NCBI GenBank assembly: GCA_019116965.1 | Contig: DXAT01000021.1 | Location: 1 to 64,000 of the forward strand | From: Candidatus Coprenecus pullistercoris | GTDB lineage: Bacteria; Bacteroidota; Bacteroidia; Bacteroidales; UBA932 | Length of the DNA: 64,000 nucleotides | Direction: 5' to 3' | In this document: positions 1 to 64,000 of the stretch, piece after piece | Position numbering within the stretch: position 1 is the stretch's first letter | Layout of the letters: each line of letters opens with the position of its first letter | The notes under the pieces: generated by a model | What the model was told of the DNA's origin: nothing | Seen by the model: only the letters and a program-made list of their open reading frames with translations | The model's database searches: none | Translations under genes and position numbers: made by a program

Positions 1-5
1 CCTTT
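1..5 (+). rRNA. possible last bases of a 16S rRNA gene (partial)
   Basis: The window opens with CCTTT followed by TTGGAGA. 16S rRNA genes end in ...CCTCCTTT, and in Bacteroidales the spacer often continues with a TGGAG-like sequence, so these bases may be the extreme 3' end of 16S. The match is only about five bases; the main support is the tRNA-Ile/tRNA-Ala pair just downstream, the usual content of a 16S-23S spacer. This is inference. Confidence 0.4.
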
Positions 6-59
6 TTGGAGATCCAAGACTCTGGCTCATTCGGAATTAGTCTTTTTATATTATATGTT

Positions 60-75
60 GCACCTTTCGGGGTGC
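60..75 (+). other. small hairpin in the spacer upstream of tRNA-Ile
   Basis: GCACC and GGTGC pair around a six-base TTTCGG loop. No T-run follows, so it is not a terminator. It lies seven bases before tRNA-Ile and may be a processing stem in a stable-RNA precursor. Confidence 0.4.
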
Positions 76-81
76 AATTAC

Positions 82-155
82 AGTCCCGTAGCTCAGTTGG
101 TTAGAGCACTACACTGATAATGTAGGGGTCAGCGGTTCAAGTCCGCTCGGGACTA
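82..155 (+). tRNA. tRNA-Ile (anticodon GAT)
   Basis: The cloverleaf is visible. Acceptor arms AGTCCCG and CGGGACT pair, the anticodon stem CTACA/TGTAG encloses the loop CTGATAA with anticodon GAT, and a GGTTCAAGTCC T-arm is present. The 3' CCA is not encoded. It is followed 30 bases later by tRNA-Ala, the pair classically found between 16S and 23S rRNA genes. Confidence 0.97.
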
Positions 156-185
156 CATTCAGTGCTTCAGGGCTGAATTTTTTTC

Positions 186-259
186 GGGGGGCTAGCTCAG
201 TTGGCTAGAGCGCCTGCCTTGCAAGCAGGAGGTCAAGGGTTCGACTCCCTTGCTCTCCA
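186..259 (+). tRNA. tRNA-Ala (anticodon TGC)
   Basis: Acceptor arms GGGGGGC and GCTCTCC pair with two G-U wobbles. The anticodon stem CCTGC/GCAGG encloses CTTGCAA (anticodon TGC), and the T-arm contains GGTTCGACTCC. The 3' CCA is not encoded. A strong terminator follows within 15 bases, where a normal rRNA operon would continue into 23S rRNA. Confidence 0.97.
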
Positions 260-270
260 CAAGATTCAAA

Positions 271-310
271 AGGCTGTGTCGAAATGCAGATTTCGGTCAC
301 AGCTTTTTTA
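271..310 (+). terminator. Rho-independent terminator after tRNA-Ala
   Basis: GCTGTG pairs with CACAGC, and inside it CGAAAT pairs with ATTTCG, around a GCAG loop. A run of six T follows at 304-309. It should end the tRNA-Ile/tRNA-Ala transcript before any 23S gene. An ATG at 284 lies inside this hairpin and is therefore rejected as the start of the next gene. Confidence 0.85.
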
Positions 311-334
311 GTATATGCGCTAATTTACCTCAAT

Positions 335-1633
335 ATGACAAGAACATCTTTCGGAATCATCATAGTCGTTACAGTGGCTCTGCTCTCGTCGGCGGGCTGT
401 AAGATGCCCGTTGCCGGGTCCGGCAGTCTTACCGGACGGGTGACGATGCTTTCAACGGGCCAGCCCATGAAGGGAGTGGCCGTGGTGTACGGAGATTCGG
501 CGGTCTATACAGGTGATGACGGCACCTATCTGTATGAGGGGATACCTGACGGCCTCCAGGGTGTCAGCTTTGTCATGGACGGATATTACAAAGTCATGCA
601 GCAAGTGACAATACCCGACGGAGGTACGGCCGCCTGTGATGCACAGCTGGATATCATGGTCACCGGTTGGGCGGCAGGAGGCGAGGAAAGCGGATACGGA
701 ACGGTTCTGCGGACTTCGGATGCCGGTCGGACCTGGGTGCGTCAGGGCAATACTTCGATGATCCCGGCTGTCAGGCTTACCGATGTGTGTGCTGTGGACG
801 ACATGACCTGCTGGATAGCCGGCGAGGCGGATACGGTCTCTCTCAGGACCGTGCTCCTGCATACGGCCGACGGAGGCCAGACCTGGACCAATCAGGGTAA
901 CTCAGTAAGCGGACTTCCTCCGGTCTCCATTGCGGCTGTTATCGCTCAGAACAGCGATACGGCGTGGGCGGCAGTCTCGGATACATGTATGATAATCAAG
1001 ACTACAAACGGCGGTAGCTCCTGGAGTGTGTGCCGTGAATCCCAGGCTGTTGTCTCCTATTCAGCTCTGACAAGGGCTGCTTCAGGGGAAATATGGGCCT
1101 GCGGACAGAGTTCTGCGGGCGGCGTTGCGGTTGAGTATTCGCCGGACGGAGGACGCACCTGGTCCGAGTATGAGGTAGGTGCCGCGTATGCACTTCAGGT
1201 GCCTACGGATATATGTGCGGTCTCCCCGTCATCTCTATATCTTACCGGAACCAATGCCATGGGCGTGCTTTTTTCTTCCGACAAGGGACGCTCCTGGCGT
1301 TCTGTTCAAAGCGATGGAGCCGGACTGCTGTCCATGGATGTCTGCGGGGACGGTCAGGTATGGGTGTGCGGTGAGAACGGGACTATGTACATTTCGGCTG
1401 ACGGATTCAGCACAAGCCGCCGGCTTTCTCCGGCGGACATGTATCCGGGCGGGGTAATTACCTCGGTCTCGTTTCTCAGGGACGGCCAGAGAGGCGCATT
1501 CTCCGTAGTATCGTCGACCGGGGCTACCGGAAGTGTGCTCTACTCGACGGATGGAGGAGTTAATTGGAGCGAAAGCTCGCTGCCGTTTGAATTCAGCCTT
1601 GAGTCTTTGGATTTTGTAGGCGGCAGCAATTAG
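335..1633 (+). CDS. putative lipoprotein with Asp-box (BNR/YCF48-like) beta-propeller repeats
   Basis: A 432-residue predicted lipoprotein. The ATG at 335 is chosen because it gives a clean lipoprotein signal with LSSAGC ending at Cys22; an in-frame ATG at 284 falls inside the upstream terminator. Residues about 31-108 resemble a carboxypeptidase-regulatory-like beta-sandwich (GRVTMLSTGQPMKGV, then TGDDGTY and a GIPDG turn). The rest contains at least six Asp-box motifs of the form (S/T)xDxGxxW, including TSDAGRTW, TADGGQTW, SPDGGRTW, SSDKGRSW and STDGGVNW, which mark beta-propellers of the sialidase/Ycf48 type. I see no sialidase catalytic residues, so a binding or scaffold role on the cell surface or in the periplasm is more likely. 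Ligand unknown. Confidence 0.8.
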   Translation: MTRTSFGIIIVVTVALLSSAGCKMPVAGSGSLTGRVTMLSTGQPMKGVAVVYGDSAVYTGDDGTYLYEGIPDGLQGVSFVMDGYYKVMQQVTIPDGGTAACDAQLDIMVTGWAAGGEESGYGTVLRTSDAGRTWVRQGNTSMIPAVRLTDVCAVDDMTCWIAGEADTVSLRTVLLHTADGGQTWTNQGNSVSGLPPVSIAAVIAQNSDTAWAAVSDTCMIIKTTNGGSSWSVCRESQAVVSYSALTRAASGEIWACGQSSAGGVAVEYSPDGGRTWSEYEVGAAYALQVPTDICAVSPSSLYLTGTNAMGVLFSSDKGRSWRSVQSDGAGLLSMDVCGDGQVWVCGENGTMYISADGFSTSRRLSPADMYPGGVITSVSFLRDGQRGAFSVVSSTGATGSVLYSTDGGVNWSESSLPFEFSLESLDFVGGSN

Positions 1634-1708
1634 TCTGGCATGGGATTTGCAATGTATATAATTGATAGTTTTTTCATAGGTTAAGTTTTAGGTTAAGTTA
1701 AGTATTGA

Positions 1709-1743
1709 GAGTTCTGCGTCGTGAGATGCGGAACTCTTTTTTT
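1709..1743 (+). terminator. Rho-independent terminator after the Asp-box lipoprotein
   Basis: GAGTTCTGCGTC and GATGCGGAACTC pair with two wobbles around a GTGA loop, followed by seven T. It lies 76 bases after the stop codon and before the convergent cyclophilin gene. The rest of 1634-1779 is AT-rich and shows nothing else. Confidence 0.85.
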
Positions 1744-1779
1744 GCTTTCATGCTTCCGCAGTATGGCGTAAGCCCGTCA

Positions 1780-2457
1780 TCAGATGACGGGCATTATCTT
1801 GAGTATTCTTATGTCGTTCAGAGGACGGGACATGTTGTCCGTGCGGACTGAGGCGATGCGGTCTATGACATCCAGTCCCTCGAGTGTCTCGCCGAATACG
1901 GTGTATTCTCCGTCGAGCTGTGCGCATGCCTCCTCATTGTGTACGATGTAGAACTGGGAGCCGGAGGATTCCTTGTCGGGGTTGACGAGGTCGCTCTGGC
2001 GGGCTGCTGCCAACGCTCCTTTCTTGTGTGTATGGTTGGGCAGAATCTCGGCCGGAATGGTGTATCCGGGGCCGCCTGTGCCGTAGAGGGATGATTTGTC
2101 GGGATCCTTGGTGTAGGGGTCTCCGGTCTGAATCATGAAATTGTAGATGACCCTGTGGAAAAGCAGGCTGTCATAGTAGCGCTCTGAGGCGAGCTTGACG
2201 AAGTTGTCTCTGTGGAGCGGCGTGTCCTTGTAGAGCTGGATGATGATGGAGCCCTGAGTCGTCAGAATCTCGAAGACGGGCTCTTCCGGCAGATCGGCCG
2301 GGTTGAATGCAAGTGTTGAGTCCATGGGTGTGTTCTGCTGTGTTGTGTCGTTGCCGTCACTGGGATCCAGAGGAGCCCCGTTGTTGTTTTTACTGTTGTC
2401 GCAGGATGCCGCGGCAAATGCGCCTACCAGCATCCAGATAAAAAATTTTGATTTCAT
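1780..2457 (-). CDS. cyclophilin-type peptidyl-prolyl cis-trans isomerase, lipoprotein
   Basis: A 225-residue PPIase that should catalyse cis-trans isomerisation of X-Pro bonds in the periplasm. The N-terminus is a lipoprotein signal (FAAASC, Cys19) followed by an Asn/Asp/Thr-rich linker to about residue 55. The cyclophilin domain follows, with TQGSIIIQLY, LLFHRVIYNFMIQTGDP (active-site Arg and the FxxQxGDP strand), GSQFYIV and the DGEYTVFGETLEGLDVID ending. The insert around YTKDPDKSSLYGTGGPGY is usual for Bacteroidota members. It is divergent from the patatin gene, with which it shares an unusual overlapping promoter region. Confidence 0.93.
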   Translation of the reverse strand: MKSKFFIWMLVGAFAAASCDNSKNNNGAPLDPSDGNDTTQQNTPMDSTLAFNPADLPEEPVFEILTTQGSIIIQLYKDTPLHRDNFVKLASERYYDSLLFHRVIYNFMIQTGDPYTKDPDKSSLYGTGGPGYTIPAEILPNHTHKKGALAAARQSDLVNPDKESSGSQFYIVHNEEACAQLDGEYTVFGETLEGLDVIDRIASVRTDNMSRPLNDIRILKIMPVI

Positions 2458-2478
2458 AACGATGTTTCTGTATCTTTG
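2447..2478 (+). promoter_or_regulatory. promoter for the patatin-like gene (TTTG-N20-TATCTTTG)
   Basis: TTTG at 2447-2450 and TATCTTTG at 2471-2478, 20 bases apart, match the Bacteroidota housekeeping promoter (-33 TTTG, -7 TAnnTTTG). Transcription would start near 2483, 17 bases before the ATG at 2500, which argues against the TTG at 2476. Confidence 0.75.
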
Positions 2479-2488
2479 AGTGATTTTA

Positions 2489-2522
2489 CAAAGATAGTAA
2501 TGGTATTCCGAAAAATCTCAAA
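2489..2522 (-). promoter_or_regulatory. promoter for the cyclophilin gene, face to face with the patatin promoter
   Basis: On the minus strand TATCTTTG occupies 2496-2489 and TTTG occupies 2522-2519, 22 bases apart. Its -7 box and the plus-strand -7 box (2471-2478) form an exact 8-bp inverted repeat separated by 10 bases. The two start sites would lie within a few bases of each other and transcribe through each other's promoter. Confidence 0.6.
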
Positions 2523-4833
2523 CTTTTTTGTTTTATTTTTCATCCTGTCGCTTGTGCCGGCCTCAGGGCAGTCTGTCGGGCTGGTGCTGAGCGGTGGAGG
2601 AGCCAAGGGCCTTTCTCATATCGGAGTGATTAAGGCTTTGGAAGAGAACGGAATACCTATAGATTACATCTCGGGGACATCCATCGGCTCCATCGTCGGA
2701 GGTCTTTATGCCATAGGCATGTCGCCGGATGACATGACGGCGATGATGAAGACAAAGGAATTTCAGGACTGGTATACCGGAAAGGGAGAGAGGGAGTTCT
2801 TCACTTATCTGTATTCGGGGTATCCCACTCCGTCAATGGTGACCATCAATATGAAATGGGACGAGAAGGAACTCGAGCGCGGCCGCAGAAAGGTCAAGAT
2901 ATCCCTGCCGACATCCCTCGTGTCTCCTTTCCCCATGGATATCGCCTTTGTGCAGATGTTTGCCAATGCCTCCGCGGCGGCCGGCTATGATTTCGACCGT
3001 CTTATGATACCTTTTTTCTGTGTATCCGCAGATGTGATGCACAAGCGTCCGTATGTCTCGGACAGCGGGGATCTCGGCTCGGCCATCAGGGCCTCAATGA
3101 CATTTCCAGCCTATTTCAAGCCGATAAAGATAGACTCGCTGCTGCTTTTCGACGGCGGGTTCTACAACAATTTCCCATGGGAGATCATGCGGGACAGGTA
3201 TCATCCGGATTTCATCATCGGAGCCAAGTGCGTGAGGGGAGAGCCTATCAGCGCTGATCAGGATGATCTGTACAAGCAGCTCGAAACCATAATGACAGTG
3301 GATACGGACTATGATATTCCCGAGCAGGATGGTATACTGATATCCGGAGTGTATGACTATTCCCTGTTGGAATTCGACAAGATAGACGAATTGGTGCGGA
3401 AAGGCTACGACAATGCCATGTCCGTGATGGACTCCATCCTGTTGCGTGTCGACAGGCGGCGGAGCAAGGAGGCTGTGGATTCGATGCGTATCGCGTTCAG
3501 GGAAAAGTGCCTCAATCTGGAATTCGACTCAGTGGATGTGCAGGGCCCTTTGACGGAAGAGCAGAAGCGGTATATCGCGGCCACAGTGACCGACAAGAAG
3601 GACACCTTCTCGTTCAATCACGCCAAGAGGGGTTATTACAGGATATTGTCCACCAATGCACTGCAGTCGTTCTATCCGACAGCGGTACTCGGCAGTGACT
3701 CCCTGTTCGTACTGCGTCTTCAGACCACGCCTAAGAATGCACTGTCCCTGTCTGTCGGAGGCAATATATCCTCATCGTCCCTTATGCAGGGGTATGTGGG
3801 ACTGTCGCATATCCATTTTTCCCGCCATCCCTGGAATGCCGCCTTCAATGTGGACATCGGCCAGTTCTTTACCGGAGCCGGTCTGTATTTCCGTCAGCAC
3901 ATAGGCATAAAGCCGCTTTTCCTCTATGAAGTGATGCTGAACGCCCACCGTTTTGATTATTTCGGAAGCAGCCAGGGGATCCTCTTCTCCAGGTCGCTGG
4001 CGTCCAATCAGTGTGCTACCGAGTATTATCTCACGCTGAACATGGGGACTCCCATATCCTACAACAGCAGTATACTCCTGGAGTTCGGAGTTACCGGAGG
4101 AATCAACAGATACGACTATTTTCCTGCGGAGAACTATACCCAGTACGATGTCAAGGACAGGACCTATCTCTCATATTTCACTACCCGTCTGAAGATGGCG
4201 CAGACGACACTGGATTACAGTATGTATCCGTCCTCGGGCAGGAGAAGGCTGCTGGAGTTCCGCTATATACTCAGCTATGAGAGACATTTTGACGGTACCA
4301 TGTTTCCCGGTGCGGTTCCGGCTGAGAATCCGGTCAACAATACTTTCCTTGTCCGTCTCAATCTGGAGGACTATTACGATCTCGGACGCTGGTTCTCTCT
4401 TGGGTACAATCTGGATGTCACTGTGTCCAATCCTATCAATCTGAGTGACTATACCTCCACCATGATGACAGCTCCCGCGTTCCAGCCTACAGTACACAGC
4501 AAGACAATGATGCTCGGTGCATACAGGGCACCGATATACGCCGGATTGACCGTGTCTCCGATAATCAAGTTCACCGGTACGGTATTCCTGCATCTTACAG
4601 GCGGATATTTCCAGCCGTACCGCGCCATTGTCCAGACGGCGGAAGGCGGATATGAGTATTCAGATGTGTTTCCCCGCGGAGGATTCCTGGGCAATGCGGC
4701 GATAGTGTGGCAGTCTCCCATAGGCCCGGTGTCGCTTTCATGCGCGTACTATGAGAAAGGGGAGAGGACCAAGTGGTATCCTTCGTTCAATATCGGTTTC
4801 CTGATATTCAGGGAGCACGGACTGAGAAACTGA
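2500..4833 (+). CDS. patatin-like phospholipase with C-terminal outer-membrane beta-barrel
   Basis: A 777-residue exported protein. The ATG at 2500 is preferred to a TTG at 2476 because the latter overlaps the -7 promoter box; it gives a signal peptide ending near PASGQ. The patatin domain follows directly: oxyanion loop GGGAKG (about 32-37), nucleophile motif GTSIG with Ser61, and FDGGFYNNFP with the dyad Asp near 218. After a linker (about 330-390) the rest is rich in alternating aromatic strands (FNVDIGQFFTGAGLYFRQ, SYERHFDGTMFPG) and ends as an Omp85/surface-antigen-like barrel. This patatin-barrel arrangement resembles PlpD-type autotransporters. Likely role: phospholipid hydrolysis at or outside the outer membrane; substrate unknown. 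Confidence 0.9.
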   Translation: MVFRKISNFFVLFFILSLVPASGQSVGLVLSGGGAKGLSHIGVIKALEENGIPIDYISGTSIGSIVGGLYAIGMSPDDMTAMMKTKEFQDWYTGKGEREFFTYLYSGYPTPSMVTINMKWDEKELERGRRKVKISLPTSLVSPFPMDIAFVQMFANASAAAGYDFDRLMIPFFCVSADVMHKRPYVSDSGDLGSAIRASMTFPAYFKPIKIDSLLLFDGGFYNNFPWEIMRDRYHPDFIIGAKCVRGEPISADQDDLYKQLETIMTVDTDYDIPEQDGILISGVYDYSLLEFDKIDELVRKGYDNAMSVMDSILLRVDRRRSKEAVDSMRIAFREKCLNLEFDSVDVQGPLTEEQKRYIAATVTDKKDTFSFNHAKRGYYRILSTNALQSFYPTAVLGSDSLFVLRLQTTPKNALSLSVGGNISSSSLMQGYVGLSHIHFSRHPWNAAFNVDIGQFFTGAGLYFRQHIGIKPLFLYEVMLNAHRFDYFGSSQGILFSRSLASNQCATEYYLTLNMGTPISYNSSILLEFGVTGGINRYDYFPAENYTQYDVKDRTYLSYFTTRLKMAQTTLDYSMYPSSGRRRLLEFRYILSYERHFDGTMFPGAVPAENPVNNTFLVRLNLEDYYDLGRWFSLGYNLDVTVSNPINLSDYTSTMMTAPAFQPTVHSKTMMLGAYRAPIYAGLTVSPIIKFTGTVFLHLTGGYFQPYRAIVQTAEGGYEYSDVFPRGGFLGNAAIVWQSPIGPVSLSCAYYEKGERTKWYPSFNIGFLIFREHGLRN

Positions 4834-4848
4834 TAATCGTTCTGCGGT

Positions 4849-6339
4849 ATGGGTATGCGTCAGATACTTGGAAAGCTCGCCGGGCAGACGGCCATCTACG
4901 GGACCAGCACGATCGTGGCCCGTTTTCTTAATTACATGCTTCTGCCTCTGTACACCTATACGCTGTCCACTTCCGACTATGGTGTGCTTACGGAGTTCAT
5001 GTCCTATATCGCCGTGCTGCAGGTGCTGCTGACGCTCGGTCTGGAGACCGGCTGCTTCCGTTTCGCCAATAAGGAGGGGTATGAGCCGCGGAAGGTGTTT
5101 TCCGGAGCACTTATGGCCGTATCCGCAGTGTCGGCCGTGTTCCTGCTGCTGATGATTGTTTTCGGCGGTGATCTGTCTGTGCGGATGGGATATGCCGGAT
5201 ACCGGAGCCTGTACATATACATGGGAGTGATTCTGCTCTCGGACAGTATAACCGCCATACTTTTCGCCAAGCTGCGCTGTGAGTCGAAGGCCTGGCGGTT
5301 CGCCGCTTTCAAGACCCTGAAGATACTTACCGAGGCCGGGTCCAACCTCCTGCTGTTCCTGTGGTATCCCGGCTATGCTTCATCGCATCCGGACAACCTG
5401 CTTTCCGGTCTGATTCCGGCGGAACCGGATTTCTCGTATCCTGTATTTTCCATAGTCGTTAGCTGCGTGGTGTGCCTGCTGCTGTTTGTGCCTGACCTTC
5501 TTCGTCTGCGTCTGTCGCCGGACAGCAGGACATTGAAAAGAATGCTGCGCTATTCCCTGCCTCTGATGGTCGCAGGTCTGCCGGGGGTGATGAACGATTT
5601 TCTGGACCGTATCCTCTTCCGTTTCTTCAATGTGGATGATGCCCTGTGGAGGGCGGATCTGGGGATATATCAGGCAGGAGTGAAGGTGGCGGTCATCATG
5701 TCTCTGTTCGTGCAGATGTTCCGTTTTGCCGCCGAACCCTTCTTTTTCTCCAACACCGGTAAGAAAGACTTCAAGAAGGTGTATGCCTCTGTCATGGAGT
5801 ATTTCGTCATGTTCTGCATGCTGATATTCCTCGGTGTAGTGTTTTACCTTGATGTCATAGAGCTGATAGTAGGCCGGGATTTCCGTGCCGGCATGGACAT
5901 AGTGCCCGTGATGCTTCTGGCGTATATGATGATGGGCATGCTGTTCAATGTCTCGATGTGGTACAAACTGTCGGACCGCTCATCGTTTGCCATATACATT
6001 ACGGCGGCGGGTCTGGTGGTCACGGCGGTGATCAATATCCGTTTCCTGCCGGTGTATTCCTATCATGCGGCCGCCTGGGGACATTTCGCAAGCTATCTCG
6101 TGATGCTCGTGCTCAGTACGCTGCTCGGCAACAGATACTATCCTATCCCATACCGATGGGGACGGATACTCATGATCATAGGCTTCGGGCTCGTGCTGTA
6201 CGCCATCGCCATGGCAGTGCCGGATACTCTTCCTCACGGCTGGACTTTAGCTGTCCGGACATGCCTCATACTGGTCTATCTGGCCGGTCTTTATATATTG
6301 GAAAAATACTTAAAACGACATAAGCGACATGAAAGTTAG
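4849..6339 (+). CDS. polysaccharide flippase, MOP superfamily (Wzx/MurJ-like)
   Basis: A 496-residue integral membrane protein with 12 or more hydrophobic segments and a short basic C-terminus. The start [20 protein letters not shown] and the following [13 protein letters not shown] are typical of oligosaccharide flippases. Such proteins move undecaprenyl-linked sugars or lipid II across the inner membrane. It starts 15 bases after the patatin gene and overlaps dut by 11 bases, so the genes are co-transcribed. Neighbouring murF and a glycosyltransferase fit an envelope-precursor role, but the substrate (O-antigen-like unit or lipid II) cannot be told from sequence alone. ATGs at codons 1 and 3 are both possible. 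Confidence 0.85.
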
Positions 6340-6763
6340 AATAGTGAACAAGTCACACTTCGGACTGCCCTCATATTCCACGCCCCTTTCGGCCGGCATG
6401 GATCTGCGTGCCGACATAGAGGAGCCCCTGAGGCTCGGTCCGCTGCAGAGGGCCCTGGTGCCCACCGGACTGTATATAGAATTGCCCGAGGGCTATGAGG
6501 CCCAGATACGTCCGCGCAGCGGTCTGGCCATCAAGCACGGCATATCATTGGTAAATACTCCGGGGACGGTGGATGCGGACTACCGTGGTGAGATAAAGGT
6601 CATACTGGTCAATCTCTCTTCCGAGGAGTTTGTGATAAATCCAGGAGAGCGCATCGCCCAGATGGTGGTGGCGCGCCACGAGAGAGTGGAGTGGGAGGAG
6701 ACAGAGGTGCTGAGCGGCAGCGAGAGAGGGGACGGAGGTTTCGGCTCAACAGGCAGAAAATAG
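6329..6763 (+). CDS. dut: deoxyuridine 5'-triphosphate nucleotidohydrolase (dUTPase)
   Basis: A 144-residue trimeric-type dUTPase converting dUTP to dUMP and pyrophosphate, which supplies dTMP synthesis and prevents uracil misincorporation. All five family motifs are seen: [18 protein letters not shown], the uracil-binding segment [13 protein letters not shown] with its catalytic Asp, ERIAQMV, and the C-terminal arm [12 protein letters not shown]. Length is normal. It overlaps the flippase by 11 bases and ends 8 bases before murF. Confidence 0.98.
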
Positions 6764-6771
6764 CTGAGAAT

Positions 6772-8091
6772 ATGGGGAAATACTTGGAAAACAGGCTGTA
6801 TGATGCGTTTCTGTCCAGCCGCGGAGTCTCTACTGACAGCAGGAGAATAGAGCCGGGCCGGATGTTCTTTGCTCTCAGGGGAGACAATTTCGACGGTAAT
6901 AAGTTTGCAGTTGCGGCGCTTGAGGCCGGTGCGGCGTGGGCTGTCGTCTCGGCGGATAGCGGACTGTCTGGAGACAGGCTCATCGTAGTGGATGATACTC
7001 TTGAGGCTCTTCAGACTTTGGCGAGGATGCACCGTTCCAGATTCCGGATACCGGTCATAGGCCTGACCGGAACCAACGGCAAGACGACTACGAAGGAACT
7101 CATGTGTGCCGTGCTGTCCTCGAAGTACAGGGTTACGGCCACAGAAGGCAATCTCAACAATCATATCGGGGTACCGCTTACCCTGCTGCGTATCACGGAG
7201 GGCACTGAGGCTGCCGTGATAGAGATGGGGGCCAATCATCCGGGAGAGATTGCTGCGCTTGCTTCCATAGCGCTTCCAGACTACGGTCTGGTCACCAATG
7301 TCGGCAAGGCTCATTTGGAAGGCTTCGGTTCGTTCGAGGGAGTAAAGAGGACTAAGGGAGAGCTGTATGACTACCTGCAGCGCACCGGTGACACGGTATT
7401 TCTCAATGCAGATGATCCGGACCTGTGCGCCATGGCCGCCCAAAGACCGGACCTGCGGATTGTCCGTTATGGAGTGGGCGCTTCCGGAGCAGAGGTACTG
7501 CCGGGTACGGAGAGTGAACCGTATCTGCGCATGGAACTTCCTGACGGCGTGCAGGTGAGGACTCATCTGATAGGCTCTTACAATGCTCCGAATGTGATGG
7601 CCGCCATGTGTGTCGGGCAATATTTCGGGATAGCCGAGGAGGCAGCGGCTGCGGCTGTGGAGGCATACATGCCATCCAACCTGCGCTCGCAGTTGGAGAG
7701 GACAGACCGCAATCTGCTTGTGCTGGACACCTACAATGCCAATCCTTCGAGCATGAAGGCCTCGCTCGGTAATTTCGCCGCTTCGCATTTCTGTCATAAG
7801 GTTCTTATTCTCGGTCAGATGCTTGAGCTTGGAGAGGACTCGTTGCAGGAACACCGCAGGGTGATTTCCATGGCCGCCGGCATGAAGGGCTGCGAGAGGG
7901 CGGTATTTGTAGGCGGAGAGTTTGAGAAAGCCGCCGCCGGCTTTCCTGATGCTTCCGACAGCCGTTTTGAGTTCTGTTCCGATGTGGATCATGCCCGCTC
8001 CCTGTTGGAGCACAGGCCTCTGAACGGGTGTACTGTGCTTTTGAAAGGCTCCAATGCCGTGCGCCTGCCGCTACTTAAGGATGTATTGTAA
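6772..8091 (+). CDS. murF: UDP-N-acetylmuramoyl-tripeptide--D-alanyl-D-alanine ligase
   Basis: A 439-residue cytoplasmic Mur ligase adding D-Ala-D-Ala to the UDP-MurNAc-tripeptide. The ATG at 6772 is used; the frame is open further upstream but that would run into dut. Seen in order: N-terminal MurF domain (STDSRRIEPGRMFFALRG), ATP-binding [36 protein letters not shown], and the C-terminal domain with DTYNANPSSMKASL. It is the one mur ligase missing from the division cluster at 42-57 kb and is here coupled to dut. Confidence 0.97.
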   Translation: MGKYLENRLYDAFLSSRGVSTDSRRIEPGRMFFALRGDNFDGNKFAVAALEAGAAWAVVSADSGLSGDRLIVVDDTLEALQTLARMHRSRFRIPVIGLTGTNGKTTTKELMCAVLSSKYRVTATEGNLNNHIGVPLTLLRITEGTEAAVIEMGANHPGEIAALASIALPDYGLVTNVGKAHLEGFGSFEGVKRTKGELYDYLQRTGDTVFLNADDPDLCAMAAQRPDLRIVRYGVGASGAEVLPGTESEPYLRMELPDGVQVRTHLIGSYNAPNVMAAMCVGQYFGIAEEAAAAAVEAYMPSNLRSQLERTDRNLLVLDTYNANPSSMKASLGNFAASHFCHKVLILGQMLELGEDSLQEHRRVISMAAGMKGCERAVFVGGEFEKAAAGFPDASDSRFEFCSDVDHARSLLEHRPLNGCTVLLKGSNAVRLPLLKDVL

Positions 8092-8103
8092 AAACCGACG
8101 GAG

Positions 8104-10074
8104 ATGTCAACAGCAGTAGTTATACTTAACTGGAACGGGAAGGCATATCTGGAGAAATTCATACCCTCAGTCCTGGAATATCTGCCGGAGAATGATGTGC
8201 TCTATGTGGCGGACAACGGCTCGCAGGACGGATCCGTAGAATATCTGCGGGAAAAGTGGCATGACAGGGTGAGGCTTATTGTGCTGGACCGCAATTATGG
8301 GTTTACAGGGGGATACAACAGGGCTTTTGCGGAGATATACGGGAGCGGGCAGCGGTTTGACTGCTATCTGCTGCTCAACTCGGATGTGGAGGTTACTCCG
8401 GGCTGGCTCGATGAGCTTGAGAGGTTCATGGACACGCATCCTCGTTGCGCCGTGTGCGCTCCGAAGATTCTCAGTTACGGTGACCGCAGTCTCTTCGAGC
8501 ATGCAGGGGCCTCCGGCGGCTTCGTGGACCGGTGGTATTTTCCGTATTGCAGAGGCCGTATCCTGGCTACGGTGGAAAAGGATACAGGACAGTACGATTC
8601 TGCCGCCAAGGTGTTCTGGGCTTCCGGAGCGGCGTTTATGATACGCTCGGAGGTGTGGCACCGGCTCGGCGGCCTGGATGAGGCTTTCTTCGCTCACATG
8701 GAGGAGATAGACCTGTGTTGGAGAGCCATGCTTTCGGGTTGGGAAATATGGGTGGACCCCGCATCAAAAGTATATCATGTGGGCGGCGGAACCCTGCCCA
8801 ACAACTCTCCCGGGAAGCTGTATCTCAACTTCCGCAACAATCTGCTGATGATGTACAAGAATCTTCCGCAGCGCAGACGCGGAAGGATTATATTCTCCCG
8901 TATGTGTGTGGACGGGGCGATCGGGCTCCTGTATCTGATTACGGGAAGACTGTCATTCCTGAAGGCAGTGCTCAGGGCGCACAGGGATTACCGAAGGATG
9001 CGGAAGGAGATGACCGTGACAGTTCCAGGCTGCGCTGTCCCGCGACCGTCGGAGACCCTTCCGGCGTTGGTGCTCAGGGGCTACAGGGACCCGAAGCTGC
9101 CGAAGCCGTCGGGGTATCACACCCTTACATTCTATATCAGGGGCTATGCGGATATGTATGCCGCCCCCCTTTTCCAAAACCGTTACCGCGAGGTATTAAG
9201 AGAGTATGACCGTCTGCTTCCCTTGGAAAAGGAGTATGTCGACCGCAGGGTCTCTTATTACAACCGTATGTCGGAGAGTTTCAGTTCCGCCGGAGCTCCG
9301 TTCGTAACTGTCAGGGAAGTCAGGCCGCATGTGCTGCTCAACGGAACCAGGGCAGGCTCAAGGTATGTGTTCGATACGCTGAGGTATCTGAAATATTTTC
9401 CTTCGGGCGTCAGGGCCTCGTATCTTTACGGGGATGTCACGACAGTACCGAAGGTTCCGTCTTTTGTCAAGAGCCGTCCGATTGCAGGAGACAATGCCTG
9501 CTCCGTGGTACTGCCTTTAGACATGATGAGGCATTTCCATTTCATACATGATCCGGTGCCGTTCAGGGAGAAGCAGGACCGTCTGATAGGTATGTCCTAT
9601 GTGGACCAGCCGCACCGCCGCCGTTTCATGGAGATGTATTTCAACCATCCGGAGTGCGATCTGGGCAACATCAATACGGCGGAGAAGGAGCATCCCGAGT
9701 GGATCCGGCCGAAGATATCCATCCGCCGTCATCTCGACTATAAGTTCATTTCCTGTATCGAGGGCAACGATGTGGCCACCAATCTCAAGTGGGTGATGTC
9801 ATCCAATTCGCTTCCCGTAATGCCGCGTCCCACCTATGAGACATGGTTCATGGAGGGAACTCTCATCCCTGGTTATCATTATGTGGAGATACGGCCTGAC
9901 TATTCCGACCTTATAGACAAGATGGAGTACTATGCCTCTCATCCGGCTGAGGCCGAGGAGATAAACCGGCACGCGCAGGAGTATATCGCCCAGTTTGCGG
10001 ACCCACGCAGAGAGCGTTTGATAGCATTGATGGTCATGGAAAAGTATTTCCGTCTCGGAGGTTCGCTTAGTTAG
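8104..10074 (+). CDS. bifunctional glycosyltransferase: GT2 domain fused to a GT90/LpsA-like domain
   Basis: A 656-residue protein with two apparently complete glycosyltransferase domains. Residues 1 to about 340 form a GT2/GT-A rhamnosyltransferase-like unit: VVILNWNG, DNGSQDGS, LLLNSDVEV (DxD equivalent), the acceptor loop FFAHMEEIDLCWRAMLSGW and HVGGGTLPNNSPGKLY. Residues from about 350 to the end match the Cap10/LpsA (GT90) type: VKSRPI, RRRFMEMYFNHPECD, ISCIEGNDVATNLKWVMSSN, PTYETWFMEG and a final LMVMEKYF. GT90-like proteins are normally separate. No Met lies at the junction near base 9130, so the two are translated as one chain. It follows murF by 12 bases. Probable role: lipopolysaccharide or capsule assembly at the inner-membrane face; sugars unknown. 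Confidence 0.85.
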   Translation: MSTAVVILNWNGKAYLEKFIPSVLEYLPENDVLYVADNGSQDGSVEYLREKWHDRVRLIVLDRNYGFTGGYNRAFAEIYGSGQRFDCYLLLNSDVEVTPGWLDELERFMDTHPRCAVCAPKILSYGDRSLFEHAGASGGFVDRWYFPYCRGRILATVEKDTGQYDSAAKVFWASGAAFMIRSEVWHRLGGLDEAFFAHMEEIDLCWRAMLSGWEIWVDPASKVYHVGGGTLPNNSPGKLYLNFRNNLLMMYKNLPQRRRGRIIFSRMCVDGAIGLLYLITGRLSFLKAVLRAHRDYRRMRKEMTVTVPGCAVPRPSETLPALVLRGYRDPKLPKPSGYHTLTFYIRGYADMYAAPLFQNRYREVLREYDRLLPLEKEYVDRRVSYYNRMSESFSSAGAPFVTVREVRPHVLLNGTRAGSRYVFDTLRYLKYFPSGVRASYLYGDVTTVPKVPSFVKSRPIAGDNACSVVLPLDMMRHFHFIHDPVPFREKQDRLIGMSYVDQPHRRRFMEMYFNHPECDLGNINTAEKEHPEWIRPKISIRRHLDYKFISCIEGNDVATNLKWVMSSNSLPVMPRPTYETWFMEGTLIPGYHYVEIRPDYSDLIDKMEYYASHPAEAEEINRHAQEYIAQFADPRRERLIALMVMEKYFRLGGSLS

Positions 10075-10085
10075 AAAACTTTTTA

Positions 10086-10093
10086 TACTTTTG
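10086..10093 (+). promoter_or_regulatory. -7 promoter box of the hydrogenase gene (TACTTTTG)
   Basis: TACTTTTG matches TAnnTTTG. A TTCG at 10062-10065, 20 bases upstream, is an imperfect -33 box. Transcription would start near 10098, about 27 bases before the ATG, making the hydrogenase independent of the glycosyltransferase gene. Confidence 0.65.
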
Positions 10094-10124
10094 CAGCATT
10101 TTCATAACTACTTAAAACTGAATT

Positions 10125-11606
10125 ATGGCATTTACTAACAATGTGATGATTGTGCGCCACAAACTGCTGGCGATGATGGTTAATAAATGGAAAGAGGACA
10201 GGCTCTGCCAGGATATAGACAGGCTTCCCATCCAGCTCAGTCCCAGGAACTCCGAGGTGCTCGGCAGATGCTGTATCCATAAGGAAAGAGCTGTCTGGAA
10301 GTACAAGATGTTCCCGCTTCTGGGTTACGACATGAGTGATGAGAAAGACGAGCTCACTCCGCTCTCCGACTACGCACGGAAGGCTATCAACGGAGAGAGG
10401 GAGCAGAAGGACAATATTATGTGCGTCATCGACGAGGCCTGCTCCTCCTGTGTGAAGACCAATTATGAGATTACCAATCTCTGCCGCGGATGTGTGGCCC
10501 GGAACTGCTCGATGAACTGTCCCAAGGGCGCCATATCTCACGACAAGAAGCGTCATGGTCAGGCTGTGATAGACCACGATCTCTGCATCAACTGCGGTAA
10601 GTGCTATCAGAGCTGTCCTTACCACGCTATCGTGTATGTGCCCGTGCCCTGCGAGGAGGCCTGCCCCGTGAAGGCTATATCCAAGGACCAGTACGGAGTG
10701 GAGCATATCGATGAGAGCAAGTGTATATACTGCGGTAAATGCTTGAACGCCTGTCCTTTCGGAGCTATCTTCGAAATTTCGCAGGTATTCGATGTCCTCA
10801 ATAATATCTGGGACGGAAAGCCCGTAGTGGCGATGGTGGCCCCCTCAATCCTGGGTCAGTTCAATACCACCAAGGAGAAGCTCTACGGAGCAATCAAGGC
10901 CATAGGTTTCTCGGCAGTAGTGGAAGTGGCTGAGGGTGCAATGATGACAGTATCAAATGAGGCGGTCGAACTCAAGGAGAAGCTCGGAGAGGGTCAGCCC
11001 TTCATGACCACAAGCTGCTGCCCGTCATATATACAGCTGGTAAGAAAGCATATTCCCGAGATGGCTCCCTTTGTGTCGGCATCCGGCTCTCCTATGTACT
11101 ATACAGCTCAGATTGTCAAGGAGAAATATCCTGACGCAAAGCAGGTGTTCATCGGCCCCTGCATCGCCAAGCGTAAGGAAGCCAAGGAGAATCCCAATGT
11201 GGATTATGTGATGACTTTTGAGGAACTTGGAAGCGTGCTGTCCGGTTACGAGATAGATTTCGATAAGGTAGAGCCTTACAAGGTTGAGTATCTTTCCGTG
11301 AAGGAGGCTCATGCTTTCGGACAGAGCGGCGGAGTGGCAGGTGCAGTCCAGGCATTCCTCGGAGAGGATGTCAACTTCCTCAAGGTCGCCGGTATGGACA
11401 AGAAGAGCATCGCCCTGCTCAAGAGCTATGCCAAGACAAAGAAAGCTCCGGCGCAGTTTCTCGAGATGATGGTCTGCCCCGATGGCTGTATATCCGGACC
11501 CTGTACCTACAATGACGCTGCCGCCGGCAAGAAGCAGTACAATGCCGAACTGGGAACTATCGATGATACATACGCTTCCCGTCGTGCTTCCGACAAGACC
11601 GAGTAG
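10125..11606 (+). CDS. [FeFe] hydrogenase, group B, monomeric
   Basis: A 493-residue iron-sulfur protein. Residues about 100-215 carry several cysteine-rich ferredoxin motifs (CSSC/CRGC...CSMNCP, CINCGKCYQSCP, CEEACP, CIYCGKCLNACP). The H-cluster domain follows with TSCCPS (296-301), GPCIAKRKEA (344-353) and the terminal MVCPDGCISGPC (Cys451, Cys455, Cys460). These signatures differ from the classical group A forms (TSCCPxW, MPCxxKxxE) and fit the uncharacterised group B common in gut anaerobes. The likely reaction is proton reduction or H2 oxidation with a ferredoxin-type partner, or H2 sensing. No maturation gene (hydE, hydF, hydG) is nearby. It has its own promoter and terminator. Confidence 0.9.
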   Translation: MAFTNNVMIVRHKLLAMMVNKWKEDRLCQDIDRLPIQLSPRNSEVLGRCCIHKERAVWKYKMFPLLGYDMSDEKDELTPLSDYARKAINGEREQKDNIMCVIDEACSSCVKTNYEITNLCRGCVARNCSMNCPKGAISHDKKRHGQAVIDHDLCINCGKCYQSCPYHAIVYVPVPCEEACPVKAISKDQYGVEHIDESKCIYCGKCLNACPFGAIFEISQVFDVLNNIWDGKPVVAMVAPSILGQFNTTKEKLYGAIKAIGFSAVVEVAEGAMMTVSNEAVELKEKLGEGQPFMTTSCCPSYIQLVRKHIPEMAPFVSASGSPMYYTAQIVKEKYPDAKQVFIGPCIAKRKEAKENPNVDYVMTFEELGSVLSGYEIDFDKVEPYKVEYLSVKEAHAFGQSGGVAGAVQAFLGEDVNFLKVAGMDKKSIALLKSYAKTKKAPAQFLEMMVCPDGCISGPCTYNDAAAGKKQYNAELGTIDDTYASRRASDKTE

Positions 11607-11632
11607 TATAGACCGGTTGTGGAGATATGTAA

Positions 11633-11662
11633 AAAGGCGGCCTTTGCGGGTCGCCTTTTTTT
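11633..11662 (+). terminator. Rho-independent terminator of the hydrogenase gene
   Basis: AAAGGCGGCC pairs with GGTCGCCTTT (one wobble) around a short loop, followed by a T-run to 11662. It separates the hydrogenase from the convergent rplI. The A-run on the other side could make it act weakly in the minus direction too. Confidence 0.85.
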
Positions 11663-11683
11663 CTGTTATCTATGAGAGAGTGA

Positions 11684-12172
11684 TTACTCAGCAGCGGGTG
11701 CCTCTGCCTCAGCGGCCTCGGTGCCGTCTCCTACAACCTCAACCTTGAAGTCAGCCTTGATGTCCTTGTAGAACTTGGCGCTGGCGTCGTAGATACCGGC
11801 TTCCTTGATGTTGTCCATGCCGGCGATGGTGATGTTGCGGCGGTCAACTTCCACACCGAGAGCTGCTATAGCCTCTGCAATCTGGATATTGCCCACAGAA
11901 CCGAAAATCTTGCCCTTGGAGCTCATCTTGGCTGCAACTTTTACGGTCAGACCGTTGATCTTGGCAGCAAGAGCGCTGGCCTCCTCACGGATCTTGGCCT
12001 CCTTGTGGGCTCTCTGGCGGATGTTCTCTGCGAGTACCTTCTTTGCGGACTCAGTTGCGAGAATAGCCATGCCCTGGGGGATAAGGTAGTTGACAGCGTA
12101 GCCGTTCTTTACCTTTACGATATCGTCTTTATGCCCGAGATTGGCGACGTCCTGTTTCAGAATGATTTCCAT
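11684..12172 (-). CDS. rplI: 50S ribosomal protein L9 (bL9)
   Basis: A 162-residue bL9. The N-terminal rRNA-binding domain is clear (MEIILKQDVANLGHKDDIVKVKNGYAVNYLIPQ in two adjoining stretches), then the long connecting helix (about 41-75) and C-terminal domain (SSKGKIFGSVGNIQIAEAI, VEVDRRNI). The tail after about residue 148 is Ala/Glu-rich (TEAAEAEAPAAE) and is a lineage extension. It is last in rpsF-rpsR-rplI. Unlike most genes here it has a strong Shine-Dalgarno site overlapping the rpsR stop codon. Confidence 0.98.
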   Translation of the reverse strand: MEIILKQDVANLGHKDDIVKVKNGYAVNYLIPQGMAILATESAKKVLAENIRQRAHKEAKIREEASALAAKINGLTVKVAAKMSSKGKIFGSVGNIQIAEAIAALGVEVDRRNITIAGMDNIKEAGIYDASAKFYKDIKADFKVEVVGDGTEAAEAEAPAAE

Positions 12173-12179
12173 ACACTGT

Positions 12180-12186
12180 CCTCCTT
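12180..12186 (-). promoter_or_regulatory. strong Shine-Dalgarno site of rplI
   Basis: On the minus strand AAGGAGG overlaps the rpsR TAA stop and lies seven bases before the rplI ATG. Bacteroidota genes usually lack such sites, so an extended match in non-coding spacer is notable. Confidence 0.75.
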
Positions 12187-12451
12187 ATTTCAATAAGTCT
12201 GTTACGTAAGGGAGCAGGGCGAGATGCCTTGCACGTTTAACTGCCTGGGCTACTTTGCGCTGGAACTTCAGGGAAGTACCGGTCAGACGGCGGGGAAGAA
12301 TCTTTCCCTGCTCGTTGAGGAACCTCTTGAGGAACTCTGCGTCCTTGTAGTCCACATATTTGATGTGCGCTTTCTTGAAGCGGCAGTATTTTTTCTTCTT
12401 TACCTCTACTGTAGGAGGGTTGAGAAATCTGATTTCGTTATTTGCTGCCAT
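12185..12451 (-). CDS. rpsR: 30S ribosomal protein S18 (bS18)
   Basis: An 88-residue bS18, normal in length, with [40 protein letters not shown] and the C-terminal [19 protein letters not shown]. It binds bS6 and 16S rRNA on the platform of the small subunit. In Bacteroidota, bS18 together with bS6 and bS21 is known to help hold the anti-Shine-Dalgarno tail away from mRNA. The gene itself has AAAGGAGG ten bases before its ATG, within the last codons of rpsF, which ends 5 bases upstream. Confidence 0.98.
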
Positions 12452-12456
12452 GGCTT

Positions 12457-12834
12457 TTATTCCTCCTTTGCTGTATTTTCTGCAGCGGGAGCCGCTGCGT
12501 TTTCTTTTCTGTTGTTGCGTCTGCGCTCAGAGTAAGCGATAGAGTCCTTGTCCATTGCGAAAGTCAGGAAACGGATGATGCGCTCGTCGCGGCGGTACTG
12601 TGTCTCGAGTTTGTCAATGAACTGTGAGTCGGCCTTGAACTCGAACAGGTGGTAGAACCCTGTGGTCTTCTTCTGGATGGGGTAGGCCAGTTTCCTCAGG
12701 CCCCAGTCCTCGTCGTTCACAATCTCACCGCCTTCGGAGATGATGAAACTGCGATACTTTTCTACCGCTTCCTTTATCTGTTCCTCAGATAAAACGGGAG
12801 TTGCAATGAAAACGGTTTCGTACTGTTTTAACAT
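12457..12834 (-). CDS. rpsF: 30S ribosomal protein S6 (bS6)
   Basis: A 125-residue bS6, partner of bS18. It begins [20 protein letters not shown], contains the [23 protein letters not shown] core and ends in an Ala/Glu-rich tail ([16 protein letters not shown]). It is first in the rpsF-rpsR-rplI operon. A consensus promoter lies 59 bases upstream, and a hairpin with a U-run occupies most of the leader; no Shine-Dalgarno site is seen. Confidence 0.98.
12462..12469 (-). promoter_or_regulatory. Shine-Dalgarno site of rpsR inside the end of rpsF
   Basis: AAAGGAGG on the minus strand, ten bases before the rpsR ATG. It also encodes Lys-Glu at the rpsF C-terminus, so chance codon use cannot be excluded. 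Confidence 0.55.
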
Positions 12835-12859
12835 CTTGATTATTATTAAATTATTAATT

Positions 12860-12891
12860 AAAAAGCCCTCTCCCTATTACGGGAAAGGGCT
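12860..12891 (-). terminator. hairpin plus U-run: pepD terminator and possible rpsF leader attenuator
   Basis: On the minus strand AGCCCTTTCCC and GGGAGAGGGCT form an 11-bp stem (one G-U) around GTAATA, followed by five T. It sits 34 bases past the pepD stop codon, so it should terminate the htrB-DUF4831-pepD transcript. The rpsF promoter -7 box at 12900-12893 directly precedes it, so the same hairpin also lies at the very 5' end of rpsF mRNA, with the first two or three bases of the stem probably missing there. Confidence 0.8.
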
Positions 12892-12892
12892 G

Positions 12893-12923
12893 CAAATTTA
12901 GTAATTATCCGTTAATTACCAAA
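12893..12923 (-). promoter_or_regulatory. promoter of rpsF-rpsR-rplI (TTTG-N19-TAAATTTG)
   Basis: On the minus strand TTTG at 12923-12920 and TAAATTTG at 12900-12893 are 19 bases apart, a near-perfect Bacteroidota promoter. Transcription would begin near 12888, inside the terminator-like hairpin. Confidence 0.8.
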
Positions 12924-12924
12924 A

Positions 12925-14379
12925 TTACTTCACGGGAATATTCTTGAGCACTTCCTTGATGAAGTTCCAGAACTTCTCCACGGAGGGGATGAGCAGACGC
13001 TCGTCGGGAGAGTGGGGAGACATCAGGGTGGGGCCGCAGGAGATCATGTCCCAGTGAGGGTAGTTAGTGGAGAGTATACCGCACTCAAGTCCGGCGTGGA
13101 TGGCCTTCACCTCAGGCTCCTTTCCGAAGAGCTTGTGGTAGGTCTGCTTCATGGTCTTGAGGATGTCGGAATCCATATTGGGCTGCCAGCCGGAGTATCC
13201 GCCGGAGAACCTGACTTTTGCTCCGCCAAGCTCGAGGGCGCTCTGGATGGCATCGCGCAGGGCATATTTGGCTGAGTCGCTGGAGCCTCTCATAAGGGTC
13301 TTGACATTGATTTTCCTGCCTTCTGACTTGACAATGGCCAGGTTGTTGGAGGTCTCTACGAGACCGGGGATGGCAAGGCTCATGCGGTCCACATTGCAGG
13401 GGCATGCCAGCAGGGCCTTCACTGCATTGAGAGCCACATCGGAAGGAATTATTTTCTTATAGCCTTTGGTCTTCTCCACAATCACTTCAAGGCCGGGATC
13501 GATGGGAGCGTATTCGTGCTTTATGTCGGCTACGGCTGCGTTGACGGCCTTGAGAGCCTTTGCGGCCTTCTTCCCGGGCAGGGCGATGACGGCCTGGGCC
13601 TCACGGGGTATGGCGTTGCGCATGTTGCCGCCCTCGATGGAGATGAGCTCGCCCTTGAAGTCTCTCAGCAGGGGCAGGAGGAGACGGGCCATCAGTTTGT
13701 TGGAGTTGGCGCGTCCCTCGTTGATCTCCATGCCGGAGTGTCCTCCGCGCAGACCTTTGATGATGATGCGGTACTGGTCGGTGTCCTTGCTTACATTCTC
13801 CGGCTTGAAGCTGAACTCGGCGTCGGTGTCCAGACCTCCGGCGCAGCCTACGTACAGCTCGCCCTCTGTCTCGGAGTCCATGTTGATGAGGATGTCGCCT
13901 TTGAGCAGTCCGCCTTTGAGAGCCTGGGCTCCGGTCATGCCGGTCTCCTCGTCGATGGTGAAGAGGGCCTCTACGGGACCGTGAGCGATGTCCTTGGATT
14001 CGAGGATGGCCATGGCCACGGCGCATCCGATACCGTTGTCAGCTCCGAGAGTGGTGCCTTTGGCCTTTACCCACTCGCCGTCGATATAAGTCTCCACGGG
14101 GTCTTTCTCCCAGTCATGCTGCACGTCGTTGTTGTTCTGGGGCACCATGTCGAGATGTCCCTGCAGGATGACTCCCTTGCGGTTCTCCATGCCGGGTGTG
14201 GCGGGTTTGCGGATGATGATGTTGCCTACTTCGTCACGGATGGTCTCCAGTCCGAGGCTCTTTCCGAAATTCTCCATGAAATCCACGGCCCTCCATTCTT
14301 TCTTGGATGGACGGGGAATCTGTGTCAGCGCATAGAAGTTCTTCCATACGCATTTGGGATCTAAATTGTCAATAGTCAT
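12925..14379 (-). CDS. pepD: aminoacyl-histidine dipeptidase (peptidase M20 family)
   Basis: A 484-residue zinc dipeptidase (peptidase D, carnosinase-like) hydrolysing Xaa-His and other dipeptides in the cytoplasm. The metal site is visible in order: GHLDMVPQ (HxD), LGADNGIG, FTIDEETGMTGA (catalytic Glu pair), MDSE and the late AIHAGLECGI. The dimerisation domain lies between about 210 and 370. Length is normal. It is last in the htrB-DUF4831-pepD run, starting 12 bases after the DUF4831 stop, with a terminator downstream. Confidence 0.96.
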   Translation of the reverse strand: MTIDNLDPKCVWKNFYALTQIPRPSKKEWRAVDFMENFGKSLGLETIRDEVGNIIIRKPATPGMENRKGVILQGHLDMVPQNNNDVQHDWEKDPVETYIDGEWVKAKGTTLGADNGIGCAVAMAILESKDIAHGPVEALFTIDEETGMTGAQALKGGLLKGDILINMDSETEGELYVGCAGGLDTDAEFSFKPENVSKDTDQYRIIIKGLRGGHSGMEINEGRANSNKLMARLLLPLLRDFKGELISIEGGNMRNAIPREAQAVIALPGKKAAKALKAVNAAVADIKHEYAPIDPGLEVIVEKTKGYKKIIPSDVALNAVKALLACPCNVDRMSLAIPGLVETSNNLAIVKSEGRKINVKTLMRGSSDSAKYALRDAIQSALELGGAKVRFSGGYSGWQPNMDSDILKTMKQTYHKLFGKEPEVKAIHAGLECGILSTNYPHWDMISCGPTLMSPHSPDERLLIPSVEKFWNFIKEVLKNIPVK

Positions 14380-14391
14380 ACAGTTAATTTA

Positions 14392-15450
14392 TTATTTTTT
14401 AATTAAAATGTTGACGGGGAATGACAGCTCGCGGCCTTTCTGGTATATGGGCATGCGGCTCTTGAGCAGCAGCTGCTGACCGTCGCTGAGACTGACGGTG
14501 CATATTTCCGGTATGCGGTAAAAAACGCTGCCGCGTACATCCGTGCGGATGGCATCGGTCTCTGCTGCCGTAGTGTCGACGGGAACGGGCTCGGGAGTTA
14601 TCTCCATGACGACGGGACGGCCGGATATGTCATCTGCAGGTAGGAGGCCCTGTGTGTCGGAGAGTCTGAATGCGATGACCAGGTCCTCATCCGGGCCGGG
14701 CTCGGGAACTACATCGAAGCTCATGGCCTGTACCGAGATGTCCGTATATCCTGTGAACAGGCTTGTCATCTGCTCTTCGATGCGGTTGATTTCTTCTACT
14801 GCGGCCCTGAGCGCGTCACCGCTGAAGGTGGCGTCGGTATTGCCGGTGATGATGTTGATTCTCTGCTCGCGAAGCTGCAGTATCGTGGAGGCTGCCTCCT
14901 GGGCCTTTTTCTCAATGCTCTTCTCGACAACCTGACTTTGTCTGAAAGCGACTTTCTCATATCCTCCGTCTGCCTTGCGTTCGGTACGGTACAGTACTGT
15001 CTCGGTGGAGGTTAGGTTCGATGTGGCTTCCGAGGCCGCTTCGTCATGCCCCGGGGCCGTTGTAGGGAATCTCCAGTAATGCTCATGTCCCTTGTTCTCG
15101 TCGGAGAGGATGATCAGTCCCTGTGATGAGAACTCGAGGAAGGTCAGGGGCGATATCTTTTTGTACATGCCCTCGAGGTTGAGGACATGGCTGCTGCTTC
15201 TGTCCGCCTCGATATAGGGGGTAAGTCTGATGTCGCTGAGGGTGTATTCGGTACTTTCCGTCTGAGGCACATCTATTCCGAGGTATTTCTTGGCGAATGA
15301 TGCGTATGGTCCGGGAGTGTAGCTGGTGCACACTGCCTTCACCTCAAGGTGAATGGTGGTTGAGGGAAGTGAGTATATTACAGTCTGGCTGCTGGCGCTT
15401 ACGGCCATGGCCCCGGCCAAAGCCAGGGTAGTGAGTATTCTCAGTTTCAT
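14392..15450 (-). CDS. DUF4831 family exported protein
   Basis: A 352-residue protein of unknown function, recognised as the Bacteroidota DUF4831 type (for example IYSLPSTTIHLEV near the N-terminus, then YAxFAKKYLGI). The ATG at 15450 gives a standard signal peptide and an ATGA overlap with the acyltransferase stop; an in-frame ATG at 15468 would add six residues. The C-terminus (RGSVFYRIPEICTVSL, then LLLKSRMPIYQKGR) looks like a beta-rich domain. Predicted periplasmic or outer-membrane-associated. Translational coupling to a lipid A-type acyltransferase hints at an envelope role, but that is only context. Confidence 0.8.
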   Translation of the reverse strand: MKLRILTTLALAGAMAVSASSQTVIYSLPSTTIHLEVKAVCTSYTPGPYASFAKKYLGIDVPQTESTEYTLSDIRLTPYIEADRSSSHVLNLEGMYKKISPLTFLEFSSQGLIILSDENKGHEHYWRFPTTAPGHDEAASEATSNLTSTETVLYRTERKADGGYEKVAFRQSQVVEKSIEKKAQEAASTILQLREQRINIITGNTDATFSGDALRAAVEEINRIEEQMTSLFTGYTDISVQAMSFDVVPEPGPDEDLVIAFRLSDTQGLLPADDISGRPVVMEITPEPVPVDTTAAETDAIRTDVRGSVFYRIPEICTVSLSDGQQLLLKSRMPIYQKGRELSFPVNILIKK

Positions 15451-16328
15451 GATATTCTTTTTTTCCATCTTTTATGGCTCCAAAGCCAGGTTCCTTTGTG
15501 TTCTTTTATGTCCTGTTCGAGCAGGGATGCGAATGTGGAGGTAACATATCCTTCCGGACACTGTGCTGCATTTTCGGTGATGAGTCTGAAATGAGCCTCG
15601 TTGTCTCTCCTGCCATGGCGTATGAGGCCGCAGTACAGTACCGGCATGCCCAGTCTCGCGGCTATTGACTCCGGCCCCTCTATCATGTAGGTCTTCTGGT
15701 TCAGGAAGTCCGCTACGAAACGGCTCGTGCCCTTCGCCGGGTTCTGGTCGCAGATGAAAAAGAACGCCTCCCTGCCTTCGCGGTGCTTTACAATATGCCG
15801 GACTATCTGGTGTGCCTCGATGATCGAGCATGAGCCGTGTCTTGTCCTCAGCCGGCTTATGACCTTTTCGAAAGTCTTGCTCTGCGGCTTCTTGTAAACA
15901 TATACGAATTGCTTGTTATCAAGATTTATGCCGTATTTTGACCGCAGGTCCGGCAGCCCTGTGAAAATCTCCCAGTTGCCAAGATGGCCCACCATTATGA
16001 TGGCGTTGCGGTTGAGGTCCATGGCTCTGTTCAGGTCGTCCTGGCCGGTTATGCGTACCTGGCGGCCGATGGCCTCCGTAGATGCGGTAAGGGCCCAGAA
16101 GGATTCTGCGATGGTGTCGCCGAGATTGTGGTAGAAACTGTCGGTGATGTCCTTTATTCCGTTGTAAGACAGCTCGGGGAATGATCGTGATATGTTCGTC
16201 ACGACGGTCGGGTATCGGTAGTGTACCACATGCTGCAGCAGCCAGGCTATGAAGTCCGAGAATACATAGTGCACGCTTAGGGGCAGTCTGGAAAAGACGG
16301 ATATGAGGAATATAACGACTCTGTGCAT
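15447..16328 (-). CDS. lysophospholipid/lipid A acyltransferase (LpxL/HtrB family)
   Basis: A 293-residue inner-membrane acyltransferase. An N-terminal hydrophobic helix is followed by the family block MVGHLGNWEIF, in which His and Glu form the HX4E catalytic motif, then FFICDQNPAKG and a basic C-terminus. LpxL/HtrB enzymes add secondary acyl chains to lipid A; Bacteroidota often carry one such enzyme. The acyl donor and position cannot be read from sequence. It has a TACCTTTG promoter 30 bases upstream and overlaps DUF4831 by four bases. Confidence 0.92.
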   Translation of the reverse strand: MHRVVIFLISVFSRLPLSVHYVFSDFIAWLLQHVVHYRYPTVVTNISRSFPELSYNGIKDITDSFYHNLGDTIAESFWALTASTEAIGRQVRITGQDDLNRAMDLNRNAIIMVGHLGNWEIFTGLPDLRSKYGINLDNKQFVYVYKKPQSKTFEKVISRLRTRHGSCSIIEAHQIVRHIVKHREGREAFFFICDQNPAKGTSRFVADFLNQKTYMIEGPESIAARLGMPVLYCGLIRHGRRDNEAHFRLITENAAQCPEGYVTSTFASLLEQDIKEHKGTWLWSHKRWKKRIS

Positions 16329-16357
16329 TTGAGACCCGGAATTTTATAAACAAAAAA

Positions 16358-16388
16358 CAAAGGTACCTTTTTTCGGTTAAAAAGCCAA
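16358..16388 (-). promoter_or_regulatory. promoter of the acyltransferase-DUF4831-pepD operon
   Basis: On the minus strand TACCTTTG at 16365-16358 fits TAnnTTTG, and TTGG at 16388-16385, 19 bases upstream, is a near -33 box. The -7 box overlaps a 12-bp palindrome (AAAGGTACCTTT), possibly an operator. Confidence 0.65.
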
Positions 16389-16399
16389 GAACGGACGCC

Positions 16400-17587
16400 T
16401 TAAATACTGGATATCTTTCGGTAGACGGCTATGACGGCTATTGCGGTGGAGCATATGAGGACAGCGGCGGCGACTGCGTACAGTTCTGTAAGTCCGTCTG
16501 CGGGATGACCTTTCAGAAATGCCGCCAGTCTGTCGAGGTATATGCTCCTTGCCGTGATCACCAGGACGAGCGATAAGGCGCAGGCTATCAGGTTAGCCGT
16601 ACCGGTCACTGCCATGTATGGCTTTGTCATGTCCAGGGGAGAACAGCCTATGCGGAGCAGATTCTCGTGCATGGCGAGGTTTTTCTCTACGATGAGATAG
16701 GTGCTGAGCACCAGGACAAAGAGGGAGACGGCGCAGATAATCAGACCCACGAGAGAGACTATGGATACGGCGGTTTTCAGGAATACGGCGACACGGCTGG
16801 CGCTGTCACTGCCTTCGGCCACATAATAATTTTTAGAGGACATGAACGAGGTCAGCTCGGAGTCGGATATGCTGTTGACTTTCAGTATGAGCCTGAGAGG
16901 GGGAACATCGGGGCTGTATCCGTAGACGGAGTTGGCGTATTTGAGGAAAGAGTCGGGGACGAGTATCGTGTTGAGTCTGTCGGTAAAGCCTGTGAGGCGG
17001 CCGGTCAGCACATCGTCTTTCTTGCCGGATATATGCAGGATGAGTGTCATCCGGGCGGCCATGCCCTCAGTTATCTGTGGCAGTCCCTGGGCCGGTGCGA
17101 ACGCTAGGTTGTACAGATCCAGATAGCTGCGGGGGAGGATGATGGGTACGGTCCTCTGGCCTTCCTCGTATCTCCATCTGTCCATGTCGCAGTCGACGAA
17201 TCCGTCAGGTACGGACTCGAAGAACATATCGGTGCCGAGTTCGAGGCTGGTCTCTCCGAGGCAGACTTCCCCGTAGAGCTGGAAGGAGGCGGAGCGGAAT
17301 GCGCCTACCTCGTCGACGAACTCCAGTCTGCGGATCTCTTCGATCTCCTCGGGCGAGAATACATTGCCTCTCCTGGCGTTGAGGGATTTGATGGTGTTGA
17401 CTTTCTTGGAGATGATCACATAGTCATCTCCGATAAGGGATGTGGAACCGGACAGCAGGGGAGACACATCCCGGTAAAACTGTACTCCGAGCAGGAAGAT
17501 GGATACTCCGGCTACATTGGCAAGTATGAACCCGGCCAGCTGTGAGAATCGGATATGCTTGATTATTAGTTTCCAGACAAGTCTCAT
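16400..17587 (-). CDS. FtsX/MacB-like ABC transporter permease
   Basis: A 395-residue membrane protein with the FtsX/MacB layout: one N-terminal membrane segment (about 17-37), a large periplasmic domain (about 40-265), then three segments (about 272-300, 325-347 and 370-390). The end of segment two carries MHENLLRIGCSPLDMTKPY, like the cytoplasmic coupling region of FtsX-type permeases. It starts 4 bases after the ABC ATPase gene and is last in a three-gene run with a DUF4836 lipoprotein. Such permeases usually transmit force to periplasmic partners or extract lipoproteins rather than move small solutes. Substrate unknown. Confidence 0.75.
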   Translation of the reverse strand: MRLVWKLIIKHIRFSQLAGFILANVAGVSIFLLGVQFYRDVSPLLSGSTSLIGDDYVIISKKVNTIKSLNARRGNVFSPEEIEEIRRLEFVDEVGAFRSASFQLYGEVCLGETSLELGTDMFFESVPDGFVDCDMDRWRYEEGQRTVPIILPRSYLDLYNLAFAPAQGLPQITEGMAARMTLILHISGKKDDVLTGRLTGFTDRLNTILVPDSFLKYANSVYGYSPDVPPLRLILKVNSISDSELTSFMSSKNYYVAEGSDSASRVAVFLKTAVSIVSLVGLIICAVSLFVLVLSTYLIVEKNLAMHENLLRIGCSPLDMTKPYMAVTGTANLIACALSLVLVITARSIYLDRLAAFLKGHPADGLTELYAVAAAVLICSTAIAVIAVYRKISSI

Positions 17588-17591
17588 AAGC

Positions 17592-18236
17592 TTACAGGGC
17601 TATTGTTTCGTCGTATGTTATCGGGAATGTATATCCGAGTGAGGTCACTATGGCCCCGGCTCCTCTTCTGCGTATCTCGGACGACAGTATGCCGGCCATC
17701 GCTTCCGCGTTGTCCATATCGAGGTGGCTTACGGGCTCATCGAGTATTATAAAATCAAACGGCTGGGCCAGTGCCCTTATGAAGGCTACTCTCTGTTTCT
17801 CGCCCCACGAGAGTCCGGACAGTCTGACCGGAGCCTTGGCGCCGATGCCGAGTTCCTCCAGCATGGAGAGAATCTCCGTCCTGGTCAATTGTCCGGACAT
17901 GGAGTTCTTTATCATGATGTTGTCCATGACCGTCAGCTCGTTGAACAGGCCGAGGTCCTGAAACATCATGCTTGCCGAGCTGCGTCTCACCGAGCGCCAC
18001 TGTGTCCGGGTCAGCGTGGCCGCATCGGTGCCGTCGAAGAGTATCGTACCTATGTAGTCGTGCCTGATCCCGTATAGATAAGAACAAAGAGACGACTTCC
18101 CTTTTCCGGAAGCCGCCTCTATCATGTATGTCTTGCCTTTATTGAATACGACATGCTTGTTCCAGATGCCTGAGGACAGGTCATCCGCATCCCTGAAGAC
18201 CTCGGGAACAACGCCTGACAATTCAATGCGCTTCAT
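17592..18236 (-). CDS. ABC transporter ATP-binding protein with degenerate motifs
   Basis: A 214-residue ABC ATPase of roughly LolD/FtsE type. Seen: Walker A region EAASGKGKSS (first Gly of GxxGxGKS replaced by Ala), Q-loop MMFQDLGLF, signature LSWGEKQR in place of LSGGQ, and Walker B FIILDEPVSHLD. The switch loop reads AIVTSLGY where the family has a His (TH-D), so the histidine that supports hydrolysis is missing. It may bind ATP but hydrolyse poorly, or use a different residue. It lies 1 base after the DUF4836 gene and 4 bases before the permease. No second ATPase is nearby. Confidence 0.85.
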   Translation of the reverse strand: MKRIELSGVVPEVFRDADDLSSGIWNKHVVFNKGKTYMIEAASGKGKSSLCSYLYGIRHDYIGTILFDGTDAATLTRTQWRSVRRSSASMMFQDLGLFNELTVMDNIMIKNSMSGQLTRTEILSMLEELGIGAKAPVRLSGLSWGEKQRVAFIRALAQPFDFIILDEPVSHLDMDNAEAMAGILSSEIRRRGAGAIVTSLGYTFPITYDETIAL

Positions 18237-18237
18237 G

Positions 18238-19725
18238 CTAAAGCTCCATCTTCAGAGCCTCTTCAAGCAGAGCGACAGCTGTTTCAAGAGGATTCTGCGA
18301 ACCGTTGAAGTAGAGATTGACGGCGTAGTCGGTGTAGTCGGTTGCGTAGATGTCGGCATATTTGAGCTTGCTCATCAGCAGCCTCTCCTCGTCGTCAAGC
18401 TCATCGCCCATAACCTGTATGAACCTGGGAATGTTTACTCCGAAGTATATGTATGCGTCTTTCGCAGCGGAGGCGTATTCGGAAGAAGACAGGCTGTTGC
18501 CCTTCTTTGCCAGACCGTCCTTGTCACCGTATGAGGTGGAGGCATAGAGCATTCCGTTGTCGAATCCGTAATAGATGCTCTTGTTGTTGTCATATTCGAA
18601 GGAATATGCCTTGTCGCCCTCGGTGCGCACATCGCCTATGATGGCGTTCAGCTCGCCGAGGAACTCTCCGTCGGAAGCATCCGCGGCGAAAACGGCGTCT
18701 ATGGTCTCGGGATTACCCCAGTAATCGAGCTCAAGGCTGTTGACACAGAAACTGATCTCACCCTTCAGTGTGGAGAGCATGTTCTCGGCTATGGCCATGC
18801 CGGGTATGAGGGATGTGGCATCCGAACTCAACAGCTTCTCCCAGTCAATACCGGCTACAAGAAATGCCATGGCGTCTCCGTTGAGGTATTTGAGGTGTGA
18901 TCCGCTGATTTTTTTGGCGTATCCATAGGTTTCCTTGATTTTCTTGAGCTCATCGGAAGGGAACAGGAAGCCGCAGCGTCCCTCGGCCTTGCTTTCCTTG
19001 AAAACTGCGGAAGCGTATGCATATGCGCCTGTGAAATCCGGTAATTTGGACGGACTGACATTCAGCTCGTCGTACAGGTATCTGTCAAAGAGTGTTTTCA
19101 ATTCGAAGATGCCCCAGATGTCCGCATCGGACGAGGCCATCTTTCCGAATGCGTTCACGGATGTGATGTCGTTGTCCACATCGAGAGTGCGGAGGGCGTC
19201 GTTTATGCCCCAGTATTCATTGTCCGTGGAGGCGCAGACAGCTCCGTAGTCCTTGTAGAGGAGAATAACGGTACCGTTTCCGTCCTCAGCGGAATAGTAG
19301 TCTCCGGAGCGGTCGAATATCTCTTCCGAGATGAAGGTCTCTATGTTGTCGGCGAGAAGGTCCCTGTCATTGATCCCGAACAGTACTGTGACAGTGCCTG
19401 CGAGGGAATAAGCGTTGTCCTGAGTATAGACGAATACCCTCGAGCCGACATCGATGCCGGATGTCTGAGGCTCCTTGAGTATGTCTGTGGCGAGAACCGA
19501 CAGCGTCTGGCTGTCGTACTCGCTGATATATGATCCGATGACATTCAGAGCGGACGAGTTGTCGGATATGCCGCTTTTCTCAAGCATCTGGCCGAGGTCA
19601 AATGCGACTACGATTCCGGCATCGGCCGGGATATGCGAGGTGTAGCTCTCATTGGAGGAACATGAGGAGACGGCAATCGCCGTAATGGCGGCGAAAGCGG
19701 AAAGAAGGAAGGATTTTGTTCTCAT
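18238..19725 (-). CDS. DUF4836 family lipoprotein
   Basis: A 495-residue exported protein of the Bacteroidota DUF4836 type, opening the mature region with SHIPADAGIVVAFDLGQML. The ATG at 19725 gives a lipoprotein signal (AVSSC, Cys21); the frame stays open for about 460 bases upstream, but that part is antisense to the serine hydrolase gene and is rejected. The protein has repeated alpha/beta segments (DIWGIFELKTLFDRY, AMAFLVAGIDWEKL, AYIYFGVNIPRFIQVM) and no known catalytic motif. It is first in the run with the ABC ATPase and FtsX-like permease, suggesting a partner or substrate of that complex. Function unknown. Confidence 0.85.
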   Translation of the reverse strand: MRTKSFLLSAFAAITAIAVSSCSSNESYTSHIPADAGIVVAFDLGQMLEKSGISDNSSALNVIGSYISEYDSQTLSVLATDILKEPQTSGIDVGSRVFVYTQDNAYSLAGTVTVLFGINDRDLLADNIETFISEEIFDRSGDYYSAEDGNGTVILLYKDYGAVCASTDNEYWGINDALRTLDVDNDITSVNAFGKMASSDADIWGIFELKTLFDRYLYDELNVSPSKLPDFTGAYAYASAVFKESKAEGRCGFLFPSDELKKIKETYGYAKKISGSHLKYLNGDAMAFLVAGIDWEKLLSSDATSLIPGMAIAENMLSTLKGEISFCVNSLELDYWGNPETIDAVFAADASDGEFLGELNAIIGDVRTEGDKAYSFEYDNNKSIYYGFDNGMLYASTSYGDKDGLAKKGNSLSSSEYASAAKDAYIYFGVNIPRFIQVMGDELDDEERLLMSKLKYADIYATDYTDYAVNLYFNGSQNPLETAVALLEEALKMEL

Positions 19726-19751
19726 TGCGATAGAGTTTAAGTTGATAAAGA

Positions 19752-19759
19752 CAAATGTA
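19752..19759 (-). promoter_or_regulatory. -7 promoter box of the DUF4836/ABC operon (TACATTTG)
   Basis: On the minus strand TACATTTG at 19759-19752 fits TAnnTTTG; TTTT at 19782-19779 is a weak -33 box 19 bases away. The predicted leader is about 22 bases. Confidence 0.6.
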
Positions 19760-19790
19760 GTGAAAAAAGTACGAAAATAAAAATCCGGAC

Positions 19791-21080
19791 CTACATTATA
19801 GAGAACAGATCCTGTTTGGGCCAGGTGTGGACTTTCGCGGATGCCGTACGGTACATCCTGTCTATGTAGCGTGTGAACCGGGAACCTTTCCACGAGCTCG
19901 TGTTGGTCACGAACATCCAGATGCAGCCGTTGGCCTCCTTCTTGGCTACAGCGCTGGTGCCTGCAAGGGTCCCGGTCCTGAGCCAGTCCCTGCCGTTGCC
20001 GGCCCTTACCCAGCCTATTGGACGGACCTGGTTCTCCGTCATCTTCCTTACGCTTGATGCGGACAACACATCCGGAATGACCGGGTCTCCGTCGATGGAC
20101 GCTACGAATCTCGCAAATTCGGAAGGGGATGCCACCCAGCCTCCTGCGCCGAGCAGCCCTTCGATGTTGCTGCCTCCGTATCTGCGCCATAGGGTGTCTC
20201 CGCTGTTGTCGAAGGCAGGTACGGGAGTTGCGTCGTGGGTCTCGTAGTAACGGACTTCATTGGAATATCTTTCCTCGTACAGATTGTGCGCCATGTGCAT
20301 GTCGAAGCAGCCGGCAGGACGGAGTATGTTCTCCTGGCAGTATTCCTCGTAGTCCATGCCGCTGCATACCTCTATGACTTTGGTCAATATGAGATATCCC
20401 ACATTGGAATAGCAGAAGCCTGTTCCCGGAGTATATCCGAGACGCTCGCCGAGAACATATTCTATGACTCTGTCCATGTCCGGCACCGTGTCCAGTTTTT
20501 CCCAGATGATGATCTCCCTGGTGGTGAAGAGAGGGTCGCCCCTGTGCATCGTGAATCCAGCCTGGTGCCTCAGCAGCTGGTCGACTGTGATGTCCTTCAT
20601 GCGGCGGTCTCCGAAGGTCCTGAACTGCGGGCAGTCCAGGATACCGTCAGGTCCGAATACCTTGTCGTCGAGGCTGAGCACTTTTCTTTCACACAGCTGC
20701 ATGACGGCAGTCGCTGTGATGAGCTTGGAAAGGGAAGCGATGCGGAATATATTGCCTGGTGACATCCTGACTCCGTTCTCCTCATCGGCCCAGCCGTAGC
20801 CCTTGCTGTATATCAGGTGTCCGTCCTTTATGACGGCGAGGCTGCTGCCTTTTATTTCCCAGCGTTTCATGAATTTCTCGATATAGCTGTCCAGCTCTTC
20901 AGCGTCCTCTATGCTGGACATGTCGTTGGAGAGAAATGCGTTGATGGACAGGCAGTCCTCCCGTATCTCCACATCCCTGCCGCCGTCGGTCTTACGGGAG
21001 GGCTGGAGGGCTATGGCGGCTATGGAGAGGAGTACGGCGGCCGCCAGCAGAATCAGGGCTGTTTTTCGGTTTCTGGTCAT
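19791..21080 (-). CDS. serine hydrolase of the beta-lactamase/DD-peptidase (class C-like) family
   Basis: A 429-residue exported enzyme. An N-terminal membrane segment or signal (about 7-25) precedes the domain. Seen: nucleophile motif SLSK in FRIASLSKLITATAV, FCYSNVGYLILTKVIE with the YxN motif, and a late region in which WLRTGTLAGTSAVAK takes the place of KTG (here RTG-like). Family members include DD-carboxypeptidases, esterases and AmpC beta-lactamases; this one is closer to the housekeeping 'beta-lactamase-related serine hydrolase' group, so resistance should not be assumed. Its ATG overlaps the stop of the upstream LysR-type gene by four bases. Confidence 0.88.
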   Translation of the reverse strand: MTRNRKTALILLAAAVLLSIAAIALQPSRKTDGGRDVEIREDCLSINAFLSNDMSSIEDAEELDSYIEKFMKRWEIKGSSLAVIKDGHLIYSKGYGWADEENGVRMSPGNIFRIASLSKLITATAVMQLCERKVLSLDDKVFGPDGILDCPQFRTFGDRRMKDITVDQLLRHQAGFTMHRGDPLFTTREIIIWEKLDTVPDMDRVIEYVLGERLGYTPGTGFCYSNVGYLILTKVIEVCSGMDYEEYCQENILRPAGCFDMHMAHNLYEERYSNEVRYYETHDATPVPAFDNSGDTLWRRYGGSNIEGLLGAGGWVASPSEFARFVASIDGDPVIPDVLSASSVRKMTENQVRPIGWVRAGNGRDWLRTGTLAGTSAVAKKEANGCIWMFVTNTSSWKGSRFTRYIDRMYRTASAKVHTWPKQDLFSIM

Positions 21081-21676
21081 CTGAATGTCTTGCAGCAGAG
21101 CAGGAAATCCTCTATGGCGGGATTGGCTGCGGGGTTCTGGGATTTCGATATGTAGAATGTGCGCATGGGACTTGAGGCTCCGGCGATATTAACAGTGACG
21201 AATACGGTGCTTCCGGATGCCGTGTCCGGCGTGTCGGTGACGGCGAGATCTATCTCCGATTTCCTGAGCATTGCCGAGGATTCCTCCATGCTGCGCTCGA
21301 GTATGGATACATCCGCGCCGGGATGTATTCTGGAAAAATATTCCGCCAACGGCTTTATGACGAATCTTGCCGCCTCAGGAACACAGGCTATGGTCAGGTG
21401 TCTGCGCTCGCTTTTTTGGGTGGGGACTATCTCCATGTCCGCGCAGTGGTAGAGATACAGGATTCTTTCGGCGTAGTCAAACAGTATCTGTCCTTTCTGG
21501 GTAAGCACCGTACCGGTCCTGCTGCGGTGGAAAAGAGAATCGCCGACAGCAGTTTCCAGCTCGTAGATATGGTTGCTGACGGCCGGCTGGGTGATACCGA
21601 GCTCTTTCGCAGCGGCGGTGAAACTTCCCTTCACCGCTACGGTATGGAACACTTTAAGCCTGAAGTCGCAGATCAT
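21077..21676 (-). CDS. shortened LysR-type transcriptional regulator
   Basis: A 199-residue protein; LysR regulators are usually 290-310. The winged HTH is intact (FRLKVFHTVAVKGSF, AAKELGITQPAVSNHIYELE, LFHRSRTGTVLTQKG), and the linker helix and first part of the effector domain follow (HLTIACVPEAARFVIKPLAEY, EIDLAVTDTP). The sequence then jumps at about residue 150 to what looks like the final strand and helix of a LysR protein (RTFYISKSQNP, AIEDFLLCCKTF). Roughly 100 residues of the effector-binding domain are absent without a stop or frameshift. It is translationally coupled to the serine hydrolase, in contrast to the divergent ampR-ampC layout. Confidence 0.8.
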   Translation of the reverse strand: MICDFRLKVFHTVAVKGSFTAAAKELGITQPAVSNHIYELETAVGDSLFHRSRTGTVLTQKGQILFDYAERILYLYHCADMEIVPTQKSERRHLTIACVPEAARFVIKPLAEYFSRIHPGADVSILERSMEESSAMLRKSEIDLAVTDTPDTASGSTVFVTVNIAGASSPMRTFYISKSQNPAANPAIEDFLLCCKTFR

Positions 21677-21732
21677 TGCTGGAAATTGAGATGCAAAAGT
21701 GATGATAATTTATGAGAAAAACAATATGGTTT

Positions 21733-23181
21733 CTATAGCTTTCCTATGGATTTAAGATATTTGACATAAGACAGCCTGTAGTCCGCCACGGCCTCTATGT
21801 AGTCGCTGCTGCATTTGCTCCACTGTGTCTGGGCTTCCAGGACATTGACAAGCGGCTCCATTCCCAGCTCATACTGGTCGCGGCAGACTTTCAGATTGGT
21901 CTCCGCGCTTTTCAGGGAACTGCGCGCCATGCTCACTTTCAAGGCGGCTTCGCTTACCGCGTAACGGCTCTGTGCTGCTTCCAGCTCCATGAGCCCCTCA
22001 AGTCGTCCGAGCTCGCTGAGAGCCATCTCGTATTCCTTTTTTGCGGACTGGACTTTGAGATATCCTTCTCCCCAGGCAAAGATGGGTACTTTCAGTGTCG
22101 CCATGACGGTGAATCCGGTCTGGTTGAGCAGCACCTCGTCCTGAAGCTTCAGCCCGTAAGTGTATCCGTAGCTGGCCGTCACGCCGAGCTGAGGCAGGTA
22201 GTCGGAGCGTACGAAGTCTATGTTGCGCCGTTTGAGTTCTGCCTGTGCGGCCAGCAGACGGTAATCAGCCCGGTTCTCCACAGTGTCCTGTAGGGGAAGC
22301 TGTGACTCCGCCCCGATCAGGACCGCGGTGCTGTCCATGTCGAATCCGCTTTGGTCCACCTCTATCTGGGTCGTCAACGGCAGGCCGAGTATATGGCACA
22401 GATTCATCATTGACAGCCTGTATCCGTTACGGGCTTTGGTAAGAGCCAGAAGGGCGTTGTTGCGCTGTACCTCGACTTTCAGCAGATCCGTTGATGTGGC
22501 CATGCCCACATCGATGGCATTCTCCACGAAGGAATACATGCTGTCCACCGTGCTGCTGAAGCTTTCGGCTGCCTCCAGCAGCCTGCATGTCTTGACATGC
22601 AGCCAGTATGCCTCGTCAACAGATACTATGGTCTCCGCGCTTTTCAGGGATGTGTTGAGTCCGGCCATTCCGGCCCCGATGTCGGCCATGCGGTATCCTG
22701 AAATAATTTTGCCGCCCATGAATACGGGCTGAGTGGCCGAGATCCCGGCCGTGACGGTATTGGCCAGGTCTACGGAAAGAGTCATCGGAGGAATGACGGC
22801 ATATTGGTTGAATACGGGAATGCCGTTGTTATAGACTATGTTTCCGGCCGCATCGGTCATCACATCAGGAACGAGGTTGCCGTAGACATTCTTGTATACG
22901 GGAAGGGCGCCTCCGCTGAAATTGTAGTCGAAAGAGCTCGATGTCCAGAGGTAGAGGCCATAGGCGGAGAATTTGGGCAGGAAATTGGTGATGACGGATT
23001 TACGGTCCAGCTCCGTTTTCTCTTCCATCAGCCGTGCATTGCGCAATACTGCACTGCTGTCCAGTGCGATGGTGCGGCATTCCTCAAGGGTCAGATATCT
23101 GGTCTGAGGCTGAGCCGATAAAGTGATGAATGCCGTGCTCAGAATGGCCGCTGTTGTTATGATATGTGATATATGTCTCAT
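21733..23181 (-). CDS. outer membrane efflux protein, TolC family
   Basis: A 482-residue TolC-type channel. A signal peptide (ending near LSAQP) is followed by TRYLTLEECRTIALDSS, the standard family opening, and two long alpha-helical/beta-strand repeats (VSVDEAYWLHVKTCRLLEAAE in the first, MALSELGRLEGLMELEAAQSRYAVSEAAL in the second). It forms the outer-membrane exit of an RND pump and is last in the adaptor-pump-channel operon, 1 base after the RND gene. Confidence 0.93.
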   Translation of the reverse strand: MRHISHIITTAAILSTAFITLSAQPQTRYLTLEECRTIALDSSAVLRNARLMEEKTELDRKSVITNFLPKFSAYGLYLWTSSSFDYNFSGGALPVYKNVYGNLVPDVMTDAAGNIVYNNGIPVFNQYAVIPPMTLSVDLANTVTAGISATQPVFMGGKIISGYRMADIGAGMAGLNTSLKSAETIVSVDEAYWLHVKTCRLLEAAESFSSTVDSMYSFVENAIDVGMATSTDLLKVEVQRNNALLALTKARNGYRLSMMNLCHILGLPLTTQIEVDQSGFDMDSTAVLIGAESQLPLQDTVENRADYRLLAAQAELKRRNIDFVRSDYLPQLGVTASYGYTYGLKLQDEVLLNQTGFTVMATLKVPIFAWGEGYLKVQSAKKEYEMALSELGRLEGLMELEAAQSRYAVSEAALKVSMARSSLKSAETNLKVCRDQYELGMEPLVNVLEAQTQWSKCSSDYIEAVADYRLSYVKYLKSIGKL

Positions 23182-23182
23182 G

Positions 23183-26100
23183 TCAGGCCTTTTTAATCTT
23201 GAAGAACAATGAGTACAGTACGGGCAGGAATACGAGGGTAATCAGGGTGCCCACCGTCAGTCCTCCCATGATGGTCACCGCCAGCGAGCCGAAGAGCGGG
23301 TCGAAGAGCAGGGGCGCCATGCCTAAGACTGTAGTCATCGAAGCCATCATCACGGGCCGCAGACGGGACAGGGTGGAGTCGACTACGGCCTTGTATGGCT
23401 CTGCGCCTAAGCTTAGCTGCCGGTCTATCTCGTCGATGAGGACTATGCCGTTCTTGATCATCATGCCGATGATGCCCAGGCAGCCGACCATGGCCACGAA
23501 GCCGAAGCTCATGCCGGCGGCCAGCATGCCGAAGACTATGCCGATGGCCACCAAGGGCAGGCAGCAGACTATGATCAGCGGCTTTTTGATGTCCTTGAAC
23601 AGGGCTATCATGATCAGCAGCATGACCACTATCGCATGCGGGAAGTACTTGAAAAGGTAACGGGTGGACTGCCGGCTGGCATCGTACTCACCCAGCCAGG
23701 TGAGCGTGTAGCCGTCGGGCAGCTCAATGGCCTCTATCCGGTCCTTAATGGCGTCGCGGGCCTGTGCCGCCGTATATCCGGCGGTGTTGTTGCACTGGGC
23801 CTTGATGGCTCTCTGCCCGTTGTACCGGCAGATCTTGGGCTCGTTCCATTCGACAACGGTGCCGGAGGTGACGCTGTTCAGGGGAAGCGGTCGCACCAAT
23901 GCACCGATGATATCCTCTCTTCCGGTAGTTCCGGTCATTACCCCCTGGACCGTTTCCATGTTCGCCACTGAGGATACGGACGGCAGCAGACCCCATACAG
24001 GGGCATTGCCTATGTCGCCAACCGGTTCGCCGTCCATGCCGGTGCTGCGGATGTAGATGCCGAGTCTCTCGGCTCCGTCGTTGAGAGTTCCGCAGGGTAT
24101 ACCCTCTGCGGCGGCCATGACCGATATGCCGGCGGCGCTGCGGGATATGCCGGCCTGTCGGGCTGCAGCCTGGTCATATTCGACCTTGACGGCAGGCACT
24201 TTCGGTGACCAGTCGTCCGTTACCAGCCATGTGGCATCGCTCTCCTCCATGATGGCGCGGGCCTGGGCGCAGAGATTCTTGAGCACGGCTGGATCAGGTC
24301 CCTGGAACATGGCCTCGACGGGGTAGGGGCGGTACATCAGGTTGTACTGCTTGACTCTGACATAGGCATCCGGGTATGCGGCCATCAGCTCCTTCTGCAT
24401 CTTCGGGATGCTCTCTATCATTTTGTCGTAATCCTCATAATCGATGATCAGTTCTCCGTAGCTCAGCGACGGGTCGGCGATGGCCCGGACCAGGCAGTAC
24501 CGTCCCGGAGTACCGCCCAGCGAAGTGACCACATGGTTGACATTGTCGTCCTGGCGGATGTACGCCTCTATCTCTTCCAGGTCTTTTTCCACCTTACCGG
24601 GAGCGGTGCCCTCGGGCATGCGGTACTCGATGTAGAGCTGGTTGTAGGCCATGTCGGGGAAGAACATCTGGGGAATGTACTGATAGCACCATACGCTGCC
24701 GAGCACCAGGATGACGGCTATGCCGACGGCGATGAGGCGATGGGAGAGTACATGGTCCAGCACGCGGCGGAACCAGCGGTATATTTTAGAGTCAAACGGG
24801 TCTTTGTTCTCAGTGGCGGTGCCGCTGCCTTTGGGATAGCGTAGGGTAAGGTCGCAGTGGACCGGAACATGAGTTAGGGCCAGCACCCAGCTCAGCAGCA
24901 GGGAGACGGCTAAGACGATGAAGAGGTCCCTCACATAGGTTCCTGCCATGTCCGGGGACATGAATATCGGGAAGAATGCCAGTATGGCGATAACGGTGGC
25001 TCCGAGCAGGGGCATGGCCGTCTTTTTGCAGATGTTGGTCAGACATTGTGGCTTGGGTATTCCCCGCTTCATGTCCACGAGTATGCCGTCCACTATCACT
25101 ATTGCATTGTCCACCAGGATGCCCATCGCTACGATGAACGAGCCGAGGGATACCCTCTGGAGTGTGCCGTCCATCATGTCCAGTATGAAGAACGAGCCGA
25201 AGACTATCACCACCAGGCTGGTGGCTATGATGACTCCGCTGCGGAATCCCATAGTCAGCATTAGCAGGAGGATGACTATGAGTATTGACTCGATAAGGTT
25301 GATGATGAATGTGTTGATGGATCCGCTGACTATTTCGGGCTGGAAGAATACCTTGTGGAACTCCATGCCTGTGGGTATGGATTCGGCCTTGATCTCCTCA
25401 AGTCTGGATTCTACTTCCTTGCCTATCTTGATGATGTCAGTGCCGGATTCGGCGGATATAAGCAGGCCGATGGACGGCTGTCCGTCGTATTTCATGGAGT
25501 TGCGTACCGGGGTCTGGTAACCGTAGGTGATGTCGGCCACATCGGAGAGCTTGAGCTGGTCATCCTCATGACCCTGGATGATGAGGTTCCTGATGTCGTC
25601 GATACTCTCATAAGCATCCCCCATCTCTATCTTCATTCTTCTGTCCGGTGTGTCGAAATATCCGGAGTAGATGACGGAGTTCTGGGAGTTGAGGGTGGTC
25701 AGCAGTTCGGTCGGGTGTACTCCGAGGTTGGCCATACGGTCGGCCTTCATGTCGATGTTCACGCAGCGGGTGCGCTCTCCGTAGGTGATGGCCTTGGCCA
25801 CCCCTTCGATATTGCTGATTTCCCGGCATATCATGTCGGCGTAGCGTCCTGCCTCATCATATTCGTATCCGTCGAATGTCAGGGCGTAGAACATGCCGTA
25901 GACATCTCCGTAGTCGTCCATTACCATGACCTGGGCAGAGGCCGGAAGGGAAGCTTTGGTGTCATTGACCTTGCGGCGGAGCATGTCCCACTCCTGCTGG
26001 GTGTCGGAGTCGGGGGTCGTGGTCTTGAGGGTGACCGTGATTATGGCCATGTCATCGAAAGACTGTGATGCCACAGTTCCAACCTCGCTCATTTTTCGGA

Positions 26101-26311
26101 TGGCCTCCTCGAGCGGCAGGGTGACCTCCAGCTCGGTCTCGTATGCCGTAGCTCCAGGATAGACGGCGGCCACCACGGCTACCTTGACCTTGATCTCCGG
26201 GTCCTCGAGCTTGCTCATGCTGTTATAGGCGAAGGCTCCGCCTATAATGAGGCAGATAAGCACCGCTACGACAAGAATTTTGTTTTTCAAGGCGTATTCT
26301 GCTATGTTCAT
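23183..26311 (-). CDS. RND family efflux pump, inner-membrane transporter
   Basis: A 1042-residue proton-driven exporter of the AcrB/CzcA superfamily. It starts with a membrane helix (ALKNKILVVAVLICLIIGGAF), then a large periplasmic loop, six helices (SGVIIATSLVVIVFGSFFIL, then GILVDNAIVIVDGILVDM with the proton-relay Asp), a second loop and six more helices (LGIIGMMIKNGIVLIDEID). The TM4 motif is VDNA rather than the VDDA of AcrB. Substrates may be lipophilic compounds; heavy-metal type (CzcA) is not supported by specific residues I can see. It starts 12 bases after the adaptor gene. Confidence 0.93.
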   Translation of the reverse strand: MNIAEYALKNKILVVAVLICLIIGGAFAYNSMSKLEDPEIKVKVAVVAAVYPGATAYETELEVTLPLEEAIRKMSEVGTVASQSFDDMAIITVTLKTTTPDSDTQQEWDMLRRKVNDTKASLPASAQVMVMDDYGDVYGMFYALTFDGYEYDEAGRYADMICREISNIEGVAKAITYGERTRCVNIDMKADRMANLGVHPTELLTTLNSQNSVIYSGYFDTPDRRMKIEMGDAYESIDDIRNLIIQGHEDDQLKLSDVADITYGYQTPVRNSMKYDGQPSIGLLISAESGTDIIKIGKEVESRLEEIKAESIPTGMEFHKVFFQPEIVSGSINTFIINLIESILIVILLLMLTMGFRSGVIIATSLVVIVFGSFFILDMMDGTLQRVSLGSFIVAMGILVDNAIVIVDGILVDMKRGIPKPQCLTNICKKTAMPLLGATVIAILAFFPIFMSPDMAGTYVRDLFIVLAVSLLLSWVLALTHVPVHCDLTLRYPKGSGTATENKDPFDSKIYRWFRRVLDHVLSHRLIAVGIAVILVLGSVWCYQYIPQMFFPDMAYNQLYIEYRMPEGTAPGKVEKDLEEIEAYIRQDDNVNHVVTSLGGTPGRYCLVRAIADPSLSYGELIIDYEDYDKMIESIPKMQKELMAAYPDAYVRVKQYNLMYRPYPVEAMFQGPDPAVLKNLCAQARAIMEESDATWLVTDDWSPKVPAVKVEYDQAAARQAGISRSAAGISVMAAAEGIPCGTLNDGAERLGIYIRSTGMDGEPVGDIGNAPVWGLLPSVSSVANMETVQGVMTGTTGREDIIGALVRPLPLNSVTSGTVVEWNEPKICRYNGQRAIKAQCNNTAGYTAAQARDAIKDRIEAIELPDGYTLTWLGEYDASRQSTRYLFKYFPHAIVVMLLIMIALFKDIKKPLIIVCCLPLVAIGIVFGMLAAGMSFGFVAMVGCLGIIGMMIKNGIVLIDEIDRQLSLGAEPYKAVVDSTLSRLRPVMMASMTTVLGMAPLLFDPLFGSLAVTIMGGLTVGTLITLVFLPVLYSLFFKIKKA

Positions 26312-26323
26312 GGCTGCTGCGCT

Positions 26324-27409
26324 TTACAGAAGATTACCCGGATTGGTGGATGACTTGCCGGGGAGTATTTTGACCTGAGCTCCCTCCTTCAGTGACCGGG
26401 TGCCGGCCGACACTATTGTCTCTCCGGCTTTCAGTCCGGACATGATGCGGGCGTTTCCGTCCCGGTCCAGAATGCCTGCCGTTACATGTCTTCTTGTCAC
26501 AGTATTTTCAGGAGTCACCACCCATACACAGCTTTGCCCGTTCTCCTCGAAGAGGGCTGTGGCCGGAATGCTTACCGAAGCCTCATCATCCGTGCGGTAT
26601 TCGATACAGACTCCGGCACTGATGCCGGGGTTGGGCATGGTTCCGTCTGCTGCCGGCAGCAGCGCATAGCGGGCAGTGAACAGCTGGTTGAGGTTGGCCT
26701 TCTTGGTTATGTCGATGAGTCTGAGCTCAAATGTCCTGTCTGGAAAGACATCCACCGTACACCAGCTGCGTACGGTCCGGTCTATGTTGACGAAGTCAGC
26801 GGCAGGTATGTCCACTTTTACAATCGGTGCGCCGTCACTTATGAGCGTTATCACGGGCATACCGGCGCCTACTGTCTCGCCCGCCTCGAAGAGTACCTGC
26901 TGGACATATCCGTCGAATGGAGCGAGCATCTTCGTGTCGTTCAAGGCGTTCTGATGGGCGTGATAGAGGGCGGTTATCTGTTCGAGGCCGTAACGGGCCT
27001 TATCGTAGTCGTTCTGAGTCGCGCTGCCGCGGTCTGAGAGCTCAATGACCCTGCCGGCCTCGGCTTTCACCTGTTCGTACTGGGCTGTAGTAGCGGCCAG
27101 TTGGACAGCATAGTCGCGTTCCTCTATCTCCGCCAAGGTATCCCCCCGGTTTACATGCTGTCCTTCGCGGAAATGCACGGCGGCTACAGGCCCGGCAACC
27201 CTGAAAGACAGATTCACATCCCTTGCTGCCTGCAGCCGGCCGGGGTACGATACGGTTCTGGTGGTGCCTATGCTTTCAGCAACGGCTGTCCTGACATTGG
27301 GAACAACGGTTTCCTTGCTTTCCGTTTCCCCGGAACAGCATCCGGAGACTGTCACGGCCGCTAAAAGTACGGCAACGGATACGGACATGATACTTAGTGG
27401 ATTATCCAT
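26324..27409 (-). CDS. RND efflux periplasmic adaptor (membrane fusion protein), lipoprotein
   Basis: A 361-residue adaptor with a lipoprotein signal (AVTVSGCC). Seen: barrel-sandwich hybrid halves (SYPGRLQAARDVNLSFRV, VHFREGQHVNRGDTLAEI and MLAPFDGYVQQVLFEAGETV), a short alpha-hairpin between them, the beta-barrel, and a C-terminal membrane-proximal domain (VVTPENTVTRRHVTAG, GLKAGETIVSAGTRSL). An alternative ATG seven codons later (27388) gives an equally good signal. It connects the RND transporter and TolC channel and heads their operon. A weak promoter candidate, CAAAGAATA on the plus strand at 27458-27466, lies upstream. Confidence 0.93.
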   Translation of the reverse strand: MDNPLSIMSVSVAVLLAAVTVSGCCSGETESKETVVPNVRTAVAESIGTTRTVSYPGRLQAARDVNLSFRVAGPVAAVHFREGQHVNRGDTLAEIEERDYAVQLAATTAQYEQVKAEAGRVIELSDRGSATQNDYDKARYGLEQITALYHAHQNALNDTKMLAPFDGYVQQVLFEAGETVGAGMPVITLISDGAPIVKVDIPAADFVNIDRTVRSWCTVDVFPDRTFELRLIDITKKANLNQLFTARYALLPAADGTMPNPGISAGVCIEYRTDDEASVSIPATALFEENGQSCVWVVTPENTVTRRHVTAGILDRDGNARIMSGLKAGETIVSAGTRSLKEGAQVKILPGKSSTNPGNLL

Positions 27410-27490
27410 CTTGTTAGTATATTTAATAACCTATTAATCAGATAGGGAGTGATGCTGCAAAGAATATGCCGCATGGGCAGTTCCGGGAAT

Positions 27491-28267
27491 TTATTGGGCG
27501 ATGAACCGATATACGATCTCTCCGTGCTGACGCTCAGGGGCGTCCTGAGAGGCTGTGAACCTGGAACGGGATGCTGCCCGCAGAGCATAGTCCCGCAGGC
27601 ACTGGTCCGTGGAGGATACGCTTTCTATGATGGCTGTGCCCATGACATATCCCTTGCGGTTGACTATGATACTTACTGCCACATCCCCCCCTCCGAGGCA
27701 TTTGTAGGCCGGTACCGGCAGACTCATTGCCTTGCGTCCGTCAAGTGTGTAGGATATGACGGACGGTCCTTTGTAGGACTCTTTGTCGGAAGTCCGGCTG
27801 CCCTTGTCTTCTATGGCGACATTGTCCCGGTCGTCCGAGGCTGCTTCGGCTTCCCTGCGGGACTGGTCGAGGCGTTCCTGCAGTTCCTTGGCTTCCTTGT
27901 AGATGTCTTCAGGGTGTTCGTGCCGGTCATCCTTCAGTGGTTCTGATGCGTCCACGGCCACATTGCGAATGCTCCTGGAGTCCTGCCGCGAGGCTCTGCC
28001 GAGCATCTGCGCAATCTCTGCATCGAGCTCTTCGCTGACGCTTTCCCTCATACGGGCCTGTTCGTCCTGCCTTTCCAGTTCCTCCTGGGCGGAGAAGTCG
28101 ATCAGGAAAGATGTATCCTTTCGGATCTGCGTATGTATGGACCAGGACAGCAGGATGATGACTGCGACAAGGTGAACGATGACGGTCAGGTAAAGTCCTG
28201 CCTTGTCATCGCTGTCAATCCTGAGCAGGCGCAGCAGTCTGTCAATTATGTTTGAGATGGTTTTCAA
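27491..28267 (-). CDS. TonB-like energy transducer protein
   Basis: A 258-residue protein with one membrane segment (about 24-43), a long charged, probably coiled-coil periplasmic region (about 58-155, rich in Glu, Arg and Gln) and a C-terminal domain like TonB (GGGDVAVSIIVNRKGYVMGTAI, then LRDYALRAASRSRFT). TonB proteins pass proton-motive-force energy from ExbB/ExbD to outer-membrane receptors. The proline-rich spacer of classical TonB is replaced by the charged stretch. The start overlaps the end of udk by 26 bases; the exbB/exbD genes are about 4 kb upstream. Confidence 0.75.
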   Translation of the reverse strand: MKTISNIIDRLLRLLRIDSDDKAGLYLTVIVHLVAVIILLSWSIHTQIRKDTSFLIDFSAQEELERQDEQARMRESVSEELDAEIAQMLGRASRQDSRSIRNVAVDASEPLKDDRHEHPEDIYKEAKELQERLDQSRREAEAASDDRDNVAIEDKGSRTSDKESYKGPSVISYTLDGRKAMSLPVPAYKCLGGGDVAVSIIVNRKGYVMGTAIIESVSSTDQCLRDYALRAASRSRFTASQDAPERQHGEIVYRFIAQ

Positions 28268-28859
28268 TGGTCGCTATCAGCATGTCTATGCCCACCTGGT
28301 TGTGTCCGCCCTGGGGCAGTATCAGGTCGGCGTACCGCTTAGTCGGTTCGATGAACTGCAGGTGCATGGGCTTGAGGGTCTTCTCGTATCTGTCTATGAC
28401 CTTACCTACATCCCTGCCGCGCTCGAGAGTGTCCCTGGAAATGACCCTGACGAGTCTGTCGTCGGGATCGGCGTCCACGAACACCAGGATGTCCAGCATC
28501 CTGCGGAGTTTCGGGTCCGTGAAGATGAGAATGCCTTCCACGATGATTATGTGCGCAGGATTGACTGTTAGTGTCTCCTTTGAACGGGTACAGGTGAGAT
28601 AGGAGTAGATAGGCTGTTCTATCGGCCTGCCGTGCTGAAGCTCCCCCAACTGCTGTATGAGCAGGTCGAAGTCTATGGCGTCAGGGTGGTCGAAGTTGAG
28701 TTTCTGCCGGTCTTCCAGCAGGGGAATGTCGCTGTTGTCCCTGTAGTAGGAGTCCTGAGGGACAACGACGACCTCACCCTGACTGAAATGCTCCGAAATC
28801 TTATGGACGACGGTGGTCTTTCCGGAACCGGTACCGCCGGCTATACCTATGGTCAGCAT
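28242..28859 (-). CDS. udk: uridine kinase
   Basis: A 205-residue nucleoside kinase phosphorylating uridine and cytidine to their monophosphates in pyrimidine salvage. Visible are Walker A GGTGSGKTTV, VVPQDSYYRD, the nucleoside-binding FDHPDAIDFDLL, EGILIF and a lid region (RVISRDTLERGRDVGKVIDRY). Length is normal. It lies 11 bases after asnS and is overlapped by the TonB-like gene, an operon layout seen in other Bacteroidales. Confidence 0.97.
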   Translation of the reverse strand: MLTIGIAGGTGSGKTTVVHKISEHFSQGEVVVVPQDSYYRDNSDIPLLEDRQKLNFDHPDAIDFDLLIQQLGELQHGRPIEQPIYSYLTCTRSKETLTVNPAHIIIVEGILIFTDPKLRRMLDILVFVDADPDDRLVRVISRDTLERGRDVGKVIDRYEKTLKPMHLQFIEPTKRYADLILPQGGHNQVGIDMLIATIENHLKHN

Positions 28860-28870
28860 GGCCGGCAGGT

Positions 28871-30265
28871 TTAGAATTCCGCGGACTTGGGAGTTCTCGG
28901 GAACGGAATCACATCACGGATATTGGCCATGCCGGTGACGAACAGCAGCAGACGCTCGAAGCCGAGGCCGAAGCCGCTGTGGGGAGCCGTGCCGAATCTG
29001 CGGGTGTCTATATACCACCACAGGTTCGTCATATCCATGTGCAGTTCGTTGATGCGGTTCATGAGCTTGTCGTAGGACTCCTCTCGCTGGGAACCGCCTA
29101 TAATCTCGCCGATCTTGGGGAAAAGCACATCCATGCCGCGGACAGTCTTGCCGTCATCGTTCTGTTTCATGTAGAAGGCTTTGATGTCCTTGGGGTAGTC
29201 TGTAAGGATTACAGGCTTGCCGAAATGCTGCTCCACTAAGTAGCGCTCATGCTCGCTCTGCAGGTCAACACCCCACGATACGGGATATTCGAATTTCGCT
29301 CCGGATTTTACGAGAATATCAATGGCTTCAGTGTAGGTCATGCGTACGAAATCTGTATTGACCACACCCTTGAGCCTTTCGATGAGTCCCTTGTCTATCA
29401 TGTTGTTGAGGAAGATCAAGTCATCCATGCAGTTGTCGAGTGCGTAGCGCACCAGGTACTTGATGAAGTCCTCGGCCACATCCATGTTTTCGTCTATCTC
29501 GGCGAAGGCCATCTCCGGCTCTATCATCCAGAACTCTGCCAGATGCCTTGGAGTGTTGGAGTTCTCGGCCCTGAAAGTGGGTCCGAATGTGTAGATATTG
29601 CCGAGAGCCATCGCTCCCAGCTCGCCTTCAAGCTGTCCGCTGACGGTCAGGTTGGTATGGCGGCCGAAAAAGTCCTGTGAGAAGTCTGCCTTGCCGTCTT
29701 CTTTACGGGGAGGGTTGGAGATGTCAAGAGTGGTGACCTGAAACATCGCACCCGCACCCTCTGCGTCAGATGCAGTGATTATAGGTGTGTGCAGATAGTA
29801 GAAACCTCTGTCGTTGAAGTATTTGTGTATAGCAAACGCCATTGCGTGACGGATTCGGAGCACGGCTCCGAATGTGTTGGTACGGGGGCGCAGGTGCGCT
29901 ATCTCGCGCAGGAACTCCATGCTGTGGCCCTTTTTCTGAAGGGGGTATTTCTCGGGGTCGGCCGTGCCGTAAAGCTCTATTCTGGATGCCTGAATCTCAA
30001 CCTTCTGACCGCTTCCCACGGATTCAACCAGTTTTCCGGTCACGGCAATGCTTGAGCCTGTTGTGATGTCCTTGAAAGTCTCGTCAGGCGTGAAATTGGT
30101 GAAGTCGCATACGATCTGTATATTGTTTATGGTAGAGCCGTCGTTGAGCGCGATGAACACTATGTTCTTGTTACCCCTTTTTGTTCTTACCCATCCCTTG
30201 GCCAGTACTTCCTTGCCCGGGGTCTCCTTGAGCAGTTCTGATACTCTCTGTCTCTTGATTGTCAT
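28871..30265 (-). CDS. asnS: asparaginyl-tRNA synthetase
   Basis: A 464-residue class IIb aminoacyl-tRNA synthetase charging tRNA-Asn. The N-terminal OB fold binds the anticodon ([20 protein letters not shown]). The catalytic domain has motif 2 ([21 protein letters not shown]) and motif 3 ([10 protein letters not shown]). Length and order are normal, and AsnS rather than AspS is indicated by the [13 protein letters not shown] stretch. It starts 12 bases after the alkaline phosphatase stop. Confidence 0.97.
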
Positions 30266-30277
30266 GATATTGTGTGT

Positions 30278-31486
30278 TTAAAATGTTATGTTCATAGCTT
30301 TGCATATCTTCTGCGGAATCTCCGTGTTGTCCATATGTCCGGAGAAGAGTACGCTGCCTGCTCCGATGGCGAATACGGGGACATCGGTTCCGGAGTGGTC
30401 CTTGGTGGTCCAGCCGATATGCGCCTCGTGCGAGGCTTCGGCCATATCCTCCTTCCCTTCTTCATTTACCTTGTCCTTGGAGCTGTCAATCCATCCGATC
30501 CTGTCGAAAAACAAGTTGTATCCCTCGTTCCAGGCAAGGGTAAGACCACCGGTCTCGTGATCGGCCGTAACGACGATAAGTGTCTCGTCGGGATGTTCAT
30601 TGTAGAATTCCAGTGCCGCTGCGACAGCGTCAGAAAGGCTGAGTGTCTCGAGTATCGCGGTCTTGGTATCGTTGGCATGACTGGCCCAGTCGATCCTGCC
30701 GGATTCGGACATGATGAAGAATCCAGGACCGTCCTCCTCATACAGGAAGTCTATGGAGGCGCGGACCAGGTCGGCCTGGCTCATGTCATCCCCAGTCATG
30801 TCTATTGCGTACGGCAGCTCTGTCCTGGACCGGCCGTTGTCCTGAAGCAGCATCATTCTCTCTGCTCCGTTTTTCATGCTGAGGAATTCATCCATGCCCT
30901 CAGCTATGGTATAGCCGGCTTTTTCAATCGATGTGTAGACAGAGGGCAGGTTGCCTTCCTTTCCGCAGCTTTCGATGAGCCCGCCTCCGGCAAAGAACTC
31001 GAATCCTGTGGCCGGAAGCCTTGAGGCTATGTCGTAATAGTTGTTGCGGTCGATGTCGTGGGCGTAGAAGGCGGCGGGAGTGGCGTGGTTGAGTCCCACT
31101 GTGGAAGAGATGCCGACCTTGAATCCCGCATCGTGTATCTTGTATGATATACTTTCAAGTATGGTAGTTGAATCGGGTGCTGTGGCCAGCATTCCGTTAT
31201 TGGTCTTTGAACCGGTCGAGAGGGCCGTCCCGGCGGCTGCCGAGTCCGTTATGAGATTGGAGGCGGAACGGGTAACCGCCCGGCCCAGTACCGGAAATGT
31301 GGAGAATGACAGCGGACGGCTGTCGAAAACATCTTCCGACCAGCCATTATAGTATTCGGATGCTGAGACATGAGTGAAGCCCATGCCGTCTCCTATGAAA
31401 TAGAATACATATTTGGCTTTCGGAGCCTGTGCTGCGGCTATCAGCGGCAGGAGCAGGAGCAGGATGATGTTCAGTGTCTTTTTCAT
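30278..31486 (-). CDS. alkaline phosphatase
   Basis: A 402-residue exported phosphomonoesterase. A signal peptide ends near AAAQA. The metal and nucleophile motifs are clear: FYFIGDGMGFTHV (first Asp), LITDSAAAGTALSTG with the catalytic Ser, HATPAAFYAHDIDRN, ESGRIDWASHANDT, TADHETGG and a C-terminal zinc-site His region (IGWTTKDHSGTDVP). The length is shorter than E. coli PhoA but usual for Bacteroidota forms. It follows the exb operon terminator; no clear TAnnTTTG box is seen before it. Confidence 0.95.
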   Translation of the reverse strand: MKKTLNIILLLLLPLIAAAQAPKAKYVFYFIGDGMGFTHVSASEYYNGWSEDVFDSRPLSFSTFPVLGRAVTRSASNLITDSAAAGTALSTGSKTNNGMLATAPDSTTILESISYKIHDAGFKVGISSTVGLNHATPAAFYAHDIDRNNYYDIASRLPATGFEFFAGGGLIESCGKEGNLPSVYTSIEKAGYTIAEGMDEFLSMKNGAERMMLLQDNGRSRTELPYAIDMTGDDMSQADLVRASIDFLYEEDGPGFFIMSESGRIDWASHANDTKTAILETLSLSDAVAAALEFYNEHPDETLIVVTADHETGGLTLAWNEGYNLFFDRIGWIDSSKDKVNEEGKEDMAEASHEAHIGWTTKDHSGTDVPVFAIGAGSVLFSGHMDNTEIPQKICKAMNITF

Positions 31487-31501
31487 ATTTGATATTTAGT
31501 T

Positions 31502-31540
31502 AAAAATGGGTGTCCCACTAAGCATGAGGCACCCATTTTC
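31502..31540 (-). terminator. Rho-independent terminator of the exb operon
   Basis: On the minus strand GAAAATGGGTGCC pairs with the GGACACCCATTTTT side (one wobble), followed by five T. It lies 20 bases after the second exbD stop and before the phosphatase start at 31486. Confidence 0.85.
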
Positions 31541-31559
31541 AAATGGTCAGCAGAGATTG

Positions 31560-32030
31560 TCAGTGTGTGACAGTCTTTCTTGCTGCATACATTATCTTCA
31601 GTGCTGAGCAGCGGCGCAGTTCCTGCTTCACATCGGTTACGATACCCATACGGGTATTCTCATCGATCTTGAGCGAGATGGTCATCAGCTCACGGTCTGC
31701 CTCGCTGAGGGCCTCGCGTTCAGCAGCGACGAAGTCACTGATGTCCTTTACGGTCCTAAACGAGTCGTTGAGCTGGATACGGGAGTCTGTACCGTACTCT
31801 TTCTGATATTGCAGGGATGGGGTACCGATGAATATGTAGGACGAAAGGTCCTTCCTTTCCAAACGGATGACTTCAGAGGCCTCAGGCAGCCTTACATTCA
31901 CCATACGGTCTGTCTGGCGCATGCTGGTGGAGACCATGAAGAACATGAGAATCATGAACACGATGTCCGGGAGGGACGCTGTGTTGATTCCGGGAGTTCC
32001 CTTGTCACCTTTTCGTATAAATTTAGCCAT
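31560..32030 (-). CDS. ExbD/TolR family biopolymer transport protein (second copy)
   Basis: A 156-residue protein with one N-terminal membrane helix (about 23-42, LPDIVFMILMFFMVSTSM) whose Asp is the proton-channel residue of ExbD/TolR, then a periplasmic domain. ExbD works with ExbB to power TonB or Tol systems. It is last in the exb operon and has a strong Shine-Dalgarno site. This copy has a shorter periplasmic part than its neighbour, with an ending unlike canonical ExbD. Confidence 0.92.
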   Translation of the reverse strand: MAKFIRKGDKGTPGINTASLPDIVFMILMFFMVSTSMRQTDRMVNVRLPEASEVIRLERKDLSSYIFIGTPSLQYQKEYGTDSRIQLNDSFRTVKDISDFVAAEREALSEADRELMTISLKIDENTRMGIVTDVKQELRRCSALKIMYAARKTVTH

Positions 32031-32034
32031 ATTG

Positions 32035-32041
32035 CCTCCTT
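32035..32041 (-). promoter_or_regulatory. strong Shine-Dalgarno site of the second exbD
   Basis: AAGGAGG on the minus strand, four bases before the ATG at 32030, in the non-coding gap after the previous exbD. Confidence 0.7.
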
Positions 32042-32043
32042 AA

Positions 32044-32628
32044 TTATTGTTTAGTTACATCCAACGGTTCAGCCTCGGAGACACGGTTCGGGACAGCTTC
32101 CCTTACGATTTCCTGTTCTTCGGCATTCAGTTCGTTATACACGTTTCCGAAGTGGGCAATCGAGAAATCATCCCTGACCTTGTTGATGGCCCTGACCAGA
32201 ATGTTCTGAATCTCGACATATTTGCTGTAGCTGCTCTGCCTGTCGTTCTGCAGGGATATCACACCGTCGGAAACCGGCCATTCGCGCCCCCAAGCCTCGA
32301 TATACTTCACTGTCTTCGAAGGAAGGTCAGTGCGGTCAGAGGGATTGGTGAGGAACTCAATTACGATTTCTTCAAGGTCTGCATCCGAGAGAATAACTTT
32401 GCCGCCTGCCATAACGCCGTTTCTGGAGTTGATCTTCACATCAAGCATATTACGACGGTTGACCTTCAGGTCCTCCACCTGCGCGTTGTCAGCAGGCATG
32501 GGAGGGAGACGGCGCGAAAGTCCGGTCTCGGGATCCATCGTACTCACCATCAGGAAGAAAATCAACATCAGGAACGATATGTCCGCCATCGAACCTCCGT
32601 TAATTTCAGGTGTTTTCTTAGATGCCAT
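32044..32628 (-). CDS. ExbD/TolR family biopolymer transport protein (first copy)
   Basis: A 194-residue paralogue of the next gene. The N-terminal membrane helix (MADISFLMLIFFLMVSTM) has the conserved Asp and is followed by a larger periplasmic domain (LKVNRRNMLDVKINSRNG, VKYIEAWGREWPVSDG). The two ExbD types probably form mixed dimers inside the ExbB pentamer; that is inference. It starts 6 bases after the four-helix membrane protein gene. Confidence 0.92.
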   Translation of the reverse strand: MASKKTPEINGGSMADISFLMLIFFLMVSTMDPETGLSRRLPPMPADNAQVEDLKVNRRNMLDVKINSRNGVMAGGKVILSDADLEEIVIEFLTNPSDRTDLPSKTVKYIEAWGREWPVSDGVISLQNDRQSSYSKYVEIQNILVRAINKVRDDFSIAHFGNVYNELNAEEQEIVREAVPNRVSEAEPLDVTKQ

Positions 32629-32634
32629 AGTTAA

Positions 32635-33096
32635 TTATCGATTGCGTATAAGATTTCTTAAGCTGCCCCAAATCAAGGCGAGAATAGCGATTACGACCAG
32701 TGCGTAGCTCAGGTTGAGCAGGGTATCGGTCATCTTGAGAGTTGCGTCGGTAGGCTGCACGGCCATATTGACGGCAATGGGATCTCCGCTGGCCAGCAGG
32801 TAAGATGCTCCCACGAGTACGATGGCTATGACGAGAGTGACAGCCGTCCTCTTGAGGGATCTCTTGTTGCCGGCTATGTTTACCAGAGACAGGATGACAA
32901 CGAGAACCAGTGCTGCGATAACAAGAGCATAGGCCCAGAAGAGCACCATGTCAAGCAGTCCGGTCGTTGCAAGTGCCTCTGCCTCGTTGGCGACAGTGTA
33001 GAGTCCGGTCTTCGAGTTGAAGATGAAGAACGCTACCAGGCCCACCAGCGAGACTACCAGCAGGATTATTTCTAATACTTTTGCGAATTTTGACAT
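32635..33096 (-). CDS. four-helix membrane protein of the exb operon, unknown function
   Basis: A 153-residue protein with four predicted membrane segments (about 7-27, 50-72, 83-102 and 126-146) and a basic C-terminus. I do not recognise a named family. It sits between exbB and two exbD genes, 2 bases after exbB and 6 bases before exbD, a position that argues for a structural or regulatory part in the same motor. Confidence 0.75.
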   Translation of the reverse strand: MSKFAKVLEIILLVVSLVGLVAFFIFNSKTGLYTVANEAEALATTGLLDMVLFWAYALVIAALVLVVILSLVNIAGNKRSLKRTAVTLVIAIVLVGASYLLASGDPIAVNMAVQPTDATLKMTDTLLNLSYALVVIAILALIWGSLRNLIRNR

Positions 33097-33098
33097 AA

Positions 33099-33893
33099 TT
33101 ACTTATTCTGATATTTTACGATCATATCTACGAGAGCTATGGAAGAATCTTCCATGGAAAGGACGATAGAGTCAACTTTCGAGATCAGGTAGTTGTAAAG
33201 TATCTGAAGGATGATGGCAACGATAAGACCGCCGACGGTGGTGATAAGGGCGACTTTCATACCTCCTGCAACGAGGGTCGGGCTGATGTCACCGGCTGCC
33301 TGAATCTCATCGAATGCCTGAATCATACCGATCACAGTTCCCATGAATCCGAGCATAGGTGCAACGGCGATGAAGAGAGTAATCCATGAGAGGCCTCCCT
33401 CAAGACGTCCCATCTGGACGGAACCGTATGATGTGATGGATTTCTCGACTTCCTCTGCGCCCTGGTCGTATCTGAGCAGACCCTGGTAGAAGATGGATGC
33501 TACAGGACCGCGGGTGTTGCGGCATACATCCTTAGCTGCTTCGATACCGCCTTTGTTAAGAGCGTCCTCGACTTTCTTGAGAAGTTTCTCGGTGTTGGTG
33601 CTGGCGAGGTTGAGGTAGATGATTCTCTCGATTGCGACAGCAAGACCGAATACAAGGCAAGCGATGATGGTGGCCATGAAGCCTGCACCACCCTCGATGA
33701 ACAGTCTCTTGATTTCCTGATGTATGGGAGCCTCGGCGGGTGCTTCTTCCACAGTGGCCTCATCCATGGGCTCAAAGGCTACCAGTTCGGACGAGTCTGT
33801 GGTAGCGAGGGAATCGCCCTCCTGAGCAGATGCGTATTGAGCAGAGAAAGTCATAAGACCCATAACTGCCAAAAACATGAAAATTTTTTTCAT
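33099..33893 (-). CDS. ExbB/TolQ/MotA family proton channel protein
   Basis: A 264-residue channel subunit. A cleavable signal (ending ASAQE) and an acidic region precede the first membrane segment (about 69-91). The last two segments have the ExbB signature (APMLGFMGTVIGMIQAFDEI, then LVAGGMKVALITTVGGLIVAI). ExbB pentamers with ExbD convert proton-motive force into motion for TonB-dependent import. It is first of four genes; the tRNA-Ser gene lies 46 bases upstream with neither terminator nor clear promoter between. Confidence 0.95.
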   Translation of the reverse strand: MKKIFMFLAVMGLMTFSAQYASAQEGDSLATTDSSELVAFEPMDEATVEEAPAEAPIHQEIKRLFIEGGAGFMATIIACLVFGLAVAIERIIYLNLASTNTEKLLKKVEDALNKGGIEAAKDVCRNTRGPVASIFYQGLLRYDQGAEEVEKSITSYGSVQMGRLEGGLSWITLFIAVAPMLGFMGTVIGMIQAFDEIQAAGDISPTLVAGGMKVALITTVGGLIVAIILQILYNYLISKVDSIVLSMEDSSIALVDMIVKYQNK

Positions 33894-33939
33894 ACAATTT
33901 TTGATTAGTTAATAATAAACAATTTTTAAAATGTGTCTG

Positions 33940-34027
33940 CGGAGAGGGCGGGATTCGAACCCGCGAAGCCCTTTTGGAGCTTACACACTTTCCAGGCGTG
34001 CGCCTTCGACCACTCGGCCACCTCTCC
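33940..34027 (-). tRNA. tRNA-Ser (anticodon GGA)
   Basis: Minus strand. Acceptor arms GGAGAGG and CCTCTCC pair, the anticodon loop is CTGGAAA (GGA), the long variable arm of serine tRNAs is present (about 15 bases with AAGCTCCAAAAGGGCTT), and the T-arm has GGTTCGAATCC. Length is 88; the 3' CCA is not encoded. Confidence 0.97.
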
Positions 34028-34041
34028 TTGAAAATTACCGC

Positions 34042-34049
34042 CAAAATTA
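34042..34049 (-). promoter_or_regulatory. -7 promoter box of tRNA-Ser (TAATTTTG)
   Basis: TAATTTTG on the minus strand (34049-34042), 14 bases before the tRNA 5' end. No good TTTG -33 box is seen. The transcript may continue into exbB. Confidence 0.6.
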
Positions 34050-34069
34050 GAAATTATTTTTCATAAAAT

Positions 34070-35110
34070 CTACACTTCTGTCAGCTCTCCTCTAATATTT
34101 TTTTTGAGAAAAAATTCAACATCTTTATTATCAGTGTATTGGCCTAATAAAAAAAACAGCTTCGCAACTGCGGCCTCTGTGGTGCAGTCTCCGCCTCCGG
34201 TGACGCCTATGTTTTTAAGGGCTTTTCCGGTGGAGTAGGCGTCCATATCCACCCTCCCGGCCGGACATTGTGTTATGTTCAGGACTATCAGACCGCGGTC
34301 TATGGCTTTTTTTATGCAGTCCGTGAACCATTTGCCTGAGGGCGCGTTTCCGGAGCCGAAAGTCTCCAGGATGATTGCCCGGATGCCGGGTGTCTGCGTA
34401 AGGGATTCGAGGACTGATTGTCTCATGCCTGGGATAATCTTGATAATCAGTACAGACGGGTCGAGTTTGCAGCAGGCTTTCAGGGGCCTGTCCCAGTTGT
34501 CGGGGTAGCGGATGAAGGATGTGTTGTACTTTATGTGTATGCCGGCCTCGGCCAGGACGGGGTAATTGGCCGAACGGAATGCCCGGAAGTTCTCGGCTGT
34601 GTATTTGGTCGTGCGGTTGCCCCTATAAAGCTGGCTCTCGAAGTAGATGCATACCTCGGGCACCATCGGGTGTCCGTCCTTGTCCTTGGATGCGGCAATC
34701 TCTATGGAGGATATGAGGTTCTCCTTGCCGTCGGTGCGCAGCATGCCGATGGGCAGCTGGCTGCCTGTGAGGATTACCGGCTTGGTGATATCTCCAAGCA
34801 TGAAGCTCAGGGCCGAGGCGGTAAAGGACATCGTGTCTGTTCCGTGCAGTATGACGAATCCGTCATACCTGTTGTAGTTCTCCTCGATAAGCCCGGTGAG
34901 CCTGATCCAAAAACCTGTGTCCACATCCGATGAGTCGATGACGGGGTCGAAGGAGTAGGTGTCTATCCTGTATCCGAACTTTTTCAGTTCCGGCATCTCC
35001 TCGAGTATCTGTGAGAAGTCAAACGGCCTGAGGTCGAAGGATACCGGGTCCTGTTTCATGCCAATGGTACCTCCGGTGTAGACGAGCAGGATGGAAGTGT
35101 CGTTTTTCAT
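34070..35110 (-). CDS. type I L-asparaginase
   Basis: A 346-residue cytoplasmic-type asparaginase (no signal peptide) converting asparagine to aspartate and ammonia. Threonine motif one is in LLVYTGGTIGM, motif two in VILHGTDTMSFTASALSFML. The C-terminal domain has the GNAPSGKW segment typical of type I enzymes (AnsA-like). It starts 6 bases after the tatD stop; tatD, dprA and ansA form a run. Confidence 0.94.
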   Translation of the reverse strand: MKNDTSILLVYTGGTIGMKQDPVSFDLRPFDFSQILEEMPELKKFGYRIDTYSFDPVIDSSDVDTGFWIRLTGLIEENYNRYDGFVILHGTDTMSFTASALSFMLGDITKPVILTGSQLPIGMLRTDGKENLISSIEIAASKDKDGHPMVPEVCIYFESQLYRGNRTTKYTAENFRAFRSANYPVLAEAGIHIKYNTSFIRYPDNWDRPLKACCKLDPSVLIIKIIPGMRQSVLESLTQTPGIRAIILETFGSGNAPSGKWFTDCIKKAIDRGLIVLNITQCPAGRVDMDAYSTGKALKNIGVTGGGDCTTEAAVAKLFFLLGQYTDNKDVEFFLKKNIRGELTEV

Positions 35111-35116
35111 GCTGTA

Positions 35117-35890
35117 TTATTTGAGGTTGAATAACTGTCTTGCATTGTCGGTGGTTATGCGGTCCACTTCTTCTACGCTCAGTCCCTTTATCCCGGCAAG
35201 TCTTGCTGCTATGATTGCCAGGTAGGCTGACTCGTTGCGTTTTCCGCGGTGAGGAACGGGAGTGAGCCACGGAGAGTCCGTCTCAAGTACGATGTCCTCA
35301 ATAGGGATGTCCCTTACCGTGTCGGCTATGCCTGCGTTCCTGTAGGTGAGCACTCCTCCGATTCCTATCCTGAAGCATCCGTAGCTTCTGATTCTCCGGT
35401 ATGTCTCCGGACTGCCGGAGAAAGCGTGAAAGACGCCTCGCATCCGTATCCCTTTTTCTCTCAGCGAGTCAAGTATGCTGAAAACCGTATCGTGCGCTTC
35501 CCTGACATGGATGATTACGGGGAGACCGGTTTCCGAGGCCCAGAGCATCTGAGTGCGGAACACTTCTGTCTGCTCACGGAAGAATGCGTCTGACCAGTGT
35601 CTGTCCAGGCCTATCTCGCCCACGGCGCACCAGCCTCCTTCGGCGAGTCTGTTCTCGACGAAAGCGAGCTCATTCTTCCAGTTGCTGTCTACGGATGTGG
35701 GGTGAAGGCCGACGGCTGTGCTTATTCTGTCCGGGGCCTGGGACGCCCGTCTTATCATAGCGTCGTAGGAGGACGAGTCTATGCCAGGGAAGATGAAGTG
35801 CCCTACCCCGGCTTCTCCGGCCCAGTCGAGTGCCTGAAGAAAATCTTCGTCGAATGCTTCGTCGTACAGGTGGGTATGTGTGTCGGTCAT
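35117..35890 (-). CDS. tatD: TatD family metal-dependent hydrolase
   Basis: A 257-residue TIM-barrel deoxyribonuclease-like enzyme. The metal site is visible: TDTHTHLYDE (HxH), GEIGLDRHW with its Glu, IIHVREAHD, FHAFSGSPE and ETDSPWLTP. TatD enzymes act as 3'-5' exonucleases on DNA; the true substrate of this copy is not known. Its ATG overlaps the dprA stop (ATGA). Confidence 0.95.
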   Translation of the reverse strand: MTDTHTHLYDEAFDEDFLQALDWAGEAGVGHFIFPGIDSSSYDAMIRRASQAPDRISTAVGLHPTSVDSNWKNELAFVENRLAEGGWCAVGEIGLDRHWSDAFFREQTEVFRTQMLWASETGLPVIIHVREAHDTVFSILDSLREKGIRMRGVFHAFSGSPETYRRIRSYGCFRIGIGGVLTYRNAGIADTVRDIPIEDIVLETDSPWLTPVPHRGKRNESAYLAIIAARLAGIKGLSVEEVDRITTDNARQLFNLK

Positions 35891-37002
35891 CTGTGTGTCA
35901 AGCTGTAGTTTCCATGTGCGTCCGTCCTGATGAGGCCGTCCATCTCCATCTCGGTGAGTCTGGGCAATACTTGTGCGGGGTCTCCACCGGATTTGGCGAT
36001 GATGATGTCCCGGTCGACGGACGAATCAGCGGCTAAAGCTAATAAAATATTCCGTTTGATGTAGTCGCTTGTGTCAAAGATTTTTTGAAGTCTGTCTTTA
36101 TTAGTCTCATTGTCAGCGTCTTCCCATCCGAGGGCCTTGGCCGGCCAGGAAGGGTCGGAGATGATGGAGGCTGCGTTGTCCCTGATAAGTGCGTTGCACC
36201 CGGCAGAGTATGGGTCTGTTGTCCGTCCGGGTAGGGCGAATACTTCCCTGGAGTAGGACTGGGCGAGTGACGCTGTTATCATGCCTCCGCCTTTAGCTGC
36301 GGACTCTATCAGCAGTACCGCGTCGGACATGCCGGCTATGATGCGGTTGCGTCTGAGGAATGTGACGGGCTGCGGACTCGAGCCTTTGGGAAAGTCCGTC
36401 ACCAGGCCACCGTGATGCAGGATCTCTATGGCGTGGCGGCGGTGTGCCGCCGGATAGATGCGGTCGAGTCCGGTCGGCAATACGGCTATGGTCTCCAGTC
36501 CGCATTCCAAGGCAGTGAGATGTGCGCAGATGTCTATGCCGTAGGCCAGGCCGCTTATGATTGCAGGTTTTACGGAAAGGGCAGCGAGACGCGTGATGAT
36601 GGCGCGGCACTGCTCCCTGCCGTAGGATGTGGCCTTCCGCGTGCCCACTATCGCTACGGCCCTTGCCGGATTGAGGCCGGATGTACCTTTCAGAAACAGT
36701 ACTGTAGGTGCGTCGGGGCATTCCCTGAGCCTTGCCGGATATTCTCTGTCGTTAATATATATTATATGTATGCCGTGCTCCCTGGCCCAGCGTACCTCTT
36801 CGGCAGCATCCCGCAGAGTCGCGGGCGAAGTGACCGCGTCTATGTATTCCTGTCTCCGGATATGCCCGTGCAGCTCGCTTTCCGTGAGGGAGAACAGTTC
36901 TCCCGGGGAGGCGAAGTGCTCTGTGATGATCCTTGCGTCACGGCAGTTGTAGTTGAATATCCGGTTGATGGCGCATGCGTAAACTGTCTCGTCGTATTCC
37001 AT
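35887..37002 (-). CDS. dprA: DNA processing protein DprA (natural transformation/RecA loader)
   Basis: A 371-residue DprA. An N-terminal helical part (about 1-75) is followed by the Rossmann-like core: VAIVGTRKATSYG, ISGLAYGIDICAH, VLPTGLDRIYPAAH, and LLIESAAKGGGMITASLA. The C-terminal winged helix (DML1-type) is present (PAQVLPRLTEMEMDGLI). DprA binds incoming single-stranded DNA and loads RecA. The -7 promoter box is only 7 bases from the ATG, which predicts almost no leader. Confidence 0.96.
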   Translation of the reverse strand: MEYDETVYACAINRIFNYNCRDARIITEHFASPGELFSLTESELHGHIRRQEYIDAVTSPATLRDAAEEVRWAREHGIHIIYINDREYPARLRECPDAPTVLFLKGTSGLNPARAVAIVGTRKATSYGREQCRAIITRLAALSVKPAIISGLAYGIDICAHLTALECGLETIAVLPTGLDRIYPAAHRRHAIEILHHGGLVTDFPKGSSPQPVTFLRRNRIIAGMSDAVLLIESAAKGGGMITASLAQSYSREVFALPGRTTDPYSAGCNALIRDNAASIISDPSWPAKALGWEDADNETNKDRLQKIFDTSDYIKRNILLALAADSSVDRDIIIAKSGGDPAQVLPRLTEMEMDGLIRTDAHGNYSLTHR

Positions 37003-37009
37003 GTACGGG

Positions 37010-37017
37010 CAAAGATA
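37010..37017 (-). promoter_or_regulatory. -7 promoter box of dprA-tatD-ansA (TATCTTTG)
   Basis: TATCTTTG on the minus strand, with seven bases between its G and the A of the ATG. Since transcription usually begins four to six bases after this box, the leader would be at most a few bases. Confidence 0.6.
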
Positions 37018-37035
37018 GCCTTCCTGGAATACAGA

Positions 37036-37061
37036 ATCCCGGAAGTATGAGAATCCGGGAT
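37036..37061 (-). other. inverted repeat between the anti-sigma-like gene and dprA
   Basis: ATCCCGG and CCGGGAT are separated by 12 bases. There is no T-run on the dprA side; a second AT-rich palindrome (AAAAACATGTTTTT) lies at about 37062-37077. It may end the galE/sigma/anti-sigma transcript or bind a regulator upstream of dprA. Confidence 0.45.
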
Positions 37062-37085
37062 GAAAAACATGTTTTTAAAAAAATG

Positions 37086-37505
37086 TCAGAGTTTAAAATC
37101 CTCTCCGTATTTCTCCTTGTAGTAGGCCGAGTCGGCTTTGTCGAATGTGTCGACCGACAGTATGTTGTCCTTGTTCTCCATCCCCGGATTAAGACTGTGC
37201 TCCACGATACCGCTCCTGTCGCGGACGGATCGTGCCGTGAGGAATCCGATACCGGCCACTATGATTACGGCTGCGGCCGCCTTTGTCCAGCCGGAGCGCA
37301 GTACGCGGAACAATACTCCGGGCCGCCTCTGTCCGCTGTCGTCGCTCATGGCACCACGCAGTTTCCTCAGCGCCTCGAGCCTTGCCGAGCACTCGGGACA
37401 GGAACACAGGTGTTCCTGCACGGCGGTCTCCTCTTCTCTCGGAAGGCAGTTGAGGAAGTACTTCGCCAGTGTGTCCGTGTCTATATGGTCCGTATGCCTG
37501 TTCAT
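37086..37505 (-). CDS. putative zinc-finger anti-sigma factor, membrane-anchored
   Basis: A 139-residue protein, starting at the ATG overlapping the stop of the sigma-like gene (ATGA); the longer in-frame ORF lies inside that gene. Residues about 12-50 form a zf-HC2-like domain with H32-x3-C36-x2-C39 (QEHLCSCPECSARLE). A membrane segment lies at about 75-91 and a 48-residue tail outside follows. This is the layout of ECF anti-sigma factors of the ZAS class: a cytoplasmic zinc domain holding the sigma factor and a periplasmic sensing part. The partner would be the upstream protein. Confidence 0.75.
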   Translation of the reverse strand: MNRHTDHIDTDTLAKYFLNCLPREEETAVQEHLCSCPECSARLEALRKLRGAMSDDSGQRRPGVLFRVLRSGWTKAAAAVIIVAGIGFLTARSVRDRSGIVEHSLNPGMENKDNILSVDTFDKADSAYYKEKYGEDFKL

Positions 37506-38668
37506 CTGTACTGTTCGGTCATCTTGTTGAATCTGTCCCAAAGACTTTTCTTGAGCCGCTTGATCTCCTGACGGAGCCTCGCGCACTGCCGGGCGGCTTC
37601 CTTCCCCTCCCTGATACCGTAGTGCCGTGCGACAATCTCCTCATAGGACAGTCCGTCAATATAGTGCTCAAACATCCTTTCAACCTTGTCCTCGTATCCT
37701 TTTATCAGCCCGTCGTGCAGCGGATGCTCCTTGTTGTAAAGGATGACAATGAAGTATCCCTGGACGGAGTCTTTGTCAGTGAAGTCAATATAAGTGCTCA
37801 GGTCCGCATTTTGTGACGGAAAATTCGAGGGGGAAGTGACAGGATTGTTGAAATATTTCTCCTCGTCATCCTCGGTAAGCCTGTACTGGAGAGTGTCTAT
37901 GTCTGCCGGAGTCCTGGCCTTTAGCCGCAGAAGCTCCTTGTTTTTGTTCTTGAGCACGCCTACGGAGTAGGATATGACGGCCTTGGCGTCCACCGGTTCC
38001 TTCAGCCTGCGGTCGACCACGGCCCTGTTGACCGACATGCAGGTGTCGCTCCAGATGTCGTGCGTGTTGCTGTCTCCGCTTATGCCGGAAATCTGGTAAC
38101 AGACAGCGGCTGTGACAGGTCTGAGCTTTATGTAGAATTTTTCCCAATAGAGGCGCTCGTTGTCCTGCATCCTGCGGATAATTTCCTTTTCCTCCTCCGG
38201 AAATCTTTCCTTGGCGATGCCGAGGCATGCGGATTCCATTGCTGACGGGGACTCGAAGGGAATCCGCGGAGCAAGGCTCCTTGAATAGATGTCCTCGAAA
38301 AGACTGTCCGGCATGGCATAGGAGACCGTATCGTTGTCAGGGGCCAGGTATCTGTCCGTAAGGGTGCGTTCAGCAGTTGCGGAAACGGCTTTCAGACACA
38401 TTCTGAAGAGCCGGAGTACGGCTTCCTTGAACTCGGAGCCACCGGCATGACTGCCGCAGAATGTCTTGAATCCCCTGTCCCTGTAGTATCCGCTGAGACA
38501 GCGTGTCTTCCATTCGGAAAAAGTCTCTCCGTCCGCACGGGGGAACTTCGAGGCAAGCCGTGCCGACTCCAGTGACACATCCTGGATGAATCCCATTCGT
38601 GTCAGGCGGTAACGCTCGTCTTCCTTTGTGAGCAGTTCGAGGGCTGCTTTTTCTGTGCGGCTTTTCAT
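37502..38668 (-). CDS. sigma-70-like protein with a large N-terminal extension
   Basis: A 388-residue protein I cannot place in a named family. The ATG at 38668 avoids overlap with galE. The C-terminal half is sigma-like: a region-2-like stretch (about 170-250: RLYWEKFYIKLRPVTAAV, DIWSDTCMSVNRAVVDRRL, YSVGVLKNKNKELLRL) and a region-4-like HTH (about 325-380: MFEHYIDGLSYEEIVARHYG, AARQCARLRQEIKRLKKSL). About 165 residues precede it with no recognised domain, although it has two Cys (57, 71) and His74. ECF sigma factors are usually 170-200 residues, so this is twice the length. It is coupled to a ZAS-type anti-sigma-like gene and lies 13 bases after galE. Confidence 0.65.
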   Translation of the reverse strand: MKSRTEKAALELLTKEDERYRLTRMGFIQDVSLESARLASKFPRADGETFSEWKTRCLSGYYRDRGFKTFCGSHAGGSEFKEAVLRLFRMCLKAVSATAERTLTDRYLAPDNDTVSYAMPDSLFEDIYSRSLAPRIPFESPSAMESACLGIAKERFPEEEKEIIRRMQDNERLYWEKFYIKLRPVTAAVCYQISGISGDSNTHDIWSDTCMSVNRAVVDRRLKEPVDAKAVISYSVGVLKNKNKELLRLKARTPADIDTLQYRLTEDDEEKYFNNPVTSPSNFPSQNADLSTYIDFTDKDSVQGYFIVILYNKEHPLHDGLIKGYEDKVERMFEHYIDGLSYEEIVARHYGIREGKEAARQCARLRQEIKRLKKSLWDRFNKMTEQYR

Positions 38669-38681
38669 TGTGGATACGGGA

Positions 38682-39722
38682 CTATCGTATGCCCCTGACT
38701 TTCTTTTCCCAGGCCCAGGCGGAGCGGAGAACATCGTCTATCGGGGTGTCGGCCTTCCATCCTAATATCCGGTTGGCTTTCCGTGGGTCGGCCCAGACCT
38801 TTATGATGTCTCCGGCCCTGCGGGGTGCAAAGCTGTAGGGCAGGCTTACGCCGGTTGCGGATATGAAGTGGTTGACCAGCTGCAGGACGGAGAGTCCGGT
38901 GCCGGTTCCCAAATTGAATATCGCGTATCTGTCGGAGCCGTCGGTCCGGAGCATCCTGTCCACGGCCGCCACATGGGCCTTGGCCAGGTCGCATACATAG
39001 ATGTAGTCGCGGATGCAGGTGCCGTCCGGAGTAGGGTAGTCGTTGCCGAATATCTTGAGCTCCTTGCGGATGCCGGCGGCTGTCTGCGTGATGTACGGCA
39101 CAAGGTTCTGGGGTACGCCGACGGGCATTTCTCCGATGAGAGCCGAGGGATGGGCGCCTATGGGGTTGAAATATCTGAGTGCGGTCACCCTGAGTGAGGG
39201 ATAGGCCGTGACGCAGTCGCGGAGTATGTCCTCGCACATCTGCTTGGTGCGTCCGTAAGGTGATGTCGCCGGTTTTACAGGTGCGTTTTCGCTTATAGGA
39301 AGATTCTCGGGGTCAGGCTCTCCGTAGACCGTGCATGATGATGAGAACACGATGCCTCTTTCCCTGCCGTCCTTGACGGACAGTTCGGTAAGACAGAGCA
39401 GGGACCGGAGGTTGTTCTCGAAATACTTTATTGGCTGCTGCACGCTCTCTCCGACGGCCTTGTATGCCGCGAAATGTATGGATGCGGCGATGTCCGGATA
39501 CTGCTCGAATACCTTTGCGAACTGCTCCCTGTCGCTGCAGTCCAGCTGCATGAACGGGATCTTCCTGTCGGTGATTTTTTCCACGCCTTTCAGCATGTCG
39601 GGGGATGAATTGGAAAAATTGTCAACTCCTATTACTTCATAGCCCGCGTTTACGAGCTCGACTACAGTGTGTGAGCCGATGTATCCGGCCGCTCCGGTGA
39701 CGAGAACTCTGCCTTTTTCCAT
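38682..39722 (-). CDS. galE: UDP-glucose 4-epimerase
   Basis: A 346-residue short-chain dehydrogenase-type epimerase interconverting UDP-glucose and UDP-galactose (possibly also the GlcNAc/GalNAc pair). The ATG at 39722 is used because the in-frame TTG at 39746 overlaps the promoter -7 box. Seen: NAD-binding GAAGYIGSHTV, FSSSCTVYGEP, catalytic YGRTK and the late YAIFNLGTGTGLSVLQLV. It supplies envelope sugars and heads the transcript of the sigma-like and anti-sigma-like genes. Confidence 0.96.
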   Translation of the reverse strand: MEKGRVLVTGAAGYIGSHTVVELVNAGYEVIGVDNFSNSSPDMLKGVEKITDRKIPFMQLDCSDREQFAKVFEQYPDIAASIHFAAYKAVGESVQQPIKYFENNLRSLLCLTELSVKDGRERGIVFSSSCTVYGEPDPENLPISENAPVKPATSPYGRTKQMCEDILRDCVTAYPSLRVTALRYFNPIGAHPSALIGEMPVGVPQNLVPYITQTAAGIRKELKIFGNDYPTPDGTCIRDYIYVCDLAKAHVAAVDRMLRTDGSDRYAIFNLGTGTGLSVLQLVNHFISATGVSLPYSFAPRRAGDIIKVWADPRKANRILGWKADTPIDDVLRSAWAWEKKVRGIR

Positions 39723-39735
39723 TTTTAATGAGAAT

Positions 39736-39770
39736 TTTGTCTGCAAATATATTCATTTTTTCTAATTTTG
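39736..39770 (+). promoter_or_regulatory. promoter of rpiB-truB-queA
   Basis: TTTG at 39736-39739 and TAATTTTG at 39763-39770, 23 bases apart (slightly long). Predicted leader is about 22 bases to the ATG at 39797. It overlaps the galE -7 box on the other strand. Confidence 0.6.
39744..39751 (-). promoter_or_regulatory. -7 promoter box of galE (TATATTTG)
   Basis: TATATTTG on the minus strand; predicted start near 39739, leader about 17 bases. No TTTG is seen at the usual distance. It overlaps the rpiB promoter. Confidence 0.6.
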
Positions 39771-39796
39771 CCGCTTTATTTTAATTCATTGCCATT

Positions 39797-40225
39797 ATGT
39801 TAGGAATAGCATCTGATCATGCAGGCTTCGAAATGAAGGAAGAGCTCAGGAAGTACCTCGGAGAGCTCGGTTATCAGGTTAAGGACTTCGGCACTTATTC
39901 GTCCGAGAGCATGGATTATCCCGATGTGGCCCATCCCCTTGCGGAGAGTGTGGAAAAAGGGGAGGTGTCTCTCGGCATAGCGCTTTGCGGTTCCGGCAAC
40001 GGCATCAGCATGACTCTCAACAAACATCAGGGAGTCAGGGCCGCCTTATGCTGGAATGAGGAGCTGGCCGCCCTGGCCCGTCAGCACAATGACGCCAATG
40101 TCCTCTCGCTTCCAGCCCGTTTTATCCCGGTTGACCTGGCCAAGAAGATAGTCAGGAAGTTCCTGGAAAGTTCCTTTGAGGGAGGCAGGCATCTCAGGAG
40201 AGTGCAGAAGATACCCTGCAGGTAG
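39797..40225 (+). CDS. rpiB: ribose-5-phosphate isomerase B
   Basis: A 142-residue RpiB/LacAB-type isomerase converting ribose 5-phosphate and ribulose 5-phosphate in the pentose phosphate pathway. Seen: GIASDHAGFEMKEEL, DYPDVAHPLAESV, ALCGSGNGISMTLNKHQGVRAALCW with the catalytic Cys, and HNDANVLSLPARFI. Length is normal. It is first of three genes in an operon (rpiB-truB-queA). Confidence 0.97.
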   Translation: MLGIASDHAGFEMKEELRKYLGELGYQVKDFGTYSSESMDYPDVAHPLAESVEKGEVSLGIALCGSGNGISMTLNKHQGVRAALCWNEELAALARQHNDANVLSLPARFIPVDLAKKIVRKFLESSFEGGRHLRRVQKIPCR

Positions 40226-40228
40226 CCG

Positions 40229-40957
40229 ATGGGACAGTATTCCGTAATAGACAGGAGCACTCCTGCCGGGACATCCCTGTCGCCCGAAGTGTATCCGGAC
40301 GGCTATGTGGCGGTGATTGACAAGCCGCACGGCTGGACTTCCGCCGATGCGGTGCGTAAGATCAAGTTCGGCCTTCAGAAGCGTTACCGTCTCCGTAATG
40401 TGAAGGTGGGCCATGCGGGGACCCTGGATCCGCTGGCTACGGGTGTGCTCGTGGTCTGTGTGGGCAGGGCGACCAAGGCCTCGGAGGCATTGCAGGCGGA
40501 ACGCAAGGAGTATGTGGCCGAGGTCACATTCGGCGCTACCACGCCTTCGTTCGACTGCGAGCATGAGCCCGACGCATTCTATCCTTTCGAGCATATCACC
40601 CGTGAGCTTATCCGTGAGGCTCTCGACGGGATGGAGGGAGAGCAGATGCAGCTTCCGCCGGTGTACTCGGCCAAGTATGTGGACGGAGTCAGGGCATATG
40701 AGAGAGTCCGTCAGGGGGAGCAGGTGGAGCTCAAGGCTGCCAAGGTGCATATTTATGCTACGGAGATTATCTCGTACCAGGCACCGGTGCTCAGGGTGAG
40801 AATCGAGTGCGGCAAAGGCACATATATCAGGTCCTTTGCAAGAGATCTCGGAACGGCGTTGGGCAGCGGAGCCTATCTTACGGGCTTGGAGCGTACGGTC
40901 TCCGGAGGTTTCCGCGTGGAGAACGCACTTTCCATACAGGATTTTGAAACTTTATGA
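40229..40957 (+). CDS. truB: tRNA pseudouridine(55) synthase
   Basis: A 242-residue pseudouridine synthase making pseudouridine 55 in the T-loop of tRNAs. The catalytic motif is HAGTLDPLATGVLV, with the Asp nucleophile. KPHGWTSADAVRKIK, PPVYSAKYVDGVRAYERVRQG, and GTYIRSFARDLGTALGSGAYL are also typical. It lacks a C-terminal PUA-like extension, as is common in Bacteroidota. It starts 3 bases after rpiB. Confidence 0.97.
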   Translation: MGQYSVIDRSTPAGTSLSPEVYPDGYVAVIDKPHGWTSADAVRKIKFGLQKRYRLRNVKVGHAGTLDPLATGVLVVCVGRATKASEALQAERKEYVAEVTFGATTPSFDCEHEPDAFYPFEHITRELIREALDGMEGEQMQLPPVYSAKYVDGVRAYERVRQGEQVELKAAKVHIYATEIISYQAPVLRVRIECGKGTYIRSFARDLGTALGSGAYLTGLERTVSGGFRVENALSIQDFETL

Positions 40958-40981
40958 TAAATATTTCGTATAAGGGGTAGT

Positions 40982-42100
40982 ATGAAACTTTCGCAATTTA
41001 ATTTCGACATAGACATCAGGAAGGATATAGCACCTTATCCTGCTGAATACAGGGACGAGTCCAGGATGCTGGTACTGCACCGCTCCACCGGAGACATAGA
41101 GCACAAGATATTCAAGGACATCATCAACTACTGCGACGAAGGGGATGTGTTCGTGTTCAACGACACGAAGGTATTCCCTGCGAGACTTAAGGGAAACAAG
41201 GAGAAGACGGGGGCCGAGATTGTGGTGTTCCTTCTCAGGGAACTGAACAGGGACCAGCGGCTTTGGGATGTACTTGTGGATCCCGCGCGGAAGATAAGAA
41301 TAGGCAACAAGCTGTATTTCGGAGAGAACGACTCACTTGTAGCGGAAGTTATAGACAATACCACATCCCGCGGAAGGACACTGCGCTTTCTGTTTGACGG
41401 TCCTTACGACGAGTTCAAGTCCACCTTGTACTCGATGGGTGAGATTCCCGTGCCGGAATATGTGTACATAGCCAGGCAGGCACAGAGAGAGAGGGACGGT
41501 CTTCCTTCAGTGAAGCCCACAGGCCCCTATATCTATTCGGAGCCTTTTGACGCTGACCGTTTTCAGACCATATATGCGGCTCATGAGGGCGCTGTGGCTT
41601 CTCCGGCAGCCGGTCTTCATTTCAGCAGGGAGGTATTCAAGCGTATGGAGATCAAAGGAGTGGAGGCGAGGTTCATCACCCTGCACATGGGACTCGGACA
41701 CTTCCGCAGCGTGGATGTCGAGGACCTGTCCAAGCACAAGATAGACTCGGAGAGGGTCATCATTTCCGAGGAGACGGCAGATGCCGTCAACAATGCCAGG
41801 AATTCCGGTCACAAGGTGATTGCCGTGGGCGCTACGGTGGTGCGCGCAATAGAGACTCCGGTGACCACTACCAGACAGCTCAAGCCTTTTGACGGGTGGA
41901 CCAACAAGTTCATATTCCCTCCGTATCAGTTCTCGATACCTGACGCGATAGTCACCAACTTCCATCTGCCCAACTCTACCATGCTGATGTCAGCTGCGTC
42001 GTTCGGAGGTTATGAGAATGTGATGAGAGCATACCGTGTAGCCCTGAAGGAGGGCTACAAGTTCGGTATGTACGGGGACGCCATGCTTATTGTGGATTAG
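40982..42100 (+). CDS. queA: S-adenosylmethionine:tRNA ribosyltransferase-isomerase
   Basis: A 372-residue QueA, which transfers the ribosyl group of SAM to preQ1 in tRNA to make epoxyqueuosine. Seen are [57 protein letters not shown] and the C-terminal [18 protein letters not shown]. Slightly longer than the 350 usual, with an insert of Bacteroidota type around [15 protein letters not shown]. Its stop codon overlaps the ftsZ stop by four bases on the opposite strand, with no terminator between. Confidence 0.97.
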
Positions 42101-43317
42101 GCTTTCTCTTTTCTGAGCCTTTCTCTTCTGGCCAGGGCGGTCTCGTTCTGGAGGTCGGAGATACTGCAACCGGGCTCATAGTAGAATATATCGTCGGTAT
42201 CCAGTTCCCTCAGGTTCTCATCCAGGCTGTCCGTGCATCCGGGAGAGAGGGATATGGAGTTGTCCTCGTATATGTTTCCGTCCACCTCGACGATGTCTCC
42301 GTCCTCTGAGGACATCATGATGCTGGGTGGCGGAGTGTTGTTGATCTTGAATCCGGTGGCCAGGACGGTCACGCATATCTCTCCGTCCTCAAGGCGGTTG
42401 TCTATGCCGAGTCCTTTCTTCTTCATGGTGATGCCGTTGCCGGTGAAGTCCTTGATGTAGTCGTTGATGACCGCAATCTCCTGCATCTTCAGGGAGGTGG
42501 TGCGGCTGTATGTGATGTTGACCAGTATCTTTTTGGCCGTATGCAGGTCGAATTCTTTCAGAAGAGGGGAAGTGAAGGCTCTCTCCACGGCTTCGACAGC
42601 CCTGTTGTCCCCGCTTGCCAGTCCCGTACCGACAAGGGCCATTCCGCTGTTGCGCATTACGGTCTTCACATCCTGCAGGTCGACATTCATGTATCCGGGC
42701 TTGGTGATGATCTCCGAGATGCCGCGGACAGTGGTGTCGAGCACATTGTCGGCCTTTTCCAGGGCTGACTGCACATCCATGTCTCCGTAGATGTCGTACA
42801 TCTTCTGGTTGTCCACGATGATGATGGAGTCCGTGTATTTGCGTATCTCCTCGATGCCCTCGTATGCTCTTTTCATGAAATCGGGGCTGTCCTGCTCCGG
42901 ATAAGTGAGGACTGCGATTGTCAGCTTGCCGGCCTCATGGGCTATCTGTGCTATGACGGGGGCCGCACCGGTGCCGGTACCTCCTCCCATACCTGCGGTG
43001 ATGAACACCACCTGTATGTGGTCACCGATGGATGCTTTCAGCTGTTCCATTGCCTCGATGGCCGCATTGCGTCCTATGACCGGATCCATGCCGGCTCCGC
43101 CGCCTTTGGTCTGATTGGTGTAGAGGATGATTTTCTCGGGTACGGGAGACAGGTTGAGCGCGTCTATATCCGTGTTGCAGACCATGAACTCCACATTCTG
43201 TATGCCTTCGTTGTAGAGTCTGCTGGCGGCGTTGCATCCGCCTCCTCCTACTCCTATGATTTTGATTGTAGCCCTGTTCTCGGTGAGTCCGTCGGGCATG
43301 AGTGAAAAGTCTGTCAT
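42097..43317 (-). CDS. ftsZ: cell division protein FtsZ
   Basis: A 406-residue tubulin-like GTPase forming the cytokinetic ring. Seen: [13 protein letters not shown], the GTP signature [20 protein letters not shown]-equivalent stretches and T7-loop [21 protein letters not shown]. The core ends near residue 330. The tail is acidic ([20 protein letters not shown]) and ends in [18 protein letters not shown], lacking an obvious Pro-containing FtsA-binding peptide such as xPAFLRR. It is last in the division cluster and starts 18 bases after ftsA. Confidence 0.98.
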
Positions 43318-43335
43318 GTGTCGGTGTTTTTAATA

Positions 43336-44748
43336 TTATGCGTCGTCGTCCTCAGGTGAGCTCGGGAAAAGCGTCGTGAGTATCTCCCTGAAATTGCGTT
43401 TTTTCTTATTGCTCGGTTCTTTGTTGCTGTCTTTTCGGACATGGTCTTTCCCCTTTTCGTCAGTGGAGGGGACTGTTTCTATGTCATCGGGTCCGAAGAG
43501 GCTCTGTTCCTCGTCCGCATATGTGTCGGACGGCCGCTGTATGTCAGGCCCGCTGTTCTCGTCCTGATGCAGCGGCCTGGTCTCCTCAAGGCGGAATCCT
43601 TCCACTATCAGGCCGACTGCCGTAGCAGCCTGGGGACGGAAAGCCTGTTCGGCCGAGTTACCCGTGATGACGGTGCTGTCGGGCATGGCGAAACGAACAT
43701 CCATGTTGAGTATGTTCTTGGCCAGCAGTTGGATAAGTCCGAGTCTCGCACTTCCTCCGGTGATAACGGCCCTGCTGCGCAGCTTGGTCCTGAATCCGGA
43801 AATCTCTATGATGTGGCGCACGGTGGCCAGTATCTCGCAGATTCTCGCCTCTATGGCCTTACTGAGAAGCTTGGACGGCACGCTCTGGACGGTCATCCCG
43901 CCTTCCTTGATGATGATGCGGTTCTCTTTCGCGAATTCGCTGATGCAGGTGCCCCTCTGTATTTTCAGCTGTTCGGCTGTCTTCATCGATATGCTGCATG
44001 TCTGGCTGATGTCCTCGGTGATGGAGTTGCCGCCGAAGGGTATCACGGCCGCGTACCTCATGATGTTGCCGTGGTAGATGATGACATCAGTCGTGCCGGC
44101 GCCTATGTCGATAAGCACGGAACCGAGCTCTTTCTCGTTGTCGGTCAGTAATGCTGCTCCTGATGCGATTGGCGTGAGTATCATGCCGTTGCATGCGATG
44201 CCGGCCTTGCTGACGGCGTTGCGGCAATGCTCCACCGCACCGGCCTTGCCGATAAATACTTTGTATTCACCGTCTATGGTCTTTCCGTCCATGTCCTCCG
44301 GATCGGTCTCGCCCATGTGCTCGTCCACATTGTAATATTGCGGGGAGACATACAGGACTTTCTCGGAGGAATCAACATCGAGGCTGTACATCTGCTCCAG
44401 CATGGATGCGATTTCGTCCTTGTCGACAGGAGCGAGCGGGTCGGGTCTGTCCCTGTGAACGCTGCCGGGAACGCATCTTATATTCGGACCGGAGATGTTG
44501 ACATATACATTTTTTATTATGGCTCCCTCTGTGTCGGGCTGGGCCTGAATCTGCTCGGTAACCTGGCGCAGGGCCGCGGAGACCGTGGCCGATACTTTCT
44601 GGCTCTTGATGATCTCTCCGCGCACCACTCCTTCTGAAGGAAGTTCGCTGTATCCTATGATCTTGATGCCTACGGATGTTTTCTCACCGACGATGGCAGC
44701 CACCTTGGAGGTGCCTATGTCCACTGCTGCTAAGTATTTGTTTCTCAT
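43336..44748 (-). CDS. ftsA: cell division protein FtsA
   Basis: A 470-residue actin-like protein tethering FtsZ to the membrane. Seen: AAVDIGTSKVAAIVG, VLIDIGAGTTDVIIYHGN, and AVITGGSARLGLIQLLAKNIL. A hydrophilic linker (about 385-445) ends in an amphipathic helix (KKKRNFREILTTLF), the membrane targeting sequence, followed by a short acidic tail. Its start overlaps the end of ftsQ by four bases. Confidence 0.97.
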   Translation of the reverse strand: MRNKYLAAVDIGTSKVAAIVGEKTSVGIKIIGYSELPSEGVVRGEIIKSQKVSATVSAALRQVTEQIQAQPDTEGAIIKNVYVNISGPNIRCVPGSVHRDRPDPLAPVDKDEIASMLEQMYSLDVDSSEKVLYVSPQYYNVDEHMGETDPEDMDGKTIDGEYKVFIGKAGAVEHCRNAVSKAGIACNGMILTPIASGAALLTDNEKELGSVLIDIGAGTTDVIIYHGNIMRYAAVIPFGGNSITEDISQTCSISMKTAEQLKIQRGTCISEFAKENRIIIKEGGMTVQSVPSKLLSKAIEARICEILATVRHIIEISGFRTKLRSRAVITGGSARLGLIQLLAKNILNMDVRFAMPDSTVITGNSAEQAFRPQAATAVGLIVEGFRLEETRPLHQDENSGPDIQRPSDTYADEEQSLFGPDDIETVPSTDEKGKDHVRKDSNKEPSNKKKRNFREILTTLFPSSPEDDDA

Positions 44749-45563
44749 ATTGCTGCACTTTTTCTTATATCTTTTTTATCTCTCAGTGTACAGATAATCT
44801 GGTCTGAGAACTTGAGATTTACGGCCGAGTATCTCTCCCAGCCGTACACGGGGACTATGCTGTTGTAGAATATTCTGAGCTTCTCGAATTTGTACGCTAT
44901 GTCGTCCACTGCGCCGAAGATTATTTTCTGGTCGCCAATGACATTGTAGAATACGAGATCTCCGTTGCTTTCCACATATATCTGCTGTATCTGGGCGTTC
45001 CATGCGGGATGACTGCCGAGGTAGGAGGCCAGACTGATTATCCGCTCTATCCATTTGCGGTCGGACTGTTCCGGGACTCCGCGGTATCCCTCTTCGAGTC
45101 TTACGGGGATGTGTCCTGAAATGACCGGTACATAGGAGGTGAATGTGCTTACCCACGGGAATATGTAGCCGGTGTCATCTACATAGAACGCTCCTGCCGG
45201 AGTCTGGATCCGTAGGACGGGTCTTCTCTGTGTGACTGTTATCCGGAGGTTGCCGTCCCTGGATATGGACGCCTCGCTGCTTTTGATTGCACTCCTGCTT
45301 TCAAGCAGGGTCTCTATGTCGTGCAGGTTCACTTCTGCGCGTCTTCTGCCGAGCGGGCTGATGCCGGAGGATGTGATGATGTCCTGAATGTCCTGGCCGG
45401 ATACGAAGCGGTTGACTGAGCTGTCGGCAATGGTGACGCTGATGCCTGTGCACAGTTCCTTCTCCCCGCCTTTCCGGGCAAGGATGGAGGCCGCTGCGAA
45501 GTATCCGCCGAAAATAATCAGCACGAGGGCCATGAGCAGGTATGTGACGGTCTTTTTAAGCAT
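44745..45563 (-). CDS. ftsQ: cell division protein FtsQ
   Basis: A 272-residue single-pass division protein. The ATG at 45563 gives a basic start, one membrane segment (KKTVTYLLMALVLIIFGGYF) and a periplasmic POTRA and beta domain (ESRSAIKSSEASISRDGNL, VTQRRPVLRI, FYVDDTGYIFPWV). Sequence identity to E. coli FtsQ is low, and position between murC and ftsA supports the call. It overlaps murC by 8 bases and ftsA by 4. Confidence 0.9.
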   Translation of the reverse strand: MLKKTVTYLLMALVLIIFGGYFAAASILARKGGEKELCTGISVTIADSSVNRFVSGQDIQDIITSSGISPLGRRRAEVNLHDIETLLESRSAIKSSEASISRDGNLRITVTQRRPVLRIQTPAGAFYVDDTGYIFPWVSTFTSYVPVISGHIPVRLEEGYRGVPEQSDRKWIERIISLASYLGSHPAWNAQIQQIYVESNGDLVFYNVIGDQKIIFGAVDDIAYKFEKLRIFYNSIVPVYGWERYSAVNLKFSDQIICTLRDKKDIRKSAAI

Positions 45564-46914
45564 ATCGTCCGACAAGCATGTTGTGTATGGGCTCCACAAG
45601 CCGGTCTATGTCGCCGGCTCCGAATGTGATCAATATGTCTATGTCTTTCCCGGCCAATGTCTCAACCAGGCTGTCTTTGTCCACGAGCATCTTGTCTTTC
45701 AGAGTGATGTCTCCGAGAAGCATCTCCGAGCCTACACCCGGGATGGGTTTCTCCCTGGCCGGATATACCGGCAACAGAATCACTGAGTCAAGTGCGCTCA
45801 GGCTTCTGGCAAATTCAGTATGGAAATCCCTTGTCCTGGTGTAGAGGTGGGGCTGGAAGATGCCGCAGATCTTTCTTCCGGGCCATATCCTGCGTATCGA
45901 GGCGATGGTGGCGGCTATCTCCGCCGGATGATGGGCGTAATCATCGATGTAGGTATGTCCGTTGAGATCAAACTGGATGTCGAATCTCCTCCTCACGCCT
46001 CTGAATGTGGATATGGCTTCCTTGATTTTCTCTGCGTCCGTGCCGTGCAGAAGGGCAGCGGCCGCGGCTGCGGTGGCGTTCTCAATGTAGACTAAGCCCG
46101 GCACTCCTGCGTGTATGCGCTCTATCCGTCCCCACGGAGTACAGAGGGTGAAGTACATCAGTCCGTGTCCGTCCGATACGATATCCTCTGCATGGAAGTC
46201 TCCTCCTTTTCCGTAAGTGTATATCCTGGCCTTTACTCGCGCCTGAATGAATCTGTCCTCAAGACCTTTCTTTATGATCAGGTGCCTGTCTGTCTGCATC
46301 GCGAACTTTACGAATGTCTCTCTCAGATCCTCTATTCCGGAGTATATGTCCAGATGGTCGGCGTCCATGGAGGTGATGACTGCCGTCTCGGGATGCAGGT
46401 GCAGAAACGACCGGTCGAATTCATCGGCCTCGGCTACGACCGTATTGCTGTCCGAGAGCAGCAGGTTGGTGTCATAGTTCTTGGAGATTCCTCCTAAAAA
46501 TGCCGTGCAGCCCTCGCCGGAGACCGTCAGGATGTGCGCCAGCATAGTGCTTGTGGATGTCTTTCCGTGGGTTCCGGAAACAGCGAGGCATCTCTTTCCT
46601 TCCGTGAGCTCGCCCAGGGCTTCCGCCCGCTTGATGAGCCGGTATCCGTGCGCCCTGACATAGGCGAGTTCCTCCATGTCGGAGGGTACGGCAGGAGTGT
46701 ATATCACGAGAGTGTCGTCCGGTGACGGGGGGACGAGAGCTGTGTCCGCCTGGAAGTGTACATCGATGCCCTCGCTGCGGAGCGCATCGGTTATCCGTGA
46801 CGGGGTCCTGTCGTATCCCGATACGGCGTATCCGGCGTGACGGAACCAGCGGGCCAGGGCACTCATGCCTATGCCGCCAATGCCTATGAAGTATATCTGT
46901 CTGTATGTGCTCAT
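45556..46914 (-). CDS. murC: UDP-N-acetylmuramate--L-alanine ligase
   Basis: A 452-residue Mur ligase joining L-Ala to UDP-MurNAc. Seen: the Rossmann start YFIGIGGIGMSALARWFRHA, ATP motif AVSGTHGKTSTSTMLAHI, VAEADEFDRSFLHL, and the C-terminal YIDDYAHHPAEIAATIAS. Length is normal. It overlaps murG by four bases. Confidence 0.98.
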   Translation of the reverse strand: MSTYRQIYFIGIGGIGMSALARWFRHAGYAVSGYDRTPSRITDALRSEGIDVHFQADTALVPPSPDDTLVIYTPAVPSDMEELAYVRAHGYRLIKRAEALGELTEGKRCLAVSGTHGKTSTSTMLAHILTVSGEGCTAFLGGISKNYDTNLLLSDSNTVVAEADEFDRSFLHLHPETAVITSMDADHLDIYSGIEDLRETFVKFAMQTDRHLIIKKGLEDRFIQARVKARIYTYGKGGDFHAEDIVSDGHGLMYFTLCTPWGRIERIHAGVPGLVYIENATAAAAAALLHGTDAEKIKEAISTFRGVRRRFDIQFDLNGHTYIDDYAHHPAEIAATIASIRRIWPGRKICGIFQPHLYTRTRDFHTEFARSLSALDSVILLPVYPAREKPIPGVGSEMLLGDITLKDKMLVDKDSLVETLAGKDIDILITFGAGDIDRLVEPIHNMLVGRYA

Positions 46915-48056
46915 CTTCGCGTCTCTTCTATGAGTTTGATTATCTCGGAGGCGATGACATCCGCAGCATCCGGTCTGGCAAGCCTGAGGATGTTGTCTTC
47001 CAGTTCCTTGATTTTAGCCGGCTGCTCCAACAGCTCCACTATGGCCGGCAGCAGGTCTGCGGAGGCTCTCGTGTCCGTTACCATGACGGCCGCATCTTTC
47101 TCCACAAGGGCCATGGCGTTGTGTGTCTGATGGTCCTCGGTGACATTGGGGGATGGAACGAATATGGTGGCCTTGCCGATTGCGCAGAGCTCGGAGATGG
47201 TTCCGGCTCCTGCTCTCGACACCACTAAGTCGGCTGCTGCGAAAGCCATGTCCATGCGGGATATGAAGTCGCAGTTGCGGACATTGCCGCACCGTCTCAG
47301 TCCTTCGCTTTCGGAGGCGCCTTCCAGGGAGCTGAATACTTCTTCGACCTGCGTCCTGTAGCCCTTGCCGCTTTGCCATATGACCTGGAACGGGAAGTTG
47401 CAGAAGCTCTCGCGGCAGGCCTTGGCCATCACCGAGTTGAATGTGCCGCATCCGCCGCTGCCTCCGACTATGAGCACGGTGGGCAGCTCCGGGCTCAGTC
47501 CGTACATCTTCAGTCCGGCCGCGCGCTCCTCCGCGGTATAGGGGCGGATATTGTCCCTGATAGGATTGCCTGTCAGGATGATTTTGTCGGCAGGAAAGAA
47601 TCTCTCCATGCCGTCGTACGCCACGCAGATTCTTCTGGCTTTTTTGCCCAATATCTTGTTGGTGAGCCCGGCAAATGAGTTCTGCTCCTGTATCAGGGTC
47701 GGTATGCCGCGTCCCTGTGCTTTTCTGAGCATCGGAGCGCTGGCATAGCCTCCGACACCGACTACGGCATCGGGGCGGAAATCCCGGATGATCCGGCCTG
47801 CCTTTATCAGGCTGCCCATGACCTTGAAGGGAACGCTTAGGTTGGAAAGGGTCAGTCTTCTCTGCAGTCCGGCCACCGGCAGGCCTATGATGCGGTATCC
47901 GGCAGCCGGTACTCTCTCCATCTCCATCTTGCCTTTTGCTCCTACGAAGAGTATCTCCGTGTCCGGGGCCGCCTTCCGGAGGGCACCCGCTATGGACAGG
48001 GCGGGGAAGATATGTCCGCCCGTACCGCCTCCGCTGATTATGATTCTGTAACTCAT
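46911..48056 (-). CDS. murG: UDP-N-acetylglucosamine--lipid I transferase
   Basis: A 381-residue GT28 enzyme converting lipid I into lipid II at the inner face of the membrane. Seen: GGGTGGHIFPALSIAGAL, VGVGGYASAPML, EQNSFAGLTNKIL, GGSGGCGTFNSV, and the acceptor-binding SRAGAGTISELCAIGKATI. It overlaps the ftsW stop by four bases and has a strong Shine-Dalgarno-like AAGGAGG located in the ftsW coding end. Confidence 0.98.
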   Translation of the reverse strand: MSYRIIISGGGTGGHIFPALSIAGALRKAAPDTEILFVGAKGKMEMERVPAAGYRIIGLPVAGLQRRLTLSNLSVPFKVMGSLIKAGRIIRDFRPDAVVGVGGYASAPMLRKAQGRGIPTLIQEQNSFAGLTNKILGKKARRICVAYDGMERFFPADKIILTGNPIRDNIRPYTAEERAAGLKMYGLSPELPTVLIVGGSGGCGTFNSVMAKACRESFCNFPFQVIWQSGKGYRTQVEEVFSSLEGASESEGLRRCGNVRNCDFISRMDMAFAAADLVVSRAGAGTISELCAIGKATIFVPSPNVTEDHQTHNAMALVEKDAAVMVTDTRASADLLPAIVELLEQPAKIKELEDNILRLARPDAADVIASEIIKLIEETRR

Positions 48057-49240
48057 GACTTAGCCTCCTTTTTTGCTTTAAGTCTCATCTCTTTTATCTC
48101 AATGGTCCTGTTGACTGCGAGAATGATGCCGAACGCGCTGCTCATGATGACCAGGGAAGTGCCGCCGCGGCTGATCATCGGCAGGGTCTGGCCGGTGACG
48201 GGGACGATGCCCGTGTTGACGAATATATGCAGGAATGCCTGAAGGGTTATCAGCGTGGACAGGCCGAGCACGGTGATCAGCGCGAAGTCCTTTTTGCAGG
48301 ATGCGGCTATTCTCATGCATCGGTAGAAGAAGAACAAGTACAGCAGGATGACGATGGTGCCGCCTATGAGTCCGTATTCCTCCACGATGATGCAGAATAT
48401 GTAGTCGTCATAGGCGTTGGGCAGGACATCGCGCTTGAAGCTGTTGCCGGGGCCGAGCCCGCTCAGGCCTCCCAGCTGGATGGCGTCCCTGGCCTGCTCC
48501 ATCTGGAAAGTCTTGTTTTTCATCTCCTCAAGCTCGGCGGCCGTCATGTTCTCCTCGTCGCTGAAGTGTCTCGTGAATCTCTCTGTGACGGTATCGATCC
48601 TTTCGAAAAGATCCGGGTTGATGGCATGTGCCAGCACTACGATGCCGAGAGCTCCGATGATGACGGGAATAGTCCACAGCAGATATTTCCGCGGCACTTT
48701 GTTGGAGCAGACCAGTATGATGAACGAAATGAAGCCCGTGATGAGCATTGCCGACGCGCTGCCGATCAGACAGAGTACGCAGACGGCTCCCACCGGGGCG
48801 AGTATTCTCAGGGCGTATTCCCAAAAAGTCTTGAACGAACAGGTCTCTATGGTCTTTGCCAGATACAGCACGGTAGCTATCTTGGCTATCTCGGACGGCT
48901 GTATACTGATGCCGAGGAGTGTGATGTTGCGCTTGTGCTCAGGGTCGAGGAAAGGTGTGAGCATGAGCAGGATGATGGCGGCTCCCATGATGAAGAACGA
49001 GCCACGCCGGTAGATTTTCAGGGGAACTGCATAGCATATAAGGACGATGGCGAATCCGAGGACATAGAACCCGGCCTGTCTTATCATGAAATTGAGGGCC
49101 GGGGTTCCGCTCCTGAGGGCCAATGCGCTGCAGGCAGAGTACACCACCAGCACCGATATCATCGCGAATACGATGAATGTCAGCCAGATATACTTGTCTC
49201 CGTGCAGGTTCTTTATCCTATGTTCAAGTGTCCCGCTCAT
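48053..49240 (-). CDS. ftsW: peptidoglycan glycosyltransferase FtsW
   Basis: A 395-residue SEDS-family polymerase with about ten membrane segments. Seen: the conserved core HKRNITLLGISIQPSEIAKIA, DPDLFERI-like loop NPDLFERIDTVTER, and the C-terminal TGQTLPMISRGGTSLVIMS. It works with the division transpeptidase (here the PASTA-containing FtsI). It starts 4 bases after murD; its end is rich in AAG/GAG codons that double as the murG Shine-Dalgarno site. Confidence 0.97.
   Translation of the reverse strand: MSGTLEHRIKNLHGDKYIWLTFIVFAMISVLVVYSACSALALRSGTPALNFMIRQAGFYVLGFAIVLICYAVPLKIYRRGSFFIMGAAIILLMLTPFLDPEHKRNITLLGISIQPSEIAKIATVLYLAKTIETCSFKTFWEYALRILAPVGAVCVLCLIGSASAMLITGFISFIILVCSNKVPRKYLLWTIPVIIGALGIVVLAHAINPDLFERIDTVTERFTRHFSDEENMTAAELEEMKNKTFQMEQARDAIQLGGLSGLGPGNSFKRDVLPNAYDDYIFCIIVEEYGLIGGTIVILLYLFFFYRCMRIAASCKKDFALITVLGLSTLITLQAFLHIFVNTGIVPVTGQTLPMISRGGTSLVIMSSAFGIILAVNRTIEIKEMRLKAKKEAKS
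48064..48070 (-). promoter_or_regulatory. Shine-Dalgarno site of murG inside ftsW
   Basis: AAGGAGG on the minus strand, seven bases before the murG ATG, within AAG GAG (Lys-Glu) codons of ftsW. Confidence 0.5.
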
Positions 49241-49243
49241 GTG

Positions 49244-50578
49244 TTAAAGTTGTCTTACTGCTTCTTTGAACTGTTTGCCCCTGTCCTCATAGTTCCTGAA
49301 CAGGTCGAAGCTGGCACAGCAGGGTGACAGCAGCACCACATCTCCGTCTTCTGCCAGTTCTGAGGCTTTCCGTACGGCCTCCTCGGCCGAACCTGCGTCA
49401 ACTATGGTGTCCAGTATCGGACCGAATGACGCGTGCAGCTTGCTGTTGTCCTTGCCGAGGCACACCAGCGCCTTTACTTTTTCCTTCACCAGGGATTCGA
49501 TCTCGGAGTAGTCGTTTCCTTTGTCAGTGCCTCCGGCAATCCATATCACGGGATGTCTCATGCATTCGAGGGCGTACCATGTCGAGTTGACATTGGTGGC
49601 CTTGGAGTCGTTGATATAGAGTACTCCGTGAACACTCATGACTTTCTCGAGGCGGTGCTCGATGTTCTCGAATGTGGCAAGGCTGCGCCGTATAACCTCG
49701 TTGGTGATATTCATGATCTTACCGGTGATGGCGGCGGCCATGGAATTGTAGATGTTGTGCCGCCCCTGCAGGGAAAGCTCGTCGGTGCGCACCACGCACT
49801 CGTCGCCGTCGTAGCGTACGGTTATCTTATCTCCGTCGGAGAATGCTCCCTGGCTCACCTCGTGCTTTTGGGAGAACGGCAGCATCTTGGCTCTCAGGAC
49901 TATCTCGTTGATGTGCCCTACTGTGACGGCGTCATCATCGCAGAAGATGAAGCAGTCCTGGTCCGACATATTGCGGGTGATGCGGAACTTGGCCTTGACA
50001 TAGTTCTGCATCTTGTGGTCGTAACGGTCGAGATGGTCCGGAGTAATGTTCAGTATGATGGCTATGTCGGCCTTGAAGTCGTACATCCCGTCGAGCTGGA
50101 AGCTGCTCAGCTCGAGGACATAGATGTCGAAATCCTCGGTGGCCACCTGGTAGGCGTAGCTCTTTCCGATATTGCCCGCGAGTCCCACATTGAGGCCTGC
50201 GTTGCGCAGCATGAAATAGATGAGCGATGTGGTCGTGGTCTTGCCGTTGCTCCCGGTTACGCATATCTTTTTGGCACGGTCGTATCTTCCTGCGAACTCT
50301 ATCTCCGATATGACAGGAATGCCCGCCTGAATGGCCTCGCTGACCACAGGCGCCGTATCGGGAATGCCGGGGCTCTTGATGATCTCGTCGGCGTTCAATA
50401 TCAGGCTGCGGGTATGACCTCCTTCCTCGTAGGGGATGCCGTATCTCTCAAGAGTGGCCTTCGCCTCAGGAGTGATGGTGCTGTTGTCGGAAAGGAATGT
50501 GTCGAATCCCTTTACTTTCGCGAGGACTGCGGCTCCGACTCCGCTTTCTCCTCCTCCGAGTGCTACTATCCGTTTCAT
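49244..50578 (-). CDS. murD: UDP-N-acetylmuramoylalanine--D-glutamate ligase
   Basis: A 444-residue Mur ligase adding D-Glu. The ATG at 50578 begins MKRIVALGGGESGVGAAVLA, the family start; a longer open frame reading into mraY is rejected. ATP motif VTGSNGKTTTTSLIYFML, NITPDHLDRYD, YINDSKATNVNSTWYALE and WIAGGTDKGNDYSEI follow. mraY ends 2 bases upstream. Confidence 0.98.
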   Translation of the reverse strand: MKRIVALGGGESGVGAAVLAKVKGFDTFLSDNSTITPEAKATLERYGIPYEEGGHTRSLILNADEIIKSPGIPDTAPVVSEAIQAGIPVISEIEFAGRYDRAKKICVTGSNGKTTTTSLIYFMLRNAGLNVGLAGNIGKSYAYQVATEDFDIYVLELSSFQLDGMYDFKADIAIILNITPDHLDRYDHKMQNYVKAKFRITRNMSDQDCFIFCDDDAVTVGHINEIVLRAKMLPFSQKHEVSQGAFSDGDKITVRYDGDECVVRTDELSLQGRHNIYNSMAAAITGKIMNITNEVIRRSLATFENIEHRLEKVMSVHGVLYINDSKATNVNSTWYALECMRHPVIWIAGGTDKGNDYSEIESLVKEKVKALVCLGKDNSKLHASFGPILDTIVDAGSAEEAVRKASELAEDGDVVLLSPCCASFDLFRNYEDRGKQFKEAVRQL

Positions 50579-50580
50579 GA

Positions 50581-51759
50581 TTACCGTATTTTGAGTGTTA
50601 TTATTGTCAATATAGCAAGTATTATGCTTATCAGCCAGAACCGCATGACGATCTTTGCTTCCGGGATGGCCCTTGCGGGCTTCCGGATAAGGGCCGGGAT
50701 ACCCTCTTTCTGGAAGTGATGGTGAAGGGGGGTCATCTTGAACACCCTGCGTCCGGATCCGTATTTCTTCTTGGTATATTTGAAATAGGTCCGCTGGATG
50801 ATGACCGACAGGGACTCGGCGAAGAATATTCCGCAGAGTACCGGCAGCAGCAGCTCCTTCCGGATGAGAACGGCCACCACGCCGATTATGCCGCCGAGGG
50901 CGAGGCTGCCGGTGTCGCCCATGAACACCTGGGCGGGGTAGGAGTTGTACCAAAGGAAACCGAGCAAGGCTCCTATAAGGGCCGACATATATACCACTAT
51001 CTCGCCCGATTCGGGTATGTACATGATGTTGAGGTAGTCGGCGTAGATCGTGTTTCCGGAGAAATAGGCCAGGACGCCGAGCGCCGCACCCACTATGGCG
51101 GTCACACCGGCGGCAAGTCCGTCCATGCCGTCCGTGAGATTCGTTCCGTTGGATACGGCGGTAATGATGAAGATGATGACCAGCACATATATGACTACCT
51201 GCAGCAGTTCCTTGGCTTTGCCGCTTCCTATTGCGAGCCATGCGTAGTCAAACTCGTTGTCCTTGACGAACGGTATGGTAGTGAGCGTACTTACGGTATC
51301 CTCGTGGACGCAGATGATTATGCCCACCGCCAGTCCGAGGATTACCTGTCCCAGTATCTTGTACTTGCCGGACAGCCCTTCCTTGTTCTTCCTGAACACC
51401 TTTATATAGTCGTCTGCGAATCCGAGCGCTCCAAGCCATACAAGGGTTATGAGCAGAAGCTGTATGTACAGATTTGTGAGGTCTCCGAACAGCAGTACCG
51501 AGATGAGTATCGCACCCAGAATGAGGACTCCTCCCATCGTGGGTGTGCCTTTCTTCGAGAGCTGCCCCTCGAGGCCGAGGTCGCGGATCTCCTCGCCGAG
51601 CTGCTTGCGCTGCATGTATTTTATGAATTTCTTTCCTGTGCACATGATCAGTATGATGGCCGTGATGCTGGCCAGAATGGCCCTCACGGAGATATACTGC
51701 ATGATGCCCGAACCGGGAAAATCCAGATACTTAAAATGCTCGAATATATGGTATATCAT
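50581..51759 (-). CDS. mraY: phospho-N-acetylmuramoyl-pentapeptide-transferase
   Basis: A 392-residue integral membrane enzyme linking the UDP-MurNAc-pentapeptide to undecaprenyl phosphate (lipid I). Seen: [19 protein letters not shown] (Asp pair), [35 protein letters not shown] and [12 protein letters not shown]. About ten membrane segments. It overlaps the murE stop by four bases and has a strong Shine-Dalgarno-like AAAGGAGG. Confidence 0.98.
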
Positions 51760-53210
51760 AGCATAACCTCCTTTATTACCTCTTTGTCGTCAAAGTGGGA
51801 CTTGACGCCGCCGACTATCTGATAGTCCTCATGTCCCTTGCCTGCCACAAGCACTATCGCCCCGTCAGGCGCGGTCATCAGGGCTGTCCTTATGGCTTCT
51901 CTCCGGTCGGTTATGAACAGGGCCTTGGAAAGGCCTTCCGCGTCCAGTCCTTTTTTCATGTCCCCGATGATGTCCTCGGGCTTCTCAAAGCGTGGGTTGT
52001 CCGAGGTGATGATAATCCTGTCGGCGTATCTGGCTCCTATCGCGGCCATTTCCGGGCGCTTTGTACGGTCCCGGTTGCCTCCGCAGCCGAATACGGCGAT
52101 GAGGGCGGCTCCGTCCTTTATCTCCAGCAGGGTCCTGAGTACATTCTCCAATGCGTCGGGGGTGTGCGCATAATCCACAACTGCGGTAATCCCCCTTTCC
52201 CCTTTTATGTATTCCATGCGGCCGGATACGGGTCCCATGGCGCTGATGCTTCTCAACGCTTCTTCCCTGTCCGCGCCGAGCAGGAGTGCCGCTCCGTATA
52301 CCGCGCAGATGTTGTGGGCGTTGTAGTCTCCGATGAAGCGGGTCCATACCTCGGTCCCGTTGAGACTGAGCAGGTATCCCTCTATGCTTCGCTCGATGAT
52401 CCGGACCTTGAACTCAGCCATGCTGCCCTCGCTGTAACGGTAGACTCTGGCCGCCGTATTCTGCACCATGACGGACGCGTTGCGGTCATCGGAGTTGATG
52501 AGGGCAAATGCGTTCCTGTCCAGGGAGTCGAACAGAAGTTTCTTGCAGCGGATGTATTCGCTGAAGGTCTTGTGGTAGTCCAGATGGTCGTGGGTGATGT
52601 TGGTGAATACGGCTCCCTCGAACCGCAGCCCTCTGACCCTGCCCTGATGCAGGGCGTGTGAGCTTACCTCCATGAAGCAGTATTCGCATCCCCTGTCCGC
52701 CATCATGCGCAGAAGCCTGCATGTGGTGATCGGATCCTGAGTGGTGTTGACGGTCTCGAATCTCTCGCCGCAGACATAGTTGGCGATGGTGGAGAGCAGT
52801 CCGCAGCAGTATCCGAGGTCGGTGAAGAGCCTGTAGAGCAGGGTGGCGATGGTGGTTTTCCCATTGGTGCCTGTGACGCCAACCAGGCGCAGTTGTCTGC
52901 TCGGGTCCCTGAAGAAGTTGCGGGCAGCTGTGGCCGCTGCGAGGCGGGAGTCGCTCACTCTTGCGGAGGCCAGTCCCAGCTCCGCTATTTTCCCCGAGAA
53001 TGCCGTGTCCTGGTAGATGACGGCTACGGCTCCTGCCCGGGCAGCCTTCTCTATGAACAGGTGCCCGTCGCTCTCGAAGCCCGGTATGGCTATGAACAGG
53101 CTGCCTGCGGTGCATCTCCTCGAGTCGGAAGTGATGTCCGCAATCTCAGTCCCGGGAGTGCCTGTCATCTCTATGGGTTCTATGTCTTTCAGTATCTCGT
53201 CCAGTCTCAT
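51756..53210 (-). CDS. murE: UDP-N-acetylmuramoyl-tripeptide synthetase (meso-diaminopimelate adding)
   Basis: A 484-residue Mur ligase. Seen are [24 protein letters not shown] motif [45 protein letters not shown], and [14 protein letters not shown]. The specificity loop reads [16 protein letters not shown] is the meso-diaminopimelate motif, so this organism very probably has mDAP-type peptidoglycan. murF does not follow; mraY is next. Confidence 0.98.
51767..51774 (-). promoter_or_regulatory. Shine-Dalgarno site of mraY inside murE
   Basis: AAAGGAGG on the minus strand, seven bases before the mraY ATG, within AAG GAG codons of murE. Confidence 0.5.
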
Positions 53211-53222
53211 GACTCAGTCTGT

Positions 53223-55322
53223 CTATTTCAGTGTAAGTGTTATCCGTTCTCCTGGGGAAAGTGTGCTTCCTGCGGACGGTGTCTGTGAGGAAACCCTTCC
53301 GGCTCCGCTGAATACGACCCGGTATCCCTCGTTCTCAAGAAGGAATATCGCGTCCTTCAGTCCCATTCCCGTCACATCGGGGACGATGCCCTGCTCGACG
53401 GAGAGTTCCTCCGTCACGAATGCACCGGTCTCCTTATCTGTTTGTATGCTGACCCAGTTCTTGCCACCGATGTCCGGTTTCGAACGCATGGGCAGGTAGT
53501 TTACGGGCATATATCTGTTTCCGGCCCGGCCTGACGCTATCCTCGGATTGTCGGGCGGGACGCTTCCGCTTGAGTTCATAGGCTCGTTCCACTCCGGATG
53601 CGATACATATATCTTGTCTGCGATCCTCTTGAACACTGGTGCGGCCCAGGTCGCTCCGTAGATGCTCCGCCTGGTCTTGCCTGAGTAGAGTACCACTATG
53701 CATGAGTACTTGGGATTGTCGGCCGGGAAATATCCTGCGAACGAGGCCTGGAACCGGCGGTATCCGTGATCGTCCGTATACCTGCCGTTCTCGGCGATCC
53801 ATGCGGTTCCGGTCTTTCCGGCAATCTGATACAGGCTGTCGTCGATCAGGCGTGCGGTGCCTTCCTCCACGACGCCTCTCAGGGCTTTCCGGACTTCTCT
53901 GAGCGTGCTCTTGGAGCATATCGAGCCGCTTACCACAGACGGGCCGGACTCTTCCGTCACGATGCCGTCCTTCTCGAAGTCCTCGATGAAGTAGGGACGC
54001 ATCATCTTGCCTCCGTTGGCCACAGCGTTGTAGAATGTCAGTATATGCAGAGGGGTGAGAGTCAGGGCATAGCCGTATCCGAGACTTGCAAGGGTCGAAT
54101 TGGACCAATGTCCGTCATCGGGCGTGGTGATGGTCGCGTATCCCTCGCCTCCGATGTCCAGATTGAGCTTTTCCACCAATTTCATATTGTGCAGCCTCTC
54201 GATGTATGAGGAGGGGTCGTCTCCGTACGATTCGGTAATCATCTTGGCGAAACCCACATTGGAGGATTTCTCGAATGCCTCCAAGGCAGTCATCTTGCCG
54301 TAGTCGTGGGAGTCTGATATGGTGATGCCGGCATATGACCATTTCCCTCCCGTTCCGTCAACCGGGGTGTCCAGGGTGATGTGCCCGTCCTCGATCATGG
54401 CCATCAGCGAGGCGAGCTTGAGCGTGGACCCTGGCTCGGTGGCGTATCCGGCAGCGTAGTCGAAGGACTCGCTGAATGTCCCGTCGGGCATCTTCTTCAT
54501 GTTGGCGACGCCTCTGACGGCACCTGTCCTGACATCCATTACAATGGCGGTCGCGCCCTCAAATACATCGCTCATGGCCAGTTGTCTTCTGAGCTCTGTC
54601 TCGGCTGCCTCCTGTATCCTGATGTCGATGGTGGTGCGTATGTCGGTTCCGTCTTCCGCAGGCTTCGAGGGGGCTCCGTTGGCTGGCAGCCATCTGTCTC
54701 CTGCGGTCCTGTAGATGCTGCGGAACCCTTTTTTGCCGCGCAGCCTGAAATCATATTTGAGTTCTATTCCCGTGATGCCTCCGTCGACATTGGTGCGTCC
54801 GATGGTCCTGTGCGCCAATTTGCCGTAGGGGTTTTCCCTCTCGTATTCGGCCTCGGCGATAAAGCCTCCGGCGTTTTTCCCTTTCTCGAACATGGGGAAG
54901 CGGCTTATCGCCTCCTTCTCAGTGAAGTCCACCATACGCCGGCTTATCCTGATGTATTGTTTCCCTTCTTTCCTCGCATTGGTCAGGAGATTCCTGTAGT
55001 ATCTGGCGTTGTGCTCCGGGAACGCGCTTGCCAGGGCTTGTGACAGGCCGCCGATGTATTTGCTGAATGTAGTGTCGTGCGGGGCCGACGGATCGCAGCA
55101 GATTCTGTACACGGGAACGGATACCGCCAGCAGTTTTCCGTCGTAGGACAGGATGCTGCCGCGTGTGGGATGAAGCTCCTCCTTTTTGAAGACATCCTCT
55201 ATCGTGACGCGGTCCCTGCTTACCTGCAGGGTGATGATGCGCGCCACCGATACCGCTCCGGCGATGAGGAAGAGCAGGAATACATACAGGAATCTGGTGA
55301 ATGTTCTGTTATACCTGGCCAT
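53223..55322 (-). CDS. ftsI: division-specific transpeptidase (PBP2/FtsI) with C-terminal PASTA domain
   Basis: A 699-residue class B penicillin-binding protein. One N-terminal membrane segment (about 10-28), the dimerisation domain (HPTRGSILSYDGKLLAVSVP), then the transpeptidase: EPGSTLKLAS with catalytic S299-x-x-K302, SSN in FEKSSNVGFAKM, and AGKTGTAW. One PASTA-like domain fills about 635-699 (VPDVTGMGLKDAIFLLENEG, SAGSTLSPGERITLTL), as in SpoVD/PBP2x-like proteins. Position between ftsL and murE identifies it as the division enzyme. Confidence 0.96.
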   Translation of the reverse strand: MARYNRTFTRFLYVFLLFLIAGAVSVARIITLQVSRDRVTIEDVFKKEELHPTRGSILSYDGKLLAVSVPVYRICCDPSAPHDTTFSKYIGGLSQALASAFPEHNARYYRNLLTNARKEGKQYIRISRRMVDFTEKEAISRFPMFEKGKNAGGFIAEAEYERENPYGKLAHRTIGRTNVDGGITGIELKYDFRLRGKKGFRSIYRTAGDRWLPANGAPSKPAEDGTDIRTTIDIRIQEAAETELRRQLAMSDVFEGATAIVMDVRTGAVRGVANMKKMPDGTFSESFDYAAGYATEPGSTLKLASLMAMIEDGHITLDTPVDGTGGKWSYAGITISDSHDYGKMTALEAFEKSSNVGFAKMITESYGDDPSSYIERLHNMKLVEKLNLDIGGEGYATITTPDDGHWSNSTLASLGYGYALTLTPLHILTFYNAVANGGKMMRPYFIEDFEKDGIVTEESGPSVVSGSICSKSTLREVRKALRGVVEEGTARLIDDSLYQIAGKTGTAWIAENGRYTDDHGYRRFQASFAGYFPADNPKYSCIVVLYSGKTRRSIYGATWAAPVFKRIADKIYVSHPEWNEPMNSSGSVPPDNPRIASGRAGNRYMPVNYLPMRSKPDIGGKNWVSIQTDKETGAFVTEELSVEQGIVPDVTGMGLKDAIFLLENEGYRVVFSGAGRVSSQTPSAGSTLSPGERITLTLK

Positions 55323-55323
55323 G

Positions 55324-55644
55324 TCACATATCCTCCGAATCTATTCTCTGCGGCGGCGTCTGCGGCGGCAGCAGTTCTATTCCGTTGTCTTCGAGAAGTC
55401 TCTCGATCTCGCCTCTTTTCCCTGTTCTGAGAAGGAGGGTGTATTTGCTCAGATATTCGGAGCGCAGGTTCCTGAGTGTGTCCTCGTTGGCCGTAAGGGT
55501 AATCTTCGTGCCCCGTGCTCCGAATTTGAAAGTGATGTACAGCAGAAGAAGCAGGAAGATGTAGAATATCAGCTTCCACTGCTTTGTTATCAGGCTCTTG
55601 ACCGTCTGTCCTCCCATGATGTTTTTCAGGACCGGCCTTTTCAT
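55324..55644 (-). CDS. FtsL-like cell division protein
   Basis: A 106-residue protein with a single membrane segment (about 22-43, KQWKLIFYIFLLLLLYITFKF) and a likely coiled coil (about 50-90). It ends with a Pro-rich tail. Sequence is poorly conserved, but its size, topology and position between rsmH and ftsI are those of FtsL, the FtsQ/FtsB partner. rsmH overlaps it by four bases and ftsI begins 1 base after it. Confidence 0.8.
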   Translation of the reverse strand: MKRPVLKNIMGGQTVKSLITKQWKLIFYIFLLLLLYITFKFGARGTKITLTANEDTLRNLRSEYLSKYTLLLRTGKRGEIERLLEDNGIELLPPQTPPQRIDSEDM

Positions 55645-56555
55645 TCCTGTGTGCGCCTGGCGGCTCTGAGCTTCGCGCTTCTGGCCCTTGTGTTGCTCAT
55701 CACCTCGTTTTCACCCGGGAGGACAGGCTTTTTGGTGATGATGTCGAAAGGGCGTTGTCTGCGGCCGTACAGGTCCATGCTGTCGTTACCCCCGATGTCG
55801 CCGGTCTTGAGAAAGTTCTTGACCATGCGGTCCTCGAGGGAGTGGTATGTGATGAATACGGCGGTCCCGCCGGGGCGCAGGGACTTCAGTGTCCCCTCTA
55901 ACAGATGTCTCAGACTGTCCATCTCTCCGTTGACCTCAATCCGCAGCGCCTGGTAGATGCGGGCCAGGAACTTGTGGGGTGCTGCAGGCGGCAGCATGCT
56001 CTCAAGCGCCCTGTTGAGAGCGGAGGTCGTGGCTATCGGCTCCACGGCTCTTGCCGCGCATACCAGGGCAGCGGCCTTGCGGCTTCCGTCCACTTCTCCG
56101 TAGAGACGGAAGATGGAGGCGAGCTCTTCCTCGCCGTAGTTGTTGACCACATCTGCGGCACTGATGCCTGTCTGGCAGTTCATCCTCATGTCCAGTGGGG
56201 AGTCGAATCTGAAAGAGAAGCCTCTCTCCGGAGTGTCGAACTGATGTGACGAGACTCCGAGGTCGGCCAGGACACCGTCAATCTGCCGGTATCCGAGATA
56301 TCTTACATAGTTGTGAATAAACCTGAAATTGTTCCGCACCACAGTGAGCCTCCTGTCTCCGGGAATGTTGGCGGCTGCGTCGGGGTCGCGGTCGAAGGCT
56401 ATGAGCCTTCCGTCCTCTCCGAGCCTGGACAGGATGGCGCGGCTGTGCCCGCCGCCTCCGAATGTGGCGTCTACATAGATGCCGGAAGGCTGTACATCCA
56501 GCATCCTCATGCTTTCCTCAAGCATTACAGGCGTATGATATGCGGCAGCAGGCAT
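55641..56555 (-). CDS. rsmH: 16S rRNA (cytosine(1402)-N(4))-methyltransferase
   Basis: A 304-residue methyltransferase (formerly MraW) modifying C1402 in the P-site of 16S rRNA. Seen: YHTPVMLEESMRML, VDATFGGGGHSRAIL (SAM binding), VLADLGVSSHQFDTPERGFSFR, and a late FITYHSLEDRMVKNFLK. Length is typical. It shares one base with the mraZ stop codon. Confidence 0.98.
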   Translation of the reverse strand: MPAAAYHTPVMLEESMRMLDVQPSGIYVDATFGGGGHSRAILSRLGEDGRLIAFDRDPDAAANIPGDRRLTVVRNNFRFIHNYVRYLGYRQIDGVLADLGVSSHQFDTPERGFSFRFDSPLDMRMNCQTGISAADVVNNYGEEELASIFRLYGEVDGSRKAAALVCAARAVEPIATTSALNRALESMLPPAAPHKFLARIYQALRIEVNGEMDSLRHLLEGTLKSLRPGGTAVFITYHSLEDRMVKNFLKTGDIGGNDSMDLYGRRQRPFDIITKKPVLPGENEVMSNTRARSAKLRAARRTQE

Positions 56556-57001
56556 TATCCTAATATTTTCTCTGCGAGAGACACATATTCGGTCTCGTCA
56601 ATCCTGGAGCTCTCGAATCGGTCTCTTGCCCATAATTCGATTTTGTGGTCATTGCCGGCGAACACCACTTCCTTCTCCACGCCTATGCTGTCGAGAAGCT
56701 GACGCGGTATGGTGATGCGGCCTAACTTGCCGTCGGGCTCGACTGTCGCGCAGCTGCTCATGTATCCTCTCCACAGGCGGTCGTGCTCGCGGTTGAAGAA
56801 ATTGAGTCTCGACTTGATCTCCTCGGATTCCCTGATCCATTCGTCCATGGTGCAGATGTCCAGGCAGGGCTCGAAGAGATTCTTCCTCACAACGAGACGC
56901 GGAGACTGCTCAGGGCCGATCATGGCCTTGAAGGCGGAGGGAAAAACGATCCTCCCCTTGTCATCGGTCTTAGCTCTGTATTCGCCTATGAATCTTGTCA
57001 T
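56555..57001 (-). CDS. mraZ: transcriptional regulator MraZ
   Basis: A 148-residue double AbrB/SpoVT-type protein. The ATG at 57001 (MTRFIGEYRAKTDDKGRIVF) fits the family; an open frame 19 codons longer overlaps the promoter. Both halves show the motif: DDKGRIVFPSAF and PDGKLGRITIPRQLL. MraZ regulates the division and cell wall cluster it heads, typically by binding repeats in its own promoter. Confidence 0.96.
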   Translation of the reverse strand: MTRFIGEYRAKTDDKGRIVFPSAFKAMIGPEQSPRLVVRKNLFEPCLDICTMDEWIRESEEIKSRLNFFNREHDRLWRGYMSSCATVEPDGKLGRITIPRQLLDSIGVEKEVVFAGNDHKIELWARDRFESSRIDETEYVSLAEKILG

Positions 57002-57024
57002 CCCGTTGCTGTCGATATTTCCTG

Positions 57025-57032
57025 CAAAAATA
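57025..57032 (-). promoter_or_regulatory. -7 promoter box of the division cluster (TATTTTTG)
   Basis: TATTTTTG on the minus strand, predicted leader about 19 bases. A TTTG at 57051-57048 is only 15 bases away, which is short. The 57002-57107 gap holds repeated AAATTT/TTTCCACA-like AT-rich units (near 57046-57056 and 57072-57084) that could be MraZ-binding repeats; I cannot confirm a repeat unit by eye. Confidence 0.55.
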
Positions 57033-57095
57033 GGGAAAATTTTTACACAAATTTCCACTTTTTTACAATTTTTTCCACAATTTGAAATTCTTTCC

Positions 57096-57103
57096 TAAAT
57101 TTG
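57096..57103 (+). promoter_or_regulatory. -7 promoter box directly before the M23 peptidase start (TAAATTTG)
   Basis: TAAATTTG with only four bases (TGTC) before the ATG at 57108. Transcription is expected to begin at or next to the A of the ATG, implying a leaderless mRNA. No correctly spaced TTTG -33 box. Confidence 0.5.
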
Positions 57104-57107
57104 TGTC

Positions 57108-58496
57108 ATGAATTTTCAGAAAATAAAAACGAAGCTGCTGACAGACAGGCTGTTCAAGGGTGTGGCTGTCGGTGTTGTCCTGACTCTTGCATTAGAGTCC
57201 CTGATATGGTTGCTGATACATTTCTCTCAAGTTTCTCCCGGAAATCCTGAGACGGGTGCTGAGCCGTCTTTCCCTTCGGTTCCGGATATGGATTCCGGCT
57301 CCCGCGAGGTGGCCGCTGCTGCTGCGCGCGAGGATGTCGAGGATGAGGTGTACGAATACAACATCCCTCTTTCCAGATACCGCAAGGAGGAGGGCACCAT
57401 CCGTCGCGGTGAGTTTTTCTCTACTCTGATGACGCGTCTCGGAGCATCCCAGAGCGATATCTATGCTCTCGATGCCAAGTCCAAGGGTGTATTCGACATG
57501 AGGCAGATAAAGGTAGGCTACAAGTATCACGCTTATTATACCGGAGGGGATCCGGATACGCTGGCCTATGTCGTCTATGACAAGGACAATGCGTCCTATG
57601 TGGTGTTCTCGCTTCTGGACTCCCTGTCGGTCCGTGTGTTTGAGAAGGACATAACCAAGGAGATAGACTATGTGGAGGTGGACATCAACTACTCGCTGTG
57701 GCAGGACATAGTGGATTCCGGTGCTCCGGCTCTGCTGGCTGTCTCATTGGCCGATATATACGCATGGAGCATCGATTTCTTCGGACTGCAGAAAGGGGAT
57801 TCCTTCAAGGCCGTGTACGAGAAGACAGTGTGTGACGGAGAGGTCCTTGATGTTGAGAGGGTGCTCTTCGCCGAGTTCACCCACGGCAGCCAGACATACC
57901 GTTCGTACTGGTTCGACGACGGCAGCGGTAATTATTACTGGAATGAGAAAGGAGAGAGCATGCGCAAGGCTTTTCTCCGTGCTCCGCTGAGCTATACCCG
58001 TATCAGCTCGGGATTCACATACAGCAGAAGGCATCCGATAACCAGGAAGGTCAGGCCTCATACCGGCATAGACTATGCGGCTCCGGCCGGCACGGAGGTC
58101 ATGAGCATCGGCGACGGAGTGGTGGTGTACAAGGGCTATAAGAGAGCCGAGGGCAACATGGTCAAGATCAAGCACAATTCAGTATATACTTCGGCCTATC
58201 TGCACCTGTCGCGTTATGGAAAGAACCTCAAGGTGGGAGACAGAGTGCGTCAGGGACAGGTTATCGGCTATGTGGGCAGCACCGGCTATTCCACCGGTCC
58301 TCATCTGGATTTCCGTATATGGAAGAACGGTACGCCCATCAATCCTCTCAAGATGGAGTCGCCTCCGGCTGAGCCTTTGGATGCGGACGACATGGACGCC
58401 TTCAGCGAGAGCATGAAAAGGTCGGAGGAGGCAGCCGTGCGCTTTATGGCCGTGAGCCGTCTGCGCGGCATTGTCGGCGGTATCACCGCAAGATGA
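57108..58496 (+). CDS. M23/LytM family peptidase-like protein, membrane-anchored
   Basis: A 462-residue protein with one membrane segment (about 18-38), a long periplasmic region with a possible Asp/Glu-rich start, an OapA/LysM-like or beta-rich middle, and a C-terminal LytM domain. The zinc site is HTGIDYAAP (HxxxD) and then GPHLDFRIW, where the last zinc ligand of the usual HxH is Asp. It may be inactive or use Asp as ligand; in either case EnvC/NlpD-like amidase activation or direct cross-link cleavage is possible. Divergent from mraZ, so probably co-regulated with division genes. Confidence 0.88.
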   Translation: MNFQKIKTKLLTDRLFKGVAVGVVLTLALESLIWLLIHFSQVSPGNPETGAEPSFPSVPDMDSGSREVAAAAAREDVEDEVYEYNIPLSRYRKEEGTIRRGEFFSTLMTRLGASQSDIYALDAKSKGVFDMRQIKVGYKYHAYYTGGDPDTLAYVVYDKDNASYVVFSLLDSLSVRVFEKDITKEIDYVEVDINYSLWQDIVDSGAPALLAVSLADIYAWSIDFFGLQKGDSFKAVYEKTVCDGEVLDVERVLFAEFTHGSQTYRSYWFDDGSGNYYWNEKGESMRKAFLRAPLSYTRISSGFTYSRRHPITRKVRPHTGIDYAAPAGTEVMSIGDGVVVYKGYKRAEGNMVKIKHNSVYTSAYLHLSRYGKNLKVGDRVRQGQVIGYVGSTGYSTGPHLDFRIWKNGTPINPLKMESPPAEPLDADDMDAFSESMKRSEEAAVRFMAVSRLRGIVGGITAR

Positions 58497-58511
58497 CATT
58501 GCTCAAAGAAT

Positions 58512-58543
58512 TTTGGAAAAAAACAAAACAGCATCTATATTTG
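58512..58543 (+). promoter_or_regulatory. promoter of efp (TTTG-N20-TATATTTG)
   Basis: TTTG at 58512-58515 and TATATTTG at 58536-58543, 20 bases apart, the best-matching promoter in the window. Predicted leader about 37 bases. It lies between the M23 stop and efp. Confidence 0.8.
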
Positions 58544-58584
58544 CAGCCTGTTTGCAAATATTGGAAAACGAGAATATTTAATAT

Positions 58585-59151
58585 ATGGCAACAACTGCAG
58601 ATTTTAAGAACGGCCTCTATTTCAATTATGAGGGGAAACCGGTGTCGATTATCTGGTTTCAGCATGTCAAGCCCGGTAAAGGACCGGCTTTTGTAAAGAC
58701 CAAACTGCGTAATCTTGAGAACGGAAAGATTCTGGACAGGACTTTTACCGCAGGAGAGAAGATTGAGCCCATCAATGTGGAGAGAAGACCCTATCAGTAC
58801 CTCTACAAGGACGACATGGGCTACAACTTCATGCATACAGAGACATACGAGCAGGTGAGCATCCCCGAGGAGATGGTGGAGAACGCTGACCTGATGAAGG
58901 AGGGCCAGTATGTTGAGATGATGTTCCTCGCAGACGAGGAGAAATGTCTCACATGTGAGCTTCCCACTTATGTGGAGCTTGAGGTTACATATACCGAGCC
59001 TGCTGTGAAAGGCGATACGGCTTCCAGCAATGCTCTGAAGGCCGCTACTCTTGAGACGGGAGCGGAGATTATGGTGCCCCTGTTCATCAATCAGGGAGAC
59101 AGAATCCGTGTCAATACCGTTGACCGCAGCTACGGAGAGAGGGTGAAGTAA
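58585..59151 (+). CDS. efp: elongation factor P
   Basis: A 188-residue EF-P, which enters the ribosomal E-site to relieve stalling at polyproline. The three beta-barrel domains are seen: N-terminal KOW-like domain with the modified loop at HVKPGKGPAF (Lys at about 34), the middle domain (YQYLYKDDMGYNFMHTETYEQ) and the C-terminal LETGAEIMVPLFINQGDRIRVNT. No modification enzymes are nearby. Its last 41 bases overlap a convergent O-methyltransferase gene. Confidence 0.98.
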   Translation: MATTADFKNGLYFNYEGKPVSIIWFQHVKPGKGPAFVKTKLRNLENGKILDRTFTAGEKIEPINVERRPYQYLYKDDMGYNFMHTETYEQVSIPEEMVENADLMKEGQYVEMMFLADEEKCLTCELPTYVELEVTYTEPAVKGDTASSNALKAATLETGAEIMVPLFINQGDRIRVNTVDRSYGERVK

Positions 59152-59752
59152 CCCGCTTCTTGCGGATAAGCATCAGCCCGTCCCTTATAGGAAGAATCAG
59201 CCTCGTGACCCTCGTGTCCGAGGCTGTTTTTTTATTGAATTCCATGATGGCGGATGTCTGTCTGTCTCCTGAGGCAGTTTCTCCGGAGATTTTCCCGCTC
59301 CACAGAACATTGTCTGCAAGAATCCATCCGCCAGGACGGACCAGGTCGAAGACAATGTCGTAGTAGAGGGGGTATTCCCTTTTGTCCGCATCGATGTAGA
59401 CTATGTCGTATCTGCGGTCAAGTACGGCGATTATGGTCTTGGCGTCTCCGGAGTGCGTGCGTATGCGGTCTGCTCCGGCCATACCGAACGCCTTGTGGAA
59501 GATGTCGGACAGCTCGTCGTCTTTCTCGACTGTGTCCAGTATGCCGTTCTCCTGCAGTCCCCGGTACAGGCACAGTGTGGCATAACCGGTGAATGTTCCT
59601 ATTTCCAGTACGGCCTCCGGCCTCACCATCATTGAGAATGCCTGCAGGAATTCACCCTGGATTCCGTCCGACAGCATCCTGTAGGACTTGGTGCGCAAGT
59701 GTGTCTCCCTTTCTATGAAGCTCAGGGCTTCTGTAAGCCTTGCATTGTCCAT
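59111..59752 (-). CDS. O-methyltransferase (class I SAM-dependent, CaiE/COMT-like)
   Basis: A 213-residue methyltransferase. The SAM site is VLEIGTFTGYATLCLYRGL, then GDAKTIIAVLDRRYDIVYIDADK and GGWILADNVLWSGKI, typical of bacterial catechol-type O-methyltransferases. The normal ending is DGLMLIRKK; a further 14 residues (starting RVTSPS) lie over the 3' end of efp. Substrate unknown. Start is 6 bases after the M16 protease gene end. Confidence 0.9.
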   Translation of the reverse strand: MDNARLTEALSFIERETHLRTKSYRMLSDGIQGEFLQAFSMMVRPEAVLEIGTFTGYATLCLYRGLQENGILDTVEKDDELSDIFHKAFGMAGADRIRTHSGDAKTIIAVLDRRYDIVYIDADKREYPLYYDIVFDLVRPGGWILADNVLWSGKISGETASGDRQTSAIMEFNKKTASDTRVTRLILPIRDGLMLIRKKRVTSPSLRSCGQRY

Positions 59753-59758
59753 AAATGC

Positions 59759-60979
59759 TCAGATATACATGATTCTTGACAGCGCGTTCTCATCGAAGAC
59801 CTCCGCCGCAGCGCGCTGTATATCCTCGGCGGTGACGGAGCTGATCATGCCGGCTGTCTCGTCGTTGTCTATTACTCTGCCGTAGGTCATCAGGCTCTTG
59901 CCCATGGACAGTACCTGTGCCTCTCCATTGTCGGAGGCGATGGCAAGTTGTCCGAGAAGCTGTTTCTTGGCTGCGTCCAGAGCTCCCCGGGAGAGCGGTT
60001 TCTGCCTCAGCGAGGACAGCAGCTTGCTGATGAGGGAGAGGCAGCGTCCGGTATTGGATTTGTCGCATCCGAAGTATATGGCGGCGATGCCGGCGTCGGT
60101 AAAGGGCGTGTAGGATGCATCCACGCTGTATACCAAGCCGTATCTTTCCCGGAGCAGCAGGTTCAGCCTTGAGTTTGCCACCGGGCCGCCTATGATGTTG
60201 ATGAGGAGGCTCAGGGGAATCCTCATGGGGTCATAGGCCGAATAGGCTCTCGCTCCTATGACGCAGTGGGTCTGATGGCTGTGCCTGTTGGTGGAGATTT
60301 CGAACGGGGGGTTGACGGCCGGTGCCGCGTCAGTTTCCTGGGGATTGCCTGTTTCAGGGCCGCAGTCGAGGACATAGGGGGATGTAGAGTATGTTGCCAG
60401 GGCTTTCAGCACCATCTCCCTTACCTTGGCCCCGTCTGTATCGGCCACTGCCGTGAAGTACATGTTTTCCGGGCGGAACATCCTGCTGTAGTATTCCATG
60501 ACTGTGTCTCTTCCGGCTTTCCTGAGATACCTCGCTTTGCCGAGAACGGGCATGGAAAGCGGTGAGTCCTTGAACATGATCTCCTCGAAATCATCGTAAA
60601 TCTGCTCGGCTGGCGAGTCCTTGTATGAGCTGATTTCCTCAAGGACCACGCCTCTTTCCTTGTCTATCTCCTTTTCCGGGAATGTGCAGCGGAAAGCGAT
60701 GTCCATCAGCAGGTTTATGGCCTTGCGCAGGTCTTCCTTCAGGACGGTGGCGTGTATGACGGTCTCCTCTTTGGCCGTGTATGCGTTCAATTCTCCGCCC
60801 AGCTTCTCTATGTAGGAGTTGACGGTTCCGGCGTTTCTCGTCTCTGTCCCCTTGAACAGGAGGTGCTCCGTGAAATGAGCCAGACCTCCCTGTCCGGCGC
60901 TCTCATATCTTGTCCCGGCTTTTATGTGCAGCGCGCAGTAGGCTACAGGGGACGAGCTGCGTTTGAATGCGAACTTCAT
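59759..60979 (-). CDS. M16 family zinc protease
   Basis: A 406-residue pitrilysin/processing-peptidase-like enzyme. The inverted zinc motif HFTEH (in GLAHFTEHLLFKGT) is near residue 34, and the distal Glu lies in EEISSYKDSPAEQIYDDFEE. The inactive-like second half is present (FEISTNRHSHQTHCVIGARAY, GGPVANSRLNLLLRERYGL). No signal peptide is evident, so a cytoplasmic location is likely. It starts 6 bases after the upstream gene. Confidence 0.93.
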   Translation of the reverse strand: MKFAFKRSSSPVAYCALHIKAGTRYESAGQGGLAHFTEHLLFKGTETRNAGTVNSYIEKLGGELNAYTAKEETVIHATVLKEDLRKAINLLMDIAFRCTFPEKEIDKERGVVLEEISSYKDSPAEQIYDDFEEIMFKDSPLSMPVLGKARYLRKAGRDTVMEYYSRMFRPENMYFTAVADTDGAKVREMVLKALATYSTSPYVLDCGPETGNPQETDAAPAVNPPFEISTNRHSHQTHCVIGARAYSAYDPMRIPLSLLINIIGGPVANSRLNLLLRERYGLVYSVDASYTPFTDAGIAAIYFGCDKSNTGRCLSLISKLLSSLRQKPLSRGALDAAKKQLLGQLAIASDNGEAQVLSMGKSLMTYGRVIDNDETAGMISSVTAEDIQRAAAEVFDENALSRIMYI

Positions 60980-60985
60980 GTCTGT

Positions 60986-61894
60986 CTATCTCGCGGATGC
61001 CCTGGCCATCATTCTGGATATCCTCCGGAGATCCTGACGGAGCAGACCGGGCCCCTTTCTGGGTGTGAGCCTGTGTTTTTTGAAATAATAGAGTCCGTAA
61101 GTGTCGGCGCCGATGACCATCTTGTAGCACATGGCTCCTTTGCTGCCGGCCGGAGCCGCTACGGTGAGAGTGACGAGAGTCTCCGGAGCTGCTTCTTCAA
61201 GGGCCTGGTCTATGTCTTCCTGGCAGGTTATCGAGGCTTTTCCGGAGAACATCCTGCCGAGATCTTCTGGCGTGGGGTCGCAGGCCATGTCCGGTTCGCT
61301 GATCAGCAGGACCGGAGTACCGGACATATCCAGCGGTGAAGGATACACCATGCCTCTGCGGGAAGGGTAGATACGGCCTTCCGATATTCTCTGTATGTAG
61401 CTCTGGATGATGTTCATGTATGCCGGAAGGTAGGTGAAGATGCGGTCGCTGTCATCGTTTTCCGGGAACATGGGCAGTGCGATGAGTTCCGGCATCCTGG
61501 ACATGTCGGTGCCGGCTTCGCTGTTGCCTTTCAGGAAGCATACGGACTCCATGTACTGCGGATTGTCCTTGCGGAGCATCTTCCCTGCCCTTAGCAGAAA
61601 ATAGTAGCTTGTGTCGGTCCTGAGCTGTTCGAACTCCTCGTAGCTGCAGAACTCAAACGGCGAGATGTCCCAGTTCTCCTCCACGGCATTCTTGAAAAGC
61701 AGGTCTGTCATGGAGTTGTCCCCGGCGATGACCACTTTGGTGGTACGCAGCGGAATATCCCCGTAATATTCTCTGCCAGAATTTACTTTTTGGGTGTCGA
61801 ACTGCTTGATACCCATGTCTATATCGTGAGGGGTCTGAGCGGCGGTACAGAGTGCTGCCGCAACGGCCAGAAATACTGTCAGTGCTTTTTTCAT
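60986..61894 (-). CDS. exported protein of unknown function
   Basis: A 302-residue protein with a signal peptide (ending TAAQT). I do not recognise a domain. It has an N-terminal region with TTKVVIAGDNSMTDLLFKNAV, a middle with paired Glu/Tyr-rich stretches, and a lysine/arginine-rich C-terminus (HRLTPRKGPGLLRQDLRRISRMMARASAR spread over the last 30 residues), which is unusual for a soluble periplasmic protein. It is first in a run with an M16 protease and an O-methyltransferase and has its own promoter. Confidence 0.7.
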   Translation of the reverse strand: MKKALTVFLAVAAALCTAAQTPHDIDMGIKQFDTQKVNSGREYYGDIPLRTTKVVIAGDNSMTDLLFKNAVEENWDISPFEFCSYEEFEQLRTDTSYYFLLRAGKMLRKDNPQYMESVCFLKGNSEAGTDMSRMPELIALPMFPENDDSDRIFTYLPAYMNIIQSYIQRISEGRIYPSRRGMVYPSPLDMSGTPVLLISEPDMACDPTPEDLGRMFSGKASITCQEDIDQALEEAAPETLVTLTVAAPAGSKGAMCYKMVIGADTYGLYYFKKHRLTPRKGPGLLRQDLRRISRMMARASAR

Positions 61895-61917
61895 GTCGTG
61901 ACTGAATTAAATTGCTG

Positions 61918-61925
61918 CAAATTTA
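61918..61925 (-). promoter_or_regulatory. -7 promoter box of the exported-protein/M16/O-methyltransferase run (TAAATTTG)
   Basis: TAAATTTG on the minus strand, predicted leader about 19 bases. It lies only 11 bases from the divergent cmk -7 box, so the two promoters overlap. Confidence 0.6.
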
Positions 61926-61936
61926 GATAAATAATT

Positions 61937-61944
61937 TATTTTTG
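61937..61944 (+). promoter_or_regulatory. -7 promoter box directly before cmk (TATTTTTG)
   Basis: TATTTTTG followed by four bases (TAGT) and the ATG at 61949, the same geometry as at the M23 peptidase. A leaderless cmk mRNA is predicted. A TTG at 61912-61914 is a possible -33 element. Confidence 0.5.
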
Positions 61945-61948
61945 TAGT

Positions 61949-62659
61949 ATGACTTCACGCATCATCATAGCCGTAGACGGTTATTCGTCCACAGGCAAGA
62001 GCACATTCGCCAAGGCTATAGCAAAGGAGATGGGCTATGTCTATATCGACACCGGAGCCATGTACAGGGCGGTTACCCTGCTTGCAATGCGCAGCGGGTG
62101 TGTCTTGGATGACGGCAGTATGGATGAGGAAAGACTCAGGCGTCTGCTTTCGGGACATCCGTCCGCGGATGTGTCGTTCCGGACCTCCGGTTCTGGCGGA
62201 GCCAGCGAGACATGGCTGGACGGGGAGAATGTCGAGAAGCAGATCCGTACCATAGAGATTTCCAGAGTGGTAAGCCATGTCGCGGCCCTGCCTTTTGTCC
62301 GTCAGTATGTGGACAAGAAGCTCAGGGAGATAGGCTTGCGGAAAGGAGTCGTGATGGATGGCCGGGATATCGGTACGGCGGTTTTCCCCGATGCGGAGCT
62401 GAAGATATTCATGACCGCCAGGCCCCAGGTGAGGGCCATGCGCCGCTACGAGGAGATGACTGCGCGCGGACACCATGTCTCGTATGAGGAGATATTGGGC
62501 AATCTGAGCGAGCGCGACTACATCGACACGCACCGCGAGACGGCTCCGTTGAGGCAGGCGGATGACGCCGTGCTGCTTGACAACAGCGATATGACTGTTG
62601 AGGACCAGATCATGTGGTTCAGGGATTTGTTAAAGACCAGACATCTATGCGGGTATTGA
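61949..62659 (+). CDS. cmk: cytidylate kinase
   Basis: A 236-residue kinase phosphorylating CMP and dCMP. Walker A AVDGYSSTGKSTFAKAIA, YIDTGAMYRAVTLLA, MDGRDIGTAVFPDAELKIF, and the lid ARPQVRAMRRYEEM are present. Length is normal. ispH overlaps its end by 13 bases, a cmk-ispH pairing common in Bacteroidota. Confidence 0.97.
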   Translation: MTSRIIIAVDGYSSTGKSTFAKAIAKEMGYVYIDTGAMYRAVTLLAMRSGCVLDDGSMDEERLRRLLSGHPSADVSFRTSGSGGASETWLDGENVEKQIRTIEISRVVSHVAALPFVRQYVDKKLREIGLRKGVVMDGRDIGTAVFPDAELKIFMTARPQVRAMRRYEEMTARGHHVSYEEILGNLSERDYIDTHRETAPLRQADDAVLLDNSDMTVEDQIMWFRDLLKTRHLCGY

Positions 62660-63519
62660 TAGACCGGGGTTCGGGCTGCTGCAATGGCGTGGGCCGGGCG
62701 ATTTCCACTGCTGAGGACTATCTTAAGGAGCACGGCACGCTCTGTTCTCTTGGGGCCATAGTACACAACGATGCTGAGATACGGCGTCTTTCGGCTTTGG
62801 GACTGAGGACTGTCGGCTACGGGGACTTGCCGTCCCTGCGTGGCTCGACTGTGCTGATCCGCGCTCATGGCGAGCCGCCGTCCACTTACAGACTGGCCGA
62901 TGAGGCCGGCGTGGAATTGATAGACTGCACCTGTCCGGTGGTTCTTGCCCTTCAAAGAAAGATCGCTTCCAAATACCGTGAGCTGGCAGCGTTAGGAGGT
63001 ACTGTGGTGATTTTCGGGAAACGGGGGCATGCCGAGGTCAACGGTCTGGTCGGTCAGACAGACGGACGGGCCGTTGTGGTGGAGAATATGGCGGATCTGG
63101 ACGACAAGCTCTCATCCGGTGTCATCGGACGGACATGTCCGCTCGCCCTGTTTTCGCAGACTACCAAGAACCCGGATGAGTTTGCGGCCATAGCTGAGCG
63201 TCTGCGTCAGTCGGCCGGATATCAGAAAGTGGAAGTATTCGATACCATCTGCCGTCATGTGTCGTCCCGTCACAAGGCATTGAGGGAGTTTGCAGCCTCG
63301 TGTTCCGTCATCATCTTCGTCTGCGGCCGCGAGAGCTCCAACGGAAGGGTACTCTTCGAACTGTGCCGCGGAGTCAATCCGCGTTCCTATAAGGTGGAGA
63401 GCGCGGAGGAAATACCGGCAGGCATTTTCCATGAGGATGATACGGTGGGTGTCTGCGGTGCCACCTCCACTACCCGCTGGCAGCTTGAAAAAGTGGCGGG
63501 ATCAGTCGCGGGCATGTAG
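62647..63519 (+). CDS. ispH: 4-hydroxy-3-methylbut-2-enyl diphosphate reductase
   Basis: A 290-residue iron-sulfur enzyme making IPP and DMAPP in the last step of the MEP pathway. The ATG at 62647 ([18 protein letters not shown]) fits the family. Cluster Cys residues lie in [13 protein letters not shown] and FDTICRHV. Catalytic Glu region [19 protein letters not shown] and [12 protein letters not shown] are present. The first motif has CCNG where E. coli has FCAG, giving an adjacent Cys pair. It overlaps a convergent lptB by 18 bases. Confidence 0.93.
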
Positions 63520-64000
63520 GACGGCCTTGCGGAGCTCGAAGTTCTGACCTAAGTATTTTTTCCTTACTTCGGGATTGGATGCCAGTTCTTCGGCTGTGCC
63601 GCTCTCGAGTATGCTTCCCTCGTAAAGAAGGTAGGCCCTGTCGGTGATGGCCAGCGTCTCATGCACATTGTGGTCGGTGATGATGATACCGATGTTCTTG
63701 GTCTTAAGTTTGGCGATGATGTGCTGGATGTCCTCGACCGCAATAGGGTCGACTCCTGCGAAGGGCTCGTCCAAGAGGATGAATTTGGGGTCTATGGCCA
63801 GGGCACGGGCAATCTCGCAGCGCCGGCGCTCGCCTCCGGAGAGCTGGATACCGTAGCTCTTGCGCACTTTGGCGAGGCCGAACTCGTCGATAAGTGACTC
63901 CAGTCTTTCCCTGCGTTCTTTCTTGGAAAAATGTGAGAACTCCATGACAGACATGATGTTGTTCTCGACGGACATCTTTCTGAAGACGGATGCCTCCTGG
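63502..64000 (-). CDS. lptB: LPS export ABC transporter ATP-binding protein, 5' end beyond the window
   Basis: The C-terminal 166 or so residues of LptB. The frame continues through base 64000 ([15 protein letters not shown]), so the start and Walker A lie outside. Seen: signature [15 protein letters not shown], Walker [14 protein letters not shown], switch His in [12 protein letters not shown], and the LptB-type C-terminus ([22 protein letters not shown]). LptB2FGC drives LPS extraction. Convergent with ispH. Confidence 0.94.

Follow-up and report, generated by a model that had tools for sequence, protein, structure and literature searches.

Among the described systems closest to the locus reported here are SigW/RsiW and RpoE/RseA, in which a group 4 ECF sigma factor is paired with a class I anti-sigma factor. 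Class I anti-sigmas bind sigma-4 through helix 1 and sigma-2 through helix 4, and they accompany only 6% of the ECFs in Bacteroidetes (PMC7406223). N-terminal ECF extensions have been reported from Planctomycetes, without mechanistic information (PMC8103513), and ECFs with extensions have been described as being without an anti-sigma, for which the extension substitutes in the described cases (PMC8999054).

Looking at the window (the whole stretch of 64,000 nucleotides that was analysed, from a 1.97 Mb Bacteroidales metagenome assembly, G000), we found a two-gene locus that compares with both sets. Like SigW/RsiW and RpoE/RseA, it encodes a protein with sigma-2-like and sigma-4-like parts that match SigW and sigmaE in structure and, as with RsiW, a translationally coupled membrane anti-sigma-like protein carrying the motif Hx3Cx2C. 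In contrast to these systems, the 388-aa sigma-like protein (P0001) is too diverged for Pfam and is twice the usual ECF length because of a 160-residue N-terminal domain. The ECF core lying behind an N-terminal extension is shared with the Planctomycetes proteins of former groups ECF87-89 and with ECF36; however, the ECF36 extension contains membrane helices, whereas that of P0001 has no membrane segment, the top 19-residue mean hydropathy in the protein being 0.87. The separate ZAS anti-sigma sets the locus apart from the extended ECFs as their descriptions have them (PMC8999054, PMC8103513). We consider it likely that the pair is a transmembrane signalling module, in which a divergent ECF-like sigma factor with an N-terminal extension is matched by a cognate class I membrane ZAS anti-sigma. 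The features of the locus are as follows.

38682..39722, minus strand: galE (Pfam Epimerase), 14 nt upstream of the sigma-like gene and probably co-transcribed with the pair.
37502..38668, minus strand: complete gene for the 388-aa extended ECF-like sigma factor (congeneric orthologues, selection).
37086..37505, minus strand: gene for the 139-aa membrane anti-sigma-like protein (zf-HC2, Hx3Cx2C, one hydrophobic span).
37003..37085, minus strand: inverted repeat, a putative intrinsic terminator, between the gene of the anti-sigma and dprA (by eye, congener alignment).

On the minus strand the order is thus galE, a 14-nt gap, the sigma-like gene, the ZAS gene, the terminator-like repeat, dprA, tatD and asnA, and the TGA of the 388-aa gene shares an ATGA with the start ATG of the ZAS gene. 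The initial annotation had given the protein 388 residues, a stop overlapping the next start and a place after galE, and the coordinates, the strand, the ATGA and the 14-nt gap agree with it. The congeneric orthologues are 385-389 aa long, which supports the ATG at 38668 as the start of the frame. The gene was found in 16 of the 18 congeners sampled (Candidatus Coprenecus and kin), one copy being split over two contig ends; the two assemblies without it (G005 and G008) are 81 and 87% complete. Wherever the flanks were read in congeners, the genes around the pair came in one and the same order. Among congeners, dN/dS was about 0.0-0.23 for the N-terminal half and about 0.0-0.13 for the sigma half, with some dS values saturated, and these ratios indicate that purifying selection acts on both halves. 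Given its presence in 16 of 18 congeners and a dN/dS well below 1, the gene is therefore real rather than a chance frame, and it includes the N-terminal half.

We then considered the C-terminal half of P0001, in which parts like sigma regions 2 and 4 had been claimed.

37901..38191, minus strand: sigma region 2-like domain, residues 160-256 (hhalign 97%, E 1.2e-10; VIA Z 7.9 to SigW).
37508..37792, minus strand: sigma region 4-like domain, residues 293-387, containing a helix-turn-helix (VIA Z 6.0 to sigmaE region 4).

Against a region 2 profile made from 11 ECFs, hhalign gave residues 158-256 a probability of 97% over 87 columns (E 1.2e-10). In profile comparison, residues 158-388 matched the ECFs of the same genome with an E-value of 9.4e-7, and the corresponding value for the whole family was 1.4e-6. 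The profile search upheld region 2; region 4 was aligned within the 158-388 match but, taken by itself, had a weak score (13%). Pfam gave no match whatever to P0001, recognising neither sigma domain; in the rest of the family, TIGR02937 (sigma70-ECF) matched 6 of 19 members (best E 2e-6), and Sigma70_r4_2 reached an E-value of 4.9e-4, below cut-off, in the relative L058. Both claimed parts found structural counterparts. In the AF2 full-length model, which is of middling confidence (pLDDT 67.5, pTM 0.52), VIA superposed SigW region 2 over 92 residues (Z 7.9, 3.1 A) and E. coli sigmaE region 4 on −35 DNA (2h27_A) over 71 residues (Z 6.0, 3.9 A). Almost without exception, the top matches of this model in Foldseek and VIA were sigma factors; since the Foldseek E-values were 0.12 and above, not significant alone, we take the structure as supportive and the profile evidence as the stronger. 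Residues 257-298, between the two domains, are modelled at low confidence and are short for a sigma-3 domain.

ECF regions 2.3-2.4 follow the pattern F-R-x-[WY]-[LI]-x2-I-x2-N-x3-[DE]-x2-R, which maps to residues 231-248 of P0001. In every aligned member the aromatic site of region 2.3 holds the same residue (Y234) and site 248 carries a basic one; N241 and E245 are retained except in the subgroup L059-L065. These data bear on the idea of a decoy of the PhyR type, in which the 388-aa protein would mimic a sigma factor, titrating the anti-sigma without directing transcription itself. Degenerate sigma-like domains in such a role exist (PhyR, PMC8103513), and the silence of Pfam on both domains would fit one; however, both the region 2.3/2.4 positions and the helix of sigma-4 are conserved and under purifying selection, P0001 lacks a receiver domain, and in Coprenecus the pair has no other sigma gene next to it. 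We thus hold a decoy to be very unlikely.

The partner had been described as a ZAS-domain protein with a single membrane span, and this description proved accurate. Its 139 residues match zf-HC2 with 23.2 bits against a Pfam cut-off of 22.2 (E 7.2e-5), and NCBIfam anti-sigma models with E-values of 5e-8 and weaker, below cut-off. The motif Hx3Cx2C (H32-x3-C36-x2-C39) lies within the N-terminal domain and is followed, after the ZAS domain, by a single hydrophobic segment at about 76-94 in the hydropathy profile; the predicted topology is one membrane span with a short periplasmic tail, a span behind the ZAS domain being common, though not universal, in class I anti-sigmas. The motif is invariant in all partners aligned in true reading frame, and the hydrophobic span is present in the partners aligned. 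Moreover, the Coprenecus anti-sigmas and those of a second Bacteroidales family (f105, see below) are homologous (99.3%, E 2.5e-20), and both genes therefore recur together across two families. Altogether, the sigma-2 profile match, zf-HC2 and this joint recurrence bear out the earlier reading of a sigma factor with a membrane ZAS anti-sigma, and by analogy the class I binding mode may well apply to the pair.

We next turn to the part that makes P0001 twice the usual length.

38189..38668, minus strand: N-terminal extension, residues 1-160, a helical domain (AF2, invariant residues, conserved start motif).

The initial annotation could assign this stretch to nothing known, and neither could we: it found no convincing match in Pfam, PHROGs, NCBIfam or PDB sequences. 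Predicted alone, residues 1-168 formed a separate, confidently modelled, all-helical domain (pLDDT 83.5, pTM 0.71); the AF2 alignments were made of window and related-locus sequences, with the more diverse second-family relatives left out. A fold search with this model gave nothing convincing, the lowest Foldseek E-values being 1.6 (PDB) and 1.4 (BFVD). The best VIA match, to a Cas1 chain (Z 5.3), covered residues 1-66 only and was set aside as noise for an all-helical model. A missing fold match of a predicted structure does not prove a new fold. The domain opens with a conserved motif, ExxxKExExxxLxxxG (E11-x3-K15-E16-x-E18-x3-L22-x3-G26), and ten positions are invariant across the two families (E11, K15, E16, E18, L22, G26, Y62, F70, D105 and P157). 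With a mean identity of 0.64, compared with 0.74-0.79 for the sigma half, the extension evolves faster. A search for stand-alone copies found the domain only fused to this sigma factor.

Most likely, the N-terminal domain has an accessory role and either descends from sigma-2 or packs against it; it would add a second contact or control. A more specific proposal, which refines this explanation and does not exclude it, is that the extension is, at least in part, a degenerate second sigma region 2, making P0001 a tandem-sigma-2 ECF whose extra copy docks the anti-sigma or blocks RNA polymerase in cis. Residues 121-155 align to ECF regions 2.2-2.4 with a score of 22.8, whereas the maximum was 18.0 in 200 column shuffles and 17.4 in 36 windows taken from unrelated neighbour proteins, although the absolute significance is low (11% probability, E 0.0026). 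As helical periodicity is lost when columns are shuffled and the set of natural windows is small, this match is a lead, not a proof. VIA placed model residues 62-166 on SigW 2-95 in the same register (Z 2.8), but at 6.4 A rmsd this is within noise for helical proteins, and residues 1-66, left uncovered, have a separate likeness to sigma-28 region 2 (Z 4.3) that would call for a different register. A genuine tandem sigma-2 protein occurs in the same class (L046; N-terminal copy 94.5%, E 8e-8), whereas the N-terminus of another extended ECF (L075) gave no match. Taken together, these data make a duplicated sigma-2 a tentative possibility, somewhat short of an even chance.

The extension might instead be a cytosolic ligand or protein sensor, so that the sigma factor would have two inputs, one from the membrane via ZAS and one from the cytosol via its own domain. 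ECF extensions often act as sensors (PMC8999054), and a distinct, confidently predicted, always fused domain that evolves faster than the sigma half is what such a reading would expect; on the other hand, it matched no known sensor fold, was found in no stand-alone copy and shows no evident ligand motif. We regard a sensor, which the initial annotation had also put forward, as doubtful, the weak evidence available favouring a diverged sigma-2 copy instead.

The two proteins named in this comparison deserve a description. L046 1297-2145, plus strand (the same as L066 8389-9237), encodes a 282-aa sigma factor of another family with a genuine second sigma-2 in front, and a membrane anti-sigma-like protein is encoded next. 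It is like P0001 in having an extra domain before the canonical sigma-2 and then a membrane anti-sigma-like protein; it differs in that its extra copy is clearly sigma-2, that of P0001 being only suggestively so, and in that its partner has no evident ZAS motif. L075 1312-2178, minus strand, encodes a 288-aa ECF that has about 100 additional residues at its N-terminus and is accompanied by a ZAS membrane protein of its own (L075 531-1289); it looks like a tandem sigma-2 protein by eye, and the absence of a match refers to a single-sequence hhalign of its N-terminus.

A sugar-responsive system had also been suggested, which would be coupled to the galE gene upstream, and a search for a promoter motif shared by galE and other targets had been named as a check. 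Upstream of galE we found one candidate element.

39735..39765 (approximate place), minus strand: TATATTTG element, housekeeping-type promoter candidate of the operon (congener alignment).

The housekeeping −7 box of Bacteroidetes is TAnnTTTG. The TATATTTG element, conserved in the aligned congeners except L041, fits this box and is thus a putative housekeeping promoter. A search for a shared or autoregulatory promoter yielded nothing upstream of galE but this housekeeping-like box, the regions upstream of the second-family sigma genes had no motif in common, and in neither place was a sigma-specific promoter motif or a target gene identified. The 14-nt spacing and the synteny of galE with the pair across the congeners read would suit a sugar response; however, the locus L036 carries the pair without galE, and the second-family loci read do not adjoin galE. 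Because the element upstream of galE looks housekeeping and L036 has the pair alone, the sugar link is unsupported, and we consider it highly improbable.

Profile searches of samples of the order, class and phylum found relatives of full length nowhere but in the genus, L036 and a single further family (f105), most of the sampled genomes having none. In f105, 9 of 60 genomes gave a match, one of them weak and partial, at 19-23% identity to the window protein. Three weak profile matches in other genomes (L073, L074 and L076) turned out to be ordinary short ECFs and not extended relatives, and neither the plasmid collection (tblastn with the L061 homologue) nor viral contigs contained any relative. 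In all nine f105 loci read (L039, L058-L065) the gene of a ZAS membrane protein comes next. Downstream of it, L061 has a run encoding a small lipoprotein-like protein, a DUF4384 protein, an outer-membrane-like protein and a CARDB-plus-caspase protein, and L062, L064 and L065 are alike by sequence; in L058 and L039 the run consists of DUF4384, a secreted protein without assignment and a caspase (C14). L063 has different neighbours and L060 stops at a contig edge. In L060 (9-3994) the neighbours of the pair look, by eye, like relaxase/mobilisation genes, and here the module may therefore be mobile. As the second-family module mostly heads runs of secreted and outer-membrane genes that include a caspase-fold (C14) protein, its ancestral output was probably at the cell surface. 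The Coprenecus module adjoins no DUF4384, outer-membrane-like or caspase genes. No DUF4384 gene was found in the G000 genome, and the second-family context is therefore not directly transferable to it; the two caspases of this genome both lie away from the module, one with its own ECF.

Caspase-fold genes were also seen in other settings. In G000 itself (contig C67; L070 240-4882, minus strand) an operon-like run encodes a caspase (C14), a 215-aa ECF sigma factor, a membrane anti-sigma-like protein and a CHAT-domain protein, two protease-fold proteins thus flanking one sigma factor. L069 3332-5338, minus strand, encodes a protein of 668 residues that combines WG repeats with a C14 caspase domain; small lipoprotein-like and outer-membrane-like genes lie upstream of it.

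For the module itself, the mechanism that we propose is the following. In the resting state, the cytoplasmic ZAS helices would clamp sigma-2 and sigma-4, and the clamped sigma factor would be held at the membrane, away from RNA polymerase. An envelope signal would reach the short periplasmic tail of the anti-sigma, proteolysis of the anti-sigma would probably follow, and the freed sigma factor would then transcribe its regulon. We infer binding, membrane release, use of RNA polymerase, a regulon and a signal for this pair, whose gene structure, domain homology, conserved motifs, co-occurrence and purifying selection are observed. A bolder version makes P0001 a doubly controlled ECF, in which the N-terminal domain, a descendant of an extra sigma-2, would be a second switch beside ZAS and the module would govern Bacteroidales surface operons with caspase-fold proteins; taken as a whole we think this unlikely.

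The initial annotation had suggested that the system could be of a kind not described before. This goes too far, the pair being a variant of ECF/anti-sigma signalling and not a new system type, although the architecture is indeed unusual: with extended ECFs described as being without an anti-sigma (PMC8999054) and class I anti-sigmas beside only 6% of Bacteroidetes ECFs (PMC7406223), the extension-plus-ZAS combination is an unusual variant. As far as can be seen, the pair works as an ECF/anti-sigma pair. The comparison covers the open-access literature, and the family may already carry an ECF group number, which is the main limit on its novelty. The locus brings an extension and an anti-sigma together in a small two-gene module that is conserved genus-wide and recurs in another family, and the contribution of the extension to a normal anti-sigma switch is therefore directly testable. 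In the second family, the recurring link with DUF4384 and caspase-fold genes suggests a regulatory input to the caspase-like proteins of bacteria.

Two further observations were made in the window. FtsZ (42097-43317, minus strand) is unusually fast-evolving, with 46-72% identity among congeners compared with 73-93% for the neighbours queA, rpiB and galE. A small membrane protein encoded beside exbB (32635-33093, minus strand) matches DctQ above the Pfam cut-off (E 6.9e-7), an odd name in this context.
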